Positions 1-51,463 of a DNA stretch of 51,463 nt are shown here, piece by piece; within the stretch, counting starts at the first letter, position 1, and the number at the start of each line of letters is the position of its first letter. Source of the DNA: Candidatus Desulfofervidus auxilii. Lineage in GTDB: Bacteria; Desulfobacterota; Desulfofervidia; Desulfofervidales; Desulfofervidaceae. The notes below the pieces were generated by a model. That model searched no databases and was not told the DNA's origin. It saw only the letters and a list, made by a program, of their open reading frames with translations. Location: positions 612,193 through 663,655 of the forward strand of contig NZ_CP013015.1 of NCBI RefSeq assembly GCF_001577525.1. The letters are read 5' to 3'. Made by a program: the position numbers and the translations under genes.

Positions 1-597
1 CTTATATCTCGAAAAATCAGGATACCTTACCAGAAGCCTCAACATCTTCTTGCTGTCTGTATCACCAATCTCTAATATCTCAGGAGATACTTCTAATAGC
101 CTTTTTCGAAGCCTGTTTTGCAACCTTATCTTCTCATCTATCAGGGTTTGTTGATGCCGAGACAGAATCTTTAACTTTTCATTGATTTTTGTTGCCTTCT
201 CTACCGCAATGAATGCCTTTTCATTTTCAGCGTCTAAATAATCTCTTAATTTCAGCATTTTTGCTAACATTTTTGCGTCCCTTTTATCGTTACGCCATTC
301 TGCCCCAAATACATTCCGAAATTGTTTTAATTTTAAATTATCTACATTGTATAAGGTGAATCCGCTCTCTATAAGTATCCGATCAAATGGTGCTCCGTAT
401 CCATTCTTTCCTTCAATTGCAAATGATATTATCCCACCTTCTCTTTTCTCAATCTCTCTAAATTCTCTAACTGCCTTATAAAATTCACTGAATTTGTGTG
501 CTATCTTCTGGTCATACAAAATCTGTTCTTCATCATCCATGATAATTATGTGATGATTATCACTGCCAATATCGATTCCTCCAGATAACCTTTTCAC
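1..597 (-). mobile_element. IS110-family transposase, N-terminal part (runs off the left edge)
   Basis: The minus strand reads an open frame of 199 codons from a GTG at 597 to the window edge, with a strong Shine-Dalgarno sequence (AAAGGAGG) just upstream. The protein opens with G-I-D-I-G-S-D-N-H-H, the first acidic motif of the IS110 DEDD RuvC-like domain. A central A-I-E-G-K-N-G-Y-G motif follows, and then a D-K-R-D-A-K-M-L-A block. The helical segment near residues 150-199 is the usual linker before the C-terminal Transposase_20 domain, which lies outside the window. IS110 enzymes use a DEDD domain and a C-terminal serine for RNA-guided recombination. The visible part has no stop codons, so the copy may be intact. 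The family call is firm; subgroup and activity are not known. Confidence 0.9.
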
Positions 598-632
598 GCC
601 TCACCCTCCTTTATGTTTGATATTTTATGGCT

Positions 633-779
633 CTGCCAATACCTTTATCCCGTCTATAATAGCCACTTAAAGGCACCTTTCCATTAGACAGGGTATTGGC
701 AGGAGAACATCCGGCAATTCAAACCGAGTCACAATAATTCAACATTATTGACTGACCCCGTTAGCCACAAATGTTCCCC
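633..779 (-). ncRNA. candidate IS110 bridge RNA in the transposase leader
   Basis: The stretch just upstream of the transposase is non-coding and strongly self-complementary. Read on the minus strand, 771-779 (GGGGAACAT) pairs with 702-710 (ATGTTCTCC, one G-U pair) and encloses a second hairpin, CAATAAT/ATTATTG, at 732-750. A perfect 11-bp stem then joins 692-702 with 633-643. It encloses a large internal loop with a further GTCTA/TAGAC pairing (685-689 with 652-656). One structured 5' domain followed by a stem with a large internal loop, placed in the left non-coding end, matches the known layout of IS110-group bridge RNAs. Guide loops cannot be assigned without the element ends and the flanking target. 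Confidence 0.55.
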
Positions 780-1038
780 TACCCATTTATCATTTATATC
801 ACATAAAGAAGGCTTCTTAATTTCATTCCCTATTTTTTACTCTCACTTTTAATTATAGACCCCAATTCTACTACATTTGGCTATTTCATTCCCTCACTAT
901 TTCACTACTCACTGATTTAATGTTTTGGCATTTAGACATTTGGATTTCATTTGATATTTGGATTTTGAAATTTGGATTTTTTTAAATTACTTATGGCCTG
1001 ACTTTGACGTAGCCCTGCGGATTTTGGGGGTTGGGTTA
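780..1038. repeat. gene-free stretch with dispersed short repeats
   Basis: No plausible gene is visible. The segment holds AT-rich words of the form ATTTAGACATTTGGATTT and, at 988-1017, a roughly 30-bp segment ending TTTGACGTAGCCCT. Near-identical copies of both words occur elsewhere: the first at about 25190-25230, the second at 24282-24312. The outer limit of the IS110 element probably lies between 780 and 850, but I cannot place it. Confidence 0.5.
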
Positions 1039-1710
1039 CTATTGATTTAAATAAGGAATTGGATCTTTTATCCCTGCTCGGGCAAAGGCCTTTAATCGTA
1101 ACTGGCATGATTCACACCTGCCACAAGCAATATCTTCTCTTTGATAACAAGACCAAGTAAGGTGTAATGGTGCACCCAATTCTACACCTTTTTTAACTAC
1201 CTGTGCTTTTTTCAGGTGAATAATAGGGGTAACGATTTCGATCTTGGTCTCAGGGCGAGTGCCTAGGGTAATCAGTTGATTGTAAATACTAAAATATTCT
1301 TCGCGGCAATCAGGGTAGCCACTACTATCCTCTTCCATGGCTCCAATAAATATCTTTTCTGCTTTTATTACTTCTCCCCAGGAAACAGCGATGGCAATAA
1401 AATGGGTATTCCTAAATGGGACATAAGTGGAAGGAATATCTTTACTTTTAGGAAGACCTTGGGGAATGGGCATTTTAAAATTAGTGAGACTTGACCCCCC
1501 TATTTCTTTCAAGAAAGAAAGAGAAGTTACCAAACGGTGCTTTACTTTATAATAATCAGCGATGTCCATGAAGGCCTTTAATTCTCTTTTTTCTGTCCGC
1601 TGTCCGTAATTAACATGCAAGAAGGCTAATTGGTAACTTTGATTAGCAATAGCCGCTGTAACACAACTGTCCAATCCACCACTCACTAGGACAATAGCCA
1701 ATGTTTTCAT
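1039..1710 (-). CDS. queC: 7-cyano-7-deazaguanine synthase QueC
   Basis: QueC converts 7-carboxy-7-deazaguanine to preQ0 using ATP and ammonia, a step in queuosine synthesis in the cytoplasm. The protein starts with the PP-loop ATP-pyrophosphatase motif S-G-G-L-D-S (residues 10-15). It ends with the QueC zinc-binding cluster W-S-C-Y near residue 187 followed by C-G-R-C-E-S-C. The S-C-Y-Q segment and the internal F-R-N-T motif are also typical of the family, and 223 residues is the normal length. The gene starts 3 bp after the stop of the kinase-like gene (ending at 1714), so the two are probably cotranscribed. No other queuosine genes are in the window. Assignment is secure. Confidence 0.95.
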   Translation of the reverse strand: MKTLAIVLVSGGLDSCVTAAIANQSYQLAFLHVNYGQRTEKRELKAFMDIADYYKVKHRLVTSLSFLKEIGGSSLTNFKMPIPQGLPKSKDIPSTYVPFRNTHFIAIAVSWGEVIKAEKIFIGAMEEDSSGYPDCREEYFSIYNQLITLGTRPETKIEIVTPIIHLKKAQVVKKGVELGAPLHLTWSCYQREDIACGRCESCQLRLKAFARAGIKDPIPYLNQ

Positions 1711-1713
1711 TTT

Positions 1714-2772
1714 TTAAACCGGAGGCACCTCTGGAAATACTATGGGTAATTCAATCTGTAACTGTATACCTTTATTTGGTTCACTATGGATAATAAACTT
1801 ACCCGCATGGTCTTCTATGATTTTCCTAACCATAATTAAACATGTCTCCCTATCTTCTTCCCAGAAAGAAAATGGGCGTTGGATATTTTCTACCTGCCAT
1901 GGTTCCAAACCCTCACCTGTATCACTAATATAGATAAAAAGGGAATCCCAACTCAATCTGGTTTTAATAGATAATCTACCTCCATCAGGCATAGAATTTA
2001 TGGAAACCTTGAAGACACAATATAATGCTCTTTTAAATAATTCTACATCTACCCACATCTCTATGTCCTGTGGCTCTAAATCTTTAACAATATTAATATT
2101 ATGTTTTTGACATTCTAAAGAAAATTCTTCACTCACTTGTTCAATTATTTGGTGAATATGAGCCATTTCTTTTTTCAATACAGGAGGTTTCCCTAAAACA
2201 GAAACTTCTTTTAAAACACTTTCCATTTTCGATATCTCTCCCAAAATAACTTTTGCCTTTTCCACAGTTTTAGCAGGTAGAGAACCCTCTTCTAAAATAG
2301 ATTTAGTAAACCCTCCAATAGCCATTAATGGATTTCTCAGGGCATCTGACAAAGAGTGTCCTATGGCTGCTAACAGAGATAATTTTTGGCTATAATTGAG
2401 CATCCTTTGGAAGTTGATTTTATTTCGGAGTTCATTTATGATTTCATAAAAGAAACAAGCACCTTCATAGTTTATCACTGGAATTTTCAATTTTTTAATT
2501 AAACCATCTATTTCTTTCTTACCCGCCATATCTATAATTAAATCAGCCTCTAAGTCCAAGGGCACATTCTGAAAAGAATAAACAGGCACATCTCTAATAG
2601 TAGGATATTTTTGTCCAGTCCCCTGTTTTTCTTGGATAATAATAACCCCAGCCACTTTTATTCTTAAATCAGGAGTTAAGTCTTCAAATAATTTTAAAAA
2701 GTCCCAGCAAATTTGGTTGTTTCCAATAAGTAAGACGGTAAAGCAATATTTATAAGTAGTTTTTTTCACCAT
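1714..2772 (-). CDS. degenerate histidine-kinase-like protein with N-terminal Rossmann-like domain
   Basis: The architecture is that of a soluble sensor kinase: an alpha/beta N-terminal region (about 10-115, beginning V-L-L-I-G-N), a HisKA-like helical hairpin (about 125-195) and a HATPase_c-like domain (about 200-345). The H-box reads L-S-D-A-L-R-N-P-L, with Asp143 where the phospho-accepting His belongs. The N-box (about 249-261) has Val256 instead of the Mg-binding Asn. G1 (D-T-G-E-G, 284-288) is kept, but the G2 glycines are replaced by R-E-T-C-L-I (308-313). No transmembrane segment is seen. It is therefore probably not an active kinase, but may bind a ligand or scaffold a partner. The gene is immediately upstream of queC. 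The family is clear; the function is unknown. Confidence 0.8.
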   Translation of the reverse strand: MVKKTTYKYCFTVLLIGNNQICWDFLKLFEDLTPDLRIKVAGVIIIQEKQGTGQKYPTIRDVPVYSFQNVPLDLEADLIIDMAGKKEIDGLIKKLKIPVINYEGACFFYEIINELRNKINFQRMLNYSQKLSLLAAIGHSLSDALRNPLMAIGGFTKSILEEGSLPAKTVEKAKVILGEISKMESVLKEVSVLGKPPVLKKEMAHIHQIIEQVSEEFSLECQKHNINIVKDLEPQDIEMWVDVELFKRALYCVFKVSINSMPDGGRLSIKTRLSWDSLFIYISDTGEGLEPWQVENIQRPFSFWEEDRETCLIMVRKIIEDHAGKFIIHSEPNKGIQLQIELPIVFPEVPPV

Positions 2773-2841
2773 GGTTAGATAAATATATTCTCATAAAGAA
2801 ATACCTTTATCTATCTTGCCAATCGTTTTGCCCAATTGTTT

Positions 2842-3540
2842 TTAAAGAGTATAACTTTCTCCTGGTGTTAAAATGACTACTTTTGTTTGTGGACTTATTT
2901 CGGGCACTAATTCTGAAAACTTATGGGCGTCTTTAGCAATTATAGGAAATGTGGCGTAATGCATGGGAATGACTACTTTTGGTTTTAATAATTTTAGTGC
3001 ATAAGCTGCTTGATAGGCATCCATGGTAAAAGTATCACCAATAGGCAAAAGGGCTACTGTAAGGGGATAAAGCTCACCAATCAATCCCATTTCACTAAAA
3101 ATACCTGTATCTCCTGCATGATATATATTGATGTCATTGGGATAACGAATTACATAACCAGTTGCTACCCCAGTAGCGCTAGAATGATAGGCCTGGACCA
3201 TGGTGATTTTTATATCTTCAAAATTAAAGCTACCTCCAATATTGAGTCCATAGCCATTATTGGCTATATTTTCTGGTGAAAGGCCTTCATTGCCAAATTT
3301 ACGCGCTGTTTCCACATTGGCCACTAAAATGGCATTGCTTTGTTGGGTAATTTCTTTTGCCTGACCAGTGTGATCAAAATGGTCATGGGTAACTAATACT
3401 AGATGAGCATCTTTAATTTCTTGCCATTTAACCGGAGATTGGGGATTTTCAAGCCAAGGGTCAATATAAATATTTATGCCATTTGCCTCAATTTTAAAGG
3501 CAGCATGTCCTAACCAAGTAATTTTTGCTTTATTCACCAC
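2842..3540 (-). CDS. UPF0173-family metal-dependent hydrolase (metallo-beta-lactamase fold)
   Basis: A 232-residue single-domain metallo-beta-lactamase-fold protein of the UPF0173 family. The metal-binding motif T-H-D-H-F-D-H-T-G lies at about residues 50-58. Further ligands are visible in H-A-G-D-T-G (about 141-146) and P-M-H-Y-A-T near residue 193. The N-terminal I-T-W-L-G-H-A-A-F segment is the family signature. The physiological substrate is unknown. The likely start is a GTG at 3540, directly followed by a second GTG, with only a weak purine-rich stretch upstream. A perfect inverted repeat (3550-3567) sits just before this start and may affect its expression. It is separated by about 70 bp from the kinase-like gene downstream. 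Confidence 0.88.
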   Translation of the reverse strand: MVNKAKITWLGHAAFKIEANGINIYIDPWLENPQSPVKWQEIKDAHLVLVTHDHFDHTGQAKEITQQSNAILVANVETARKFGNEGLSPENIANNGYGLNIGGSFNFEDIKITMVQAYHSSATGVATGYVIRYPNDINIYHAGDTGIFSEMGLIGELYPLTVALLPIGDTFTMDAYQAAYALKLLKPKVVIPMHYATFPIIAKDAHKFSELVPEISPQTKVVILTPGESYTL

Positions 3541-3549
3541 ACTTCCCCT

Positions 3550-3567
3550 TTATCACCAAAGTGATAA
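3550..3567 (-). promoter_or_regulatory. inverted repeat in the leader of the UPF0173 gene
   Basis: A perfect 7-bp inverted repeat (TTATCAC, 4-nt loop, GTGATAA) lies 10 bp upstream of the GTG start. It could be an operator for a dimeric repressor or an RNA hairpin near the ribosome site. The sequence does not distinguish these. Confidence 0.45.
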
Positions 3568-3604
3568 TTTACATCTCTATCTTATATCTCCAAAAAAATC
3601 AAGA

Positions 3605-3735
3605 TGTTGTCAACCCCAAAATCCGCGATTGATTTTTGGATACCTGTCTGCCGACAGGCAGGCCTGTCTGCCCCTGCCCGACGGCAGGCGGGGACAGGCA
3701 GAGCGGTGAACGCTTACAAAAATGCAATGCAATAT
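3605..3735. repeat. dispersed GC-rich palindromic repeat, copy 1
   Basis: An AT-rich word (AAAATCCGCGATTGATTTTT, 3617-3636) is followed by the palindrome CCTGTCTGCCGACAGGCAGG (3643-3662) and a longer GC-rich hairpin whose arms pair near 3663-3670 and 3692-3700. The same components recur at 21349, 30914, 34670, 49405 and 50730 in either orientation. The base composition is much richer in G+C than the surroundings. Confidence 0.8.
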
Positions 3736-3830
3736 AAAGAAAATTATTTACAAATTTTAATGGTCATGATAATTGTTTAAATAATGAAGCAGTCAATAAA
3801 ATCGGCAGAGACACATCAGGCAGGATAACT

Positions 3831-4415
3831 GTGGCCTTTTCCTATAACCCCACTCATGTTGCAAAGGTAAAAACCATTGAGGGTTACAAATGGCACCCCA
3901 AAGAAAAACACTGGAGTTTTCCATACTCAGATGGGGTTATCGATAGAATTCTATCCATCTTTAAAGGCGAAAAAATCGAGCTTGATCCTACCCTGCAAGT
4001 TACCAAGAAGAGTCTGAAAACAGAACTCAATTTTGAAGACTTGAGGAGAGAACTCACCTTAGCCGCCCTGGAAATGTTGAGAGAGTATTGGAAAAAGTTT
4101 GGACCTTCCTCTAAGTGGTTATTTCCGGGTGATAGGTCAAATCAACACCTTCATTCTAGAAGTGTCCAGAAGATTTTTACCAATGCCTGCAAGAAAGCAG
4201 GAATAACAAAGGAGGTCTCGGTTCTCTCTTTGAGGCACAGCTTTGCTACGCATCTATTGGAAAGCGGAGTCGATCTCCGATATATCCAGGAAATTCTGGG
4301 TCACAAAAGCAGTAAAACAACCGAGATTTATACCCATGTCTCGACCAAAAACCTTTCAGCTATTAGAAGTCCTTTAGATAGCATCTTAGATCAAAAGGGA
4401 GGTGGTGCTCTATGA
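3831..4415 (+). pseudogene. tyrosine recombinase/integrase remnant with internal deletion
   Basis: The 194-residue frame joins the two ends of a tyrosine recombinase. The N-terminal part contains Y-N-P-x-H-V and [11 protein letters not shown], an extra domain seen in some thermophile integrases. Homology in the same frame extends upstream of the ATG ([11 protein letters not shown]). The C-terminal part has [22 protein letters not shown] and the nucleophile context I-Y-T-H-V. Missing are the core-binding domain and the first catalytic Arg; the junction is near [10 protein letters not shown] (about residue 80). The His of the HxxR box reads Leu. About half of a normal length near 390 residues is absent, so the protein should be catalytically dead. 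A second, shorter relic lies at 34785-34960. Confidence 0.85.
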
Positions 4416-4434
4416 GAGTCGAGTCTCATCCATG

Positions 4435-4497
4435 GGAGGTATATACGAACTAGTTCGCATATACCTCCAATTTGGATGTATATCTGAACCAGTTTAG
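4435..4497. promoter_or_regulatory. tandem operator-like palindromes upstream of the TIR gene
   Basis: Positions 4435-4468 form a nearly perfect 34-bp inverted repeat: GGAGGTATAT and ATATACCTCC arms around the core CGAACTAGTTCG. A second, degenerate copy of the core (CTGAACCAGTTTAG) lies at 4484-4497 and is also preceded by GTATAT. Two spaced dyads with a shared half-site 70-130 bp before a start codon suggest binding sites for a dimeric regulator. The long arms could alternatively form an RNA hairpin that ends the integrase remnant's transcript. Confidence 0.5.
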
Positions 4498-4569
4498 AAA
4501 TAAACAAGTTATATGAAATTGCGCCCTGTCAAGGATACAATTTAATTTTTGAAATAGGTGTATTAAACA

Positions 4570-6837
4570 ATGAGTTTAGAGGATAGTATTAGTAAATTCA
4601 ATAAAAAGGTCCGAGAAGGACTCTATAATGAGGCGTTTGATGTTTTCTGGAGTGACCTTGGTAATTTACTCAGAGCAGAAGGACGCTTCAAGGAGTATCT
4701 CGATTTTATCAGGTGTCTTTTCCCTAATGGAGAATTTATTGCTCCTGTTCTGAAGGAACGAAATATAGGATGGGCTCATCTGATTTTAGGTATGGCATAT
4801 TATGAAAATGGTTTTCCCGAAATTGCACTAAAACACATCGGGTTAGCTAGGGGCCGAGATTGGAATTTAACTGAATGTTTAAGTATCGAAGGGGCAGGCA
4901 TGCTAATACAAGGGCAGTGTCAGATCCTTCTCGGAGATCTTCCGAAAGCAGAAGAAATACTGAAAACTGTTGCTGAGAAGGACATATATGCTTCTGGTCA
5001 CAGAATCACTGCTAATCTATTACTTAGCCATGTTGCCCTGTTGTCGGGCAACCAATCAGAAGCAAGACGCCGAATATCGATCAGTAAGGAAATTCTACAG
5101 TCTAATGAGAAACTGAGCGGGTTTTCAAAGGATGTGATTTGGCGTGAGACATTCTTGGAAAGGTGCCTTGGGAATTATGAAAGAGCTATCCATCTCGCTA
5201 CTACTTTAATCAACTATGGGAATATCATATCGAAGTTTAAAGGGCACTTAGTTCTTGCTGCAGCTTATCGAAGCTTAAATGAGCTATCAAAAGCTGAATA
5301 TAATTTACAGAAAGCCAAAGAAACCTTGGATAGAAATGATAAATCCCATCGCCTTGCCAACTTACTGCTTGAACGGTCAAAACTGGAAATCAAGAAACAA
5401 AACCATGCCGAAGCTGAAAGACTGGCCTATAAAGCACTTGAAATCGGAAGAAGAGGAAGGCTTCTCCCCATTACAATGGAAGCTTGCATACTCCTAGCAG
5501 AAGCGGAGAGTTTTCTTGAGCAGTGGAGTTCTGCTGCCAATCATCTATCTTGTGCCGAGGATTTGAGCAATCAGCATAATAATAGTCTGACTTTTGCCAG
5601 CCTCCTCAAACGCCTTGAAGTAGTAAAGAAAAAAGTTAATGCCAACATTCAATCACCTGAAATCAATCTGATTGAGAATCAACGCCCCATTCATTTCAAA
5701 AAAGCTACAAATCTCAATCTGAGAGCCTGGGATGTTTTTATATCGCATGCAAGCGAAGATAAACGTGAAGTGGCTGACCCACTCTTCAAAGCTCTAACCG
5801 ATAGAGGGTTAAACGTTTGGTATGATACAGTCTCTCTAAAAATTGGTGATCGCCTTTTAGAAAAAATAGATGAAGGGCTAGCTCACTCCTCTTTTGGAGT
5901 TGTAATATTGTCCAAGAACTTTTTTCAAAAGAAATGGACAAAATTAGAGATTGACGGGCTTGTTGCGACTGAAGGCAAGCGAGGTTCGAAGATCTTACCT
6001 GTATGGCACGGGGTTTCAGAGGATGATGTCAAGAATTTTTCTCCTATTCTTGCAGGGCGCGTAGCAGGGAATACAGAATCGGGCATTGAGAAATTGGCCG
6101 ATAGGTTATACGAAGTCATTCGTGGATCTCATGAACAGGATATTGGTATAGCACCATTCGCATGTATAATATTTGACGAGCACTGGGAGCTTGTTGGAGG
6201 ATCTGTTTCCCTTCTTGGATTCGTTTCAGAGGTGAGATATAACATAAAAAAGGGGGTAAAGCCAATATGTAAAATAGTTTGCAGGGGTCTGTCTTCCGCC
6301 CGTACTCAAGTTAGCAAGTTGGAAAGATCCCCAGAAAGATCTCCTGCTAACAGAGTTCGCCACGTTGCTCTACTTAAATGGATAGACAGATATAGTAAGG
6401 CAGAAAACAACTTACGGGAAGGGATTAAGATGATTCTAACACATCCTGCGCTTGCGAAAGCTGGATGTTTGGAAGAAGACTCTGAAATGGCACAATGTTT
6501 ACTTAGTTTTATACGATTGTATCAAGGCGAAGAGATAGCTCCAAAAGATGCATCAACGTCCTTCGATCTATTTCGCATGCGTCCCCCAACACTTCATACG
6601 AGGGTCAGGTTAACTGAAGAGGAAACTGAATATCTTAAACGGGTAGCGGGTGTAGATAATATTTTCTATCTCACTAGCCCATGGGAGTTAACTGCGATGG
6701 ATCTTCCTCTCGAGGTCATGAGAACACAGGCCATCCCTAAGATTGTGTATGAGGTTCAAGGGTATTGTCTTAAGACAGGCGACAAGAAATTGGATGAGTT
6801 ACTAGACCTTTCTTCATGGTCCTGTGGACTTGCATAG
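4570..6837 (+). CDS. TPR-TIR protein with uncharacterised C-terminal domain (candidate defence NADase)
   Basis: The 755-residue protein has three parts. Residues 1-370 are tetratricopeptide-like helical repeats (for example the segments around residues 75-105 and 225-300). Residues 387-510 are a TIR domain, beginning W-D-V-F-I-S-H-A-S-E-D-K, with S-K-N-F-F-x-K-K-W-x-K-L-E. Glu460 sits where the NAD-hydrolysing Glu of bacterial TIR enzymes is found. Residues 520-755 match nothing I recognise. Bacterial TIR proteins with repeat domains commonly act in abortive phage defence by depleting or converting NAD. That role is inference here, supported by the island context (integrase relic upstream, mobile modules downstream). 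The start is an ATG with a weak purine stretch (TAGGTG) upstream. Its G+C content looks a little higher than that of the following ATPase gene. Confidence 0.85.
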   Translation: MSLEDSISKFNKKVREGLYNEAFDVFWSDLGNLLRAEGRFKEYLDFIRCLFPNGEFIAPVLKERNIGWAHLILGMAYYENGFPEIALKHIGLARGRDWNLTECLSIEGAGMLIQGQCQILLGDLPKAEEILKTVAEKDIYASGHRITANLLLSHVALLSGNQSEARRRISISKEILQSNEKLSGFSKDVIWRETFLERCLGNYERAIHLATTLINYGNIISKFKGHLVLAAAYRSLNELSKAEYNLQKAKETLDRNDKSHRLANLLLERSKLEIKKQNHAEAERLAYKALEIGRRGRLLPITMEACILLAEAESFLEQWSSAANHLSCAEDLSNQHNNSLTFASLLKRLEVVKKKVNANIQSPEINLIENQRPIHFKKATNLNLRAWDVFISHASEDKREVADPLFKALTDRGLNVWYDTVSLKIGDRLLEKIDEGLAHSSFGVVILSKNFFQKKWTKLEIDGLVATEGKRGSKILPVWHGVSEDDVKNFSPILAGRVAGNTESGIEKLADRLYEVIRGSHEQDIGIAPFACIIFDEHWELVGGSVSLLGFVSEVRYNIKKGVKPICKIVCRGLSSARTQVSKLERSPERSPANRVRHVALLKWIDRYSKAENNLREGIKMILTHPALAKAGCLEEDSEMAQCLLSFIRLYQGEEIAPKDASTSFDLFRMRPPTLHTRVRLTEEETEYLKRVAGVDNIFYLTSPWELTAMDLPLEVMRTQAIPKIVYEVQGYCLKTGDKKLDELLDLSSWSCGLA

Positions 6838-6950
6838 TTCCTTTGTAAGTCTCTGATGGAAAGTGAATGCGAGGCTTGCATCTAAGACTGTGTTTTTGGC
6901 AATAATGAGTACATAGTGTTCTGAAAAAGAGGAAGGGGACGCAACTTCAT
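6838..6950. other. short spacer between the TIR gene and the hairpin-bounded modules
   Basis: No gene or clear terminator is visible. The stretch leads into the first inverted-repeat boundary at 6951. Confidence 0.4.
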
Positions 6951-7263
6951 ATAACAGCGGATAAAAGGGAAATCAAAGATTTCCCCAAATCCCGCCCTCT
7001 ATGCTTTTATGTATTATGTATATGTTTTGAAGAATAAAAGAATGAACCGGCTCTATATTGGCTATACTGAAGACCTAAACAGAAGATTGAATGAACATAA
7101 GAAAAAGGACGACAGTGTAGAGTTAGTCTGCTACGAAGCTTATACTTATGAAAACCAGGCACGTGCAAGAGAGAGAAAATTGAAACTATATGGTAGTGCT
7201 TGGCGAGGATTAAAGAAAAGGTTAGGATTATAGTGCTTAGAGGGCGGGACTTCTTTTATCCGC
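6951..7263. mobile_element. module A: GIY-YIG ORF inside a palindrome
   Basis: The left end reads AACAGCGGATAAAAG (6953-6967), followed by a small hairpin GGGAAATC/GATTTCCC (6967-6985) and CCCGCCCTCT (6991-7000). The right end is the inverse: AGAGGGCGGG (7239-7248) and CTTTTATCCGC (7253-7263). The GIY-YIG ORF fills the interior. An unloaded version with the same left end (39 bp identical) and the same right end, but only about 17 bp of unrelated sequence between them, lies at 38726-38793. This loaded/unloaded comparison defines the module. Its outer bases (ATATAAC on the left, GTTATAC at 7269) resemble attC R'' and R' boxes. Confidence 0.75.
7009..7233 (+). CDS. small GIY-YIG domain endonuclease-like protein
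   Basis: The 74-residue product is a bare GIY-YIG domain: Y-Y-V-Y-V-L-K at the N-terminus, L-Y-I-G-Y-T at about residues 19-24, R-R-L-N-E-H (about 29-34) and a C-terminal E-N-Q-A-R-A-R-E-R-K-L-K segment that holds the expected metal-binding Glu. Members are stand-alone minimal nucleases, and many sit in repeat-rich or mobile settings. No good ribosome binding site precedes the ATG. The ORF lies within the arms of an inverted repeat, with the stop codon about 6 bp from the right arm. It may be the mobility function of the surrounding module, or a passenger. The domain call is strong; the role is inferred. Confidence 0.85.
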   Translation: MYYVYVLKNKRMNRLYIGYTEDLNRRLNEHKKKDDSVELVCYEAYTYENQARARERKLKLYGSAWRGLKKRLGL

Positions 7264-7298
7264 ATTCCGTTATACGCCATTGCTAACAAGGTGGTAAG

Positions 7299-7532
7299 AT
7301 GAAAGTGTTTGCATATGTAGTAGGTGCATCAAATAATCCCGACGCTGTAGAATGTATGGTTCCGTACAAAGTTAACAAGGATATAATCTTCTTTGGACCT
7401 TGTAAAAAATCTTTAAGAGAGAAATTGTATAAAGAGTATTTGAAAAATTCTAATAATGGGGAAGCAAATGTGCTTGACGATATTTATGTGTTGGGTGTAA
7501 ACGCATCTAACCTAACTCAAAAAAAAAATTAG
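7299..7532 (+). CDS. hypothetical protein, N-terminal part of a frameshifted gene
   Basis: This frame encodes 77 residues from an ATG preceded by AAGGTGG. It ends just after a run of ten A residues (7519-7528). If the run had nine A's, translation would continue as ...Q-K-K-I-R-K-I-I-W-V-G-R-I-V-K-V-L-T-F-E-R-A-Y-N-V and join the 7621-8115 frame without a stop, giving about 272 residues. The beta-rich opening K-V-F-A-Y-V-V-G-A-S vaguely recalls Nmad-type (nucleotide-modification-associated) proteins, but I cannot confirm that. The break may be a real mutation, a slippery site or a sequencing error. The gene is the only content of the inverted-repeat module around it. Confidence 0.6.
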   Translation: MKVFAYVVGASNNPDAVECMVPYKVNKDIIFFGPCKKSLREKLYKEYLKNSNNGEANVLDDIYVLGVNASNLTQKKN

Positions 7533-7620
7533 AAAAATCATTTGGGTTGGTAGAATAGTTAAAGTTCTTACTTTTGAAAGGGCGTATAATGTCTTATCGT
7601 CAAAAAAGGAATTTAAAAAA

Positions 7621-8115
7621 ATGATAGAAGAGGAAGATTCTCCATTGCATTTAGAACCCATTTACAAGGGTGGAACTTTTGTCGGATATAAACTGCGGTC
7701 TAAAGAGCATGAAAATAATAGCGAGTGGGTTATGGATGTCACAAAAAATGAGACTGACCCTGATGTAGAGTTAGAAGGGAAGAAATTACTTTTGAAAGAC
7801 CCTTCTAAGCGAAAAGAGATCTTTATCCGAGACTGTGTTTTTTTGTGCGAAAATATATTCTTTGCCGAAGGAAAAGGGATAGATATTGATGAGGACATTC
7901 TTTCTATATTTAAAAAGGCTCAGCCAAAAAGAGATGGTGTAAGTAATTATGCCATTTTTGGTTTAAATAGTGATGGGCGAGCGAATGGACTTAAAGGAAA
8001 TTATCTTACGATTGATGATAGAAGCTTAGCAAGTGCTTTAATTGAGAAGATAACCAAGACCCGGAGTACATTTTCTCATAGTAAGGGTATTAAGCGTCGG
8101 GGTAAATGTAGATGA
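7621..8115 (+). CDS. hypothetical protein, C-terminal part of the frameshifted gene
   Basis: This is the downstream part of the gene that starts at 7299. The same frame is open from about 7525, so the ATG at 7621 is probably internal. It contains a charged region, E-E-E-D-S-P-L-H-L-E-P-I-Y-K-G-G, and a conserved-looking segment L-L-K-D-P-S-K-R-K-E-I-F-I-R-D-C-V-F-L-C-E. After that comes a low-complexity basic C-terminus (K-G-I-K-R-R-G-K-C-R). I do not recognise a family with confidence, and no signal peptide or membrane segment is seen. Whether a full protein is made depends on the A-run upstream. Confidence 0.6.
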   Translation: MIEEEDSPLHLEPIYKGGTFVGYKLRSKEHENNSEWVMDVTKNETDPDVELEGKKLLLKDPSKRKEIFIRDCVFLCENIFFAEGKGIDIDEDILSIFKKAQPKRDGVSNYAIFGLNSDGRANGLKGNYLTIDDRSLASALIEKITKTRSTFSHSKGIKRRGKCR

Positions 8116-8146
8116 ATATTAAGTTCAACGCAACGGCGTATACCAA

Positions 8147-8221
8147 GCGAGTATCTGGCTACGGTGCTTCGCACCTTCGCCCCAATTCCCTCGCTTCGCT
8201 CGGGAACTTCAGATACCCGCC
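8147..8221. repeat. module C: empty palindrome with internal hairpins
   Basis: Left arm GCGAGTATCTGG (8147-8158) and right arm CAGATACCCGC (8210-8220) pair with one mismatch. Inside are the hairpins GGTGCTTCGCACC and CCCTCGCTTCGCTCGGG. A related copy with similar arms lies at 11031-11100. The sequence is far richer in G+C than its surroundings. A short open frame over it (8112-8297) appears to be repeat sequence, not a gene. Confidence 0.7.
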
Positions 8222-8224
8222 AAC

Positions 8225-8389
8225 CGTCAGGCTGTGTAAAAAGTCAAAAAGTCTAATTAAGGGTCGCAAAAAGTGGGAGAAAGAGGTAAAATACTGATAA
8301 AAAGTGGCTTAGTAAACCCAATTTGTAATCAAATAATGTGGAATAGTGGGAAGGTAAAATTTTAAAAATACTTATCACACAATCTGCCG
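8225..8389. repeat. module E, copy 1: repeated segment bounded by inverted repeats
   Basis: The ends CGTCAGGCTGTGT (8225-8237) and ACACAATCTGCCG (8377-8389) are inverse to each other at 10 of 13 positions. The AT-rich interior contains several GTGGGA-type words and no gene. A copy with very high identity starts at 38798 in the second island. The right end is followed by GTTAGGCG, an attC R'-type core. About 125 bp of the interior is nearly unchanged between the copies. Confidence 0.8.
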
Positions 8390-8416
8390 TTAGGCGAAAT
8401 TCGCCCGCAGGAATAG

Positions 8417-9331
8417 GTGGAAAAGATGACGCAAAAAGAATACATAGAAAATATAAAAAATCGACAACTTAACTCAGATAAGGAGTTTATATTAGATTCT
8501 TTAACAGGGGCAATAGATAGATTACAAAAAGCATTCCCACGATACGGAAGTTTTTTAATGGAGTTTGTACAAAACGCTGATGATGCAAAAAGTGAGACTT
8601 TAACAATAGAGATATTGGAAGATACAGTAAAAATAACTAATAATGGAAATCCGTTTTCTGAAGAAGATGTAAAAAGTATTTGTAAGGTTGGGCGTTCTTC
8701 CAAAACACCGAAGGACTATATTGGATATTTGGGGGTTGGATTTAAAGCAGTCTTTTTCATATCTGAATGTCCACAAATATATTCCGGTGGCTATCAGTTT
8801 AAATTTGATAAAAGCGCATGGGAGGATCCGGAACATACTCCTTGGCAAATAATCCCTCTTTGGGTTGATACTCCAACTGTTGATATAGACAACAACAAAA
8901 CAAATTTCATTTTACCTATAAAAACCCATGACCTATTGGTAAAACTTAGGGAAGAAGTAAAGCCTGAACATTTGAACAATAGAATATTACTTTTCTTAAG
9001 AAATATAAAAGAGATTGAGATAAAAGATGCAAATCAACATTTAACAAGGAGATTTACGAAATCCGAGGTTTCTAAGACATCTGACTACGAAATTTATCAA
9101 ATTCAAGAATATGAAAACGAAACCCTTAAAACTCAAGATCACTGGTTAATCTTTCGAACTATTTGTAATGTACCTCCTGATGTGAAAAATGATTATGTAA
9201 CTAAAGAATGGGAAAGAGAAATCGTAGAGAAAAGAGAGGTATTAGTAGCCTTCAAATTAGATGATGAGAATAACCTTATAAAAGAAAAAAAAGCACTGCT
9301 CATATTGGAGTTTTTAGTTTCTTACCATTAA
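8417..9331 (+). CDS. sacsin-like HATPase protein, N-terminal part (frameshifted gene)
   Basis: The 304-residue frame carries a GHKL ATPase domain of the sacsin/Hsp90-like type. It has the N-box F-V-Q-N-A-D-D-A (about 50-57), I-T-N-N-G-N-P-F (about 74-81) and the glycine loop G-Y-L-G-V-G-F-K-A-V-F (about 102-112). Near 9290 the frame leaves the protein homology: the +1-shifted frame continues H-I-G-V-F-S-F-L-P-L-K-E-I-P-S-G-L, as expected of the family. The shift falls at a run of eight A's (about 9284-9291); nine would restore one frame of roughly 845 residues through to 10962. The likely start is GTG at 8417, or ATG at 8426. Such ATPases with a C-terminal DUF3883 occur in defence islands; a defence role is inference. 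Confidence 0.8.
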   Translation: MEKMTQKEYIENIKNRQLNSDKEFILDSLTGAIDRLQKAFPRYGSFLMEFVQNADDAKSETLTIEILEDTVKITNNGNPFSEEDVKSICKVGRSSKTPKDYIGYLGVGFKAVFFISECPQIYSGGYQFKFDKSAWEDPEHTPWQIIPLWVDTPTVDIDNNKTNFILPIKTHDLLVKLREEVKPEHLNNRILLFLRNIKEIEIKDANQHLTRRFTKSEVSKTSDYEIYQIQEYENETLKTQDHWLIFRTICNVPPDVKNDYVTKEWEREIVEKREVLVAFKLDDENNLIKEKKALLILEFLVSYH

Positions 9332-9375
9332 AAGAAATACCAAGTGGCTTAAATTTTCTTTTACAAGCTGATTTA

Positions 9376-10962
9376 TTGACATCACCAGGGAGAGGCGAAC
9401 TTGCCCGAGAATGTTTATGGAATAATTGGCTCGCAGATGAGATGTATAATCTGATCGTTAAAAAATGTATACCCGCGTTCTTAAACCATAATAAGTGGAA
9501 AATGACATTAACAGAAATTTTATATTCTTCAGAAGGTGGCCACGAGTTGTTTGAAGAACACATAAAAGAACCCTTGAATGAGTATCTTGAAAATAACCCA
9601 GTCTTGATTGATGAGAATGGCATACCATCAAAAGCCGAAGAACTTATCTCGGTGACTGAAGAAATGAGAAGACTTCTAAGCGATGACGATCTAAAATTAC
9701 TATATCCAGATAAAAAAATAATCCATAGCGAATGTAAACTCCATTTCAACATAAAAATAAAGAAAGCTCCTGAAGACATTTATAGATTTATCACGTCTTC
9801 AGAAAGCGAAGAATTCATAAAACAAAAAGCAAAAAACAAAGATATTGAGTGGTTTAAAAAACTTTATTCTATGTTTGTGGAGAAATATACCCATACATAT
9901 TTTTATAATCATTATCCTCGCTATAATGTGGAACACGATGATTTTTGGAATAGAATGCGTGATCTACCCAGACCAATTATGTTAACAGAAGACTATAAAG
10001 TAGCGAAGATAAACGATTGTTTTACTAATCCTAAAAAAATCAGAATCCCTGAGCAATTAAAAGATAAGTTTAGGATAGTACATCAGCAGATAGCAGCAGA
10101 TGAAAAGTTTGAGGAGTTTAGAAAAAAATTAAATGAAGAAAGGTATTATTATACTGTACCCAATACAAAAGTCCTCAGGGAATTAACCGAAGAAGATATT
10201 AAAAACGCTCTAAAACAGCAGGAAACTCTTGAACTAGATGAAAAAAAATGGGGAAAACTGCAAGAAGAAGAGAAAATTGAAAAAATAAAGGAAATCAAAA
10301 AACTGTGGGATGATTATTCTATAGAAATTGAAAACTATGACTTTATAACACTAAAAAGTAAAAGTGGAAAATGGGTAAAACCAGATTCTCTTATTTTCCC
10401 AAAAGAATACAACCCAGAGCATAATATCGAAATTCTCGCAAACAAAGGTTTAGTTGACATTCCCATGGAATTTGTAAGTTCAGAATTCATTATAAACTGT
10501 AGCGAGAATGAAATCAGGAGATGGCTAAAATTTTTTGAAGAGCTAGGAGTAGATAAAGCTTTAGAAAGTGAAAAGAAAGGCGGTCGCAAGGAAAAAATTG
10601 TACAAAGAATTGGCATATTGGCAGTTTTGAAATGCGAGAAAGAAGATGGAAGAACTGCCCGAGAATTAGGTGAATCCGAAAAACGGGGATATGATATTGA
10701 ATCAATGTCAGAAAACGAGGAAAGATATATTGAGGTGAAAAGTACCAGCGACACTTCTTATGACATCTTTCTTACTATAAATGAGTTTAAAGCTCTTCGA
10801 GATAAAAAAGAAAAATATTTTATTTATGTGGTCTTGGATGCTCTTAGAAAACCAACTGTACATATCACCCAAGGCGACAAACTTCTCGAAATTGAAGATA
10901 CAAAAGTGATTATTCCCTTTAGCAAATGGAGAGATCTAACAGATGAAGAATTTCAACCATAA
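9376..10962 (+). CDS. sacsin-like protein, C-terminal part with DUF3883 nuclease-like domain
   Basis: This frame is the continuation of the ATPase that starts at 8417; it is open from about 9295, so the TTG at 9376 is not a true start. The middle is charged and helical. The last 130 residues form a DUF3883 domain: E-S-E-K-R-G-Y-D-I-E-S followed by E-E-R-Y-I-E-V-K-S-T-S (about residues 432-460) and a hydrophobic strand Y-F-I-Y-V-V-L. The D-I and E-V-K residues match the PD-(D/E)XK nuclease core. Joined, the protein would couple an ATPase sensor to a nuclease-like domain. If the frameshift is genuine, this half is probably not translated alone. Confidence 0.8.
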   Translation: MTSPGRGELARECLWNNWLADEMYNLIVKKCIPAFLNHNKWKMTLTEILYSSEGGHELFEEHIKEPLNEYLENNPVLIDENGIPSKAEELISVTEEMRRLLSDDDLKLLYPDKKIIHSECKLHFNIKIKKAPEDIYRFITSSESEEFIKQKAKNKDIEWFKKLYSMFVEKYTHTYFYNHYPRYNVEHDDFWNRMRDLPRPIMLTEDYKVAKINDCFTNPKKIRIPEQLKDKFRIVHQQIAADEKFEEFRKKLNEERYYYTVPNTKVLRELTEEDIKNALKQQETLELDEKKWGKLQEEEKIEKIKEIKKLWDDYSIEIENYDFITLKSKSGKWVKPDSLIFPKEYNPEHNIEILANKGLVDIPMEFVSSEFIINCSENEIRRWLKFFEELGVDKALESEKKGGRKEKIVQRIGILAVLKCEKEDGRTARELGESEKRGYDIESMSENEERYIEVKSTSDTSYDIFLTINEFKALRDKKEKYFIYVVLDALRKPTVHITQGDKLLEIEDTKVIIPFSKWRDLTDEEFQP

Positions 10963-11264
10963 TTATTTATTTCCTGCGGGCGAACTCTCCGCTCCCTTCG
11001 GTCGCTCGTCCCTATCGGGAGTGTATAACAGGTGCGTATCCGGCTTCGCTATCGCTCCGTTCAAATTCCTCACTTCCCTCGCAAACTTCACATACCCGCC
11101 AAACCGTTACCGCTTAAGTGTTTTTTCACTTTTTAGGTAAGTGGGTGTTGAGGGGTTTCTTTCAGAGCAATCACGGTTCTGAGACAACTAGGAGTTTTGA
11201 GGAATATAAAACTGATTACATAATGGCAACACAGTTAACATTTGATAATTTTTTGCCAAACAAA
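10963..11264. repeat. structured gene-free stretch with module F palindrome
   Basis: After the right arm of module D there is a hairpin-rich GC stretch (CTCCGCTCCC pairing loosely with ATCGGGAG, 10987-11021). Next comes an attC-like palindrome (11031-11100): arms TGCGTATCCGG and CACATACCCGCC, flanked by GTATAAC on the left and CCGTTAC on the right. It is homologous to module C at 8147-8221. The remaining 160 bp to the helicase gene holds nothing I recognise. Confidence 0.6.
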
Positions 11265-12857
11265 TCAGGAGCAAGCGATTTTTTTCTCTTTGGCCTCTTC
11301 AATAATGGGTCTTTTGCCTTTTTTATTTCTTTTAAAAATGCTCAGGATTACTTCTGCTTCTTTAAAAGGAACGGTTATAAAAGAAAATTTATCAAATACT
11401 TTTATTTCTTCTATTTTTCTTTCATTCACTTCGGTTTGTTGTTTTATGAAAGCTACTAGTTTTTTGGGAGTCATACCATCTATTTTCCCCAATGCTACAA
11501 ACAGCCTTGCCTTTCCTTTTTTATCAATAGAAACTTCTTTAATTTTATTATAACTTTTCTTTTCCAATTCATCCTGAAAGGAATATTTTAAAAGAGCCGC
11601 TAAAACATCTTCTGCCTCATTTTCTTCTAATAATTCCTGGGCTATCTTAATATATTCATGGTAATTTTTTGATTTCAGAATATGGGTAAGCTCCGCCTTT
11701 ATCCTTGATATTTTTATATTTATTATATCCTTTATTTCAGGCAATTTCTGTTTTTTAATATGAGTTTTGGCCATTTTTATTATATAAATAAGTTTTCTAT
11801 ACTCCTCAGGTTCAACAAAGGTTATGGCTGTTCCTTCCTTTCCTGCCCTTCCTGTTCTTCCTATTCTATGCACATAAGATTCAGGGTCTTGAGGTAAAGA
11901 GTAATTTATTACATGTGTCAAGTTGGCAATATCTATACCTCTGGCCGCCACGTCTGTGGCTACTAGAATATTAACTCTATGATACTTAAATTTATTCAAA
12001 ATTCTTTCTCTCTGGTATTGAGATCTATCTCCATGTAACGCTTCTGCATTATAACCCCTGTGAATAAGCCTGGTGGCAATATGGTCAGCCTCAATCTTTG
12101 TTTTACAAAATATTAGTCCATAAAATTCCTTTTCCATATCTATAATTCTGCATAATGCTTCTAGTTTATCTGAAGATGCTATTTCAAAATAAATCTGCGC
12201 CGTCAAATCGGGAGTAAGCTGCTCTTTTTTTATGCCTATAAATTGGTATTCTCTCATATATTTCTCAGCCAGACTTAATATTTCTGGGGGCATAGTAGCA
12301 CCAAAAAGCAACATTCTTTTTTCTGGATTGGTATTTTTTAAAATTTTTTCTATATCTTCTATAAATCCCATATTTAACATTTCATCTGCTTCATCCAGGA
12401 TAAAATACGAGATATCTCCTAGTTTTAAACTTTTCCTGTGGATGTGATCAATCACTCTTCCAGGAGTTCCTACTACTATATCAACTCCTTCCCTCAATTT
12501 TTTAAGTTGTTGTTCTATTGACTGGCCACCGTATATAGGTACTATTTGAAGTTTTTTATTACCTTTAAAAGAATTTATCTCTTCTGAGATTTGAATAGCC
12601 AATTCTCTAGTTGGGGTGAGAATAATTACCTGAACAGTTTTTGTTCTTTCTTTTATCTTTTCAATGAGTGGCAACCCAAAGGCCGCTGTTTTTCCTGTGC
12701 CTGTTTGAGCCTGTCCTACAATATCCATTTCCTCCTTTAATAACATGGGGATAATCTTTTCTTGAATGGGAGTAGGCACTTCAAAGCCTTTTTCCCTCAA
12801 TGCCTTTAATGTGTTGTCTGATAATCCCAATATTTTAAATTTATCTAAACTTCTCAT
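11265..12857 (-). CDS. DEAD-box ATP-dependent RNA helicase (CsdA/DeaD type)
   Basis: A 530-residue cytoplasmic helicase that unwinds RNA duplexes, probably in ribosome assembly or mRNA turnover. Visible motifs are the Q motif (F-E-V-P-T-P-I-Q), A-Q-T-G-T-G-K-T (Walker A), P-T-R-E-L-A, T-P-G-R, D-E-A-D, G-A-T (SAT-like) and H-R-I-G-R-T-G-R-A-G. A C-terminal DbpA-like RNA-binding domain covers about residues 445-520. The start is taken at the ATG of M-R-S-L-D-K-F because AAAGGTG lies 8 nt upstream; an earlier ATG (12887) would add ten residues with no ribosome site. An RRM protein gene is encoded just upstream on the same strand, a common partnership for cold or RNA-structure stress. The nearby island ends only 150 bp beyond its stop. 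Confidence 0.93.
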   Translation of the reverse strand: MRSLDKFKILGLSDNTLKALREKGFEVPTPIQEKIIPMLLKEEMDIVGQAQTGTGKTAAFGLPLIEKIKERTKTVQVIILTPTRELAIQISEEINSFKGNKKLQIVPIYGGQSIEQQLKKLREGVDIVVGTPGRVIDHIHRKSLKLGDISYFILDEADEMLNMGFIEDIEKILKNTNPEKRMLLFGATMPPEILSLAEKYMREYQFIGIKKEQLTPDLTAQIYFEIASSDKLEALCRIIDMEKEFYGLIFCKTKIEADHIATRLIHRGYNAEALHGDRSQYQRERILNKFKYHRVNILVATDVAARGIDIANLTHVINYSLPQDPESYVHRIGRTGRAGKEGTAITFVEPEEYRKLIYIIKMAKTHIKKQKLPEIKDIINIKISRIKAELTHILKSKNYHEYIKIAQELLEENEAEDVLAALLKYSFQDELEKKSYNKIKEVSIDKKGKARLFVALGKIDGMTPKKLVAFIKQQTEVNERKIEEIKVFDKFSFITVPFKEAEVILSIFKRNKKGKRPIIEEAKEKKIACS

Positions 12858-13012
12858 ATTATTCACCTTTCTTTTTAAATTAAGCATAATAAATTACTAA
12901 ACCCTAGATAGGAAAAAAATGGTGATAGGAGAGGTGCTGTTTTGGTTGCTATCGTCTTTTAAAATGCCTTACCCAAATTTCCCTTTCTTTTCCGTCTTGA
13001 GCTTACTTTATT

Positions 13013-13273
13013 CTAATATCTTCTATAATCTCTTCTTGTCTTACGAGGACGGGCTACATCAACCTTTAAAGTGCGTCCTCTGAATTCAGAACTGTTCAGT
13101 TCTTTTTTTGCCTTTTCTGCTTCGGCTTGGGTAGACATTTCCACAAAGCCAAAGCCTTTACCTTCAATTATCTTAACTTCCTTGACCTCACCATAATCAG
13201 AAAACAGCTTTTTTAACTCCTCATTACCCACAGAGTAATCCAAATTTCCTACATAAAGTTTGCTACCTTGCAT
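13013..13273 (-). CDS. small RRM-domain RNA-binding protein
   Basis: A single RNA recognition motif of 86 residues. RNP2 is L-Y-V-G-N-L (residues 6-11) and RNP1 is K-G-F-G-F-V-E-M (about 39-46), both with the aromatic residues needed for RNA stacking. The C-terminus is short and Arg/Tyr-rich (R-R-D-Y-R-R-Y). Proteins of this type in bacteria bind single-stranded RNA and often respond to cold or to RNA structure. It has a strong ribosome binding site (AGGAGG). Its leader contains a long inverted repeat (13300-13362) that may regulate it. The gene lies upstream of the DEAD-box helicase gene on the same strand, with about 155 bp between them. Family assignment is secure. Confidence 0.92.
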   Translation of the reverse strand: MQGSKLYVGNLDYSVGNEELKKLFSDYGEVKEVKIIEGKGFGFVEMSTQAEAEKAKKELNSSEFRGRTLKVDVARPRKTRRDYRRY

Positions 13274-13299
13274 CCTATCCTCCTTTTTGTTCTCCTGGG

Positions 13300-13362
13300 T
13301 TTAATAATGTTTTTGTAGGAGCAAGATAGCAATTTTGACTCCCTTATGAAAACATTATTAAA
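13300..13362 (-). promoter_or_regulatory. long hairpin in the 5' leader of the RRM gene
   Basis: A perfect 14-bp inverted repeat (TTTAATAATGTTTT at 13300-13313 and AAAACATTATTAAA at 13349-13362) encloses an inner stem made by GGAG-CAA and TTG-A-CTCC. It ends about 27 nt upstream of the RRM start codon, next to the ribosome binding site. An autoregulatory or temperature-responsive leader is the simplest reading. A pair of protein-binding half-sites is the alternative. Confidence 0.6.
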
Positions 13363-13457
13363 TACAGAGAGTTTATTAAACCTTACCAAAAGTTACATTT
13401 TATTCTTACCACATCTTTGCCACTTATGCTACCCTTTTAAATAAATTATTTAAACTC

Positions 13458-16400
13458 CTAAATCATTTCTTCTAAAGATTGGATGGTCTTTTCTAATTTT
13501 TTAAATGTATGCTCTTTTTTCAAAGGTATAAGGAGGGCGTTTTGAGCTGTAAAACTGTAGCTAGGATGAGTTTTAAGAAAATTTACTATTTTTTCAGAAG
13601 AGATAGGGGTTTTACTATGGAAGTAAACACGCAATAATCCATCTTTTGTATCTAAGCGTTTAATGGCTAACCGCCGGCACCATAGCTTTATTTGTATCAA
13701 TTGGAAAAGATTTTCTACTACCTGAGGTAATTGGCCATATCTGTCTTTCATCTCTGTCTGTAAGTCTTGTAATTCATTTAAATCTCTCACTTGGCTTAAT
13801 CTTTTATAAAATGTGACTCGCTGGGTTTGATCAGAAATATAGGTTTGTGGGATATAAGCCATTATAGGTATTTTTATTTCTGGTTCTATTTCTTCATAGA
13901 CAGGTTCTCCTTTTAACTCCTGAATGGCCCTTTGTAATATTTCCAGATACATTTCATAACCCACAGCTGCAATGTGTCCTGATTGATTTATGCCCAATAT
14001 ATTTCCTGCTCCACGCAACTTCAAATCATAAAGGGCCAGTTTGTAACCAGAAGAAAGCTCAGTATGTTCCAGTAAGGCCCGAAGCCTTTTTTGGGCCTCT
14101 TGAGTAATGAGTTTTTCTCCTGGCACTAACAGATAGGCGTAAGCCTGTTCTTTAGCCCTTCCTACTCTTCCTCTCAAATGATAGAGTTGGGCCAGCCCAA
14201 ACATGTCTGCTCGATTAATAATTATGGTGTTGGCATTGGGTATGTCTAAACCTGACTCAATAATACTAGTGCACAAAAGGAGGTCTATCTCGTGGCGAAG
14301 AAAGGCAAGCATTGTTTCTTCTAACTGTTTTTCTGGCATTTGCCCATGAGCAATACCCAGTTGCATCTGAGGCAACAGTCTTTTTAAAAGTCTAGCCATA
14401 CCTGAAAGACCTCGCACCCTGGGGTGGACAAAAAAGACCTGTCCTCCTCTAAGCATTTCTCGGCTAATAACATCTTTAAGCAGGATAGGATTAAATCTAG
14501 CTAAGTAGGTTTTAACAGGCCTTCTACCTGAAGGAGGAGTTTCAATCAGACTTAAATCCCTTATACCTAAGAGAGAAAGATAGAGCGTTCTGGGAATAGG
14601 AGTAGCACTGAGAGTGATTACATCCACACTGGTTTTTAATTTCTTTAAATATTCCTTTTGCTTCACACCAAAACGGTGTTCTTCATCCACAATTACTAAC
14701 CCCAAATCTTTAAATACAACATCCTTTTGTAAGATGCGGTGAGTGCCTATAATAATATCAATTTCTCCCTTTTTTAGTTTTTCTAAGATTTGTTTTTGTT
14801 CTTTTAGGGAGCGGAAACGACTTAAACAAGCGATATTTACTGGAAATTGAGCAAAACGTTGTTTAAAAGTAAGGTAATGTTGTTCTGCTAAGATAGTGGT
14901 AGGAACAAGAACGGCTACTTGTTTAGCATCTAAAATAGCCTTAAACGCAGCCCGCATTGCCACCTCTGTTTTCCCAAATCCTACATCGCCACAAATTAAC
15001 CTATCCATGGGGCGAGGGCATGACATGTCGGCTAGAATTTCTTCAATAGAGCGTTGTTGATCAGGAGTTTCCATGTAAGGGAAGCTGTCTGTAAATTGAT
15101 TAAACATGCTATCTGGTGGAGAAAAGGCATAACCAGGCTGGGCCAAACGTTTGGCATAAAGTGACACTAGCTCTTTAGCTATCTTTTGAATAGCCTTTTT
15201 TACCCGTTGTTTTGTTTTACCCCAGGTTTTTCCACCTAATTTGTCTAGAGAGGGGAGTTTATCTCCTATTCCTTTGTATTTCTGGACTAGATGCAATCTA
15301 TCTATAGGCAGGTAGAGTTTATCCTTATCTTGATATTCAATGACAAGAAACTCTCCTGTAATGCCGCCACTGGTAACGGTTTTAAGCCCTTGATAACATC
15401 CGATCCCATGTTGCACATGAACAAGAAGATTTCCTGGTTTTAAGTCTTCAAAACTGCTGACAGGTAAGAGTTCTTTCTTCTTAGGGAGTTCTACTAAAGG
15501 CTCAGTGCGAATTTGCCAATCCCTTTCTCCCAAAATAACTAACCTTGCTTCAGGTAAAATAAAACCCTCAGATAGAATACCACGGTAAATACTAATGCCA
15601 GGCTCATGCTGAAATGGTGGTGTTTTTGTCTGGACAATGTAATGCCATGTCTCAAACAAAGCTGCTAGTCTTTGCTGTGCCCAAGGGTGAGAAGCCACCA
15701 AACTAATGCTATAACCCATTTTTTGCCATTTCTCTATTTGAGGCTTAAAATGGGACTGTTTTTGACTAAATGAAAGATGAGCAAAGGGAATCTTAGCTTT
15801 AAATTGGGCAATAGGGACATCTGTTTTCAAAAAAGGAAGAGCATAACAGAGGATTTGTTTATGGTTATTAAGTCTGTTTTTTATTTTTCTCCAGGGGAAT
15901 ATAGTGTATTTAAAAGGCAAGTGGATTCTTTTTTCCTCAATAAGCTCCTTGAGATGACTCCTGACCTTTTTTTCAAAAAAATGGGCTGTTTTTTCTAGTT
16001 GGCCTGGTTGGACAAGGCAAAAAATAGTTTTTTCAGGCAGGTAGTCAAATAATGTTTCTGTCTTTTCATAAAAAAGGGGGAAATAGTCTTCTATTCCAGG
16101 TTGATGAATGGGTATTTCTAAGAAAGAACAAATTTTTTGGGCTATTTCTTTAGTTAAATTTAATGCTTCAATCCGTTTTTTTGCCTGTTTAAAAGCAGCT
16201 TCTTGATGAGGAATGGGATTGGCTGGGATAAGAATAAAATTATTTAAATGCCGTTCTGAACGTTGAGTGATGGGATTGAACAAACGCACAGATTCTAAGG
16301 TGTCTCCAAAAAATTCCAGCCTTAATGGCCATTTATACAAAGGGCAGAAAATGTCTATAATTTCTCCTCGCACACTAAATTCTCCCACCCCTTCTACTAG

Positions 16401-16874
16401 ATTCAATCGTTCATAACCCAGGAATTGCAAGAATTGAATGAATTCTTCCCTAGGAATTTCTTCCCCTTTTTGATAAATTTGTATCTTTTGGTTAAAGTTA
16501 GATACAGGAATAAAGTAAGAAATCAACATCTTTGGAGTGGTAACTACTACAGGAGAATTTATATTCAATAACCCAAATAAAGCCTTAAATTGTTTTCCCA
16601 AGACTTCTGGTCTAGGGCTTACGCCAGTATAAGGTAAAGAAGGCTCTTCTGGTAATAAAAACACCTTTTCATTTAAAGGTAAGGGTTCTAAGGGAGAAAG
16701 GAAAAACTTAAGGGCTTCTGCTATTTTTTGAGCATCATCCAAGCTAGGGATGACAATAAATAAAGGTTGATTGAGTTCCTGGCCAATTCTAGCCAACATA
16801 TAAGCCAAAGCACTACCTTCCAAACCACAAAGACTGACCTTAGAATTACACTTAATCAGTGATAAAACATCCAT
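13458..16874 (-). CDS. mfd: transcription-repair coupling factor Mfd
   Basis: Mfd removes RNA polymerase stalled at DNA lesions and recruits UvrA. All expected parts are present in order: UvrB-like N-terminal domains, a CarD-like RNA polymerase interaction domain (P-G-N-L-L-V-H-V-Q-H-G-I-G-C-Y, about residue 490), a RecG-like motor with G-D-V-G-F-G-K-T (Walker A) and D-E-E-H (Walker B), A-T-P-I-P-R-T-L, and the C-terminal TRCF domain. The likely start is the ATG at 16874 (M-D-V-L-S), giving 1138 residues. A TTG 12 codons upstream is the first triplet of a -35 box, not a start. The gene lies 57 bp after glyS but has its own promoter (16882-16910). No frame damage is seen. Confidence 0.96.
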   Translation of the reverse strand: MDVLSLIKCNSKVSLCGLEGSALAYMLARIGQELNQPLFIVIPSLDDAQKIAEALKFFLSPLEPLPLNEKVFLLPEEPSLPYTGVSPRPEVLGKQFKALFGLLNINSPVVVTTPKMLISYFIPVSNFNQKIQIYQKGEEIPREEFIQFLQFLGYERLNLVEGVGEFSVRGEIIDIFCPLYKWPLRLEFFGDTLESVRLFNPITQRSERHLNNFILIPANPIPHQEAAFKQAKKRIEALNLTKEIAQKICSFLEIPIHQPGIEDYFPLFYEKTETLFDYLPEKTIFCLVQPGQLEKTAHFFEKKVRSHLKELIEEKRIHLPFKYTIFPWRKIKNRLNNHKQILCYALPFLKTDVPIAQFKAKIPFAHLSFSQKQSHFKPQIEKWQKMGYSISLVASHPWAQQRLAALFETWHYIVQTKTPPFQHEPGISIYRGILSEGFILPEARLVILGERDWQIRTEPLVELPKKKELLPVSSFEDLKPGNLLVHVQHGIGCYQGLKTVTSGGITGEFLVIEYQDKDKLYLPIDRLHLVQKYKGIGDKLPSLDKLGGKTWGKTKQRVKKAIQKIAKELVSLYAKRLAQPGYAFSPPDSMFNQFTDSFPYMETPDQQRSIEEILADMSCPRPMDRLICGDVGFGKTEVAMRAAFKAILDAKQVAVLVPTTILAEQHYLTFKQRFAQFPVNIACLSRFRSLKEQKQILEKLKKGEIDIIIGTHRILQKDVVFKDLGLVIVDEEHRFGVKQKEYLKKLKTSVDVITLSATPIPRTLYLSLLGIRDLSLIETPPSGRRPVKTYLARFNPILLKDVISREMLRGGQVFFVHPRVRGLSGMARLLKRLLPQMQLGIAHGQMPEKQLEETMLAFLRHEIDLLLCTSIIESGLDIPNANTIIINRADMFGLAQLYHLRGRVGRAKEQAYAYLLVPGEKLITQEAQKRLRALLEHTELSSGYKLALYDLKLRGAGNILGINQSGHIAAVGYEMYLEILQRAIQELKGEPVYEEIEPEIKIPIMAYIPQTYISDQTQRVTFYKRLSQVRDLNELQDLQTEMKDRYGQLPQVVENLFQLIQIKLWCRRLAIKRLDTKDGLLRVYFHSKTPISSEKIVNFLKTHPSYSFTAQNALLIPLKKEHTFKKLEKTIQSLEEMI

Positions 16875-16881
16875 GATTCTC

Positions 16882-16910
16882 ATTTTAATATTTTTGAAAA
16901 AAATTGCCAA
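16882..16910 (-). promoter_or_regulatory. mfd promoter predicting a leaderless transcript
   Basis: On the minus strand: TTGGCA (16905-16910), exactly 17 bp, TAAAAT (16882-16887), then 7 bp to the ATG at 16874. With a usual start site 7 nt after the -10 box, the mRNA would begin one base before the start codon. No ribosome binding site is present. Confidence 0.65.
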
Positions 16911-16931
16911 AGAAAGGGATGATAATATTTC

Positions 16932-18986
16932 CTAAATAGGAATTTTACTCAAATCAGCTAATTGAAGAAAAAGTTCTTTTATTTGCGTAAGTAAAGCGAG
17001 ACGGTTTTGGCGAAGCTCTTTATCTTCTACCATTACCATTACATGGTCAAAAAAGTCATCAATAAAAGATTTAAGTGTAACTAAGGTGTTTAATGCCCCA
17101 TAATAATCCTTTTTCCCTAAAAGGGTGTTGATTTTTTTCTTTATCTCCAGATATTTCTCAAAGAGTGCCCTTTCTTGGGGCTCTTTAAATAAAGCCGGGT
17201 TTGGCCCTGTGGATATCACAGTGGTAATAATACGGTGGACACGTTTATAAGCAATGACCAGAGGTTGAAAATGTAAAGATTGAGAAAACTCTGAAAGCGC
17301 ATGTGCCTTAGCAAAAGTGCTTGGCACATGACCGTTAAAAACAGCTAACACGGCTTCCATTACAGGGTGGGGATATCCTTTTTCCAATAAAAGGGAAGTC
17401 AATCGGGTTTTAAAAAATTCTATTAATTGCCCTTTAATTTCTGAGGCAAAACGATTTTCATAGGCCTTAATTCCAAAGTCAATAAGCTCGAATAAAGATA
17501 AGGAAAATGCCTTTTCATGTAATATCCGCAAAATTCCCAAAGAATTACGGCGTAGGGCAAATGGGTCAGATGTGCCTGTGGGAATTAATCCTACTCCAAA
17601 ACAACCCACTATGGTATCTATTTTGTCTGCTATAGAAAGTATTGCCCCTTCTTCTGTTTGGGGTAATACTCCTCCTGCCTCTATGGGTAAATAATGCTCT
17701 TTTATGGCCTTAACCACTGCCGCAGGCTCTCCCTGTTTTTGAGCATAAATACCTCCCATTACCCCCTGTAATTCAGGAAATTCATTAACCATTTCAGTAA
17801 TCAAATCTGCCTTACATAAGAGGGCTGCCCTTATAACTGCTTCTTTTTTTTCAGGAGCAATTTTTTCTGCTAGCCAACTTGCTATTTTCTGTATCCTTTG
17901 CACCTTTTCCCAAACACTACCTAAGTCTGCTTGAAAAATTACCCCTTTTAACTGGGGCAGGTAGTCAATTAGAGGGGTTTTTAAGTCTTTTTCATAGAAA
18001 AATCGGGCATCTGCCAAGCGTGCCTGTAATACCCTTTCCAGACCCTTCTGGACAGGTTTGATATTGACTACAGGAGTATTGATTATAGCCACAAAACCCG
18101 GTAAAAGCCTTTGTTTTTCATTTTGAATGGGAAGATATTTTTGATGGTGCTTCATCACAGTAATAAGCACGGGGGAAGGCAATTCCAAAAAGGCATCATC
18201 AAATTTACCTGCAATGGCCACAGGATATTCCACCAAGAAATTAACCCAATTTAAGAGTTCTTTATCCAATAAAGGCCTGCCTCCTATTCCTTGAGCAGCT
18301 TTATTTGCCAGATTAATTATTTCATCTCTCCTTTTTTCTGGCTCTACTATGACAAAGGCCTTTTTTAACTTAGAAATATATTGGTCAGGGTGGGAAATGG
18401 TAATAGCCTCTGGCGCAGAAAACCGATGACCAAAAGTGATATTATTACTTTTGATGCCATCTATTGTAAAGGAAATAATTTTATTATCTAATAAGGCCAA
18501 TATCCAATGTATAGGCCGACTAAATCTGATTTTTCCTTCATGCCAACGCATAGATTTTGGGAAAGAAAGAGAAAGAATATAATCAGGTAACAATTTAGCT
18601 AAAATTTCTTCTGTGGGCTGGTCACTTTCTTTAATCTTTACTCCTACATACTCCCCTTTTGGGGTCTCAATACAAGTTAATTCAGAGACTGAAACCCCTT
18701 GTTTCTGGGCAAAACCTATGGCAGCCTTGGTGGGATTACCATCATGGTCAAAGGCAATTTTATAAGGAGGACCTATCACTTCTATTTCTTTACCTGTTTG
18801 TTTTTCAGGAAGACCAGTAACCATAACTGTTAGACGTCTTGGAGTGGCCATAATTTTTATCTTGCTCCAGGTTAAATTGGCCTGTTGCAGATATTCAGAA
18901 AAAAGTGTCTCCATCTGATCTAAAATCTCAGGGAAGATAGTTAATGGTAACTCTTCAGTGCCTATTTCTAAAACTAGTGTTTTCAT
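16932..18986 (-). CDS. glyS: glycine--tRNA ligase beta subunit
   Basis: The 684-residue beta subunit of the bacterial alpha2-beta2 glycyl-tRNA synthetase binds tRNA-Gly and completes the enzyme with GlyQ. The N-terminus [11 protein letters not shown] is diagnostic. The tRNA-synt_2f core follows with [15 protein letters not shown] and F-S-R-P-I-H-W. The middle contains the HD-like segment [12 protein letters not shown] and D-P-F-A-L-R-R; the anticodon-binding DALR-like region occupies the C-terminus. Its ATG overlaps the stop codon of glyQ by 4 bp, so translation is coupled. Length is normal for the family. Confidence 0.96.
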
Positions 18987-19852
18987 TTTTTTAATAAAGG
19001 GTAACCTAGTGCCTCTCTTTGCTCCAGATATTTTTCTGCTGACAGATGGGCCAGACGACGCACCCTAGCAATGTATTGAGTCCTTTCAGCTACACTGATT
19101 GCTCCTCTGGCATCCAGTAGGTTAAAAATGTGTGAACACTTTAAGCAATATTCATAACCAGGTAGAACCAGCCCTGCTTCTAATAAATTCTCACTTTCTT
19201 TTTCAAAGAACTGAAATAATTGTAAAAGCATTTTTACATTAGCCAACTCAAAATTATATTTTGAGCCCTCTACTTCTTCCTGAAAGTGAAGGTCACCATA
19301 AGTAATGCCTGGGGCCCAACTTACTTCAAACAAATTATCTATCTCCTGGAGATACATGGCAATACGTTCTAGTCCATAAGTAATCTCTGCAGAAATAGGA
19401 CTTAAATCAAATCCCCCTACTTGTTGAAAATAAGTAAATTGAGTGATTTCCATACCATCCAACCATACTTCCCAACCCAATCCCCAGGCACCCAGAGTGG
19501 GAGACTCCCAGTCATCTTCTACAAAACGAATATCATGCTCTTTTAAAATGATACCCAACTTTTCCAGACTTTTAAGATATAGTTCCTGGACATCAATAGG
19601 AGAAGGTTTTAGGATGACCTGATATTGGTAATAATGTTGAAGACGATTGGGATTTTGTCCATAACGTCCATCCGTAGGACGACGAGAGGGTTGAACATAG
19701 GCTACCTGCCAGGGTTCTGGTCCTAATACTCTAAAAAAAGTAGCAGGATGAAAGGTTCCTGCCCCCACTTCTATATCATAAGGTTGTTCAATAATACAAC
19801 CTTGGTCAGCCCAAAACCTTTCTAAAGCGAAAATAATTTCTTGAAGATACAT
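18983..19852 (-). CDS. glyQ: glycine--tRNA ligase alpha subunit
   Basis: The catalytic alpha subunit of tetrameric glycyl-tRNA synthetase. The N-terminus [29 protein letters not shown] and [14 protein letters not shown] are near-invariant class II features. The predicted start is the ATG at 19852 (289 residues, the normal family length). A TTG at 19888 would add 12 residues without homology and is itself the start of the -35 box. The gene begins a glyQ-glyS-mfd block and is divergent from the arginine decarboxylase gene. Confidence 0.95.
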
Positions 19853-19859
19853 GAAGCCT

Positions 19860-19888
19860 GAATTACCATTGCCTAGCAAAATTGTCAA
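19860..19888 (-). promoter_or_regulatory. glyQ promoter predicting a leaderless transcript
   Basis: TTGACA (19883-19888), 17 bp, TAATTC (19860-19865), 7 bp, ATG (19852) on the minus strand. The predicted transcript starts one base before the ATG. There is no ribosome binding site in the gap. Confidence 0.7.
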
Positions 19889-19970
19889 TCTTTAAAAGTT
19901 AGTATCTGCTCTCTTCATTTTTTTTATAAACCTTATCAGAGACCTTCTCAGAAATAAACATTTTGCTTTT

Positions 19971-19999
19971 TTGACAAATTTTTGTTTTTTGTGTAATTT
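19971..19999 (+). promoter_or_regulatory. pdaD promoter predicting a leaderless transcript
   Basis: TTGACA (19971-19976), 17 bp, TAATTT (19994-19999), 7 bp, ATG (20007). It has the same geometry as the divergent glyQ promoter; the two -35 boxes are 82 bp apart. Confidence 0.7.
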
Positions 20000-20006
20000 G
20001 GGATTT

Positions 20007-20507
20007 ATGAAAATCACCTCAAGTGCAGTTCAATGGAAAATACCTAAGATTGTGGTTCTCACCAAGGGAGTGGGTGCAGGAAATAATGAGTTAACCGCTT
20101 TTGATAAGGCCTTGCTTAGGGCAGGAATTGGCAACCTAAATCTTATTAAGGTAAGTAGCATCATCCCACCTGGTGGTAAGGTAGTTAAGGTGGAAGATTG
20201 TATTCTAGATTTACCTAAAGGCGCTCTCATTCCTGCTGTCTATACTCAGATAATCAGTGCCACAAAGGGCTTAACCATTTCTTCAGCCATTGGTGTTGGA
20301 ATTCCACGACGACCGGAGCAAAATGGGATGATTTTGGAAGCTAGTATTCAGGGACCCAAGGAAAAAGCGGAAACATTAGTGCGTCAGATGATAGTGGAGG
20401 CATTTGAGGCTAGAGAAATGGAATTAGGAGAAACTGTGATTATATCTTCAGAAGCTCAGAGTGCACACCATATAGTTTGCACTGTAGCTGCGGCCCTTCT
20501 CCTTTAG
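20007..20507 (+). CDS. pdaD: pyruvoyl-dependent arginine decarboxylase
   Basis: This enzyme decarboxylates arginine to agmatine, the entry step of polyamine synthesis in organisms that lack the PLP enzyme. The 166-residue proenzyme shows P-K-I-V-V-L-T-K-G-V-G at the N-terminus and the self-cleavage context L-I-K-V-S-S-I-I-P-P-G. The second serine becomes the pyruvoyl group. G-L-T-I-S-S-A-I-G-V-G-I-P and a C-terminal E-A-Q-S-A-H-H-I segment complete the fold. The start at 20007 is chosen because the upstream TTG (19971) is the -35 box. The family is mainly known from archaea and some bacteria. It fits with SpeE and BpsA encoded near 28-31 kb. Confidence 0.92.
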   Translation: MKITSSAVQWKIPKIVVLTKGVGAGNNELTAFDKALLRAGIGNLNLIKVSSIIPPGGKVVKVEDCILDLPKGALIPAVYTQIISATKGLTISSAIGVGIPRRPEQNGMILEASIQGPKEKAETLVRQMIVEAFEAREMELGETVIISSEAQSAHHIVCTVAAALLL

Positions 20508-20535
20508 GATTAGAAATATTCAAAGACAATATAGC

Positions 20536-21210
20536 TTAAATTTCTAATTTATAACGCCGTTTGCGGCCTATTTGGGTTCTACCCCAAATTAGTCCTAAAA
20601 CCCAACCCACCAATAAAACAGCAGCACCGCTTAAAAACCAAAGACGTTTTTCTTTTCCCTCAAGTGCCTTATTTCTTTCTAAGAGAGTGGCTAATTGGGT
20701 TTTTAGTTTTTTATTTGCTATTTCCAATTGGTCCTTGAGTTGTTTGGTTTCAATATAGTTAGCAGAACCTGATTTTAGGTCATTATATTCCTTTTCTAAC
20801 TTGACCAACTGCTTTTCCTTTGACTCTAAACTGGCTTTTAGCTTTGAATTTGAAGTTTCTAAAGTTTCTTTGATTTGATTGAGTTTCTGAACTTGTTTCT
20901 GCAAGTATTTTACCTTGCTTTGGAGCTCATTAATAATTAAAGATTTAGGAATATTTGGACTCAAGTAGTGACTCAAGACATATCCTTCCTTGCCGTCTTT
21001 TAGTCGAACCTTAGTCCAGCCATTTAGCTCTTCCAAAACTTCCACTTCTTCACCTGATTTTAGCATGGCTAGAATCTTATGTTTTATAGATGGGCCATTC
21101 CGAAAAGTAATTTTGATAGAATCAGTGACATACATGGTCTTAGCCCAAACTGGAGTAACAAATGAGATAAAGATAATTATTAAAACAAGCTTAAAGCTCA
21201 TTTTAGGCAT
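20536..21210 (-). CDS. SH3b-domain envelope protein with coiled coil and C-terminal membrane anchor
   Basis: A 224-residue exported protein of the SH3-domain/coiled-coil/single-TM type (TIGR04211-like). Residues 1-23 are a signal peptide ending V-W-A. Residues 24-88 form a bacterial SH3 domain (F-R-N-G-P-S, G-W-T-K-V-R-L, G-Y-V-L-S-H-Y-L). Residues 92-185 are a coiled coil, and a transmembrane segment lies near 193-212, followed by a basic tail (R-K-R-R-Y-K). Such proteins probably bind cell-wall material in the periplasm; no precise role is known. A good ribosome binding site (GGAGGGG) precedes the ATG. The gene is convergent with the arginine decarboxylase gene, with 28 bp between the stops. 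Confidence 0.8.
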   Translation of the reverse strand: MPKMSFKLVLIIIFISFVTPVWAKTMYVTDSIKITFRNGPSIKHKILAMLKSGEEVEVLEELNGWTKVRLKDGKEGYVLSHYLSPNIPKSLIINELQSKVKYLQKQVQKLNQIKETLETSNSKLKASLESKEKQLVKLEKEYNDLKSGSANYIETKQLKDQLEIANKKLKTQLATLLERNKALEGKEKRLWFLSGAAVLLVGWVLGLIWGRTQIGRKRRYKLEI

Positions 21211-21242
21211 AAAATTCCCCTCCTTTAGATTTAATCTTATTT

Positions 21243-21271
21243 TTGTAACATAATCACACTAGATTTGTCAA
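21243..21271 (-). promoter_or_regulatory. putative promoter of the SH3-domain gene
   Basis: TTGACA (21266-21271), 17 bp, TTACAA (21243-21248) on the minus strand. The start site would lie about 25 nt before the ATG, leaving room for the GGAGGGG ribosome site. The -10 box is weak. Confidence 0.45.
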
Positions 21272-21348
21272 AGGAGAAAAGAGCTAGAACAGGGATACGG
21301 CAAAGTAGTTTAATTAGAATAGATAAAGAGGTAATTTTTGTAGCACAA

Positions 21349-21368
21349 CCTGTCTGCCGACAGGCAGG
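21349..21368. repeat. dispersed palindrome, copy 2
   Basis: CCTGTCTGCCGACAGGCAGG, identical to the copies at 3643 and 50730. It lies between the SH3-domain and cytochrome genes. Confidence 0.8.
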
Positions 21369-21399
21369 AAGGTTTTTTAAATAAAAAAGATAATTAAAT

Positions 21400-21421
21400 G
21401 TCCTGCCCTTAAGGGCAGGAC
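21400..21421 (-). terminator. perfect palindrome after the cytochrome genes, possible terminator
   Basis: An 11-bp perfect stem without loop (GTCCTGCCCTT and its complement) lies 33 bp after the stop of the cytochrome gene. On the minus strand it is followed by an AT-rich stretch with a T-run about 15 nt away. It could end the cytochrome transcript, though the T-run is not adjacent. Confidence 0.4.
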
Positions 21422-21454
21422 AGGTCTTAGCTAATTAAAAATTCAAAACTTAAC

Positions 21455-22588
21455 TTAATCATTCTTTTGGGTATGGCAGTAAAAGCAGCCTTTGTCGTCT
21501 CCGCCACCACCTGCCTCTTGTGAAAGATAATCCCACCTCAATAAATCAGGATAAGGTGAACCATGTGGTCGATGGCAGGAAAGACACATGACCATGTCTG
21601 TACCAGGAGTGACAGTGGTATCAGGTGTTTCATCACTTATGTCTTGTTTACCTACAGGAGAAAGTGGATCATATAAATGAGTATCACCGCCTACATATTG
21701 ATATTCACCTGAATTTGGTATCACTGCATCTGATGGATGTCTTATCCACGGACTTGAACTACCCTGTCCTCCATGACTAAAGTTTCCATGACAACCAGTG
21801 CAAAATGCCGTAACCCCATCTCCAGCACCACCGCTTTGTGAAAATCCGTAACCTGTAGCAGTAGCATCTCCTATATACTCATTGTGGGCAGTTCCCCCTG
21901 GAGCAAGATTTGGATGCCCTGCCTCCCAATCTTTATACTCATAGCCTTTGACCCCTTCTCCAGTAAAACCATGTCCTGAAAGAAAACGATACCAACCTTC
22001 ATCCGCACTATCTACTAAACCTGATTCAAAATTAGCATGGTCTTTGGCATGGTGTTTTACATTTAAATGACAACCCTCACAGCCATATTTGCCGTTAAGA
22101 ACAAAGACCATATCAGGGCCGCTATATGGCTGGGACAAATTAATGTGACAAGCATCAGTGCCACAAGTGCCTACACTATTACCAGGTGCCTCAGAAAGGT
22201 TATCATCATCCTCACCCAAAAACACATTATGCCCTTTTGTATCATCGTTACCAAGTCCTTCCTTTACCCACCAGAAATTGCCACCTGCTAAGTACTCAGT
22301 AGGTTCTGAACTGCCATAATAAAAAACAATAGGGACTTTACAACCACCTAAGTCTTCATAAGTGGAAGAGGTTTGAGAGGAATGACAGGTTACACAAGCG
22401 CTAGAATGGTGCCCCCCTTGTTTTTCAATGAGTAAATGCTGGTGAGGGCCATCAGTGCCCAGTGGCTGTCCATCCTGACTATAATGCATTGTATGACAGT
22501 TTGAGCAAGGTCCTGACACAGCCGCAAAAACTCTATAAGGCACAAGTATTAAGCCAAAAAAGATACTCAGATAGATAAATGTCCTCAT
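21455..22588 (-). CDS. secreted multiheme c-type cytochrome (second of a tandem pair)
   Basis: The 377-residue protein has a signal peptide (M-R-T-F-I-Y-L-S to V-F-A-A) and six C-x-x-C-H haem sites: C-S-N-C-H, C-V-T-C-H, C-E-G-C-H, C-T-G-C-H, C-L-S-C-H and C-F-Y-C-H. An unusual C-G-T-D-A-C-H (C-x4-C-H) may make a seventh. The start is the ATG at 22588, which has GGAG upstream. It aligns along its length with the cytochrome at 22657-23799; shared features are G-P-C-x-N-C-H-T-M-H at the N-terminus and L-L-R-W-D-Y near the C-terminus. A role in periplasmic or extracellular electron transfer is likely. The electron donor and acceptor cannot be read from the sequence. Confidence 0.9.
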   Translation of the reverse strand: MRTFIYLSIFFGLILVPYRVFAAVSGPCSNCHTMHYSQDGQPLGTDGPHQHLLIEKQGGHHSSACVTCHSSQTSSTYEDLGGCKVPIVFYYGSSEPTEYLAGGNFWWVKEGLGNDDTKGHNVFLGEDDDNLSEAPGNSVGTCGTDACHINLSQPYSGPDMVFVLNGKYGCEGCHLNVKHHAKDHANFESGLVDSADEGWYRFLSGHGFTGEGVKGYEYKDWEAGHPNLAPGGTAHNEYIGDATATGYGFSQSGGAGDGVTAFCTGCHGNFSHGGQGSSSPWIRHPSDAVIPNSGEYQYVGGDTHLYDPLSPVGKQDISDETPDTTVTPGTDMVMCLSCHRPHGSPYPDLLRWDYLSQEAGGGGDDKGCFYCHTQKND

Positions 22589-22604
22589 TTTTACTCCTTC
22601 ATGG

Positions 22605-22634
22605 GGTGGGACAGCCTGCCAAGACTGTCCCACC
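22605..22634 (-). promoter_or_regulatory. hairpin between the two cytochrome genes
   Basis: GGTGGGACAG (22605-22614) pairs perfectly with CTGTCCCACC (22625-22634), with a 10-nt loop. There is no following T-run on the minus strand. A processing or partial-termination element that sets the ratio of the two products is plausible. Confidence 0.55.
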
Positions 22635-22656
22635 ATGAAAAATTCAACACCAGACT

Positions 22657-23799
22657 CTAATCATCTTTGGTGGTATGACAGATAAAACAACCTACATTTC
22701 CAGCCCCACCACCAGCTACCATACTGCTGTAATCCCATCTTAAGAGGTCATCATATTCCGTTCCGTGGGCACGGTGACATGAGATGCAAAGGACAATAGA
22801 ATCAGTAGAACCAGGAGTAATTTGAGCTTCAGGATAACCATTATCTGTAAAAGTAGTACTACCTACGGGAGCAACTACACTATAATCATTATCACTGCCT
22901 GTTCCACCATTATACATATAGTATTCTTTAGAAGTATCAGAAGGTAATACAATGTCTGTAGGATGCCTTGTCCAAGAGCCTATGTCACTATGAAAATAAC
23001 CATGGCACTGAGCACAAAGATAACTAATGGTAGTTTTATCACCATAGCTACTATTTCCATTCACACCTTTATATTGGTTGTGGTCTGTAGTTCCATCTGT
23101 AGCTGTCCATTCCCAATCAGGGTCTTCTATACCTTCAATACCACCTAACCATCTGTAACTTGTAGTTATATCTGCTCCTTGCGCTGCTTGATCAACACTT
23201 CCTGGCTTAAGACAACTATCATCACCATGATGTGCACCTGCTATAGCAGCAGCATTAGTAGTCTCATCATGTCTACCATGACAACCATATTTCCCAGCAC
23301 ATGTAAGCTGATTTGTCCAACTAGAAGCACCATCATGGATCTGTTCATCACCTAACGCACCAGGGGTAGCATTTGGGTCCCAACCTGGAGGGGTTAATCC
23401 AATATTTGAATCTTGTCCTGAAATGCCTGGTAAATCTATCACATCATGCCCTTTTTCAGGATCACCTGCATTAACCCAGTAGAAATCACCACCTGCTAAG
23501 CTTTTTCCAGGCCCAGTTCCTGTTGGGGCACTTGTTCTTAATACAATAGGAATTGCGCCTATAATTGCAGAATCGCCACTATGACAGCCTGCACAATCAT
23601 TTACCAACAATGTTTCATAAGGACCATCACTACCTATTGTAGTACCTCCATGATAACTAGATGTTGGTGTTGTTCCATGCTGACTCCAATGCATTGTATG
23701 ACAATTTACGCATGGACCACTCACCTTTGCCACCGCCACTCCACTAAATAAAAGCATCACACCCATAACTACTGCCATTAACACACCTACCCTCTTCAT
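22657..23799 (-). CDS. secreted multiheme c-type cytochrome (first of a tandem pair)
   Basis: The 380-residue protein has a signal peptide (residues 1-24, ending A-V-A) and five canonical haem sites: C-V-N-C-H, C-A-G-C-H, C-A-Q-C-H, C-I-S-C-H and C-F-I-C-H. The position matching C-E-G-C-H of the downstream paralogue reads C-H-G-R-H, so the second haem-attaching Cys is lost. An overlapping C-x5-C-H (C-A-G-K-Y-G-C-H) might compensate. The gene has a strong promoter and ribosome site and is first in the pair. The two proteins probably arose by tandem duplication and then diverged in haem number. Extracellular or periplasmic electron transfer is inferred from the family. Confidence 0.9.
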   Translation of the reverse strand: MKRVGVLMAVVMGVMLLFSGVAVAKVSGPCVNCHTMHWSQHGTTPTSSYHGGTTIGSDGPYETLLVNDCAGCHSGDSAIIGAIPIVLRTSAPTGTGPGKSLAGGDFYWVNAGDPEKGHDVIDLPGISGQDSNIGLTPPGWDPNATPGALGDEQIHDGASSWTNQLTCAGKYGCHGRHDETTNAAAIAGAHHGDDSCLKPGSVDQAAQGADITTSYRWLGGIEGIEDPDWEWTATDGTTDHNQYKGVNGNSSYGDKTTISYLCAQCHGYFHSDIGSWTRHPTDIVLPSDTSKEYYMYNGGTGSDNDYSVVAPVGSTTFTDNGYPEAQITPGSTDSIVLCISCHRAHGTEYDDLLRWDYSSMVAGGGAGNVGCFICHTTKDD

Positions 23800-23823
23800 T
23801 TCTTTTCACCTCCTTTCTACTAT

Positions 23824-23877
23824 GCTCTATTACTACGCTCTATTACTACTTATACCCATTATCACCTCATTTGTCAA
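23824..23877 (-). promoter_or_regulatory. cytochrome operon promoter and leader with tandem repeat
   Basis: On the minus strand TTGACA (23872-23877) and TATAAG (23849-23854) are 17 bp apart, a near-consensus sigma-70-type promoter. The leader then contains two exact tandem copies of the 13-mer GTAGTAATAGAGC (23824-23849), with AAGGAGGTG just before the ATG of the first cytochrome. Unlike several housekeeping genes here, this one has a normal leader of about 45 nt. Confidence 0.75.
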
Positions 23878-24329
23878 GTTTTTAAAAATATAACGCAAGA
23901 TTTATGCCAAAATAGTTTTAAGTGTGAAGTTTTAAGTTTTAAGTAAAAAAGCAATAATGACAGATAAAGGGGAAATATTTGATATGTATTTTTGATTTGG
24001 TTAGCAGGAAAAATTTTAGAAAAGTCAAACCATTAAAAATAACAAAATTTGTCCATTCTATGACAAAAAGTGTCCTGTCCCTCTCTGAAGCAAACAGTTT
24101 TTTGTAACTTAAGAAACACTGATTTTGAACATTCCCCAAAATTTAGGCGTTAATTTTTAAAAACATCCCTCCCTGCCGGCAGGCAGGGATGAATTAAAAT
24201 GACAAATGACAAAGCCCAAATGTCAAATCAAGCCATTTGGATTTTTTAGACCATATTTAAACGTTTGTTCTTTTTGTTAAACTACTTATGGTCTGACTTT
24301 GACGTAGCCCTAGGGGAACTCCAATTATA
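23878..24329. repeat. gene-free stretch with dispersed repeats
   Basis: No gene is supported; a 66-codon frame at 23939-24139 has no homology or ribosome site. The region contains an inverted repeat at 24164-24191 (CATCCCT arms around CCTGCCGGCAGG). At about 24198-24236 is a word family (AATGACAAATGACAAAGCC) repeated at about 25047, and at 24282-24312 the segment also found at 988-1017. Confidence 0.6.
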
Positions 24330-24358
24330 TTGACATCTTTCCTTTTATAAAGTATTTT
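24330..24358 (+). promoter_or_regulatory. promoter of the DUF3782-like pseudogene
   Basis: TTGACA (24330-24335), 17 bp, TATTTT (24353-24358), 6 bp, ATG (24365). The predicted start site coincides with the A of the ATG, as in the glyQ, pdaD, mfd and pheA promoters. Confidence 0.6.
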
Positions 24359-24364
24359 TAAGTT

Positions 24365-24929
24365 ATGCAAATATCAGCAGAGCTTTATGAGTTTGTCATA
24401 AGAGTAGTAGATGATAGGGTGAGAGAAATAAAGCTCACCCGTGAGGATTTTAATGCCTTAAAACAAGTGGTAGAAGAATTGGCTCAGGCCCAGAAGAGGA
24501 CAGAGGAGGAGTTATGTTCTCTTGTTCGTGAACATGCCAAGACCAGAGAAATGGTAGCTGGGCTTTCAGATACAGTGGGTTATGGCCTTGAAAATCAGGC
24601 TTATGAGGCCTTACCCAGGCTCTTAGAAAGAGATTTTGATTTAAAGATAAAGGATAGGTTAGCAAGAGGGTATATTGTTTATAAAGACGGTAAAGAGGAC
24701 GAGGTGAATGTTTATGGATGGGGGATGAAAGATGGTAAAAAATCCTTATCCTTGGTGAATTTGAAGTAAAGCTTTCTCGCAAAAAATTAACTCGTTTTCT
24801 TAAACGGGCAGAACGCATCAAGCATTACGAAGGGGCAAAGGAATGCCTTTTTTAGCTATAAACCACATGACCCATCCCAAAATAGAGGAATATGCCAGGT
24901 AAAAAGGGATAAAGGTATATTATTCATAA
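24365..24929 (+). pseudogene. decayed DUF3782-like (PD-(D/E)XK-type) gene
   Basis: The first frame (24365-24769) encodes 134 residues: a helical N-terminus with a coiled coil, then the region around Y-G-L-E-N-Q-A-Y-E-A-L-P. Family-like sequence then jumps frames. From about 24742 a second frame gives I-L-G-E-F-E-V-K-L-S-R-K-K-L-T-R-F-L-K-R-A-E-R, with the E-V-K of a PD-(D/E)XK core. After a run of T's (24848-24853) a third frame gives F-L-A-I-N-H-M-T-H-P-K-I-E-E-Y-A-R, then an in-frame TAA and K-G-I-K-V-Y-Y-S. The two shifts and one nonsense codon indicate a pseudogene, although its promoter is still intact. Proteins of this family are small nuclease-like proteins of unknown role. Confidence 0.75.
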
Positions 24930-25322
24930 TGTCCTTAAAATCACCACAAGATATAGAGTTAAATAAAGGAACAAAATTTGATTAGGAGAAGATAAATTGA
25001 GATTTGTAGAGATTAAGAGATAATGGACAGAATAGCAAATCCTAGAAATGACAAATGACAAAGCTCAAATGTCAAATCAAGCCCAAAATCCAAAAATTTA
25101 AAGTTTTAAGTGTTAAGATTTAAGTAGAAAACAAAGGCGAAACAGGCAGGAAGGGGAAGCTTAAAACTTGATACTCAAAACTGTTTTTGGCATTTAGACA
25201 TTTGGATTTTGAAATTTGGATTTTAGGGGATAGATTTCATGTCAACAAGGAACCAATTTTATAAATTCCTATACATACATGAACTAATTTACTACTACCC
25301 CTTTAATTCCTATCAGTATTAA
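24930..25322. repeat. gene-free AT-rich stretch with short dispersed repeats
   Basis: Contains words such as AATGACAAATGACAAAGC (about 25047) and ATTTAGACATTTGGATTT (about 25193), which are partly complementary to each other. They also occur near 900-985 and 24198-24250. No gene or clear promoter is visible. Confidence 0.5.
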
Positions 25323-27431
25323 ATGAAAAAGACAACTGCTATTTTAGTCTTCGGATTAGTTCCTATTCTATCTACCTTCCCTTTTATTTTGAGCATAAAT
25401 AATGTCCTTCCCTATTTCCCGTTTTATCCTATTTTTGATTTATCTCACTCAGACAGTATGCGAGATGTTTATGGTCTATGGTTGTTTAAACAACTTCTGA
25501 TGAAAAAAATCTGCTCAACTTGGACAGATTTTATATTTTATCCCATAGGAATAAACCTCAGCCTTTATCTAACCCAAATTTTCTTTTTGGGATTGCTTAG
25601 CTCATTATTATCTTTTGTTTTCTCCTGGATTACTATTTATAATATTTTGTTACTACTTGCCTTTTGGGGAATAGGATATTTTACTTACTGTTTGGCGAGA
25701 AATGCTGGCTTGGAAAAAAATATAGCCATTATCTCAGGACTGAGTTTTCAAATGTCGCCTTGGACATATGCCAATGTTTTAAGTCATCTTTTTGTGCTCT
25801 GGGCAGTTTGTGGTTTTATATTATATGCCATTGCCCTTACTTCTATTATTTCAGCTACTAAAAACCAAGAAAGAGTGCCTTGGCGTTATTATCTTTTAGG
25901 AAGTTTTGGTTTTTTTTTAACCTTTACTACTTATGTTTATTTTACTATTTTTATCGCTATTTTTAGTGCCCTTGTAGTTATATGGTATGGCTGTAAAAGC
26001 TTAAAAACTTGGAGTATGTTTCTAAAAAATATGTTTAAGCTAGCCTTATTGAGTATAATTCTGGTATGTCCTTTTTTACTAATAATCTTTTGTTATTTGC
26101 ACAAAGCGGGCACTGAGGTCTTGGCTGTGCCTTTATCCTTGGCCAATAAATGGTCAGTAGACTTGGTTTCCTATTTTTTACCCAGCGAATTCAACCCTAT
26201 TTTTAAATCCTGGGTTTTTCCTATTAAGCAAAATTTTTCTGGCAATGTAGCTATCCAATCGGCCTTTATCAATCCCGTTATTTTGTTATTTGGCGTTTTA
26301 GGTCTTTTGAATTCAAAAAATAAGATTAAATCTTTATGGTTTTTAGTCTTTTTGCTCTTTTTTTCTCTTTCTTTAGGCCCATTTCTGAAAATTAATGGAC
26401 ACACTTATAATCTACCCTTGCCTTATTGTCTCCTTCATGTCTTGCCTATTTTTCAAGCCATTAGGGATTGCAGTATGATGACCGGTATAGCCCATCTAGC
26501 TATGAGCATTCTTTTTGGTTTGGGAATAAGTGCATATTACCAAAGATTTTTGGGAAAACATAAACATTTTATAATGAGTATTTTGTTGTTTTTAGGTTTT
26601 ATATTATATGTGAATTATTATTTCACATATACCACCCCTAATTTATCGCCAGGTTATAAAATTATCAAAAATGCTCCTAGAGATAAAACAGTATTGGAAC
26701 TTCCTTATGACCCTTATCGTTATGCTAATTTTTATGCCCAAATGTATCATCACAAACGTTTAATCAATGGTATGGGATTAAGGCTGTCACCTTTTTATAA
26801 TAATTATTTTGAACAGATTTGGCAAAATATTTTAGCTATTCCCAAGCAAACTATAGCTGCCCTTAATTTAGGCTACATTATCGTGCATAAAGATGGGTAT
26901 AACTGTAAAACTACCACTTCCTCCTTAGGACAAGAAATCTGGAGCGATAAAAAAATCTCCATTTTTAAGGTATCTTCATCAGGATTAAATATTAAACAAT
27001 ATTTTTTAGATTTTTCTTCAAAAGAAAAAACATTTGCCATTTTTAAGGGACTATCCTCTCCTGAAATAAGTGCAGAAACCCCTCCGCGAACCTTTAGATG
27101 GTCTTCAGAGAAAAAGACGGAAATTTGGTTTTATATCTCGCCAAAAGATACACAAAAAATAAATTTTTTAGAAATCTTTGTTTATCCATTTGTGCCCCCG
27201 TTTAGGCAAACGCAAGTTATGACTGTATTTTTAAATCAATATAAAATAAAATCCTTAAATTTAGAAAAAAAATGGACATTATATAGATTGAAAGTTAAAG
27301 ATAGATTAAAACCTGGCTTGAACAAGCTCAGTTTTGAATACAGCCATGTCTTTAGGCCATGTGATTATTATTCAGAAAGTAAAGATGATAGAACCTTGGC
27401 TGTGGCCTTTGATTTTTTGAGGCTCAAGTGA
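25323..27431 (+). CDS. large polytopic membrane protein, possible GT-C type glycosyltransferase
   Basis: The 702-residue protein has about ten to twelve hydrophobic segments in residues 1-450 and a soluble C-terminal part (about 470-702) rich in beta structure. The first extracytoplasmic loop contains H-S-D-S-M-R-D (about 42-48), an acidic motif typical of the GT-C fold, in which lipid-linked sugars are transferred outside the membrane. A long hydrophilic tail fits the same architecture. I do not recognise a specific family, and the substrate is unknown. The ATG at 25323 has no clear ribosome site. The gene stands alone and converges with the isochorismatase-type gene, with 8 bp between the stops. 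Confidence 0.6.
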   Translation: MKKTTAILVFGLVPILSTFPFILSINNVLPYFPFYPIFDLSHSDSMRDVYGLWLFKQLLMKKICSTWTDFIFYPIGINLSLYLTQIFFLGLLSSLLSFVFSWITIYNILLLLAFWGIGYFTYCLARNAGLEKNIAIISGLSFQMSPWTYANVLSHLFVLWAVCGFILYAIALTSIISATKNQERVPWRYYLLGSFGFFLTFTTYVYFTIFIAIFSALVVIWYGCKSLKTWSMFLKNMFKLALLSIILVCPFLLIIFCYLHKAGTEVLAVPLSLANKWSVDLVSYFLPSEFNPIFKSWVFPIKQNFSGNVAIQSAFINPVILLFGVLGLLNSKNKIKSLWFLVFLLFFSLSLGPFLKINGHTYNLPLPYCLLHVLPIFQAIRDCSMMTGIAHLAMSILFGLGISAYYQRFLGKHKHFIMSILLFLGFILYVNYYFTYTTPNLSPGYKIIKNAPRDKTVLELPYDPYRYANFYAQMYHHKRLINGMGLRLSPFYNNYFEQIWQNILAIPKQTIAALNLGYIIVHKDGYNCKTTTSSLGQEIWSDKKISIFKVSSSGLNIKQYFLDFSSKEKTFAIFKGLSSPEISAETPPRTFRWSSEKKTEIWFYISPKDTQKINFLEIFVYPFVPPFRQTQVMTVFLNQYKIKSLNLEKKWTLYRLKVKDRLKPGLNKLSFEYSHVFRPCDYYSESKDDRTLAVAFDFLRLK

Positions 27432-27439
27432 ATGTATAA

Positions 27440-27961
27440 TTAAACCACCCTTGCCCCAAAAAGCCTTTTCATTCTTTCCAAGGCAAAGATATGGGCGTTT
27501 TTATCAAAGTCTGCTACTCCTTTTTCATGGATATAAATCTCATAATCCCTTTCACATAAATCACTTACTGTTTCCATCACACAGATAGAAGTGCACACTC
27601 CTACTATATGGACTTGAGTGATATTTTCCTTCTTTAAAATCTGTTCCAGATTAGTATTAAAAAAACCGCTGAAGTGTTGTTTGGGGACAATATAATCTTT
27701 TGGAGCTGGAGATAATTCAGGCACAATTTCCGCTCCTTTTGTTCCCTTTATACAGTGAGGAGGAAACCGTTTAAATTCTCTATCTTCTGGTTCATGTTGG
27801 TCAGCAACATAGATAATAACTGCTCCTTCCCTTCTTTTAGTTTCAATCAATTTTTTTATATAAGGAATAATCTTTTGGGCAGCTTCGCCACAATAAAGAA
27901 CACCTTCAGGACTTACGAAGTCATTTAACATATCTATTATTAAAACAGCCTGTTTAGACAT
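27440..27961 (-). CDS. isochorismatase-family cysteine hydrolase (nicotinamidase-like)
   Basis: A 173-residue cysteine hydrolase. The catalytic triad is visible: Asp in I-I-D-M-L-N-D-F (about residue 9), Lys in Y-I-V-P-K-Q-H-F-S-G-F (about 94) and Cys in G-V-C-T-S-I-C-V (about 126). The pattern, including F-S-G-F-F-N-T, suits nicotinamidase-like enzymes in NAD salvage, but related hydrolases have other substrates. The start overlaps the end of the small membrane protein gene at 27954, so the two are translationally coupled. Confidence 0.85.
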   Translation of the reverse strand: MSKQAVLIIDMLNDFVSPEGVLYCGEAAQKIIPYIKKLIETKRREGAVIIYVADQHEPEDREFKRFPPHCIKGTKGAEIVPELSPAPKDYIVPKQHFSGFFNTNLEQILKKENITQVHIVGVCTSICVMETVSDLCERDYEIYIHEKGVADFDKNAHIFALERMKRLFGARVV

Positions 27962-28166
27962 TAGTTTTGGGGTCTTTTAAAAGTCTTTTGCGTCCAAATA
28001 GGAAGTAACATAATCCACCTATACAGGGAATAAAGATGACAAACAATAACCAGAGAAATTTTCCATAAATATTCTTTATTTCTTTAGTCATTAATTCAAT
28101 AATTGCCCAGAAAGTGGGTATCATAGGTATTAAAAAAATAAGAATTAATAAACCCCACTTAAGCAT
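27954..28166 (-). CDS. small PLDc_N-type membrane protein
   Basis: A 70-residue protein with two transmembrane helices (about 4-24 and 37-58) and a short basic tail. The W-L-L-F-V-I-F-I-P-C-I-G-G-L-C-Y-F-L-F-G-R segment is the signature of the PLDc_N family, named after the N-terminus of cardiolipin synthases but common as stand-alone proteins of unknown role. The stop overlaps the next gene by 8 bp. Confidence 0.75.
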   Translation of the reverse strand: MLKWGLLILIFLIPMIPTFWAIIELMTKEIKNIYGKFLWLLFVIFIPCIGGLCYFLFGRKRLLKDPKTNV

Positions 28167-28267
28167 TTTCGGTAAATGTTTTAAATATTAACCTATATGC
28201 TCACTACCCATCTTATATCTCAGGGAAGAAGCAATTTTGCCAGTTATTGGCTGGTTGCAATCAAATA

Positions 28268-28283
28268 AGTCTATTTTTAGACT
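28268..28283 (-). terminator. small hairpin overlapping the nfu stop codon, weak terminator candidate
   Basis: AGTCTA, a 4-nt loop and TAGACT are followed on the minus strand by TATTTGATT. The stem is short and the T-run poor. It marks the end of the polyamine operon but may not stop transcription. Confidence 0.3.
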
Positions 28284-28504
28284 GCTTCTACTGCTTTTAC
28301 TTCAGAAATTTGCTTTTTTAAATAAGCTTCTACACCCATTTTCAGAGTCATCTGAGACATAGGACAGCCTGCACATGCCCCTTTTAATCTAACTTTGACT
28401 ATTCCATCTATCACATCTACTAATTCAATGTCACCACCATCTGCTTGAAGAGAAGGTCTTACTTTATTTATGGCCATCTGCACCCTATTTTTTAAATCAC
28501 TCAC
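28277..28504 (-). CDS. NifU C-terminal domain Fe-S scaffold protein
   Basis: A 75-residue stand-alone NifU-like domain that holds or delivers Fe-S clusters in the cytoplasm. The key motif is G-A-C-A-G-C-P-M-S (CxxC at about residues 39-42), preceded by L-Q-A-D-G-G-D-I-E-L-V and followed by M-T-L-K-M-G-V-E. Its start overlaps the end of speE by 8 bp, so it is the last gene of the bpsA-speD-speE operon. A link to polyamine synthesis is not obvious. Confidence 0.9.
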   Translation of the reverse strand: MSDLKNRVQMAINKVRPSLQADGGDIELVDVIDGIVKVRLKGACAGCPMSQMTLKMGVEAYLKKQISEVKAVEAV

Positions 28505-29354
28505 TTTCTTTCTCCTTTAACATAAATTGGGGGACACTTAAAAATCCCCCTTTATGGACTTTGGGGTTATAATATTTAGTGTGCATTTTTCTCCACCTAG
28601 CTTCAATTAAAGCTTCATCAGCCATTACTGGGTCATATTTAAAGCTTCCCAATATAAAACTCCACATCCCACCAGGATAGCTAGGAATGGCATAAACATA
28701 AATCCGCACAATGGGATATATATCTTTTAAAAAATCACATAATCCCTTTATAAACTGTTCATGCAAATAAGGAGACTCACTCTGAATCACCATTATACCA
28801 TCCTCATTTAAAACCTCAACCAAATCTTCTTGAAACCCTTTTTCATAAAGAACTTTGGCCGGTCCTACTGGGTCAGTAGAATCAATAATCACTATATCAT
28901 ATTTGGAGCGATTTTTCTTGACATACCATCTTCCATCACTAATATGAATCTTCACCCGTTTATCCCTCAATTTATTACTTACTGAGGGGAAATACCTTTG
29001 GGCCACTTTGATTACTTCAGCATCAATTTCCACCAAATCTAACTCTTGCACCATTTCATGTTTCAAAATCTCCCTTACACTACCCCCATCACCTCCACCA
29101 ATGACTAACACCCTTTGAGGACAAGGATGGGTAAAAAGGGCAGGATGCACAATTAATTCATGATAAACATATTCATCTCTCTCAGTAAGTTGGACACACT
29201 GGTCTAAAATTAACGCCTTACCTAAATTTTTGAATTTTAGAACATAAATCTCTTGGTAAGATGAGTGCTCATGGTAAAGAATGTCTTCCACCAAAAATCC
29301 AAGCCTTAATCCATTTATTTCTTCGTAAAACCAACCATCATTTTTGTTCAGCAT
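28497..29354 (-). CDS. speE: polyamine aminopropyltransferase (spermidine synthase family)
   Basis: SpeE transfers an aminopropyl group from decarboxylated S-adenosylmethionine to an amine acceptor. The motifs are W-F-Y-E at the N-terminus, V-I-G-G-G-D-G-G-S-V-R-E (cofactor site), D-S-T-D-P-V-G-P-A (catalytic Asp) and Q-S-E-S-P-Y. The length, 285 residues from the ATG at 29354, is normal. An upstream ATG (29390) would add 12 residues lying inside the speD frame. The gene overlaps the end of speD by 17 bp and the start of the NifU-like gene by 8 bp. With an agmatine-forming decarboxylase in the window, the acceptor may be agmatine (as in Thermus) or putrescine; this cannot be decided here. Confidence 0.93.
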   Translation of the reverse strand: MLNKNDGWFYEEINGLRLGFLVEDILYHEHSSYQEIYVLKFKNLGKALILDQCVQLTERDEYVYHELIVHPALFTHPCPQRVLVIGGGDGGSVREILKHEMVQELDLVEIDAEVIKVAQRYFPSVSNKLRDKRVKIHISDGRWYVKKNRSKYDIVIIDSTDPVGPAKVLYEKGFQEDLVEVLNEDGIMVIQSESPYLHEQFIKGLCDFLKDIYPIVRIYVYAIPSYPGGMWSFILGSFKYDPVMADEALIEARWRKMHTKYYNPKVHKGGFLSVPQFMLKEKESE

Positions 29355-29706
29355 CTGAATAAGAATCACCCCGATGAAAATCCAAGACATGCATTTTTTT
29401 AGGTTTTAAATATTGCTTGACCACAGAAACTACTTCTTCTGGTCTTACATAAGGAACACAGGTATAAATGTCTATGGCTGCATATCCTATTTCAGGCCAT
29501 GAGTGAACGCTCATGTAAGACTCCTTCAATAGGGCTACTGCACTCAGTCCTTGAGGATTAAATTTATGGGTCTTAAGCTCTACTAACGTTGTACCGGAGA
29601 CTTCTACCGCTTTTTCCAGCATTCCTTTTATAAGCACCTCGGAATTTAAAACCCTTCCATTACACCCCCACAATTCCAAAATTAAATGCTTCCCCATCCA
29701 TGCCAT
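29338..29706 (-). CDS. speD: S-adenosylmethionine decarboxylase proenzyme
   Basis: A short prokaryotic-type SpeD of 122 residues that makes decarboxylated S-adenosylmethionine, the aminopropyl donor for SpeE and BpsA. The self-cleavage site is E-S in L-K-E-S-Y-M-S-V-H-S-W-P-E (Ser about residue 63), where the Ser becomes the pyruvoyl cofactor. Later Cys-containing and Y-A-A-I-D-I-Y-T-C motifs are typical. A very strong ribosome site (GGGGGGTGA) precedes the ATG. It is the second gene of bpsA-speD-speE-nfu. Confidence 0.94.
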   Translation of the reverse strand: MAWMGKHLILELWGCNGRVLNSEVLIKGMLEKAVEVSGTTLVELKTHKFNPQGLSAVALLKESYMSVHSWPEIGYAAIDIYTCVPYVRPEEVVSVVKQYLKPKKMHVLDFHRGDSYSDAEQK

Positions 29707-29737
29707 TTCACCCCCCTTAATTTAAAAATTTACTTCT

Positions 29738-30772
29738 TTAAGGACAAGTTACATAAGCCTCCTGATCGTAATAAAGTTCTCTCTGCCAATCCACCTTGCC
29801 CCTTACCAAAGGTTGAGGTGAATTTACTGCATAAATCCGAAACAGATTAGAAGTATAAAAATCCACCTCTGGGATTTTAATTTCTACAGGTGCTTCTTTG
29901 ACTACCTTTAATTCCAAATTCAAAATGTCGTCTCTTTCTAAAAGATAAGTGTGAAACCCCCGCACAATATCGGTAATGGTAAACCCCATTTCTAAAATGT
30001 CTTTTTGTATATTCCACCATTTTTGACGTGATGCTTCTAAATGTGTCAACCCAAAGTAACCTATAGAACCTTCTCCTTTTAAGGCTTCAACACACCGAGA
30101 AAGGAATAAACGAAGACCCCCTATGGTCTCTACAGGGTCTGTCAAAAAAACATCATATTTGCCTTTAAATTGGTCAGGAAGGGGCTCTCTAACGTCATAA
30201 CGAATTACTTCAAGATTATTCCAACCTTTTAAAGCTGCTTTCTTTTCAATAAAGTTTAAAATCCTTTGATCAATTTCTAAAACAGTGACTTGTTTTGGAA
30301 AACCTGAAGCAAGCAGGGCTAAAGAAGTTAAGTCATCATCTCCCAATAAAATAATATTTTTACCTTCTATATCCCCAAGTTGATACATAAAAATCACCCG
30401 TGCTACCGTATCTGTGGAGTCAACATAGCCTTGGTCGTATTCTGAAATCGCCTTAGGACGTTCAAAAGTTAAGCTCTCAAATTCTTTTACTAACCATTTG
30501 AAAGGAGATAAAGTAACAGTTTTACCATGACACTCAGGACACATAGCAGAATTAAAAACTGAAATCCCTAAATCCTTAGCTTCTTCTCTTCCTTTTGAAG
30601 TGAGATAAAATAAATTGTTTTTATATTCTAAGATTTTATTTCTTAGGAGATTTTTTAAGGTTTTTTGAACGGTGGGTATATCAACATCAATATACTTGAG
30701 GAGCTTCCAATATGTCAAGGGTTGAGCTAATAAAAACCGTAATACAAAGCTCTTAACCCTTGTTTCTGCCAA
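29738..30772 (-). CDS. bpsA: N4-bis(aminopropyl)spermidine synthase (branched-chain polyamine synthase)
   Basis: BpsA adds two aminopropyl groups to the N4 of spermidine, making the branched polyamines used by thermophiles. The 344-residue protein has a winged-helix-like N-terminus (about 1-65), a C-P-E-C-H-G segment (about 79-84), a Rossmann core with L-G-D-D-D-L-T-S-L (about 143-151) and the active-site-like motif T-D-P-V-E-T-I-G-G. The C-terminal F-Y-T-S-N-L-F-R-I segment is also typical. The predicted start is a TTG preceded by GAGGAGG. It heads the polyamine operon, and its presence is the strongest hint of thermophily in the window. Confidence 0.92.
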   Translation of the reverse strand: MAETRVKSFVLRFLLAQPLTYWKLLKYIDVDIPTVQKTLKNLLRNKILEYKNNLFYLTSKGREEAKDLGISVFNSAMCPECHGKTVTLSPFKWLVKEFESLTFERPKAISEYDQGYVDSTDTVARVIFMYQLGDIEGKNIILLGDDDLTSLALLASGFPKQVTVLEIDQRILNFIEKKAALKGWNNLEVIRYDVREPLPDQFKGKYDVFLTDPVETIGGLRLFLSRCVEALKGEGSIGYFGLTHLEASRQKWWNIQKDILEMGFTITDIVRGFHTYLLERDDILNLELKVVKEAPVEIKIPEVDFYTSNLFRIYAVNSPQPLVRGKVDWQRELYYDQEAYVTCP

Positions 30773-31357
30773 TCTATCCTCCTCTTCTGATATACTTTAC
30801 ATCGGTCTTCTATCATAAGCAGTTGTTTTTTACATGATTTTATGGAAATGTCAAGTAGCCAAAAAACCAGGCAGTATGATAACATGAAAAAGTTGTGCAC
30901 CTTGGTAGTAAGGCCTGCCTGACAGCAGGCAGGTTGGAATTTTATCCAAAAATCAATCACGGATTTTGGGCCATTTTTGCTATTGACATTTGATAAAGAA
31001 GTGAGTATAAAGAATATACCCACCTGAGAGGTGAAGTGGAAATTTTAACTTTTTGTAGCCAAAGAATATAGTTCTTTTATATGTTTGAGATTATGGCCAA
31101 TTGAGGGTAAATCTGTATTATCCATGAGTTTAGAGTCTTTGTTAAACTTAAGTGAAGGATGTAAATATTCAGATAGTCACAATAAGAGAATTTACACAAG
31201 ATTTAAATTAGAGGATATAAGACATCACAACTCAAGAAATTTTTGATATGTAGGTTTATTTAAAATTCTGGCTACTGGAAATACTTGTAAAAATAATCCC
31301 ATTTTTGACAGATAAGTGGATTGATTTACTAAAAATATTTTTTGTGAGGAAGTAAAG
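30773..31357. other. gene-free region between bpsA and rho with the rho leader
   Basis: Contains the palindrome CCTGCCTGACAGCAGGCAGG (30914-30933), followed by the dispersed word AAAAATCAATCACGGATTTTGG (30948-30969). After it come a near-perfect promoter (30983-31011) and a small hairpin CACCT-GAG-AGGTG (31021-31033). A 40-codon frame (31124-31246) lies in the leader without a ribosome site. A second, weaker TTGACA (31305-31310) lies close to the rho start. Confidence 0.6.
30983..31011 (+). promoter_or_regulatory. strong promoter upstream of rho
   Basis: TTGACA (30983-30988), 17 bp, TATAAA (31006-31011). If it drives rho, the transcript has a leader of about 340 nt, long enough for autogenous termination by Rho, which is known for rho genes in other bacteria. 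Confidence 0.7.
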
Positions 31358-32605
31358 ATGAATTTAGCTCAACTAAAAGCAATGAAGATCAACTCCTTAA
31401 TTGAACTGGCAAAGGAATTAAATATAGAAGGTGCCCCTGGGATGAGTAAACAGGCGTTGATCTTTACTCTTTTGCAGACGCAAGCAGAAAGAAATGAGGC
31501 TATTTATGGTGAGGGGGTGTTGGAAATCCTTCCTGATGGTTTTGGTTTCTTACGTTCTCCTTATAATAATTATTTGCCTGGACCTGATGATATTTATGTC
31601 TCTCCCTCTCAAATCAAAAAATTTGGTCTGCGCACAGGGGATACCGTAAGCGGAGAAATACGACCTCCCAAGGAGGGAGAGAAATATTTTGCTCTAGTAA
31701 GGGTGAAAAGCATCAATTTCGAAGTTCCAGAGAAGGCAAGGGAAGTAATTTTATTTGACCACTTAACTCCTTTGTTCCCTAACCAAAAAATCCATTTAGA
31801 GTATACGCCTACTAATTATTCTACCCGAATTATGGATTTACTCACACCCATAGGAAAAGGTCAGCGGGGACTCATTGTGGCTTCTCCTCGGACAGGGAAG
31901 ACTATGCTTTTAAAAGATATTGCTCACGCTATTGAGACTAACCATCCAGAAATTTTTCTCATTGTTTTACTCATAGATGAAAGGCCTGAGGAAGTGACAG
32001 ATTGGCAACGTACTGTTAAGGCAGAAGTAATTAGTTCTACCTTTGATGAACCAGCTCACCGTCATATTCAAGTAGCCGAAATGGTAATAGAGAAGGCGAA
32101 AAGACTAGTAGAATACAAAAAAGATGTAGTAATTTTACTAGATAGTATTACCCGTTTGGCTAGGGCTTATAACACTGTAGTACCTGCCAGTGGCAAAATT
32201 CTCTCGGGAGGGATAGATGCTCATGCCTTGCACCGGCCTAAACGGTTCTTTGGAGCTGCTAGAAATATTGAAGAAGGTGGCAGTTTAACTGTTATTGCTA
32301 CTGCTTTGATTGAAACAGGTAGCCGTATGGATGAAGTCATCTTTGAGGAGTTTAAAGGGACAGGAAACCTGGAAATTCATCTAGATAGGCGTTTAAGTGA
32401 TAAGCGTATTTTCCCTGCTATTGATATTAATAGGTCAGGAACAAGAAGGGAAGAATTGCTCACAGACCCCAAATATCTCCCTCGCATTTGGCTTCTAAGG
32501 AAACTCTTATCACCGCTAAATCCAGTGGATGCTATGGAATTTCTTTTAGAAAAAATAAAGATGACTGAAACAAATGAAGAGTTTTTAAATTCTATGAATC
32601 AATAA
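31358..32605 (+). CDS. rho: transcription termination factor Rho
   Basis: Hexameric RNA-dependent ATPase that ends transcription. The 415-residue protein has the N-terminal Rho_N helices (residues 1-45), an RNA-binding cold-shock-like domain ([15 protein letters not shown], about 50-64) and the ATPase core. The core contains S-P-R-T-G-K-T (P-loop), [25 protein letters not shown] and the R-loop region L-S-G-G-I-D. A ribosome site (GAGGAAG) precedes the ATG. It heads the rho-rpmE-prfA block. Confidence 0.97.
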
Positions 32606-32657
32606 CCCTACCAATTTCTTAAAAAAATTGTAAAATGTGTTTAAAGGAGGTGTGGTT

Positions 32658-32867
32658 ATGAAAGAAAAAATTCATCCCCCATATTATCGGACTAAAATCA
32701 GGTGTGCTTGTGGTTTTGAATTAGAAGTAGGTTCTACCAAAAAAGACATTAAGGTAGAAATTTGTTCTCATTGCCATCCTTTTTTTACAGGTAAGGAAAA
32801 ATATATTGATGCTGCTGGTCAGATAGAAAAGTTTAAGAGGAAATACGGAATTGTTGACAAAGAATAA
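32658..32867 (+). CDS. rpmE: 50S ribosomal protein L31
   Basis: L31 bridges the ribosomal subunits. The 69-residue protein has the zinc-type pattern C-A-C near the N-terminus and [11 protein letters not shown] downstream. The start is the ATG at 32658, which has a strong AAAGGAGG site. An ATG 21 bp upstream lies before that site and is rejected. Its stop overlaps the prfA start by one base. Confidence 0.95.
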
Positions 32868-33934
32868 TGGATATTTGGCAAAAATTAGAGGGAATAGAAA
32901 ACAAATTTGTAGAATTAGAGAAGCTCCTGGCAGATTCAGAGGTATTGAAAGACACCGAAAAATACCGTCAATATGCCAAGGAACATGCAGATTTATCTAA
33001 AATTGTTCAAGTTTATCGGGAATATAAAAAATTACAAAAAGAGTTAGAAGAAAATAAAGAGCTCCTCTTGGATAAAGATGAAGAATTACGCAATTTGGCC
33101 AAGGCAGAAATCTCTACGCTAAATAAAAAAATAGCAGAAAAAAAACAGGAACTTAAAATCTTACTTCTTCCCAAAGAATCAGCAGATGAAAGAAATATTA
33201 TTTTTGAAATACGAGCAGGAACAGGTGGCGAAGAAGCTGCCCTTTTTGCAGCAGACCTTTTTAAAATGTATACAAAATATGCAGAGAACAAGGGATGGCG
33301 TGTTGAAATGTTAAGTTCCCACTTTACTGGCATGGGTGGAATAAAGGAAATCATCGCTGCCATTGAAGGAAAGGGGGCATATAGCCGTTTGAAATATGAA
33401 AGCGGGGTGCATCGGGTTCAACGTGTCCCTGAGACAGAGTCTCAAGGAAGAATTCACACCTCTGCTGTAACTGTAGCTGTTTTGCCAGAGGCTAAAGAAG
33501 TAGAGATAGAAATTGACCCTAAAGATTTGAAGATTGACTTGTTTCGCGCCTCTGGTCCTGGTGGACAGCACGTAAATGTGACAGATTCGGCGGTAAGAAT
33601 TACCCACTTACCTACTGGTATTGTGGTTCAGTGTCAAGATGAGCGTTCCCAATACAAGAATAAGGCTAAGGCTATGAAAATCTTACGAGCTCGTCTTTTA
33701 GAAAAGAAGCGTCAAGAACAAGAACAACAAATGGTTGAGGAACGTCGGAGCCAAGTAGGCACTGGAGATAGGAGTGAGAGAATTCGCACTTATAATTTTC
33801 CTCAGGGCCGGGTTACAGATCACCGCATCGGTCTTACCCTGTACCGGCTGGAGGAAGTCTTGGAGGGAGATTTGGATGAAATCATTGATGCCCTCATCGC
33901 TCATTACCAGGCTGAGGCTTTAAAAAAGATGTAA
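32867..33934 (+). CDS. prfA: peptide chain release factor 1
   Basis: RF1 reads UAA and UAG and triggers peptide release. The 355-residue protein has the R-A-G-T-G-G-E-E-A motif, [17 protein letters not shown] and the catalytic G-G-Q in [10 protein letters not shown] (about residue 230). It continues to the C-terminal helical end. It is coupled to rpmE by the TAATG overlap. The prmC methyltransferase gene that often follows prfA is absent here, replaced by repeats and an accessory island. Confidence 0.96.
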
Positions 33935-34017
33935 CCCGAAATTACCTTAACTTTTAAATTCCATTGCCAAAATAAAATCCAATAAAAACAGACATGAATG
34001 CAGGAAATTGGCAAAAC

Positions 34018-34195
34018 AAGTATCCTGTCTGCGGGGCAAACAGGTTTTAGGACTTTTGCAGGAGCTTCTTTTGATGTTTGTGGTTTCACCTTTTAGGTGA
34101 CAGTGATACTTCAAGATTAACTTCACTAACCGTCTTGTATTCACGAAGTCGCCGAAGGCGATTTGCCGAAGGCAAGCGAAGCGCAGCGTGAATAC
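34018..34195. repeat. nested hairpin region after prfA
   Basis: Includes AAGTATC paired with GATACTT across about 90 bp and the local hairpin CACCTTTTAGGTG. At 34137-34195 is a palindrome with arms GTATTCACG and CGTGAATAC enclosing three smaller hairpins (for example CGCCGAAGGCG and TTGCCGAAGGCAA). The multi-hairpin palindrome resembles a folded attC-like or REP-like element. Confidence 0.6.
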
Positions 34196-34249
34196 TTTGT
34201 TACTTTGTTAAGCGTCATTTTCTCCTCCTTTCGCAGTTGTAGTGGAATT

Positions 34250-34450
34250 GGGGTCAAACTTACAAAATACAGTTAAGAAAATAGAAAACGGAAAACAGAA
34301 ATTCCCAGTTCCCATTTCCCAATTTCCAATTCCCATTTCCAACGTGCCAACGTTCTAACGTGCAAACGTGTAAACGTGCTAACGTTCCAATTTAACAGAA
34401 GGCGATTTTGCATTTTTCAATTCGCATTCTGCATTGTGCCATTGCGCTTA
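34250..34450. repeat. long dispersed repeat with iterated AACGTG words
   Basis: About 200 bp, present in inverted orientation as two partial copies at 50720-50900 and 51010-51110. The middle holds iterations of an 8-10 bp word (AACGTGC/T plus two or three bases, at about 34339-34390), and the left part holds iterations of TTCCCAATTCCC-like words. No gene fits. Confidence 0.7.
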
Positions 34451-34464
34451 ACCATTTATAGTTT

Positions 34465-34546
34465 AGCAGATTGCTCCGTTAAGCCATCAAGACCAAGCCC
34501 TTTCAGGGTGGCTTTCGCCAGTCTTGATGGCACTTCGCAATCTGCT
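34465..34546. repeat. 82-bp two-tier palindrome
   Basis: Outer arms AGCAGATTGC (34465-34474) and GCAATCTGCT (34537-34546) enclose inner arms GCCATCAAGAC (34483-34493) and GTCTTGATGGC (34521-34531). Both pairs are perfect. The right end runs into TTTTT. It is a cruciform-like repeat, or a large terminator for transcription coming from prfA. Confidence 0.65.
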
Positions 34547-34669
34547 TTTTAAAAACTAGAGTTGGTTGAAAGGAAAAAGTTTTTTCCCTTTAATTAATTA
34601 TTAAGGTTAAAAATATTAAAGAGTAAGGCAAAAAAAGTTTTTCTTTAAGGGACTATTTTTCTGTCAAGC

Positions 34670-34765
34670 CTGTCGGCAGACAGGCAGGGAGAAGCGCAGT
34701 GACCTGTCTGCCAACAGGCAGGGCTGCGGAATGCAGGCAGGTGGGTTTTCTTTTAAAGTAATTAC
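34670..34765. repeat. dispersed GC-rich palindromic repeat, copy in the second island
   Basis: Contains CCTGTCGGCAGACAGGCAGG (34674-34693) and a second partial palindrome, CCTGTCTGCCAACAGGCAGG, starting near 34703. An AT-rich word ending ACGGATTTTGGG follows. Related to the copies at 3605, 21349, 30914, 49405 and 50730. Confidence 0.7.
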
Positions 34766-34784
34766 GGATTTTGGGTAAAGAAAA

Positions 34785-34960
34785 TTATCTACAGATTTTA
34801 ATGATCATGATAACTGCTTTCCCACACACCTACTTGAAAGTGGGACAGATTTAAGGTATATTCAAGAGCTACTGGGGCATAAAAGCTCTAAAACAACTGA
34901 GATTTACACCCATGTGCGTGAGCAGGACATTGGCGGATTAAGAGTCCATTGGACACCATA
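34785..34960 (+). pseudogene. second integrase relic (C-terminal tail of a tyrosine recombinase)
   Basis: The frame [33 protein letters not shown] matches the C-terminus of the integrase remnant at 3831-4415 almost residue for residue. It stops at a TAG near 34960. The segment just before it (34785-34828) matches the segment just before the first remnant (3738-3776) at most positions and is in the same reading frame. Thus the two ends of the gene were joined by a larger deletion than in the first relic. Confidence 0.8.
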
Positions 34961-35237
34961 GGGAAGGGAGGTAATGAGGTTACAAAGAAGTGAATTCCCT
35001 ACTTTATGTACAGAAAGTTAAGTTCTTCCAGAGCAAGGTATAAACGACCCCATTCTATTATTTTAAGTTGGGCGAAATTTTGCTTGGCTTATTCGGATCA
35101 ATTGCAAAGCTAAGTAGGATAGCTAAGAAATCAAAATTAAATCATGTTCGAAATCAGCTTGTGTGGAGCTACTAGCAATGGTAACAATTCCTACTATAAG
35201 AAGTTTTTTAGAGTTTGGTTTAAAGAGAGGAAAGGCA

Positions 35238-35594
35238 ATGAAACGCTTTTTGTTCAATTTTAATATCGCTTATCTCTATGCCTTTATTGCTGGTATTTTA
35301 GTTTCGCTGGCAATTAACCTTTTTACCAGCGCACTTTTAACGACAAGCTTACCAATGAGTATTCATAGAGTATATGGGATAGCCTTATCTCTCTTTATTT
35401 CCTCTATCGGTGCTTTTGGAGTGAGCGCACTTTTAGAGAATGCACGAGGTGAGTGGGAGTCAGCAGGCTCTCCCTACAAATTGAAGAGAGATTTTATAGA
35501 GAGAAGAAAGTATATAGTTTGGATGTATTTTTCGTTGGCAATTTTCCTTAGCGGGGTTATATGTTCTGTACTTTTGTACATTTGGAGGAAATAG
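35238..35594 (+). CDS. small three-helix membrane protein paired with the P-loop gene
   Basis: The product has three predicted transmembrane helices (about residues 7-30, 45-65 and 93-113 from this start), separated by a basic loop (K-R-D-F-I-E-R-R-K). The start is taken at the ATG at 35238 because AGGAAAGG lies just upstream; in-frame starts at 35178 (ATG) or 35163 (GTG) would add 20-25 residues. No family is recognised. It ends 3 bp before the large P-loop gene, so the two are cotranscribed and probably act together. In defence systems of similar layout the membrane partner is the effector, but nothing in this sequence proves that. Confidence 0.65.
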   Translation: MKRFLFNFNIAYLYAFIAGILVSLAINLFTSALLTTSLPMSIHRVYGIALSLFISSIGAFGVSALLENARGEWESAGSPYKLKRDFIERRKYIVWMYFSLAIFLSGVICSVLLYIWRK

Positions 35595-35597
35595 AGA

Positions 35598-38500
35598 ATG
35601 GGTGAAATGCTACATCTTGAAGATGTGATGAAGGATTCTCGTAAAGGGTGGCCAACTTTCGATGATTTGCAAAAGAAAGAAGTTCTCCTTGACGAAAAAC
35701 TTATTAAAAAAGTTGAGGGCCTACTGCAAAGCAACCGGCGCTGCCTTATTAGAGGTGCCGAAGGGAGAGGCAAGACAGTTTTAGCAAGAGTTATAGGTTC
35801 TAATAAGTTCAAAAAAAATTGGAAAGTATATTTTATTGATATCCGCGAACTCAGGAAAGAAGATATTAATAGTATATGCCGTCAGATTGAAGCACTTGGA
35901 GAACAGAAAACTTTATTTATTATAGAAAATGCTCATGCCTCTTTAGATGAAATAACCCCCAAACTTATAGAGCTTGCAAATAATTGTCAAAAGCCTTCTT
36001 TTATCTTTACCTTAAGAAAGATATTCCCTGGGAAGGAATCACTTCTTATAATAAATCCTTTTGAGGAGTATGAAGAAAAAGGATGGTATGTAGATTTAAG
36101 TCCGGATTTAGGAATGATGCTAGGAATTATCACAACATTTATTTCAGCGAGAAATATACCTTATTCTCTTACGGAAGAAGATAAATCTTGGATAAAAAGA
36201 GAATTTGGGGAACAAAAGGCAAATTTGCGTAGGTTCAGATGGTATCTTGAGACATGGAGTGAAATAGGCGGTCCTCTTCATTCTGTACCCAAAGAGAAGG
36301 TTTTAGAGAGAGTGTTAAAGCAATTCCTCATCAGAGAGTTTAATACTGAGCTTCAAAAAATGCTAATCAAAATTTCAGCAGTATTCCAATTTGATGTAAG
36401 TTTCCATGGGGAGAATTTTGAGAAAAATATTCTAACAGAGCTTACTGAAAGGGGCGTCATAACATTCTTACCAGGAAATTATTATAGAATGCAACACTCT
36501 TCAGACGCAGCTTATGTCATAGAAGCTGAAGCAATTCTAAGGGAAACAAAGGAGCCTGAGGTTCTTACCGCTGATATTTTAAAACAGTACCTGCAAAAGA
36601 AACCTGTCAATTTTCTTGAATTAATGGGTGGTATATATCGCAATAAACAAAAGCTTATCTTGTCTCAAATCTTTAAAGACCAAGAAACGTATAACACCAT
36701 TTTTGGTATGATTAAGCAAGATGGTATCAGAGCTGTAAGTTCTGTCCTTCGTTATATAACTTGGGCCTGTGGCAAAGAAAAAGGATTAGAGTTTTGGTCT
36801 CAGTATAAGAAATTATGGGGCGATTCTCCAAAGGAACAAGGAGAAAAACTTAAAGAGAAACTAACTGGAGCATCTCTTATTGAAGTTGAGTTCCTACTTT
36901 TATTTTTAAGCAGAGTCGATGCTAATGAAAAAGATTGGTTAGCAACCGAGGCATTAGATGAGGATGTTTTAGTTAAAAAGGCAAAAGAGGCCTCATTTTC
37001 AATTATTCCAAATTTAATCAGATTATTACCTCACGAGAAAGCTTCACGGGTCATTTCTAAACTCAACCCAAACGATGTAGCGGAAAAGGCAAAAGCCGCT
37101 ACCGCCCAAAGGATAATGTGGTTTTTGAAGTACTGCTTACAAGATCCCTTCAGCATAAATTTTGTAAAATCATTTTTAATAATTCTTCATAAAGATGGCA
37201 AGCTAATAGAGAAGCTCAAAAATTCAGAGCTAAGTGTAATATTAAATTGCCTAGGTATTATTAAAAATATAGATCCTGAGGTATACAAAGACATCAAAGA
37301 TAATATTTCGCCACATTGGTTGCAAATATGGCTTTCTTCAAGTCTGAGTAGAGTTGCCAACCGACTTTATAGGTATCGTTGGTGTGTTGGAGAGCCAAAA
37401 AGATTTGCACAATCAGTAGTAAATAGTTTAGCTTCAAAACCACTTGGTGAACCAATTAAGAGGTTATATAGCCAACCTGAAACAAAGCCTCTTAAAGTCT
37501 TGGGCAAGTTATTAAATTCAGCTTATCAGGTTGCCTTTGAAGATGAAAAACATGCAGTGGAAAGGATCGCACAACAAATAGTAGATAATCTCAATTTAGA
37601 GATGCAACAAAGGTATACTATTGAGCAACTTTCCTTATTACTAAACAATGTTAAAATGTGTAGTGAAGAAACATGGCGTCAGCTGTGTAGTAGAATTCTA
37701 TCAGAATTAGACTTAGTTGATTATATAGGTATCCCCTTTGATAAAGGATTGGCCGCGCTTATGTGGAATATCTATCAATATAGCGAGGAAAAGGGGCAGG
37801 AATTAGCTGATGAGATATTCAAGTTAGATTTCAATAGACTTTTGGATAACTCAGAGACTGAAGCAATAAGTAGACTCCTTTGGAATCTGCTTCAGATTAA
37901 TAATTTAAAAGTTAAAAACTGGATTGAGAATATAGATAACGAAAAATGGCTTTCAAAAGCTCTATTATCTTCAAGACGTGATGCTTTTCGGCTTTTATGG
38001 AGCTTATGTCATGCCGATGAAGAAAAAGGAAAGGCAATAACACGTTCTCTTGCGAATAAAATATTGCCTACCTTTACGGCATTAAAGGTCGAAGACTTGC
38101 CTCTTCTTGGTTTTTTTATATTTTGCGGTATTTCGTTTAACTTAAACGTATCCTCCCTTTCGCCTTATGAAATTGCAGAAAAGTTTAGCGAGGAATTAAG
38201 CTTAAGTGAGCTGGCCTTTTGTATTTACTTGCTTAAGGAGAAAAATAATAAGATAATAAAAGAATTTTTAAAAGAGTTAAGCAGATTCTTATTTATAAGA
38301 TTTCCCACATTTTCAATACAAGAAATTATAGAAAAGTATCCGTTTGATATTACAAAGAATTTGCTTAAGGAAATCCTCAGGGATTTCGACCTCCCAAAAG
38401 AGCCAGATTCAACTTTTGCTGAAATGGTTTCTTTGACCAAAGTTTATTTAAAAGAGAGGGGCAAAACGAAGATAGCTTTTAGTCAATTAAAAGATTTCTT

Positions 38501-38696
38501 TCTCAAGAACCCTCCTGATGGCTCTATTTTTAAATCTGCAGATGACTCTACTAAGTGGCTTAGTATAGCTATAGAATATGGAATTTATCTTACAGAGCAA
38601 GTTCCCCATTATAAAAATCCATCTTGGATAGTAACATTATTATCTCTTAATAAGGATAGTAGTTTTGTTTCATCTTTCTGGGAAAATGAGGTATAA
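35598..38696 (+). CDS. 1032-residue P-loop (STAND-like) NTPase with long helical-repeat region
   Basis: The N-terminal region has Walker A G-A-E-G-R-G-K-T (residues 53-60) and a Walker B-like strand L-F-I-I-E-N-A-H (106-113), with Glu110 where many STAND proteins have Asp. A sensor-like strand follows, F-I-F-T-L-R-K (about 134-140). Residues 240-310 look like a winged-helix segment. Residues 350-1000 are almost wholly helical and include repeated units, for example F-R-L-L-W-S-L-C and L-L-W-N-L-L. The architecture recalls signal-transducing NTPases in which helical repeats sense a ligand. It pairs with the membrane protein gene upstream. No known defence family is recognised. Codon use is AT-rich, like the neighbours. 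Confidence 0.7.
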   Translation: MGEMLHLEDVMKDSRKGWPTFDDLQKKEVLLDEKLIKKVEGLLQSNRRCLIRGAEGRGKTVLARVIGSNKFKKNWKVYFIDIRELRKEDINSICRQIEALGEQKTLFIIENAHASLDEITPKLIELANNCQKPSFIFTLRKIFPGKESLLIINPFEEYEEKGWYVDLSPDLGMMLGIITTFISARNIPYSLTEEDKSWIKREFGEQKANLRRFRWYLETWSEIGGPLHSVPKEKVLERVLKQFLIREFNTELQKMLIKISAVFQFDVSFHGENFEKNILTELTERGVITFLPGNYYRMQHSSDAAYVIEAEAILRETKEPEVLTADILKQYLQKKPVNFLELMGGIYRNKQKLILSQIFKDQETYNTIFGMIKQDGIRAVSSVLRYITWACGKEKGLEFWSQYKKLWGDSPKEQGEKLKEKLTGASLIEVEFLLLFLSRVDANEKDWLATEALDEDVLVKKAKEASFSIIPNLIRLLPHEKASRVISKLNPNDVAEKAKAATAQRIMWFLKYCLQDPFSINFVKSFLIILHKDGKLIEKLKNSELSVILNCLGIIKNIDPEVYKDIKDNISPHWLQIWLSSSLSRVANRLYRYRWCVGEPKRFAQSVVNSLASKPLGEPIKRLYSQPETKPLKVLGKLLNSAYQVAFEDEKHAVERIAQQIVDNLNLEMQQRYTIEQLSLLLNNVKMCSEETWRQLCSRILSELDLVDYIGIPFDKGLAALMWNIYQYSEEKGQELADEIFKLDFNRLLDNSETEAISRLLWNLLQINNLKVKNWIENIDNEKWLSKALLSSRRDAFRLLWSLCHADEEKGKAITRSLANKILPTFTALKVEDLPLLGFFIFCGISFNLNVSSLSPYEIAEKFSEELSLSELAFCIYLLKEKNNKIIKEFLKELSRFLFIRFPTFSIQEIIEKYPFDITKNLLKEILRDFDLPKEPDSTFAEMVSLTKVYLKERGKTKIAFSQLKDFFLKNPPDGSIFKSADDSTKWLSIAIEYGIYLTEQVPHYKNPSWIVTLLSLNKDSSFVSSFWENEV

Positions 38697-38725
38697 GATA
38701 ATCATTACCAAGCAAAACATTTGCC

Positions 38726-38793
38726 TAACAGCGGATAAAAGGGAAATCAAAGATTTCCCCAAATTACCCTATCGGGCAACTTCTTTTATCCGC
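38726..38793. repeat. module A': unloaded palindrome
   Basis: The left arm starts AACAGCGGATAAAAG and is identical over 39 bp (38727-38765) to 6952-6990. The right arm is CTTTTATCCGC (38783-38793). Only about 17 bp separate the shared parts, whereas the other copy carries a GIY-YIG ORF there. The bases before it, GCCTAAC (38723-38729), match the attC R'' consensus. Confidence 0.75.
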
Positions 38794-38797
38794 AATA

Positions 38798-38955
38798 CGT
38801 CAGATTGTGTAAAAAGTCAAAAAATTTGATTAAGTGTCGCAAAAAGTGGGAGAAAGAGGTAAAATACTGATAAAAAGTGGTTTAGTAAACCCAATTTGTA
38901 ATCAAATAATGTGGAATAGTGGGAAAATAAAAATTCAAAATTAGTTATCATCTAT
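38798..38955. repeat. module E, copy 2
   Basis: Starts CGTCAGATTGTGT (38798-38810) and continues with very high identity to 8238-8360. The right end is degraded: TTATCATCTATG where copy 1 has TTATCACACAATCTG. It follows module A' with 4 bp between, whereas copy 1 follows modules A, B and C. Confidence 0.8.
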
Positions 38956-39153
38956 GAAAAAGTTATGCAACCCCTTTTATACCAAAATCAAAATTTTTGG
39001 ACCATTCATCTATCCGTACCCCTATGCACACATTAACTATTTGGTAGCGCTCCCCTAATCATACTGAGAGCCTTTAAAGGCTAAAAAATCAAAGAGGGCA
39101 ACCGCTAAAAACAAATTTCTTTTTCATACTGTGCGTAAGGTCATTTACTATAT
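38956..39153. other. short non-coding stretch at the island's right border
   Basis: The only structure seen is the 14-bp palindrome AGCCTTTAAAGGCT (39069-39082). No gene or clear attachment site is visible. Confidence 0.4.
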
Positions 39154-39699
39154 TTATAAGTTTTCTTTTGGAGTTATTACGGATTTGGGAGAATCTTTTA
39201 ACTTTAGACCATATTTCTGGCAGAGTTTTTTTAAAGAATCGTGCAAATTCTTAGCTGTTTCTCTTGCCTGTTCAAACTTTTTATTTGCAGATTTTAAAAT
39301 TGCTTCGTCTTTTTTCTCCAAAGCCGAAAGTAACATGGTAAAAGCTTGATAATACATCTCTGCCGTTTCTATGTATGTCTTATGGAAATTTTTGACTTCC
39401 TCTGTGCTTGGCTTAATATTTTTGAGCTTTTCCCGGAAATTGTTATAAGTAGGAATAACCTTATCTTTTAAAACATTATAAGTAGTGAGGTCATCTTTAT
39501 AATTTTCGCCAGTAACGGATTCATAATATTCCATTGCTTCGGTTTCTAAGGGGGTTACTTTGGTAAGTTCAACATTGATGTAGTTCAACAAGTCTTGTGG
39601 GACTAAACCATTACCCCAAACTGAGGATAAAGGCACTAAAAATAACCATAAAAAGCCAATTATTACTCTCTTAGCGCCTCTTTTAAAGTGATAGCCCAT
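39154..39699 (-). CDS. secreted helical protein of unknown function
   Basis: From the ATG at 39699 the gene encodes 181 residues: a signal peptide or membrane anchor (I-I-G-F-L-W-L-F-L-V-P-L-S-S-V-W-G) and a mature part of mostly amphipathic helices with many Lys and Glu (about 40-165). Longer open frames reaching back to 39831 run through the tRNA gene and are not coding. A tRNA-Phe ends 20 bp upstream, so the gene may be read through from the tRNA promoter. No family is recognised. Confidence 0.6.
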   Translation of the reverse strand: MGYHFKRGAKRVIIGFLWLFLVPLSSVWGNGLVPQDLLNYINVELTKVTPLETEAMEYYESVTGENYKDDLTTYNVLKDKVIPTYNNFREKLKNIKPSTEEVKNFHKTYIETAEMYYQAFTMLLSALEKKDEAILKSANKKFEQARETAKNLHDSLKKLCQKYGLKLKDSPKSVITPKENL

Positions 39700-39719
39700 A
39701 CCTTCGAAAAGGGTAAAAT

Positions 39720-39795
<76 letters not shown>

Positions 39796-39802
39796 TAAGG
39801 CT

Positions 39803-39831
39803 AGCTTATAAAAACCCCAAACAGTTGTCAA
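39803..39831 (-). promoter_or_regulatory. tRNA-Phe promoter
   Basis: TTGACA (39826-39831), 17 bp, TAAGCT (39803-39808) on the minus strand, ending 7 bp before the first tRNA base. It is divergent from the TPR gene promoter; the -35 boxes are about 40 bp apart. Confidence 0.75.
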
Positions 39832-39871
39832 GGGATTTAGAGCATAAATTGTGTCTCAAGTTCCCTTCTGC

Positions 39872-39900
39872 TTGACCTAGGTATTAATTTTTACTATGAT
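39872..39900 (+). promoter_or_regulatory. promoter of the TPR-SPOR gene and operon
   Basis: TTGACC (39872-39877), 17 bp, TATGAT (39895-39900), 9 bp, ATG (39910). A start site 7 nt after the -10 box would leave only 3 nt before the ATG. A purine run (GGGAGG) in the gap is too close to the ATG to serve as a normal ribosome site. Confidence 0.65.
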
Positions 39901-39909
39901 GGGAGGAAA

Positions 39910-41043
39910 ATGAAAACCGCCATTTTATTATTTTTATTGCTGACAATAACAGTAACCAGTGTTTATGGCTTAAGTTTGACCGAAGAAGCTATGGATTCCT
40001 TTAGGAATGAAGATTATGATGCTGCTATTAAAACAGGGCTAAAGGCCATAAAGGCTGAAGGTGGTTTTGATGCCCATCTAATCACAGGTGCAGCTTATTA
40101 TAAAAAAGGCAAGCCTGATAAAGCTATACCGTATCTAGAAAAGGCAAAAACACTAGCCCAAACCCAGGAAAAATTTGCAGCAGTTTATAATTTCCTGGGT
40201 CTAAGTTACTGCAGTGTGGGGAAAACAGATAAAGCACTTTATTACTTCTCCCAACAGTTAAAAATAGCAAGAGAACTAGGTGATAAAAAAGCCATGGCCT
40301 CAGGTTTAAACAATATTGCGGGTGTCCTTCGGGATAAGGGTGAATTAGAGAAAGCCCTTGGATATTATAAAGAAAGTTTACAATATGTGTCTACCAAGGA
40401 TCTAGTAGCCCTAGGCACCATTCACAATAATATAGGTAATATCTATGCAGTTAAGAAAGATTACCTTAAGGCCATAGATTACTATAAAAAGGCCATAAAT
40501 TACGCCCAAGAAGGTGGATATTATCTGGGAGTAGGCCCTATGAAATTAAATCTAGGAGAAAGTTATCGAAAGGTAAAAGATTACTCAAATGCCCAAAAGG
40601 AACTCCTTAAGGGGCTAGAAATGGTTCAGGGGGCGGGGATCAGGATTTGGGAGGCCACAGGTTGCCTTTATTTAGCCAAACTATATCGTGACTTAGGTCA
40701 ATATGAAACTACCAAGAATTACGCTTTAAAGGCAAGAAAAATTTTTAAAGAGATAGGAATGCAAGATGGTTTTAATCAGGCTAATTTATTGTTATCATCA
40801 ATTTCTCCTTGGGCAGTTTATTTAGAAACTTATAAAAATAAAGATGCTGCATATAAAAGGCTTCAAGTGCTCAGAGAGAAAGGTTATCAAGTAATGATAA
40901 AAGAAGGAAGGATACCTCAAAGAGGAACTTGGTATCGGATATTTATAGGTGGATTTAAAAATAAGGAAGATGCTTATAAAAAACGGGATGAAGTAAAAAA
41001 GGACTTCCCAGGTGCATGGGTAGGAAGTTTAGAATATAAATAG
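39910..41043 (+). CDS. secreted TPR protein with C-terminal SPOR domain
   Basis: The 377-residue protein has a signal peptide (about 1-20, ending V-Y-G), five to six tetratricopeptide repeats (about 25-285; for example the unit at 125-160 with Y-Y-K-E-S-L) and a SPOR-like domain (about 305-375). The SPOR part contains Y-K-N-K-D-A-A-Y-K-R-L and W-Y-R-I-F-I-G-G-F-K-N-K. SPOR domains bind denuded peptidoglycan at division sites. The protein is therefore probably periplasmic and cell-wall associated. It is the first gene of a colinear run to carB. Confidence 0.85.
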   Translation: MKTAILLFLLLTITVTSVYGLSLTEEAMDSFRNEDYDAAIKTGLKAIKAEGGFDAHLITGAAYYKKGKPDKAIPYLEKAKTLAQTQEKFAAVYNFLGLSYCSVGKTDKALYYFSQQLKIARELGDKKAMASGLNNIAGVLRDKGELEKALGYYKESLQYVSTKDLVALGTIHNNIGNIYAVKKDYLKAIDYYKKAINYAQEGGYYLGVGPMKLNLGESYRKVKDYSNAQKELLKGLEMVQGAGIRIWEATGCLYLAKLYRDLGQYETTKNYALKARKIFKEIGMQDGFNQANLLLSSISPWAVYLETYKNKDAAYKRLQVLREKGYQVMIKEGRIPQRGTWYRIFIGGFKNKEDAYKKRDEVKKDFPGAWVGSLEYK

Positions 41044-41046
41044 TTT

Positions 41047-41502
41047 ATGGAAAAGAAACAATTTTTTTCCAATACTCATCCGCAGTTATTTAAAGAAGTT
41101 TGGCAAGCCTTAAAAAAAGGTAAGAAGAAAAACCATCCTTATTGGAACTATATGGTCAAAAGCATTGAAGCACATAAGGAGTTTATTCCATTTTTAGAAG
41201 GAAAACAGAAGACATTGCCTTTAGCGTCTCCTGAGCCTTTTTTGCATCTTACTCTTCATACTGTGGTAGAAGAGTTATTGGACAAAAATGAATTATCTGA
41301 AGTGGGCTATTTTTATACAATTCAGAAAAAACGTGGTTTGTCTCACCATGAAATTGTCCATATGTTAGGGGCCATTCTTACTACTCAGCTATTTACTATC
41401 TTTAAAGAACAAAAATTTGATTTAGGGCTTTATAAACAAATACTTAAGGAATATGCCCATTATCCTCCAGAAATTTTTTGGGAAAAAATAGAGGAGGGAT
41501 AA
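41047..41502 (+). CDS. DUF1841 family protein
   Basis: The 151-residue product matches the DUF1841 family: H-P-Y-W near residue 36, a central H-L-T-L-H-T-V-V-E-E segment and the C-terminal H-E-I-V-H-M-L-G motif. The conserved His and Glu suggest a metal site, which is inference. The gene is 3 bp after the TPR gene and 0 bp before the outer-membrane gene, with no obvious ribosome site, so translation is coupled. Confidence 0.8.
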   Translation: MEKKQFFSNTHPQLFKEVWQALKKGKKKNHPYWNYMVKSIEAHKEFIPFLEGKQKTLPLASPEPFLHLTLHTVVEELLDKNELSEVGYFYTIQKKRGLSHHEIVHMLGAILTTQLFTIFKEQKFDLGLYKQILKEYAHYPPEIFWEKIEEG

Positions 41503-42279
41503 ATGCAAAGATTGATTTTGTTTCTGATTGTTTTGTCTCCTACTCTAGCCTGGTCAGATACATTGTATCCTTTGGCTAGTTTGGATGCTCATTTAATTCC
41601 TAAAGGGCAGTGGGAATTTCGTTTAGGGGCAAAATATACCCAAAATAGGTGGTTTCCTTTTGAAAGAAAAAATACCCACCGTAAAGAACTCCACCTTCCC
41701 CAATTTGACTTAAACATTGGATTAGCCAATAATGTAGAAATACACTTTGATTACCCTTATATTTATCTTGATTCAGACCATACGGACAGTGACTGGGATG
41801 GTGGAGATTTAACCTTAGGGGTGAAAATAAATTTATTTAAAGATAAAAATAATTTTCCTGCTGTGTCTATTGATCTAAGCACTAAATTGCCCAATGGAGA
41901 TTATGAAAAGCGATTTAGCACTAATGAAACAGACTTTTTTGCCTTGGCTTTGCTAGCTAAAAGATGGCATGATTTAAATGTTTTTCTTAATATGGGTCTA
42001 GGCATTATTGGCAATCCCCAAGTGAATGCCTCTCAGGATGATGTGTTTGTTTATGGAGTGGGATTTAGTTATGCACTTTGGCCAAACATTGATTTATTGA
42101 CAGAAATACAAGGTTGGGCAGGCAGTAATCATGATAATAATTATGCAGTGGCCACTATGGGTATTCAATATTGGTATTTATCTCATTGGCGATTAGATGC
42201 TGGAGTGCATGTGGGCTTGAATGAACAAAGTGAAGACTGGGGAATTAGTATGGGTATAAGTTATCTCTGGGAATGGTAA
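41503..42279 (+). CDS. outer-membrane beta-barrel protein
   Basis: The 258-residue protein starts with a signal peptide (1-18, ending A-W-S). The rest is alternating hydrophobic and aromatic strands, for example V-E-I-H-F-D-Y-P-Y-I-Y-L and I-D-L-L-T-E-I-Q-G-W. It ends G-I-S-Y-L-W-E-W, with a terminal aromatic residue as expected for barrel insertion. The pattern suits a 10-12 strand barrel; no substrate is evident. A GAGGAGGG site precedes the ATG, and the stop overlaps the sirtuin start. Confidence 0.7.
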   Translation: MQRLILFLIVLSPTLAWSDTLYPLASLDAHLIPKGQWEFRLGAKYTQNRWFPFERKNTHRKELHLPQFDLNIGLANNVEIHFDYPYIYLDSDHTDSDWDGGDLTLGVKINLFKDKNNFPAVSIDLSTKLPNGDYEKRFSTNETDFFALALLAKRWHDLNVFLNMGLGIIGNPQVNASQDDVFVYGVGFSYALWPNIDLLTEIQGWAGSNHDNNYAVATMGIQYWYLSHWRLDAGVHVGLNEQSEDWGISMGISYLWEW

Positions 42280-43031
42280 AATTAAACAAACTAAAAGAAG
42301 CAGCCCAAATAATTCAATCTGCCCATTTTGGCATTGCCTTAACCGGAGCAGGGATTTCAGCAGAAAGCGGTATACCTACTTTTAGGGGCAATCAGGGATT
42401 GTGGCAGCGATATGATGCTCAAGAATATGCGCATATTGATAGTTTTCTAAAAAATCCATCTAAAGTATGGCGGATGTTTAAGGAGTTTGACCAGATTATG
42501 ACCCAAGCCCGACCCAATCCTGCTCATTTAGTGTTGGCTGAGTGGGAAAAACGGGGATATTTAAAGGCCATTATCACCCAAAATGTAGACAATTTACATC
42601 AAGTAGCAGGTTCCAAAAAGGTAATAGAGTTTCACGGCAATGCCTTTCGTTTGCGTTGTTTACAATGTGGGCGTATTTATAAAAAGACAGAAATTACCTG
42701 GGAGGATGTCCCCTGCTGTGAATGTGGAGGAGTGCTTAAACCAGATGTAGTGTTTTTTGGTGAAAGGATTCCGTTTGAGGCCTTACTTGAAACCCAGAAA
42801 TTGATAGATGCCTGCGATGTGATGTTAGTTATTGGAACCTCGGCTGAAGTAGCACCTGCCAATTTTTTACCTGATGAGGCCAAAAGACAGGGAGCCAAGA
42901 TTATAGAAATAAACATCCACTCTACCCATCTAACGGAAACAATAACAGATATATTCTTAACAGGAAAGGCAAGTGAAGTATTGACAGAACTGGCACAAAT
43001 CATAGGCACTTGCCCTCCTAAACAATCTTGA
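42273..43031 (+). CDS. cobB: NAD-dependent protein deacylase (sirtuin)
   Basis: A 252-residue Sir2-family enzyme that removes acyl groups from lysine using NAD. It has L-T-G-A-G-I-S-A-E-S-G-I-P-T-F-R-G (about 22-38), the catalytic T-Q-N-V-D-N-L-H and E-F-H-G-N, and a four-Cys zinc site (C-L-Q-C and C-C-E-C-G). The V-V-F-F-G-E motif, common in bacterial and SIRT5-like enzymes, is also present. Substrate preference is not readable with confidence. It overlaps the preceding gene by 7 bp and lies directly before carAB. Confidence 0.92.
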   Translation: MVKLNKLKEAAQIIQSAHFGIALTGAGISAESGIPTFRGNQGLWQRYDAQEYAHIDSFLKNPSKVWRMFKEFDQIMTQARPNPAHLVLAEWEKRGYLKAIITQNVDNLHQVAGSKKVIEFHGNAFRLRCLQCGRIYKKTEITWEDVPCCECGGVLKPDVVFFGERIPFEALLETQKLIDACDVMLVIGTSAEVAPANFLPDEAKRQGAKIIEINIHSTHLTETITDIFLTGKASEVLTELAQIIGTCPPKQS

Positions 43032-43048
43032 TTATTATTGAGGCCAGC

Positions 43049-44164
43049 ATGAAGGCATTGGTGGTTTTGGAAGACGGAACTGTGTTTGAAGGAAGGTCGT
43101 TTACCGTCTCGGGTGAGGCCTTAGGTGAGGTAGTGTTTAATACCAGTATGATGGGATACCAAGAAATCCTGACAGACCCCTCTTATAAAGGACAGATTGT
43201 TACTATGACCTATCCCTTGATTGGAAACTATGGCATAAACCAAGAAGATATAGAATCAGCTAACGTTCAAGTAGAAGGTTTTATCGTTAAGGAATATTGT
43301 CCTTTTCCTAGCAACTGGCGGAGTGAAAAAACCTTGGCAGATTATTTAAAAGAGGCATCTATTTTGGGGATCGAAGGAGTAGATACTAGGGCATTAACCC
43401 GCCATATCCGTTTACAAGGAGCAATGAAGGGGATTATTTCTACCAATAACTTAAATATAAAATCCTTACTAAAAAAGGTAAAGGCTTTTCCTGGCTTGAT
43501 TGGAAGAGACTTGGCTACTCCTGTTTCCTGTAAACATCCATTTTTATGGCAAGGAGGGAAGTGTTTGAAAGTAAAAAATTGGGGGGCATCTGTTTGGCCA
43601 GATAAGACTAAATATAAAGTAGTGGCCATAGATTGTGGAATGAAATTTAATATTTTGCGTGAAATGGAAAAAAGAGGGTGTGAAATCTTGGTAGTGCCAG
43701 CCAAGTTAAAGGCCCAGGAGATTTTAGACACCCGGCCTGATGGGATTTTTCTTTCTAATGGTCCAGGAGACCCCGCGCCTATTAAACATGTAATTGAACA
43801 AGTGAAAGCACTCATAGGGAAAAAGCCCATTTTTGGCATTTGTTTGGGACATCAGATTATTGGTTTGGCCATGGGGGGAAAGACATTTAAATTAAAATTT
43901 GGGCATCGTGGGGCCAATCATCCGGTAAAAAACCTAGCCACAGGTAAAATAGAGATTACCAGTCAAAACCATGGTTTTTGTGTAGATATTGATTCACTGA
44001 AGGGGACAGGGATGGAGGTCACCCACCTCAATTTAAATGACAATACCTTAGAGGGCATGCGACACGAAGCCCTGCCTTTATTTTCTGTGCAATACCACCC
44101 TGAGGCCAGTCCAGGCCCACATGACGCTAAATATCTCTTTGATGAATTTATTAGGATGATGTAA
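43049..44164 (+). CDS. carA: carbamoyl-phosphate synthase small chain
   Basis: CarA hydrolyses glutamine and passes ammonia to CarB. The 371-residue protein has the N-terminal CPSase domain ([22 protein letters not shown]). The class I glutaminase follows, with S-N-G-P-G-D-P and the nucleophile Cys in G-I-C-L-G-H-Q, and the His/Glu pair in V-Q-Y-H-P-E-A. The start is the ATG at 43049. An upstream TTG at 43028 lies in the sirtuin stop region and is unlikely. carB follows after 2 bp. Confidence 0.95.
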
Positions 44165-44166
44165 AG

Positions 44167-47100
44167 ATGCCCAAGGATACTAATATAAAAAAAGTGCTTA
44201 TCATTGGTTCTGGTCCTATTATCATCAGTCAGGCTTGTGAATTTGACTATTCAGGCACACAGGCCTGCAAGGCCCTTAAAAGCGAAGGATACCAAGTAGT
44301 CTTATTAAATAGCAATCCTGCTACTATTATGACTGACCCAGAAATGGCTGACAGAACCTATATTGAGCCTATTACTCCAGAAATTCTGGAGATGATTATT
44401 GCTAGAGAAAGGCCTGATGCCTTGTTGCCTACTTTAGGCGGACAGACAGCCCTAAATACTGCTGTAGCTGTAGCTGAGGCCGGGATATTGGATAAATATC
44501 AGGTAAAAATGATAGGAGCCTCTTTTGAGGTAATTAAAAAGGCAGAGGATAGAGAGCTATTTCGTGAAGCTATGAAAAAGATAGGCCTAAGAGTGCCTAA
44601 AAGTGGTATTGCCAGAGATATGGAAGAAGTGAGAAAAATTGCCCAAGAAATAGGATTTCCTATTATTGTGAGGCCTAGTTTTACCTTAGGTGGCACAGGC
44701 GGTGGGGTGGCCTACAATAAAGAAGACCTTGAAGCGTTGGCCCAAACAGGACTTTCAGCCAGCATGATCCATGAGATAATGTTAGAAGAGTCGGTATTAG
44801 GCTGGAAGGAATATGAGCTAGAGGTCATGCGAGATAAAAATGACAATGTAGTAATTATTTGCTCTATTGAAAACTTTGACCCTATGGGAGTTCATACTGG
44901 AGATAGTATCACGGTTGCCCCAGCCCAGACCTTGACGGATAGAGAATATCAAGATATGCGTGATGCTGCTATTGCTGTTATTCGGGAAATTGGAGTAGAG
45001 ACAGGGGGTAGTAATATCCAATTTGCCCTTGACCCTAAAACAGGAGAGATGGTAGTAATTGAAATGAATCCCCGGGTTTCACGGAGTTCTGCTTTAGCCT
45101 CTAAAGCTACTGGTTTTCCCATTGCCAAGATTGCCACTAAGTTGGCCATTGGTTACACCCTGGATGAAATCCCCAATGATATTACAAAAGAAACATACGC
45201 CTCTTTTGAACCTACTATTGACTACTGTGTGGTGAAGATTCCCAGATGGGCATTTGAGAAATTTCCGAGAGCCAGAGACGAATTGACTACCTCTATGCGT
45301 TCTGTAGGAGAAACTATGGCTATTGGCCGAACGTTTAAAGAGGCCCTACAAAAGGGATTGCGTTCTTTAGAGATTGGGAGGTATGGATGGGGAGTAGATG
45401 GAAAAGACCCTAAAAATCTGACCAAAGAGGAAATAAAACAAAGGCTTATTCATCCCAATTCAACACGCATTTTCTATATTAGATATGCCTTAGAAAGGGG
45501 GTTTTCTATTGAGGAAATCCACCATTTAACTAGTATTGACCCTTGGTTTTTACATAATATGAAGCAGATTTTGGATTTAGAAGAAACATTAAAAAGGCAC
45601 GCAGGGAAGGATTTAAGCCACATTCCAGAGGAAGTTTTTAAGCAAGCCAAAGAATATGGTTACTCTGATAAGCAACTAGCTTATCTTTGGGGAACAGATG
45701 AAAGAGCGGTGCGTCAGGAAAGAGAGAAAAGGAAGCTGTTTGCGGTTTATAAACTAGTGGACACCTGTGCCGCCGAATTTGAGGCTTATACCCCTTACTA
45801 CTATTCTACCTATGAAAAAGAAGATGAGGCACGGGTCTCACCTAAAAAGAAGGTAATGATTTTAGGTGGAGGACCAAATAGGATTGGGCAAGGCATTGAG
45901 TTTGATTATTGCTGTGTGCATGCTTCGTTTGCCTTAAAGGAGGAAGGAATAGAAAGTATTATGGTCAACAGCAATCCTGAAACGGTGAGCACTGATTATG
46001 ATACTTCAGATAGACTTTATTTTGAACCTTTGACCTTAGAAGATGTGTTAAATATTATTAAGAAAGAAAGACCTGCCGGGATTATTGTTCAATTTGGGGG
46101 ACAAACCCCTTTAAATCTTGCTGTCTCTTTGTGGGAGGAAGGGGCACCTATCATTGGCACTACCCCAGATAGTATTGACCGCGCTGAAGACCGAGAGAGA
46201 TTTAAAGAAATGCTTAAGAAATTGGGGTTAAAACAACCCTTAAATGGAACAGCAATGACCATAAAAGAGGCCATTGAGATTGCTCACCAGATTGGATTTC
46301 CTGTGCTGGTAAGACCTTCTTATGTCTTGGGTGGTCGGGCCATGGAGATAGTCTATAATGAACGAGATTTAGAGAGATTTGTAGCCTTGGCCGTAGAAGC
46401 TGCCCCGGGTCATCCTATCTTGATAGATAAATTTTTAGAGGATGCTATTGAAATAGATGTAGATGCCGTGGCCGACGGAGAAGTTTGTGTGGTAGCAGGC
46501 ATTATGGAACACATAGAGGAAGCAGGTGTTCATTCAGGAGACAGTGCTTGTGTCTTACCTCCCCATACATTATCTGAAAAAATTATAGCAGAAATTAAGC
46601 GACAGACAAAGGCCCTAGCCCAGGAATTGAACGTGATTGGTTTGATGAATGTGCAATATGCAGTAAAAAATGGGGAGGTCTATGTATTGGAAGTAAACCC
46701 CCGCGCCTCTCGCACAGTGCCTTTTGTCAGTAAGGCTACAGGCATACCTTGGGCAAAGGTGGCTACTAAGGTAATGTTAGGGAAAAAATTGAAAGCATTA
46801 GGTATTACTAAAGAAATAGAAGTTAACCATGTGTCCGTTAAAGAAGTAGTGCTGCCTTTTTTGCGTTTCCCAGGCGTTGACCCTGTTTTAGGGCCAGAGA
46901 TGCGTTCTACAGGAGAAGTGATGGGCATTGCTCATGATTATGGTCAGGCCTATGCTAAGGCCCAAATTGCCTCTGGACAGAACCTATATTTACCTAAAAC
47001 CAGCAAGGTGCTTATCACAGTAGCAGATGGATATAAGCCAGCAGTAGTTCCTATTGCTAAAAAATTACACCAGTTGGGCTTTAAGTTAGCGGCTACCCGA

Positions 47101-47397
47101 GGCACCGCAAATTATTTAAAAAAAGCAGGTCTTCCTGTGGAAACTGTGCACAAGGTGAGAGAAAAAAGACCCGATGTGGTGGACCATATTAAAAATCATG
47201 CATTTAGTTTGGTGATTAATGCCCGTTTTGGCCAAGAATCTAGCGAGGTTGCACCCTTGATTCGTAAAACTGCCTTGTTGTGCGGCGTTCCATATGCTAC
47301 TACCTTGGCTGGAGCTAGGGCTATGGTAGATGGCATAGAGGCATTGTTAAAAGGCAAAGGCAGTGTAAAGTGCTTACAAGAATATCATGAGCTTTAA
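44167..47397 (+). CDS. carB: carbamoyl-phosphate synthase large chain
   Basis: The 1076-residue subunit makes carbamoyl phosphate for arginine and pyrimidine synthesis. Two homologous ATP-grasp halves are seen: the first with [21 protein letters not shown] and R-P-S-F-T-L-G-G, the second with [17 protein letters not shown] and [10 protein letters not shown]-terminal MGS-like allosteric domain covers about residues 940-1076. Full length, no frame damage. Its stop overlaps the end of the convergent porin gene by 4 bp. Confidence 0.97.
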
Positions 47398-49223
47398 AAG
47401 AATATCTTCCATTCAATGTGAGGATACCAGTAGGATTTACGGCCTGAACAACCTAGGATAAAATCCTCTGCTCTCTTTCTAGGGGCGTCAAAATTAAAAT
47501 ACATGGTTCCCAAAAGAAGATAGGTTCTAGGGTGGAAATAATATGTAAGACATACATCCAGCACCCTGGCACTGAAAGGAAAATATCCAGCAACAATAGT
47601 GTCGTTACTAAAGTTTGGGTTATAAAAATAATTATTTGAAAGATAATGGACTGTTCCCTTTCTCCTATAGCCTTTACAGTTAAAGGGATTTATCCAGTAT
47701 TTACTCCCCCTGGTCATATCCACCCAAAGCACTATTTTGTCATGAATCAGATTGCCAGTATTGAAGCCTATAAACCAGGCATGACCAGGATAATTGTCTC
47801 CCTTGAACTTCTTTTCGTAAGTCCGTTCCCCTACTTTTTCATAACCATAGTCTTCTGGATTTATTCCTTGCTCTTGAAGTGCAGCCCATCCTTCTTCAGA
47901 AAATGTCCATCTATGCTTATGAGGAGCGATTGCAAAGTGACTCCAATAATATGCACCATATACCTGAAAACGCCAAATCTGGGTATCCAGCCAAATTCCT
48001 CCCAAATGATAAGGTTTTGGCTTGATATAAGGAATAACAAGCTGGTTACCCAGTTCATCAACATACGCTTCATCCCACCTGAAATTATGCCCCTGGGTTA
48101 TATAAAAAGAGTAACGGGGCATATAATAACTGTGCATGTATGTATAGTTGAAAAATATCTGGGTATCTTTAGTCAACTTAAGTTGAAGCTGAGAGATAAA
48201 GCAGTTAGAATCTGGCCCCTTGTTTATGCCTAATAGGTCATCAAAATGACCCCCTGGTCCGGTAAGGCCTACATCAGCGTATTTCAAATATCCAATATAC
48301 AATTCATTTTGGGCCTTTAATTTTTTAAAATATTTAGACCTGGCAATTTTCCTAAGGTTTCTTTCCTTTTCAGTTTTTGTGGGTTCAGTAGGTTCCCCCA
48401 AAAATTTGTGCTGAATCTTAGTTAATTTCTTTTCAAAAGGAAATTCTGGTAGTTCTAAATTGATTAAACCTCCTTCAATTTCTGAATCCACAAATAATCT
48501 GGGAAATATAGTATTTCTGGCCCTGGTAGGAGGTCCTTCATAACCAGGAAGCCTTCCAAACCATAATTTTATAGGTAATTTTTTTGAGAAATATGGTGGT
48601 TTGGCTATTACATAAAGGTTTTCCAGTCTGGGAGTAGTATCACCACCTTGGTGAGCCGCATAGGCATTATACCAATCATGGGGATTTGAACCCACACCAA
48701 AATACATTATTTTGCCGAATCTCTTATTTATAGTCAATCTTCCATAGAGGTCAAGATGATCGGGGATTACTTTAGACTCAAATTGAAATCTAAAGCGCAT
48801 AGGCCATGAACACCAGTCTACAGGATGTTTACCTCTTTTTGGTTGACCTGGGTAAACGAAATTGGCAGGGGTATCAGCAATGGTGCTATCAAAACGGAAA
48901 CGAATCTCACCTGAAAGTTTTACTCTGGTTTTCTCTTGCAGTTGTTTTAGGGTATCTCCCACTTTATCCAGTTTGTTCACTTTCTTTTCCAACTTAGTTA
49001 TTTTTTCATCCTGATTCATTGTTTTTTCGGTTATTTTTTTTATTCTTTTATTTTCCAGTTCATTGATCTTCTGTTGTAAGATAATTACTTGCTGTTTTAG
49101 GATTTTTAACTCCTGTTTTAATTTATCCACTTCTAAATCTTCTGCTGCCAAGGCCTTAGATGTTAAAAAAATAATAAAGAATAGACCTGTTAAGATAAAG
49201 ACATAGATTTTTTTCAGAAACAT
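47394..49223 (-). CDS. coiled-coil outer-membrane porin (DUF3373-like)
   Basis: The 609-residue protein (start at 49223, with GAGGAG upstream) has a signal peptide (1-25, ending A-L-A-A) and a coiled coil of about 80 residues (28-105, [10 protein letters not shown] and similar). A large barrel rich in aromatic beta strands follows and ends with Phe (E-W-K-I-F-F). A coiled-coil N-terminus that may contact the cell wall, joined to a barrel, is typical of DUF3373 and related porins. Relatives in metal- or sulfate-reducing bacteria sometimes lie near cytochromes, but the cytochromes here are 25 kb away. Confidence 0.75.
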
Positions 49224-49394
49224 TATATATCTCCTCTCATATTGCGAATAAATAGCCACCTGAAAATGTGATATAAATGTCAACTTTAATATCCAAATTT
49301 CTTCCAAAAGTCAAGGGTTATAGCCAAAAACCGCAGTAACTTTAAAAGAAAATTTCTTTTTTCTTTCAATATTCAACCTAAATTAAAATAGGAT

Positions 49395-49520
49395 AAAAAA
49401 TTGGCCCGCCTGCCTGTCCCCGCCTGCCTGCGGGCAGGGGCAGACACGGCCGTCAGGCAGGCCTGCCTGCCGTCAGGCAGGTTGGAATTTTATGGAAAAA
49501 TCAATCGCGAATTTTGGGAG
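49395..49520. repeat. dispersed GC-rich palindromic repeat, copy downstream of pheA
   Basis: Several nested GC-rich hairpins (about 49404-49482) are followed by GGTTGGAATTTTAT and AAAAATCAATCGCGAATTTTG (about 49480-49515). It shares both the GC-rich and the AT-rich component with the copies at 3605 and 30914. No gene is seen between 49224 and 49543. Confidence 0.75.
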
Positions 49521-49543
49521 GGAGCAGGATCGTATTAAATACT

Positions 49544-50626
49544 CTACTTTCTTTCATACGCCTTAGGGTATGAACCCAAAATCTTTAAGTGGGCACATAT
49601 TTTTTTTAACTCATTGAGGGCATCTTTTACTGGACTTTCTGAACAATGTCCATCTAAATTAACAAAAAACAGATAGTGCCAAGGAAGACTTTTCATAGGC
49701 CGTGATTCCAATTTAGTCAAGTTGATTTGACGCTCCGCAAATGGTTTTAAGGCCTGATAAAGTGCCCCAGGCTTATCTGGAATAGCAAAGATTAAAGAAG
49801 TAATGTCCTGACCTGTAGGATGAAGAGAAGTTTGTCCAATAATCCAGAAACGAGTGGTATTATGAGCAAAATCTTCTATGTATTTTTCCAAGACATTAAG
49901 TCCATATTTTTCTATGGCCAGTTTGGTAGTTATAGCTGCGGATTTAGGGTCATCTTTTGCCTTTTGGGCAGCTAAGGCAGTGCTTCGCACTTCTTCTACT
50001 GCGATTTTTGGAAAATGGTGAGAAAGCCAGTTTCGGCATTGAGCTACTGCTTGGGGATGAGCATATATTTTTTCTATATTTTCCTTTTTATGGGTAAGAG
50101 AAGCCAGGTAATGATTGATTTTTAGGTATATCTCTCCACAAACCTTCAATTCTGATTGCATAAACAAATCTAAGGTATAAGCCACCGTGCCTTCAATTGA
50201 GTTTTCCACAGGCACTACGCCATAATCATACTGTCCCTTTTCTACCTCCCAAAATACATCTTTAATAGTGGGAAGAGGATAAAAAAGTGCTGTTTTACCA
50301 AAATGTTTGATGGCTGCCATGTGACTAAAGGTAGTTTCAGGTCCTAAAAAGGCAACCTTAGTAGGATGTTGTAATTCTCTAGTAGCAGTGATAATCTCGT
50401 GGAAAATACTAAATAATGCCTGGTTAGGCAAGGGGCCAGTATTGAGTTTTTCAATGCGGTTAAATATCTCCTGTTCTCTCTTGGGATCCCAAAAACTCAA
50501 ATTATTTTTTGATTTTAAGGCACCTACTTTAAAGGCAATTTTGGCTCGCTGATTTAATAATTTTAAAATATTTTCATCCAAAGTATCGATCTTCTTTCTT
50601 AAATTTTCTAATTCCTGGGCATTCAT
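49544..50626 (-). CDS. pheA: bifunctional chorismate mutase/prephenate dehydratase (P-protein)
   Basis: PheA converts chorismate to phenylpyruvate. The 360-residue protein has an AroQ-type chorismate mutase (about 4-75; L-R-K-K-I-D-T-L-D and A-K-I-A-F-K-V-G-A-L-K). The prephenate dehydratase domain (about 83-260) has V-A-F-L-G-P-E-T-T-F-S-H and T-R-F-W-I-I-G, the catalytic Thr context. A regulatory ACT domain (about 270-350) carries L-E-S-R-P, the phenylalanine-binding motif, so feedback inhibition is likely. The start is the ATG at 50626; the TTG at 50662 is part of the promoter. Confidence 0.95.
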   Translation of the reverse strand: MNAQELENLRKKIDTLDENILKLLNQRAKIAFKVGALKSKNNLSFWDPKREQEIFNRIEKLNTGPLPNQALFSIFHEIITATRELQHPTKVAFLGPETTFSHMAAIKHFGKTALFYPLPTIKDVFWEVEKGQYDYGVVPVENSIEGTVAYTLDLFMQSELKVCGEIYLKINHYLASLTHKKENIEKIYAHPQAVAQCRNWLSHHFPKIAVEEVRSTALAAQKAKDDPKSAAITTKLAIEKYGLNVLEKYIEDFAHNTTRFWIIGQTSLHPTGQDITSLIFAIPDKPGALYQALKPFAERQINLTKLESRPMKSLPWHYLFFVNLDGHCSESPVKDALNELKKICAHLKILGSYPKAYERK

Positions 50627-50633
50627 TTTTATT

Positions 50634-50662
50634 TGTTTATCAAATTCAACTCCTTTGGTCAA
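50634..50662 (-). promoter_or_regulatory. pheA promoter predicting a leaderless transcript
   Basis: TTGACC (50657-50662), 17 bp, TAAACA (50634-50639), 7 bp, ATG (50626) on the minus strand. The spacer contains AAAGGAG, but it lies upstream of the predicted start site and too far from the ATG to act as a ribosome site. Confidence 0.6.
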
Positions 50663-50719
50663 CTGTGTATTAGATACAATATAGGCTTCGTCAAAGTAAT
50701 TTTAACGGAGATCCAAATG

Positions 50720-51115
50720 TTAAGCGCACCTGTCTGCCGACAGGCAGGATGGCTCAATGCAGAATGCAAATTGAAAAATGCAAAATCGCCTTCTGTTAAA
50801 TTGGAACGTTAGCACGTTTGCACGTTAGAACGTTGGCACGTTAGAATTGGGAATTAGGAACTGGGAATTGGGAATTTCTATTTTCTGTTTCCCGTTTCCC
50901 TTTCCTTCCTTATGCACGTTTATGAAGTTGTAAGTTAGAAAGTTTGCAAGTTAAAAAGTTGCAAGTTAGAAAGTTATAAGTTGTTTTTCAAAGACTTAAG
51001 GTATTTAATAAAGCCGTTAGCACGTTTACACGTTAGAATTGGGAAATGGGAACTGGGAATTTCTGTTTTCCGTTTTCTATTTTCTTAACTGTATTTTGTA
51101 GGTTTGAACTTTCCA
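50720..51115. repeat. gene-free repeat region: two partial inverted copies of the 34250 repeat
   Basis: After the palindrome CCTGTCTGCCGACAGGCAGG (50730-50749) the region matches, in reverse, 34290-34450 (here about 50750-50900) and 34250-34335 (here about 51015-51105). Iterated words of two types are seen: ACGTTAGCACGTT (about 50807-50845 and 51017-51035) and AAGTTGTAAGTTAGAAAG-like words (about 50925-50980). It ends just before the IS110 fragment. Confidence 0.7.
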
Positions 51116-51148
51116 TTTAAAAAGTCAAGTAAAAAATGGAAATATTTT

Positions 51149-51463
51149 TTAAGCAGCCTTCTCCATTTCCTCCTTTAAGATATAGTCTCGATCTTCTTTT
51201 AACATCTTAAAAATAACTTTTATCAATTGTCTAGCAAGGCAGCGCAAGGCATGGTTATGCTCTTTCCCTTCAGTCCGTTTTTTAGCATAGTAAGTAGCGG
51301 ATTCTGAAACATACCGAATTGTGCAGCCCGCAATTTCAATCATAGTTGCTTTACATATCTTATTAGCCTTATATACAACTCTTGTCCTTTTGTGTTTACC
51401 AGACTCATCATCTATACAGGCTACACCACAATAGATCGCAAGTTGCCTCTCGTTTTTAAATCT
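51149..51463 (-). mobile_element. IS110-family transposase, C-terminal part (runs off the right edge)
   Basis: The minus strand is open from the window edge to the stop at 51149, giving about 104 residues. The visible part is the Transposase_20 domain: F-K-N-E-R-Q-L-A-I-Y-C-G-V-A at the edge, S-G-K-H-K-R-T-R-V-V-Y-K-A-N-K, then A-T-M-I-E-I-A-G-C and Y-Y-A-K-K-R-T-E-G-K-E-H-N-H-A-L-R-C-L-A-R. The Ser of the S-G-K-H-K-R segment is where the family's catalytic Ser is expected. The internal ATG at 51343 is not the real start. Whether this copy is the same element as the one at the left edge cannot be told, as the visible parts do not overlap. Confidence 0.88.

Follow-up and report, generated by a model that had tools for sequence, protein, structure and literature searches.

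Accessory genes framed one after another by inverted repeats in the genome of Candidatus Desulfofervidus auxilii raise the question of whether these modules are gene cassettes and, if so, which recombinase would move them. The window analyzed here is the whole stretch of 51,463 nucleotides (NZ_CP013015.1, positions 612,193 to 663,655), to which all coordinates refer. The original prediction placed a chain of hairpin-bounded modules at 6951–11100; the arm sequences it named are all present, as are its palindromes C (8138–8227) and F (11023–11112). Once re-registered, the hairpins are attC-like sites located between genes, and the modules are genuine gene cassettes in a decaying array. Positions 3798–11112 very probably represent a degraded integron-like array, in which a recombinase relic of non-IntI type and an attI-like point are followed by three cassettes, each closed by an attC-like hairpin. 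The features of this array are as follows.

3798–4415, plus strand: HARP-XerA-type tyrosine recombinase relic that has lost a large internal segment (PF00589; identity to P0001)
4432–4471, no strand assigned: 40-nt near-perfect palindrome immediately 5' of the attI-like point (fold z −6.4)
4472–4514, plus strand: attI-like site, ...CCAGTTTAGAAATAAACAAG^TTATATG, a motif that also follows recombinase copies elsewhere in this genome and in others
4508–6955, plus strand: cassette 1 with a TIR-domain gene (4570–6837); 19-nt outer arms at 4508–4526 and 6937–6955
6949–7275, plus strand: attC1, whose loop bears a GIY-YIG gene; R'' ATATAAC, stem GCGGATAAAAG/CTTTTATCCGC, R' GTTATAC
6990–7249, plus strand: GIY-YIG element inserted into the attC1 loop; ORF 7009–7233 (74 aa), own inverted repeat CCCGCCCTCTA/TAGAGGGCGGG
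7269–8144, plus strand: cassette 2 with two hypothetical ORFs (7299–7532 and 7621–8115); outer arms GTTATACGCCATTGC and GCAACGGCGTATACC
8138–8227, plus strand: attC2 (palindrome C), its R' split by a MITE-like repeat; R1 67.4 bits, fold z −2.7
8228–8386, no strand assigned: MITE-like repeat (module E) on the attC R' site, ends CAGGCTGTGT and ACACAATCTG, putative target duplication CCGT
8389–11029, plus strand: cassette 3 with a sacsin/NO VEIN-like (TmtA-like) gene; inner 14-nt arms at 8400–8413 and 10971–10984
11023–11112, plus strand: attC3 (palindrome F), R'' GTATAAC, R' GTTACCG; R1 61.9 bits

The stem segments of attC1 start at 6957 and 7253, the arms of cassette 2 at 7269 and 8130, and those of cassette 3 at 8400 (TTCGCCCGCAGGAA) and 10971 (TTCCTGCGGGCGAA). 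The TIR gene, which lies 5' of the region first described, is framed in the same manner by GTTATATGAAATTGCGCCC at 4508 and GGACGCAACTTCATATAAC at 6937, and the pattern extends beyond that region. A frameshift breaks the gene of cassette 3 into 8417–9331 and 9376–10962, and this copy of the array is itself probably inactive. Searching 297 genomes of the phylum with the cassette-2 protein returned only its own copy. The window also harbors a second array, at 34812–38953, the cassette ORFs of which have weak nSTAND matches.

34812–34937, plus strand: C-terminal scrap of an IntI/Xer-like recombinase, 5' of the second array; 52.7 bits to TIGR02249
35067–38729, plus strand: second-array cassette with ORFs 35163–35594 and 35598–38696; outer arms GTTGGGCGAAATTTTGCTTGG and CCAAGCAAAACATTTGCCTAAC
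38723–38800, plus strand: second-array attC, the empty counterpart of attC1; R1 65.6 bits, fold z −6.05

The attC-like nature of the boundaries, as originally predicted, is supported by their stems, boxes and folding. A regular-expression attC finder missed nearly all sites and was abandoned; sites were instead scored with a covariance model, R1, which derives in part from sites of this genome and finds two sites within 7–11.2 kb besides the loaded one. Across 16 sites, two-sided changes occur in 8 of the 12 stem pairs. Of 148 sites, 135 have an R'' ending in AAC and 109 have a GTT near R', while the strict forms RYYYAAC and GTTRRRY are matched at only 45 and 32, respectively. The stems of palindrome C and of 38723–38805 out-fold all 200 shuffles (z −2.7 and −6.1), and the bottom strand of attC1 folds with z −2.6. 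Palindrome F, folded as a single strand, does no better than its 200 shuffles (z +0.4). An Rfam search gave no relevant match, either to a known RNA family or to an attC model.

Are the arms that frame the genes more than chance complementarity? Counted over 4400–11150, exact inverted repeats show no significant excess over dinucleotide shuffles: the observed count was reached in 27, 28 and 12 of 200 shuffles for repeats of at least 11, 13 and 14 nt, respectively. An excess over shuffled sequence, on which the original prediction had staked its arms, is therefore not borne out by count alone, and a set-level arm test was adopted because of this result. The arms framing each gene are the two ends of its own cassette, and they are complementary well past the 7-nt R box. 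Complementarity between a cassette's own ends exceeded that with the ends of other cassettes (9.83 vs 5.92 in 36 cassettes; 12.26 vs 6.20 in 50 cassettes), an advantage that was reached in 0 of 20,000 permutations in each of the two sets and persists beyond the R box. It is thus the placement of the inverted repeats, not their number, that exceeds chance. Outer arms of this kind are absent from the classical integron array of the same genome. The count against shuffles would suit a reading of the modules as unrelated insertions, or as accessory genes that have inverted repeats around them by chance; that reading is scarcely credible, being contradicted by the own-versus-other arm tests, the stem covariation, and the shared cassettes and recombinase linkage described below.

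The GIY-YIG element, single-copy in the genome, sits in the loop of attC1, the empty counterpart of which is found at 38723–38800 in the same window. Taken strictly, the earlier statement that several genes lie inside the palindrome holds for this case alone; for the other genes, the attC hairpins lie between them. Loading of genes into attC loops by a hairpin-targeted system would account for attC1 and its empty counterpart, but attC1 is the only such case in 544 kb of related arrays, the GIY-YIG element has an inverted repeat of its own, and relatives of this element in other genomes do not visibly lie within attC-like hairpins; we regard such a system as very improbable. No further loaded loops were found in those 544 kb, an apparent second one in L244 proving to be two ordinary attC sites, and the reading of all modules as loaded loops was rejected for every module save the GIY-YIG element.

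The possibility that module E, delimited in the original prediction by CAGGCTGTGTAAAAAGTC at 8228 and CACACAATCTG at 8376, is an empty cassette was rejected, as the module lacks an attC stem and belongs to a dispersed repeat. This MITE-like repeat, ~160 bp long, recurs in about ten complete or partial copies; several lie at attC R' sites and occupy attC cut sites, and one starts at 38801, directly after the second-array attC.

Directly upstream of the cassettes lies the recombinase relic, with an attI-like site. The original prediction had found no integron integrase gene; a non-IntI recombinase relic is present at 3798–4415, and a complete true IntI integron lies elsewhere in the same genome. 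The relic joins residues 6–93 and 248–332 of a fuller genomic copy, with 88% and 93% identity to P0001 over the two segments, and scores 103 bits to NF040815 and 98 bits to TIGR02249, each under the cut-off. The fuller copy (232.9 bits) and an intact relative (245.9 bits) pass the NF040815 cut-off of 220. Against TIGR02249, the recombinase stays below the cut-off and matches in two stretches, with the insertion region absent; the spacing between the GLR and RH catalytic motifs is 93 residues in this family vs 134 in IntI. The family thus lacks the additional domain specific to IntI (I2/patch), and it forms a clade apart from IntI, with catalytic residues invariant across 31 members. The N-terminus of 18 of the 31 matches the HARP domain (PF07443) at E ≤ 1, with a best value of 5e-5; the two members shown score 14.3 and 21.3, against a Pfam gathering cut-off of 25. 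A structure model (mean pLDDT 82.5, pTM 0.55) matched VchIntIA (2a3v) and XerA best, which does not discriminate. The recombinase is XerA-like, in a clade of its own; its N-terminal domain is HARP-like, and the IntI-specific insertion (I2) is missing. Targeted stretches of the rest of the genome were also read, and relics in the same orientation lie 5' of attC-like sites at five further loci.

Downstream of the relic, the attI-like point reads AAATAAACAAG^TTATATG, with the putative crossover G at 4508. The motif ...AAC(G/A)A|GTTA, a putative G^TT insertion point, is conserved at 28 loci and in the own-genome copies, and sits a median of 195 nt past the catalytic Tyr codon at the 28 loci. Inverted repeats adjoin this point, and a segment matching the 4432–4471 palindrome follows the fuller recombinase copy in L017.

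Relatives of the recombinase recur together with this arrangement in many bacterial and archaeal phyla. Within the phylum, R1 matches were found in 7 of 7 genomes with a close recombinase homologue (E < 1e-70), vs 42 of 297 genomes overall; in five of the seven (G043, G164, G042, G078 and G182), they lie 1–2 kb downstream of the recombinase on the same contig and strand. At 80 recombinase loci drawn from a database-wide scan, 69 R1 matches are downstream on the recombinase strand, and of the remaining 11 the other three classes hold 6, 1 and 4, the 6 being confined to a single locus. The same layout is present on plasmids of cultured Rufibacter and Chryseobacterium; intact family members are encoded on plasmids of Rufibacter tibetensis and Chryseobacterium sp. 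SNU WT5. R1 matches are mostly absent from distant relatives in Patescibacteria that lack the HARP-like N-terminus, and none were found in 138 kb around 12 TIGR02249/IntI-like regions or in L009. Many R1 arrays (e.g., G001 and G015) are on contigs without a HARP-XerA-type recombinase; therefore, other enzymes may mobilize them.

These data bear on the possibility that the array is a CALIN or relic on which a true IntI acts in trans, its XerA-like neighbor being a bystander such as a resolvase. An intact true IntI is present in this genome and in several other genomes with R1 arrays, action of IntI in trans on CALINs is accepted (PMC9668308), and NCBIfam groups the recombinase with XerA. However, the attC sites of the IntI array are built differently, with no R1 match and no outer arms, whereas in many phyla R1 arrays come after the XerA-like gene, on its strand, and the attI-like point is conserved. 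We therefore consider service by IntI in trans improbable.

The cassettes themselves are shared between genomes. One occurs in two candidate phyla at 96% identity, and neither of its flanks is the same in the two; others were likewise found in different contexts with different flanks. These comparisons show gene cassettes that have moved between phyla and, with the own-end matching, that cassettes move as units with exact boundaries. In the pair shared by WOR-3 and TA06, the ~10 nt directly following the G differ, and thus the exact crossover point is not proved. No before/after strain pair was found. Modular exchange as originally proposed, with arms recurring around swapped cargo, is supported: orthologous cassettes have different neighbors and single cassettes recur alone, so the region has not evolved as one continuous block.

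Based on these findings, we propose a plausible mechanism. Most likely, the intact system operates like an integron. The recombinase would release a cassette as a circle at attC, at a G^TTRRRY-like point, and would integrate circles either into another attC or into the attI adjoining the recombinase gene. Circularization would bring the outer arms together and extend the attC hairpin, whereas integration would pull them apart, one to each cassette end; this would explain the inverted repeat that seems to frame every gene. The HARP-XerA-type recombinase would move the cassettes, its substrate would be a folded single strand, the arms would act in the circle, and recombination would proceed without the IntI insertion. 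An alternative is that the same recombinase acts in the manner of Xer on double-stranded sites with two strand exchanges, the hairpins being incidental or regulatory. Its lack of I2 and the inverted repeats by the attI-like point, which resemble double-strand binding sites, are in keeping with this, as are the ~10 differing nucleotides after the G, like an overlap region, in a single case. Compensatory covariation of the attC stem, the strong folding of several sites and the cassette-specific matched arms argue otherwise, and we hold the double-strand route to be unlikely, though it deserves more weight than the other alternatives. We lean, with some reserve, towards a second integron lineage in bacteria and archaea, in which an I2-less XerA-like recombinase with a HARP-like DNA-binding domain would move hairpin-tipped cassettes, whose circles would fold into a single long hairpin that cassette-specific outer arms close.

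According to published work (PMC7790495), cassette capture requires the I2 insertion, which occurs in no protein other than IntI. An insertion-less recombinase beside attC-like arrays and an attI-like point would challenge this rule or reveal another route of hairpin recombination. If true, the system would be related to IntI integrons as a sister or a forerunner, or would have solved the same task independently; it would make the origin of integrons directly testable, and some orphan attC clusters would turn out to be broken platforms, or complete ones that have been overlooked. Part of the attC clusters without IntI, archaeal ones included, could be explained in this way; the recombinase family would serve as a marker for cassette exchange between domains, and the cassette-specific outer arms bear on the question of cassette birth. 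No description of a HARP-XerA-type recombinase with attC arrays was found in the open-access literature.

The array is a new integron-like variant. As in integrons, cassettes stand in tandem on one strand, hairpin sites have an R'' ending in AAC and an R' beginning with GTT, an attI-like point lies by the recombinase gene, and cassettes are common to distant taxa. Unlike in integrons, the recombinase falls outside the IntI clade, lacks I2 and has an extra HARP-like domain, the cassettes are oriented as the recombinase gene, and cassette-specific outer arms with a conserved mismatch are present. A search for IntI and attC might label the array a CALIN (the IntegronFinder term for attC clusters without integrase), and the original prediction, which proposed either an atypical CALIN or a hairpin-targeted system not yet described, came close; however, loop loading is not general and the array has its own adjacent recombinase relic and attI-like site, and is therefore a broken platform and not an orphan cluster. 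With XerA, or NF040815 ("site-specific tyrosine recombinase/integron integrase"), the family shares a passed cut-off, the catalytic core and the absence of the IntI insertion, but differs in its HARP-like N-terminus and adjoining cassette arrays. Among "integron-like" simple tyrosine recombinases, the portions of the source consulted (PMC8138268) link no insertion-less member to attC arrays. Archaeal integrons (PMC9668308) likewise comprise archaeal attC arrays, an attI 3' of the integrase gene and many CALINs, but their integrases have the IntI-specific domain.

Every sequence quoted in the original prediction, which had described genes lying inside chained palindromes, was located in the window, and the pattern of hairpins and arms proved broader than the predicted range, taking in the TIR gene upstream and a second array. 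By count alone, the exact inverted repeats in 4400-11150 showed no significant excess over dinucleotide shuffles; the case for complementary arms therefore depends on where they are placed and on how they compare with other loci. Read in the integron register, the hairpins lie between genes, with each attC-like site ordered as R'' (..AAC), AG, stem, loop, stem, AACC and R' (GTT..).

Features of the arrays and recombinase copies (window positions, except where the window's contig, C1, is named)
3798-4415: deleted tyrosine recombinase copy (relic), upstream of the window array
4508: window copy of the AAC(G/A)A|GTTA-type motif
4508-4526 and 6937-6955: 19-nt outer arms of the TIR gene
6949-7275: attC1
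7009-7233: GIY-YIG gene inside the attC1 loop, with its own inverted repeat
8138-8227: attC2, R' split by a repeat
8228-8386 and 38801-38953: MITE-like repeat on attC R' sites (also L032-L042)
11023-11112: attC3
34812-38953: second array
38723-38800: counterpart of attC1 without the GIY-YIG gene
C1:2127888-2128931: fuller recombinase copy, frameshifted near the catalytic Tyr

A 12-bp stem is common to 16 attC-like sites from the window's genome and three relatives, and two-sided changes preserve pairing at eight of its pairs. R1, a covariance model made from these 16 sites, matched 24 sites in the window's 2.54-Mb genome (E<0.01) and was positive in 42 of the 297 genomes of the phylum. Bottom-strand folding surpassed every shuffle for attC2 and the 38723 site, but was not better than shuffles for attC3. 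Some cassettes in at least three arrays carry a small additional hairpin (CTCCGC..TTCGGT.. type) between outer arm and R'' (window 10985-11022; L011, reverse strand; L061).

The gene-framing arms run from R' to R'' and extend beyond the 7-nt boxes. For 36 cassettes between consecutive sites in the window's genome and phylum relatives, the mean end-matching score was 9.83 for a cassette's own ends versus 5.92 for different cassettes, and 6.17 versus 4.78 beyond the R box, with 0 of 20,000 permutations as high in either case. Ends opposite each other across an attC site showed little or no gain over unrelated ends (6.50; 4.62 beyond the box). Fifty cassettes from 26 database loci, independent of the framing of the idea, gave 12.26 versus 6.20, and 7.36 versus 4.98 beyond the box (0/20,000 permutations each). 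Their ends match at +8 and +9 in 44/50 and at +10 in 17/50; position +11 matches in only 3/50, with A against G in 31, and matching resumes at +13 (33/50) and +14 (32/50). Such a profile describes an outer stem whose mismatch is conserved. In the window's genome, the classical IntI array showed no end matching beyond the R box (4.62 vs 4.75). On a simple reading, each cassette would carry a single long palindrome, joined in a circular form that is presumed here, and parted to both ends once inserted.

The relic upstream of the window array consists of two parts, which match the fuller copy at its residues 6-93 (88%) and 248-332 (93%), and six loci in the genome have a recombinase relic upstream of same-strand attC-like sites. 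The family scores above the XerA-type NF040815 cut-off (232.9 and 245.9 bits vs 220) and below that of TIGR02249, the IntI model (187.7 and 231.6 bits vs 265), whose alignment skips the insertion region; in almost every member the GLR and RH motifs lie 93 residues apart, versus 134 in IntI. Catalytic residues are invariant across 31 aligned members. In a quick tree the family forms its own clade (SH-aLRT 96-97), separate from IntI (99), and the two share one group set apart from XerC/D. The N-terminus is HARP-like in 18 of the 31 members, at a best E of 5e-5, and the two members with listed scores both fall under the Pfam cut-off. In two genomes it is a true IntI, insertion included, that bears a HARP-like N-terminus (L187/L210 in G021; L190/L211 in G200), a possible evolutionary link between both recombinase types.

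Close homologues (E<1e-70) occur in 7/297 phylum genomes, all seven R1-positive; in five, R1 sites share the gene's contig and strand and lie 1-2 kb 3' of it. A database-wide scan yielded 80 loci, both bacterial (Nitrospirota, WOR-3, Marinimicrobia, Acidobacteriota, Chloroflexota, Spirochaetota and others) and archaeal (e.g., Methanophagales, Altarchaeum and Geoglobus). R1 matches there were downstream on the same strand in 69 instances, downstream on the opposite strand in 6 (a single locus), and upstream in 1 and 4. Where the downstream sequence spanned 2.5 kb or more, 33 of 48 loci had a match, the remainder being mostly distant relatives. R1 matched nothing around 12 regions with IntI-like matches, nor in L009 (G000:C1:2230000-2239256), a complete classical integron elsewhere in the window's genome, whose IntI is intact (498 bits) and whose cassette array is divergent. 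At 28 loci a motif ending AAC(G/A)A|GTTA follows the recombinase, a median of 195 nt beyond the catalytic Tyr codon; it resembles attI and would be the point of cutting.

Related cassettes were found in different contexts. A WOR-3 cassette beside its attI-like point shares 96% identity over 1477 nt with a TA06 cassette, with unrelated sequence on both sides and differences in the initial ~10 nt past the G. Between G015 and a Methanocellales archaeon, cassette identity (86% over 212 nt) begins precisely at G^TTAGGC, after differing attC sites, and a Nitrospinae mid-array cassette resembles a deltaproteobacterium cassette at attI (76%). In plasmids of the cultured Rufibacter tibetensis and Chryseobacterium sp. 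SNU WT5, a recombinase of the window-relic type is followed by small same-strand genes. Six Rufibacter cassettes have matched ends: 1/720 permutations matched as highly with the R box, namely the true pairing itself, and 46/720 beyond it; Chryseobacterium has ATAAACAAG^TTGGG 3' of the gene. R1 scores on these arrays are weak, so their sites represent a divergent form. IS110-family transposases lie within both arrays (L306, L308), recalling attC-targeting IS1111/IS110 elements.

Beyond attC1, no further loaded attC site was found in 544 kb of arrays. The MITE-like ~160-bp repeat occurs in some ten copies, complete or partial; several of these sit exactly on an attC R' site, and their junctions carry CCGT or ACGT. 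The window array's cargo, a TIR gene and a TmtA-like sacsin gene, is defence-like; the sacsin gene is broken by a frameshift and the recombinase deleted, and the array is therefore decaying. Dispersed REP-like, GC-rich palindromes of the CTGTCTGCCGACAGGCAGG type occur at 3640-3720, near 34680 and in L010. Window 394-1007, by appearance an insertion-sequence remnant, shares 98% identity with sequence near C1:2.09 Mb (L062).

The integrons described in archaea have integrases with the IntI domain (PMC9668308). According to a tyrosine recombinase survey, the insertion is incompletely conserved in its integron-like subgroup (PMC8138268), so insertion-less relatives were previously known as sequences; among the open-access papers that were searched, we found no report tying them to cassette arrays. 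The array agrees with integrons on every sequence-tested feature but one: its recombinase differs from that of IntI integrons, being neither an IntI nor equipped with the IntI-specific domain considered necessary for cassette capture (PMC7790495). Because of this non-IntI recombinase without the capture domain, we interpret the array as a new integron-like variant outside the IntI integrons.

Follow-up and report, generated by a model that had tools for sequence, protein, structure and literature searches.

Organization of the Loaded and Empty Hairpins

The sequence analyzed here, referred to as the window, is a 51,463-nucleotide stretch of the genome of Candidatus Desulfofervidus auxilii. It contains gene cassettes in two islands, headed by an internally deleted tyrosine recombinase gene and by a recombinase remnant, and two copies of a hairpin-forming palindrome, one of which (the loaded copy) carries a small open reading frame for a GIY-YIG nuclease and the other of which is empty. 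The principal features are as follows.

3831–4412, + strand: tyrosine recombinase gene with an internal deletion, opening the first cassette island (Pfam PF00589, tblastn, NCBIfam)
4570–6837, + strand: TPR-TIR protein gene, defense-like cassette cargo directly upstream of the loaded hairpin (Pfam TIR_2 8e-20, PADLOC)
6949–6955, + strand: R''-like box ATATAAC on the outer left side of the hairpin, departing from the attC consensus RYYYAAC at the third base (consensus of 51 sites)
6952–6990, + strand: loaded palindrome, left arm, with the same sequence as 38726–38764 (repeat search, fold, consensus)
6957–6967, + strand: stem GCGGATAAAAG within the left arm (fold and consensus)
inside 6952–6990, + strand: first inner hairpin GGGAAATC-AAA-GATTTCCC (fold and consensus)
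6991–7248, + strand: inserted element of 258 nt, found where the empty copy has a 14-nt apical hairpin (the two copies compared; locus L141 against 100+ empty sites)
6991–7004, + strand: left terminal inverted repeat CCCGCCCTCTATGC; the same or a similar repeat surrounds relatives in other hosts (L210, L240, L243)
7009–7233, + strand: GIY-YIG nuclease ORF, 74 aa (Pfam, alignment, dN/dS against L141)
7235–7248, + strand: right terminal inverted repeat GCTTAGAGGGCGGG, with 13 of its 14 positions complementary to the left repeat (sequence, fold)
7249–7263, + strand: right arm ACTTCTTTTATCCGC (sequence, fold)
7269–7275, + strand: R'-like box GTTATAC, departing from the attC consensus GTTRRRY at the fifth base (GTTA-N-R-Y in 51 sites)
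34815–34943, + strand: another recombinase remnant, with 72% identity across 43 aa, opening the island whose end is the empty palindrome
35598–38696, + strand: large STAND-type NTPase gene, cassette cargo directly upstream of the empty hairpin (Pfam nSTAND below cut-off)
38723–38805, + strand: empty hairpin copy, whole (sequence, repeat search, fold)
38723–38729, + strand: R''-like box GCCTAAC of the empty copy (sequence)
38726–38764 and 38779–38793, + strand: arms of the empty copy, with the apical hairpin at 38765–38778 (sequence, fold)
38799–38805, + strand: degenerate R' box GTCAGAT of the empty copy (sequence)

By direct reading and by a repeat search of the window, the left arms of the two copies are identical at 39 of 39 nt (6952–6990 and 38726–38764), and the right arms, ACTTCTTTTATCCGC, match exactly (7249–7263 and 38779–38793). 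Both matches had been recognized in the initial annotation, which placed the second left arm one base too far along, at 38727–38765, and estimated about 17 bp between the arms of the empty copy, where the actual distance is 14 nt (38765–38778). The arms of the loaded copy are 258 nt apart (6991–7248), separated, as had been described, by the 74-residue GIY-YIG ORF (7009–7233), which is accompanied in the insert by its own 14-nt inverted repeat, CCCGCCCTCTATGC...GCTTAGAGGGCGGG. Comparison of 6991–7248 with 38765–38778 and with 100+ empty sites elsewhere indicates that the ORF interrupts a site that is otherwise found uninterrupted. Folded as single-stranded DNA, the loaded and empty forms both give the same three-branched stem, and in the minimum-free-energy fold of the loaded form one branch continues into an added 12-bp stem whose loop holds the ORF. 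Two additional empty copies are present in the source genome, near 57,368 and 2,485,884, one of them degenerate at its right end. The window offers a natural pair of loaded and empty sites, with junctions defined at the level of single bases, for a nuclease element that is complete within just 258 nt.

The GIY-YIG Protein and Its Conservation

The product of the ORF matches the Pfam GIY-YIG domain with E = 6.5e-12, and an alignment shows that the catalytic positions Y5, Y16, G18, R26, H30, and E55 are conserved in the window copy. A sequence profile search matches the UPF0213 structures 1zg2 and 1ywl, and the AlphaFold prediction from the single sequence, whose mean pLDDT of 69 is too low to base a fold search on, has GIY-YIG-like strands and helices. 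The domain occupies residues 1–59 (Pfam) of a protein of only 74 aa, in which a separate DNA-binding domain is absent. Two other identities for the ORF were considered and rejected: a RAYT/REP enzyme, because all of its Pfam matches are to GIY-YIG-type domains and none to an HUH Y1 transposase (IS200/IS605 type), and a group I or II intron ORF, because no Rfam family is found at 6950–7280.

A second intact loaded copy is present at L141, a WOR-3 contig, with the same junctions as in the window, AAAT^CCCGCCCTCTATGC...GCTTAGAGGGCGGG^ACTTC, and a decayed loaded copy at L161, an Omnitrophica contig, retains the C-terminal part of the ORF, with a stop, and the right junction. The recurrence of exactly these junctions in another phylum, together with the decayed copy, upholds the earlier proposal that the comparison of loaded and empty palindromes defines the insertion. 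The left arm and the inverted repeat are almost unchanged between the window and L141, whereas the ORF DNA is only 79% identical and the proteins are 80% identical; the corresponding dS is about 1.5, dN is 0.105, and dN/dS is 0.07, and the GIY-YIG ORF is under purifying selection. It should be noted that the nearly invariant R26 is replaced by K in the L141 protein, and the nuclease activity of that protein is therefore uncertain. At L058 and L087, a CCCAGCCCTCTA/TAGAGGGCTGG pair surrounds a short filler without an ORF. The nearest empty apical forms are TCCCGACAAGTCGGGA and its variants, at five sites, and fit a simple replacement of the loop. Because only two intact loaded copies and one that is clearly decayed are found among more than 110 attC-like sites, mostly on metagenome contigs, the lineage of loaded sites is rare.

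The Host Palindrome as an attC-like Hairpin

A search of other genomes for the arms, as suggested in the initial annotation, was carried out with the left-arm pattern AACAGCRGATAAAAGGRAAATCA against 84,980 species genomes and returned 114 stretches, of which 50 are archaeal, 63 bacterial, and one unassigned, with an interior that is almost always empty. The commonest form of the palindrome among them is 64 nt long, AACAGCGGATAAAAGGGAAATCAAAGATTTCCCCAAATTGCCTTCGGCAACTTCTTTTATCCGC, and folds into a stem with two hairpin branches, the apical branch being variable with compensatory changes. With respect to the structural characteristics of attC sites, the palindrome folds on one strand, its L boxes are paired, and its terminal structure is variable with covariation. 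Outside the stem, 51 sites give a consensus of RYMYAAC for the left box and GTTA-N-R-Y for the right, each departing at one position from the integron R'' (RYYYAAC) and R' (GTTRRRY) sequences. The interior loop is five-against-one, and in the folds GCGGATAAAAG and CTTTTATCCGC pair without bulges, so that extrahelical L-box bases were not found.

In 85 of 89 cases the upstream ORF lies on the same strand as the palindrome, most with a stop codon within about 100 nt, and arrays of at least two copies occur in 23 fetched loci as well as in the window. The outer left and right triplets match in 9 of 51 sites, as compared with 5.3 expected and a maximum of 12 in 1000 shuffles. Matched NNN triplets had been considered as proof of a fixed element, which these numbers do not support; the near independence of the flanks instead fits a recombination that joins the right half to a new neighbor. 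The palindrome thus behaves like an integron-type attC hairpin in its position 3' of genes and on their strand, its occurrence in arrays, and its nearly independent flanks. Nevertheless, two defining properties of attC sites, extrahelical bases and a nearby IntI domain, are lacking, and because the integron-integrase matches lie outside the IntI-specific region, the palindrome is best described as the attC-like cassette-end hairpin of an integron-like system and not as a proven attC. This also bears on the suggestion in the initial annotation that the palindrome is the carrier of the nuclease: it is a very common cassette-end hairpin, normally empty, that lacks the nuclease in more than 100 places, and the mobile unit appears to be not the whole palindrome but the smaller combination of the ORF with its own inverted repeat, CCCGCCCTCTATGC/GCTTAGAGGGCGGG. 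A close GIY-YIG homolog is absent, at E 1e-6, from 17 of 20 palindrome-bearing genomes. A scan of IMG/VR with the left arm gave no match, and the matches there to the junction pattern had neither an inverted-repeat partner nor a GIY-YIG homolog.

Recombinases and Cassette Cargo

The recombinase encoded at 3831–4412 lacks about 170 aa that are present in full-length relatives (tblastn) and belongs to a family that is also found beside the palindrome elsewhere; related recombinases occur in 13 of 114 short loci, in 12 of the 13 on the strand of the palindrome. The family, represented by the remnants in the window and by L108, L099, and L066, is one of proteins of about 355 aa with an N-terminal FPYNPSFIEKIKTI region, and it recurs beside attC-like palindromes. 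Recombinases of this type match TIGR02249 only over approximately residues 2–179 and 233–315, and the additional patch III domain of IntI is absent from them; a canonical IntI integron beside the palindromes of the window was rejected for this reason. The source genome encodes one true integron integrase, at 2,238,312–2,239,256 (TIGR02249, 498 bits), and a crude search of about 18 kb around it found no attC-like hairpins of this kind.

The cargo of 4570–10962 and 35598–38696 looks defense-related, comprising the TPR-TIR protein, a split sacsin/TmtA-like ATPase, and the STAND NTPase. The adjacent short ORFs at 7299–7532 and 7621–8115 look like one frameshifted gene. Two attC-like hairpins of another type (TATAAC...GTATCCGGC...CATACCCGCCAAACCGTTA) are present in the same island, at 8130–8230 and 11020–11110, and a 176-nt direct repeat (88%), at 8202–8377 and 38775–38950, directly follows two hairpins that differ from each other, one of them the empty palindrome.

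Relatives in Other Hairpins and in RNA Genes

Homologs of the GIY-YIG protein were drawn from relatives of the source genome, from the WOR-3 phylum, and from the phyla of the Omnitrophica and Nealsonbacteria genomes, and inverted repeats were sought in their flanks within 80 nt with a cut-off score of 11 or more. Such a repeat flanks 35 of 50 homologs from Omnitrophota and Patescibacteria but only 1 of 170 control ORFs of 60–130 aa from the same loci; the ORF and the repeat are thus associated. Despite the differing surroundings, the repeats mostly start with CCC(C/A)GC..C, and the sharing of this CCC(M)GC-type start by different hosts indicates that the inverted repeat belongs to the element. 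The proteins closest to that of the window (L210, L240, L242, and L243) have the repeat type CCC[AC]GCCC in common but are in different hosts; L242 appears, from its flanks, to sit between nusG-like and rplK-like sequence. In a poorly resolved tree of 76 proteins, host type follows the branching, changing 23 times as compared with 46 in shuffles, none of 200 being as low, with taxonomy as a partial confounder.

Several of the hosts are genes for structured RNAs. Rfam matches place the GIY-YIG ORF inside 16S rRNA genes (L244, L265, and L268), inside 23S rRNA genes (L245, L252, and L253), and inside RNase P RNA genes of the WOR-3 phylum (L173 and L182), where the RNA model spans the insert; at L174, L177, L181, L247, and L248, it adjoins or overlaps part of an RNase P RNA gene. 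At L173 and L182 and, in Patescibacteria, at L247, L248, and L259, all with the ORF inside an RNase P RNA gene or against its edge, the inverted repeats lengthen an RNase P stem. At L021, in the source genome, and at L031, L254, and L257, the ORF has a partial tRNA gene on one side and an intact one on the other; the ORF of L021 (203352–206552 of the source genome), at 1492–1764 of that locus, is the second short GIY-YIG ORF of the genome, and the genes on its two sides are a 5' tRNA-Asn fragment and an intact tRNA-Asn gene.

A further 11 homologs, in the phylum of the window, are flanked by sequences that were classed by eye as CGTC-like REPs, for example GTCATTCCCGCGAAGGCGGGAATCCAG. GIY-YIG ORFs framed by palindromes that look to be of the CGTC type are seen at L030, L033, L035, L036, L037, L039, L040, and L041. 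For one REP, GTCATTCCNGCGAANGCNGGAATCCA, a genome can hold as many as 155 copies when a single mismatch is allowed, as against none for a reversed-pattern control. The suggestion in the initial annotation that a minimal GIY-YIG nuclease travels inside palindromic repeats is consequently borne out in that the junctions recur and relatives occupy different hairpins, a range that is broader than the one proposed.

Comparison with Known Systems

The Ssn nucleases of Neisseria and other bacteria are single-domain GIY-YIG proteins of similar size that act site-specifically on single-stranded DNA and are linked to an interspersed repeat. They differ from the present system in that the host here is an attC-like cassette hairpin, with the ORF nested in its tip together with its own inverted repeat. 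A comparison can also be drawn with group IIC-attC introns and IS1111-attC elements, mobile elements that target attC sites, except that these encode a reverse transcriptase or a transposase, whereas the window element encodes only 74 aa.

Integrons are known in archaea (PMC9668308), and the host palindrome resembles integron attC sites in being a hairpin, with outer boxes close to RYYYAAC/GTTRRRY, that follows each cassette gene on the same strand, in arrays, in Bacteria and Archaea; it differs in its five-against-one interior loop, in the lack of obvious extrahelical bases, and in nearby recombinases that do not have the IntI-specific domain. REP/RAYT systems likewise consist of short interspersed palindromes that frame an endonuclease gene, and CGTC REPs, which are reported to have no dedicated transposase (PMC3733652), resemble the CGTC-like palindromes that host GIY-YIG relatives here. 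However, RAYTs are HUH tyrosine enzymes, whereas the fold in the present case is GIY-YIG, nor is the repeat of the window a REP.

A close precedent is a survey of CPR rRNA genes, the available part of which describes GIY-YIG insertions that are not introns, most insertions being at the tops or bases of stem-loops, and judges GIY-YIG to be outside homing (PMC11270868). The relatives of the window element at L244, L265, L268, L245, L252, and L253 are likewise non-intron insertions with a small GIY-YIG ORF. The survey concerns rRNA only and, in that part, does not mention a terminal inverted repeat (PMC11270868), whereas the host in the window is a DNA palindrome of a cassette array and the repeat recurs with the ORF across hosts. 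In an incomplete search of the literature, neither GIY-YIG elements within attC-like hairpins or within RNase P RNA nor a terminal repeat shared by GIY-YIG elements were found to have been described. In the literature searched, GIY-YIG was not found joined with extragenic palindromes, and GIY-YIG and attC appeared together only in the description of an Aeromonas integron.

A Model for Spread at Hairpin Tips, and Its Alternatives

The probable explanation, in our judgment and by a modest degree, is a two-layer structure in which a GIY-YIG element resides in hairpin tips and spreads in the manner of homing, being cut and copied into loops that are extruded. The outer layer is the attC-like, three-branched DNA hairpin that marks the 3' ends of cassettes and is common to Bacteria and Archaea; the inner layer is the 258-nt element, a GIY-YIG ORF bracketed by 14-nt inverted repeats and located at the apex of one of the branches. 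This element probably belongs to a large family of GIY-YIG micro-elements in the hairpin tips of rRNA, RNase P RNA, the surroundings of tRNA genes, REPs, and other cassette hairpins. Cleavage by the nuclease would take place while the host palindrome is extruded or in single-stranded form, at the apical loop of an empty site or at its junction, and repair templated by a loaded copy would then introduce the ORF and the inverted repeats, as in homing. Since the inverted repeats would only lengthen an existing stem, the fold of the host hairpin would be kept and the insertion tolerated, and preservation of the stem would also account for tolerance inside rRNA or RNase P RNA. The attC-like host may, in addition, ferry the element between cassettes and species. 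The anatomy, the junctions, the recurrence in other phyla, the purifying selection on the ORF, the statistical association of this ORF family with flanking inverted repeats, and the residence inside RNA genes are shown directly; that the nuclease cuts, on which strand it would do so, how the element is copied, and which way it has spread are inferred. The lack of a separate DNA-binding domain, the rarity of loaded attC-like sites, the K at position 26 in L141, and the overlap of host type with taxonomy count against this explanation.

A rather unlikely alternative, although the one that deserves the most attention, is that the ORF entered an attC-like hairpin once and that the cassette recombinase has since moved the loaded cassette between genomes without homing. 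The host hairpin is clearly exchanged across domains, only one protein lineage (the window, L141, and the L161 remnant) is found in it, and the nearly independent outer flanks (9 of 51 matches against 5.3 expected, with a maximum of 12 in 1000 shuffles) are as cassette exchange predicts. However, passive carriage leaves unexplained the presence of the same protein family, with similar inverted repeats, in unrelated hairpin tips and RNA genes. These RNA genes suggest in turn that the element might act as an intervening sequence, the RNA hairpin of the repeat being trimmed from the transcript by the GIY-YIG protein or by RNase III, with mobility of the DNA being incidental. Intervening sequences removed by RNase III are described for rRNA genes in the available part of the CPR survey (PMC11270868). 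The residence of relatives in 16S, 23S, and RNase P RNA genes and the start of the ORF within a few bases of the stem accord with such processing, but the host in the window is a DNA palindrome that resembles a recombination site, has no Rfam match, and is not an RNA gene. To our knowledge, GIY-YIG enzymes of known activity cut DNA, which also counts against trimming of RNA, and we regard it as improbable.

Slightly more improbable still is that the protein is a single-strand DNA nuclease of the Ssn type that targets the surrounding repeat and serves mainly to modulate DNA uptake or repeat-mediated recombination, its residence in the repeat being secondary. A GIY-YIG nuclease is reportedly tied to its own repeat family in Neisseria and its relatives, and some relatives of the window protein reside in REP families of high copy number (as many as 155 copies of GTCATTCCNGCGAANGCNGGAATCCA in one genome). 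However, with no close homolog at E 1e-6 in 17 of the 20 palindrome-bearing genomes, the hairpin is present in many genomes without the nuclease, and therefore the repeat does not need it. Coincidence or an artefact of assembly can be given hardly any credence, since the source genome is one 2.54-Mb contig, the junctions are identical in an unrelated assembly, and dN/dS is 0.07; the occurrence of the same left-arm sequence in 114 other stretches and of an independent loaded copy in WOR-3 is far beyond chance.

A more tentative extension, which is plausible but short of probable, is that these elements represent a broad class of minimal mobile elements, in which one GIY-YIG ORF of about 70–100 aa between short inverted repeats colonizes the hairpin tips of structured loci (integron-like attC sites across domains, REPs, rRNA, RNase P RNA, and tRNA) with the extruded loop as target; the GIY-YIG protein would also be a candidate for the missing mobilizing enzyme of CGTC-type REPs. 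A single rule, insertion at hairpin tips, would then unite the GIY-YIG ORFs of rRNA, RNase P RNA, and tRNA loci with those of palindromes that have no known transposase. Should the protein indeed cut such loops, it would represent a nuclease of compact size that is guided by structure. The cassette-end hairpin is of interest in its own right, being almost unchanged across methane-oxidizing archaea and many bacterial phyla and associated with a recombinase without the IntI hallmark.

Other Repeats in the Window

Long inverted repeats are present at 34254–34442 and 50749–51107, 16 kb apart, with arms of 94–97 nt that are 84–93% identical and contain CGTTAGCACGTTTGCACGTTAGAA-like units. A short interspersed palindrome, ACCTGTCTGCCGACAGGCAGG, occurs in eight copies, for example at 3642–3666, 21348–21372, and 50728–50752, and is unrelated to the GIY-YIG element.
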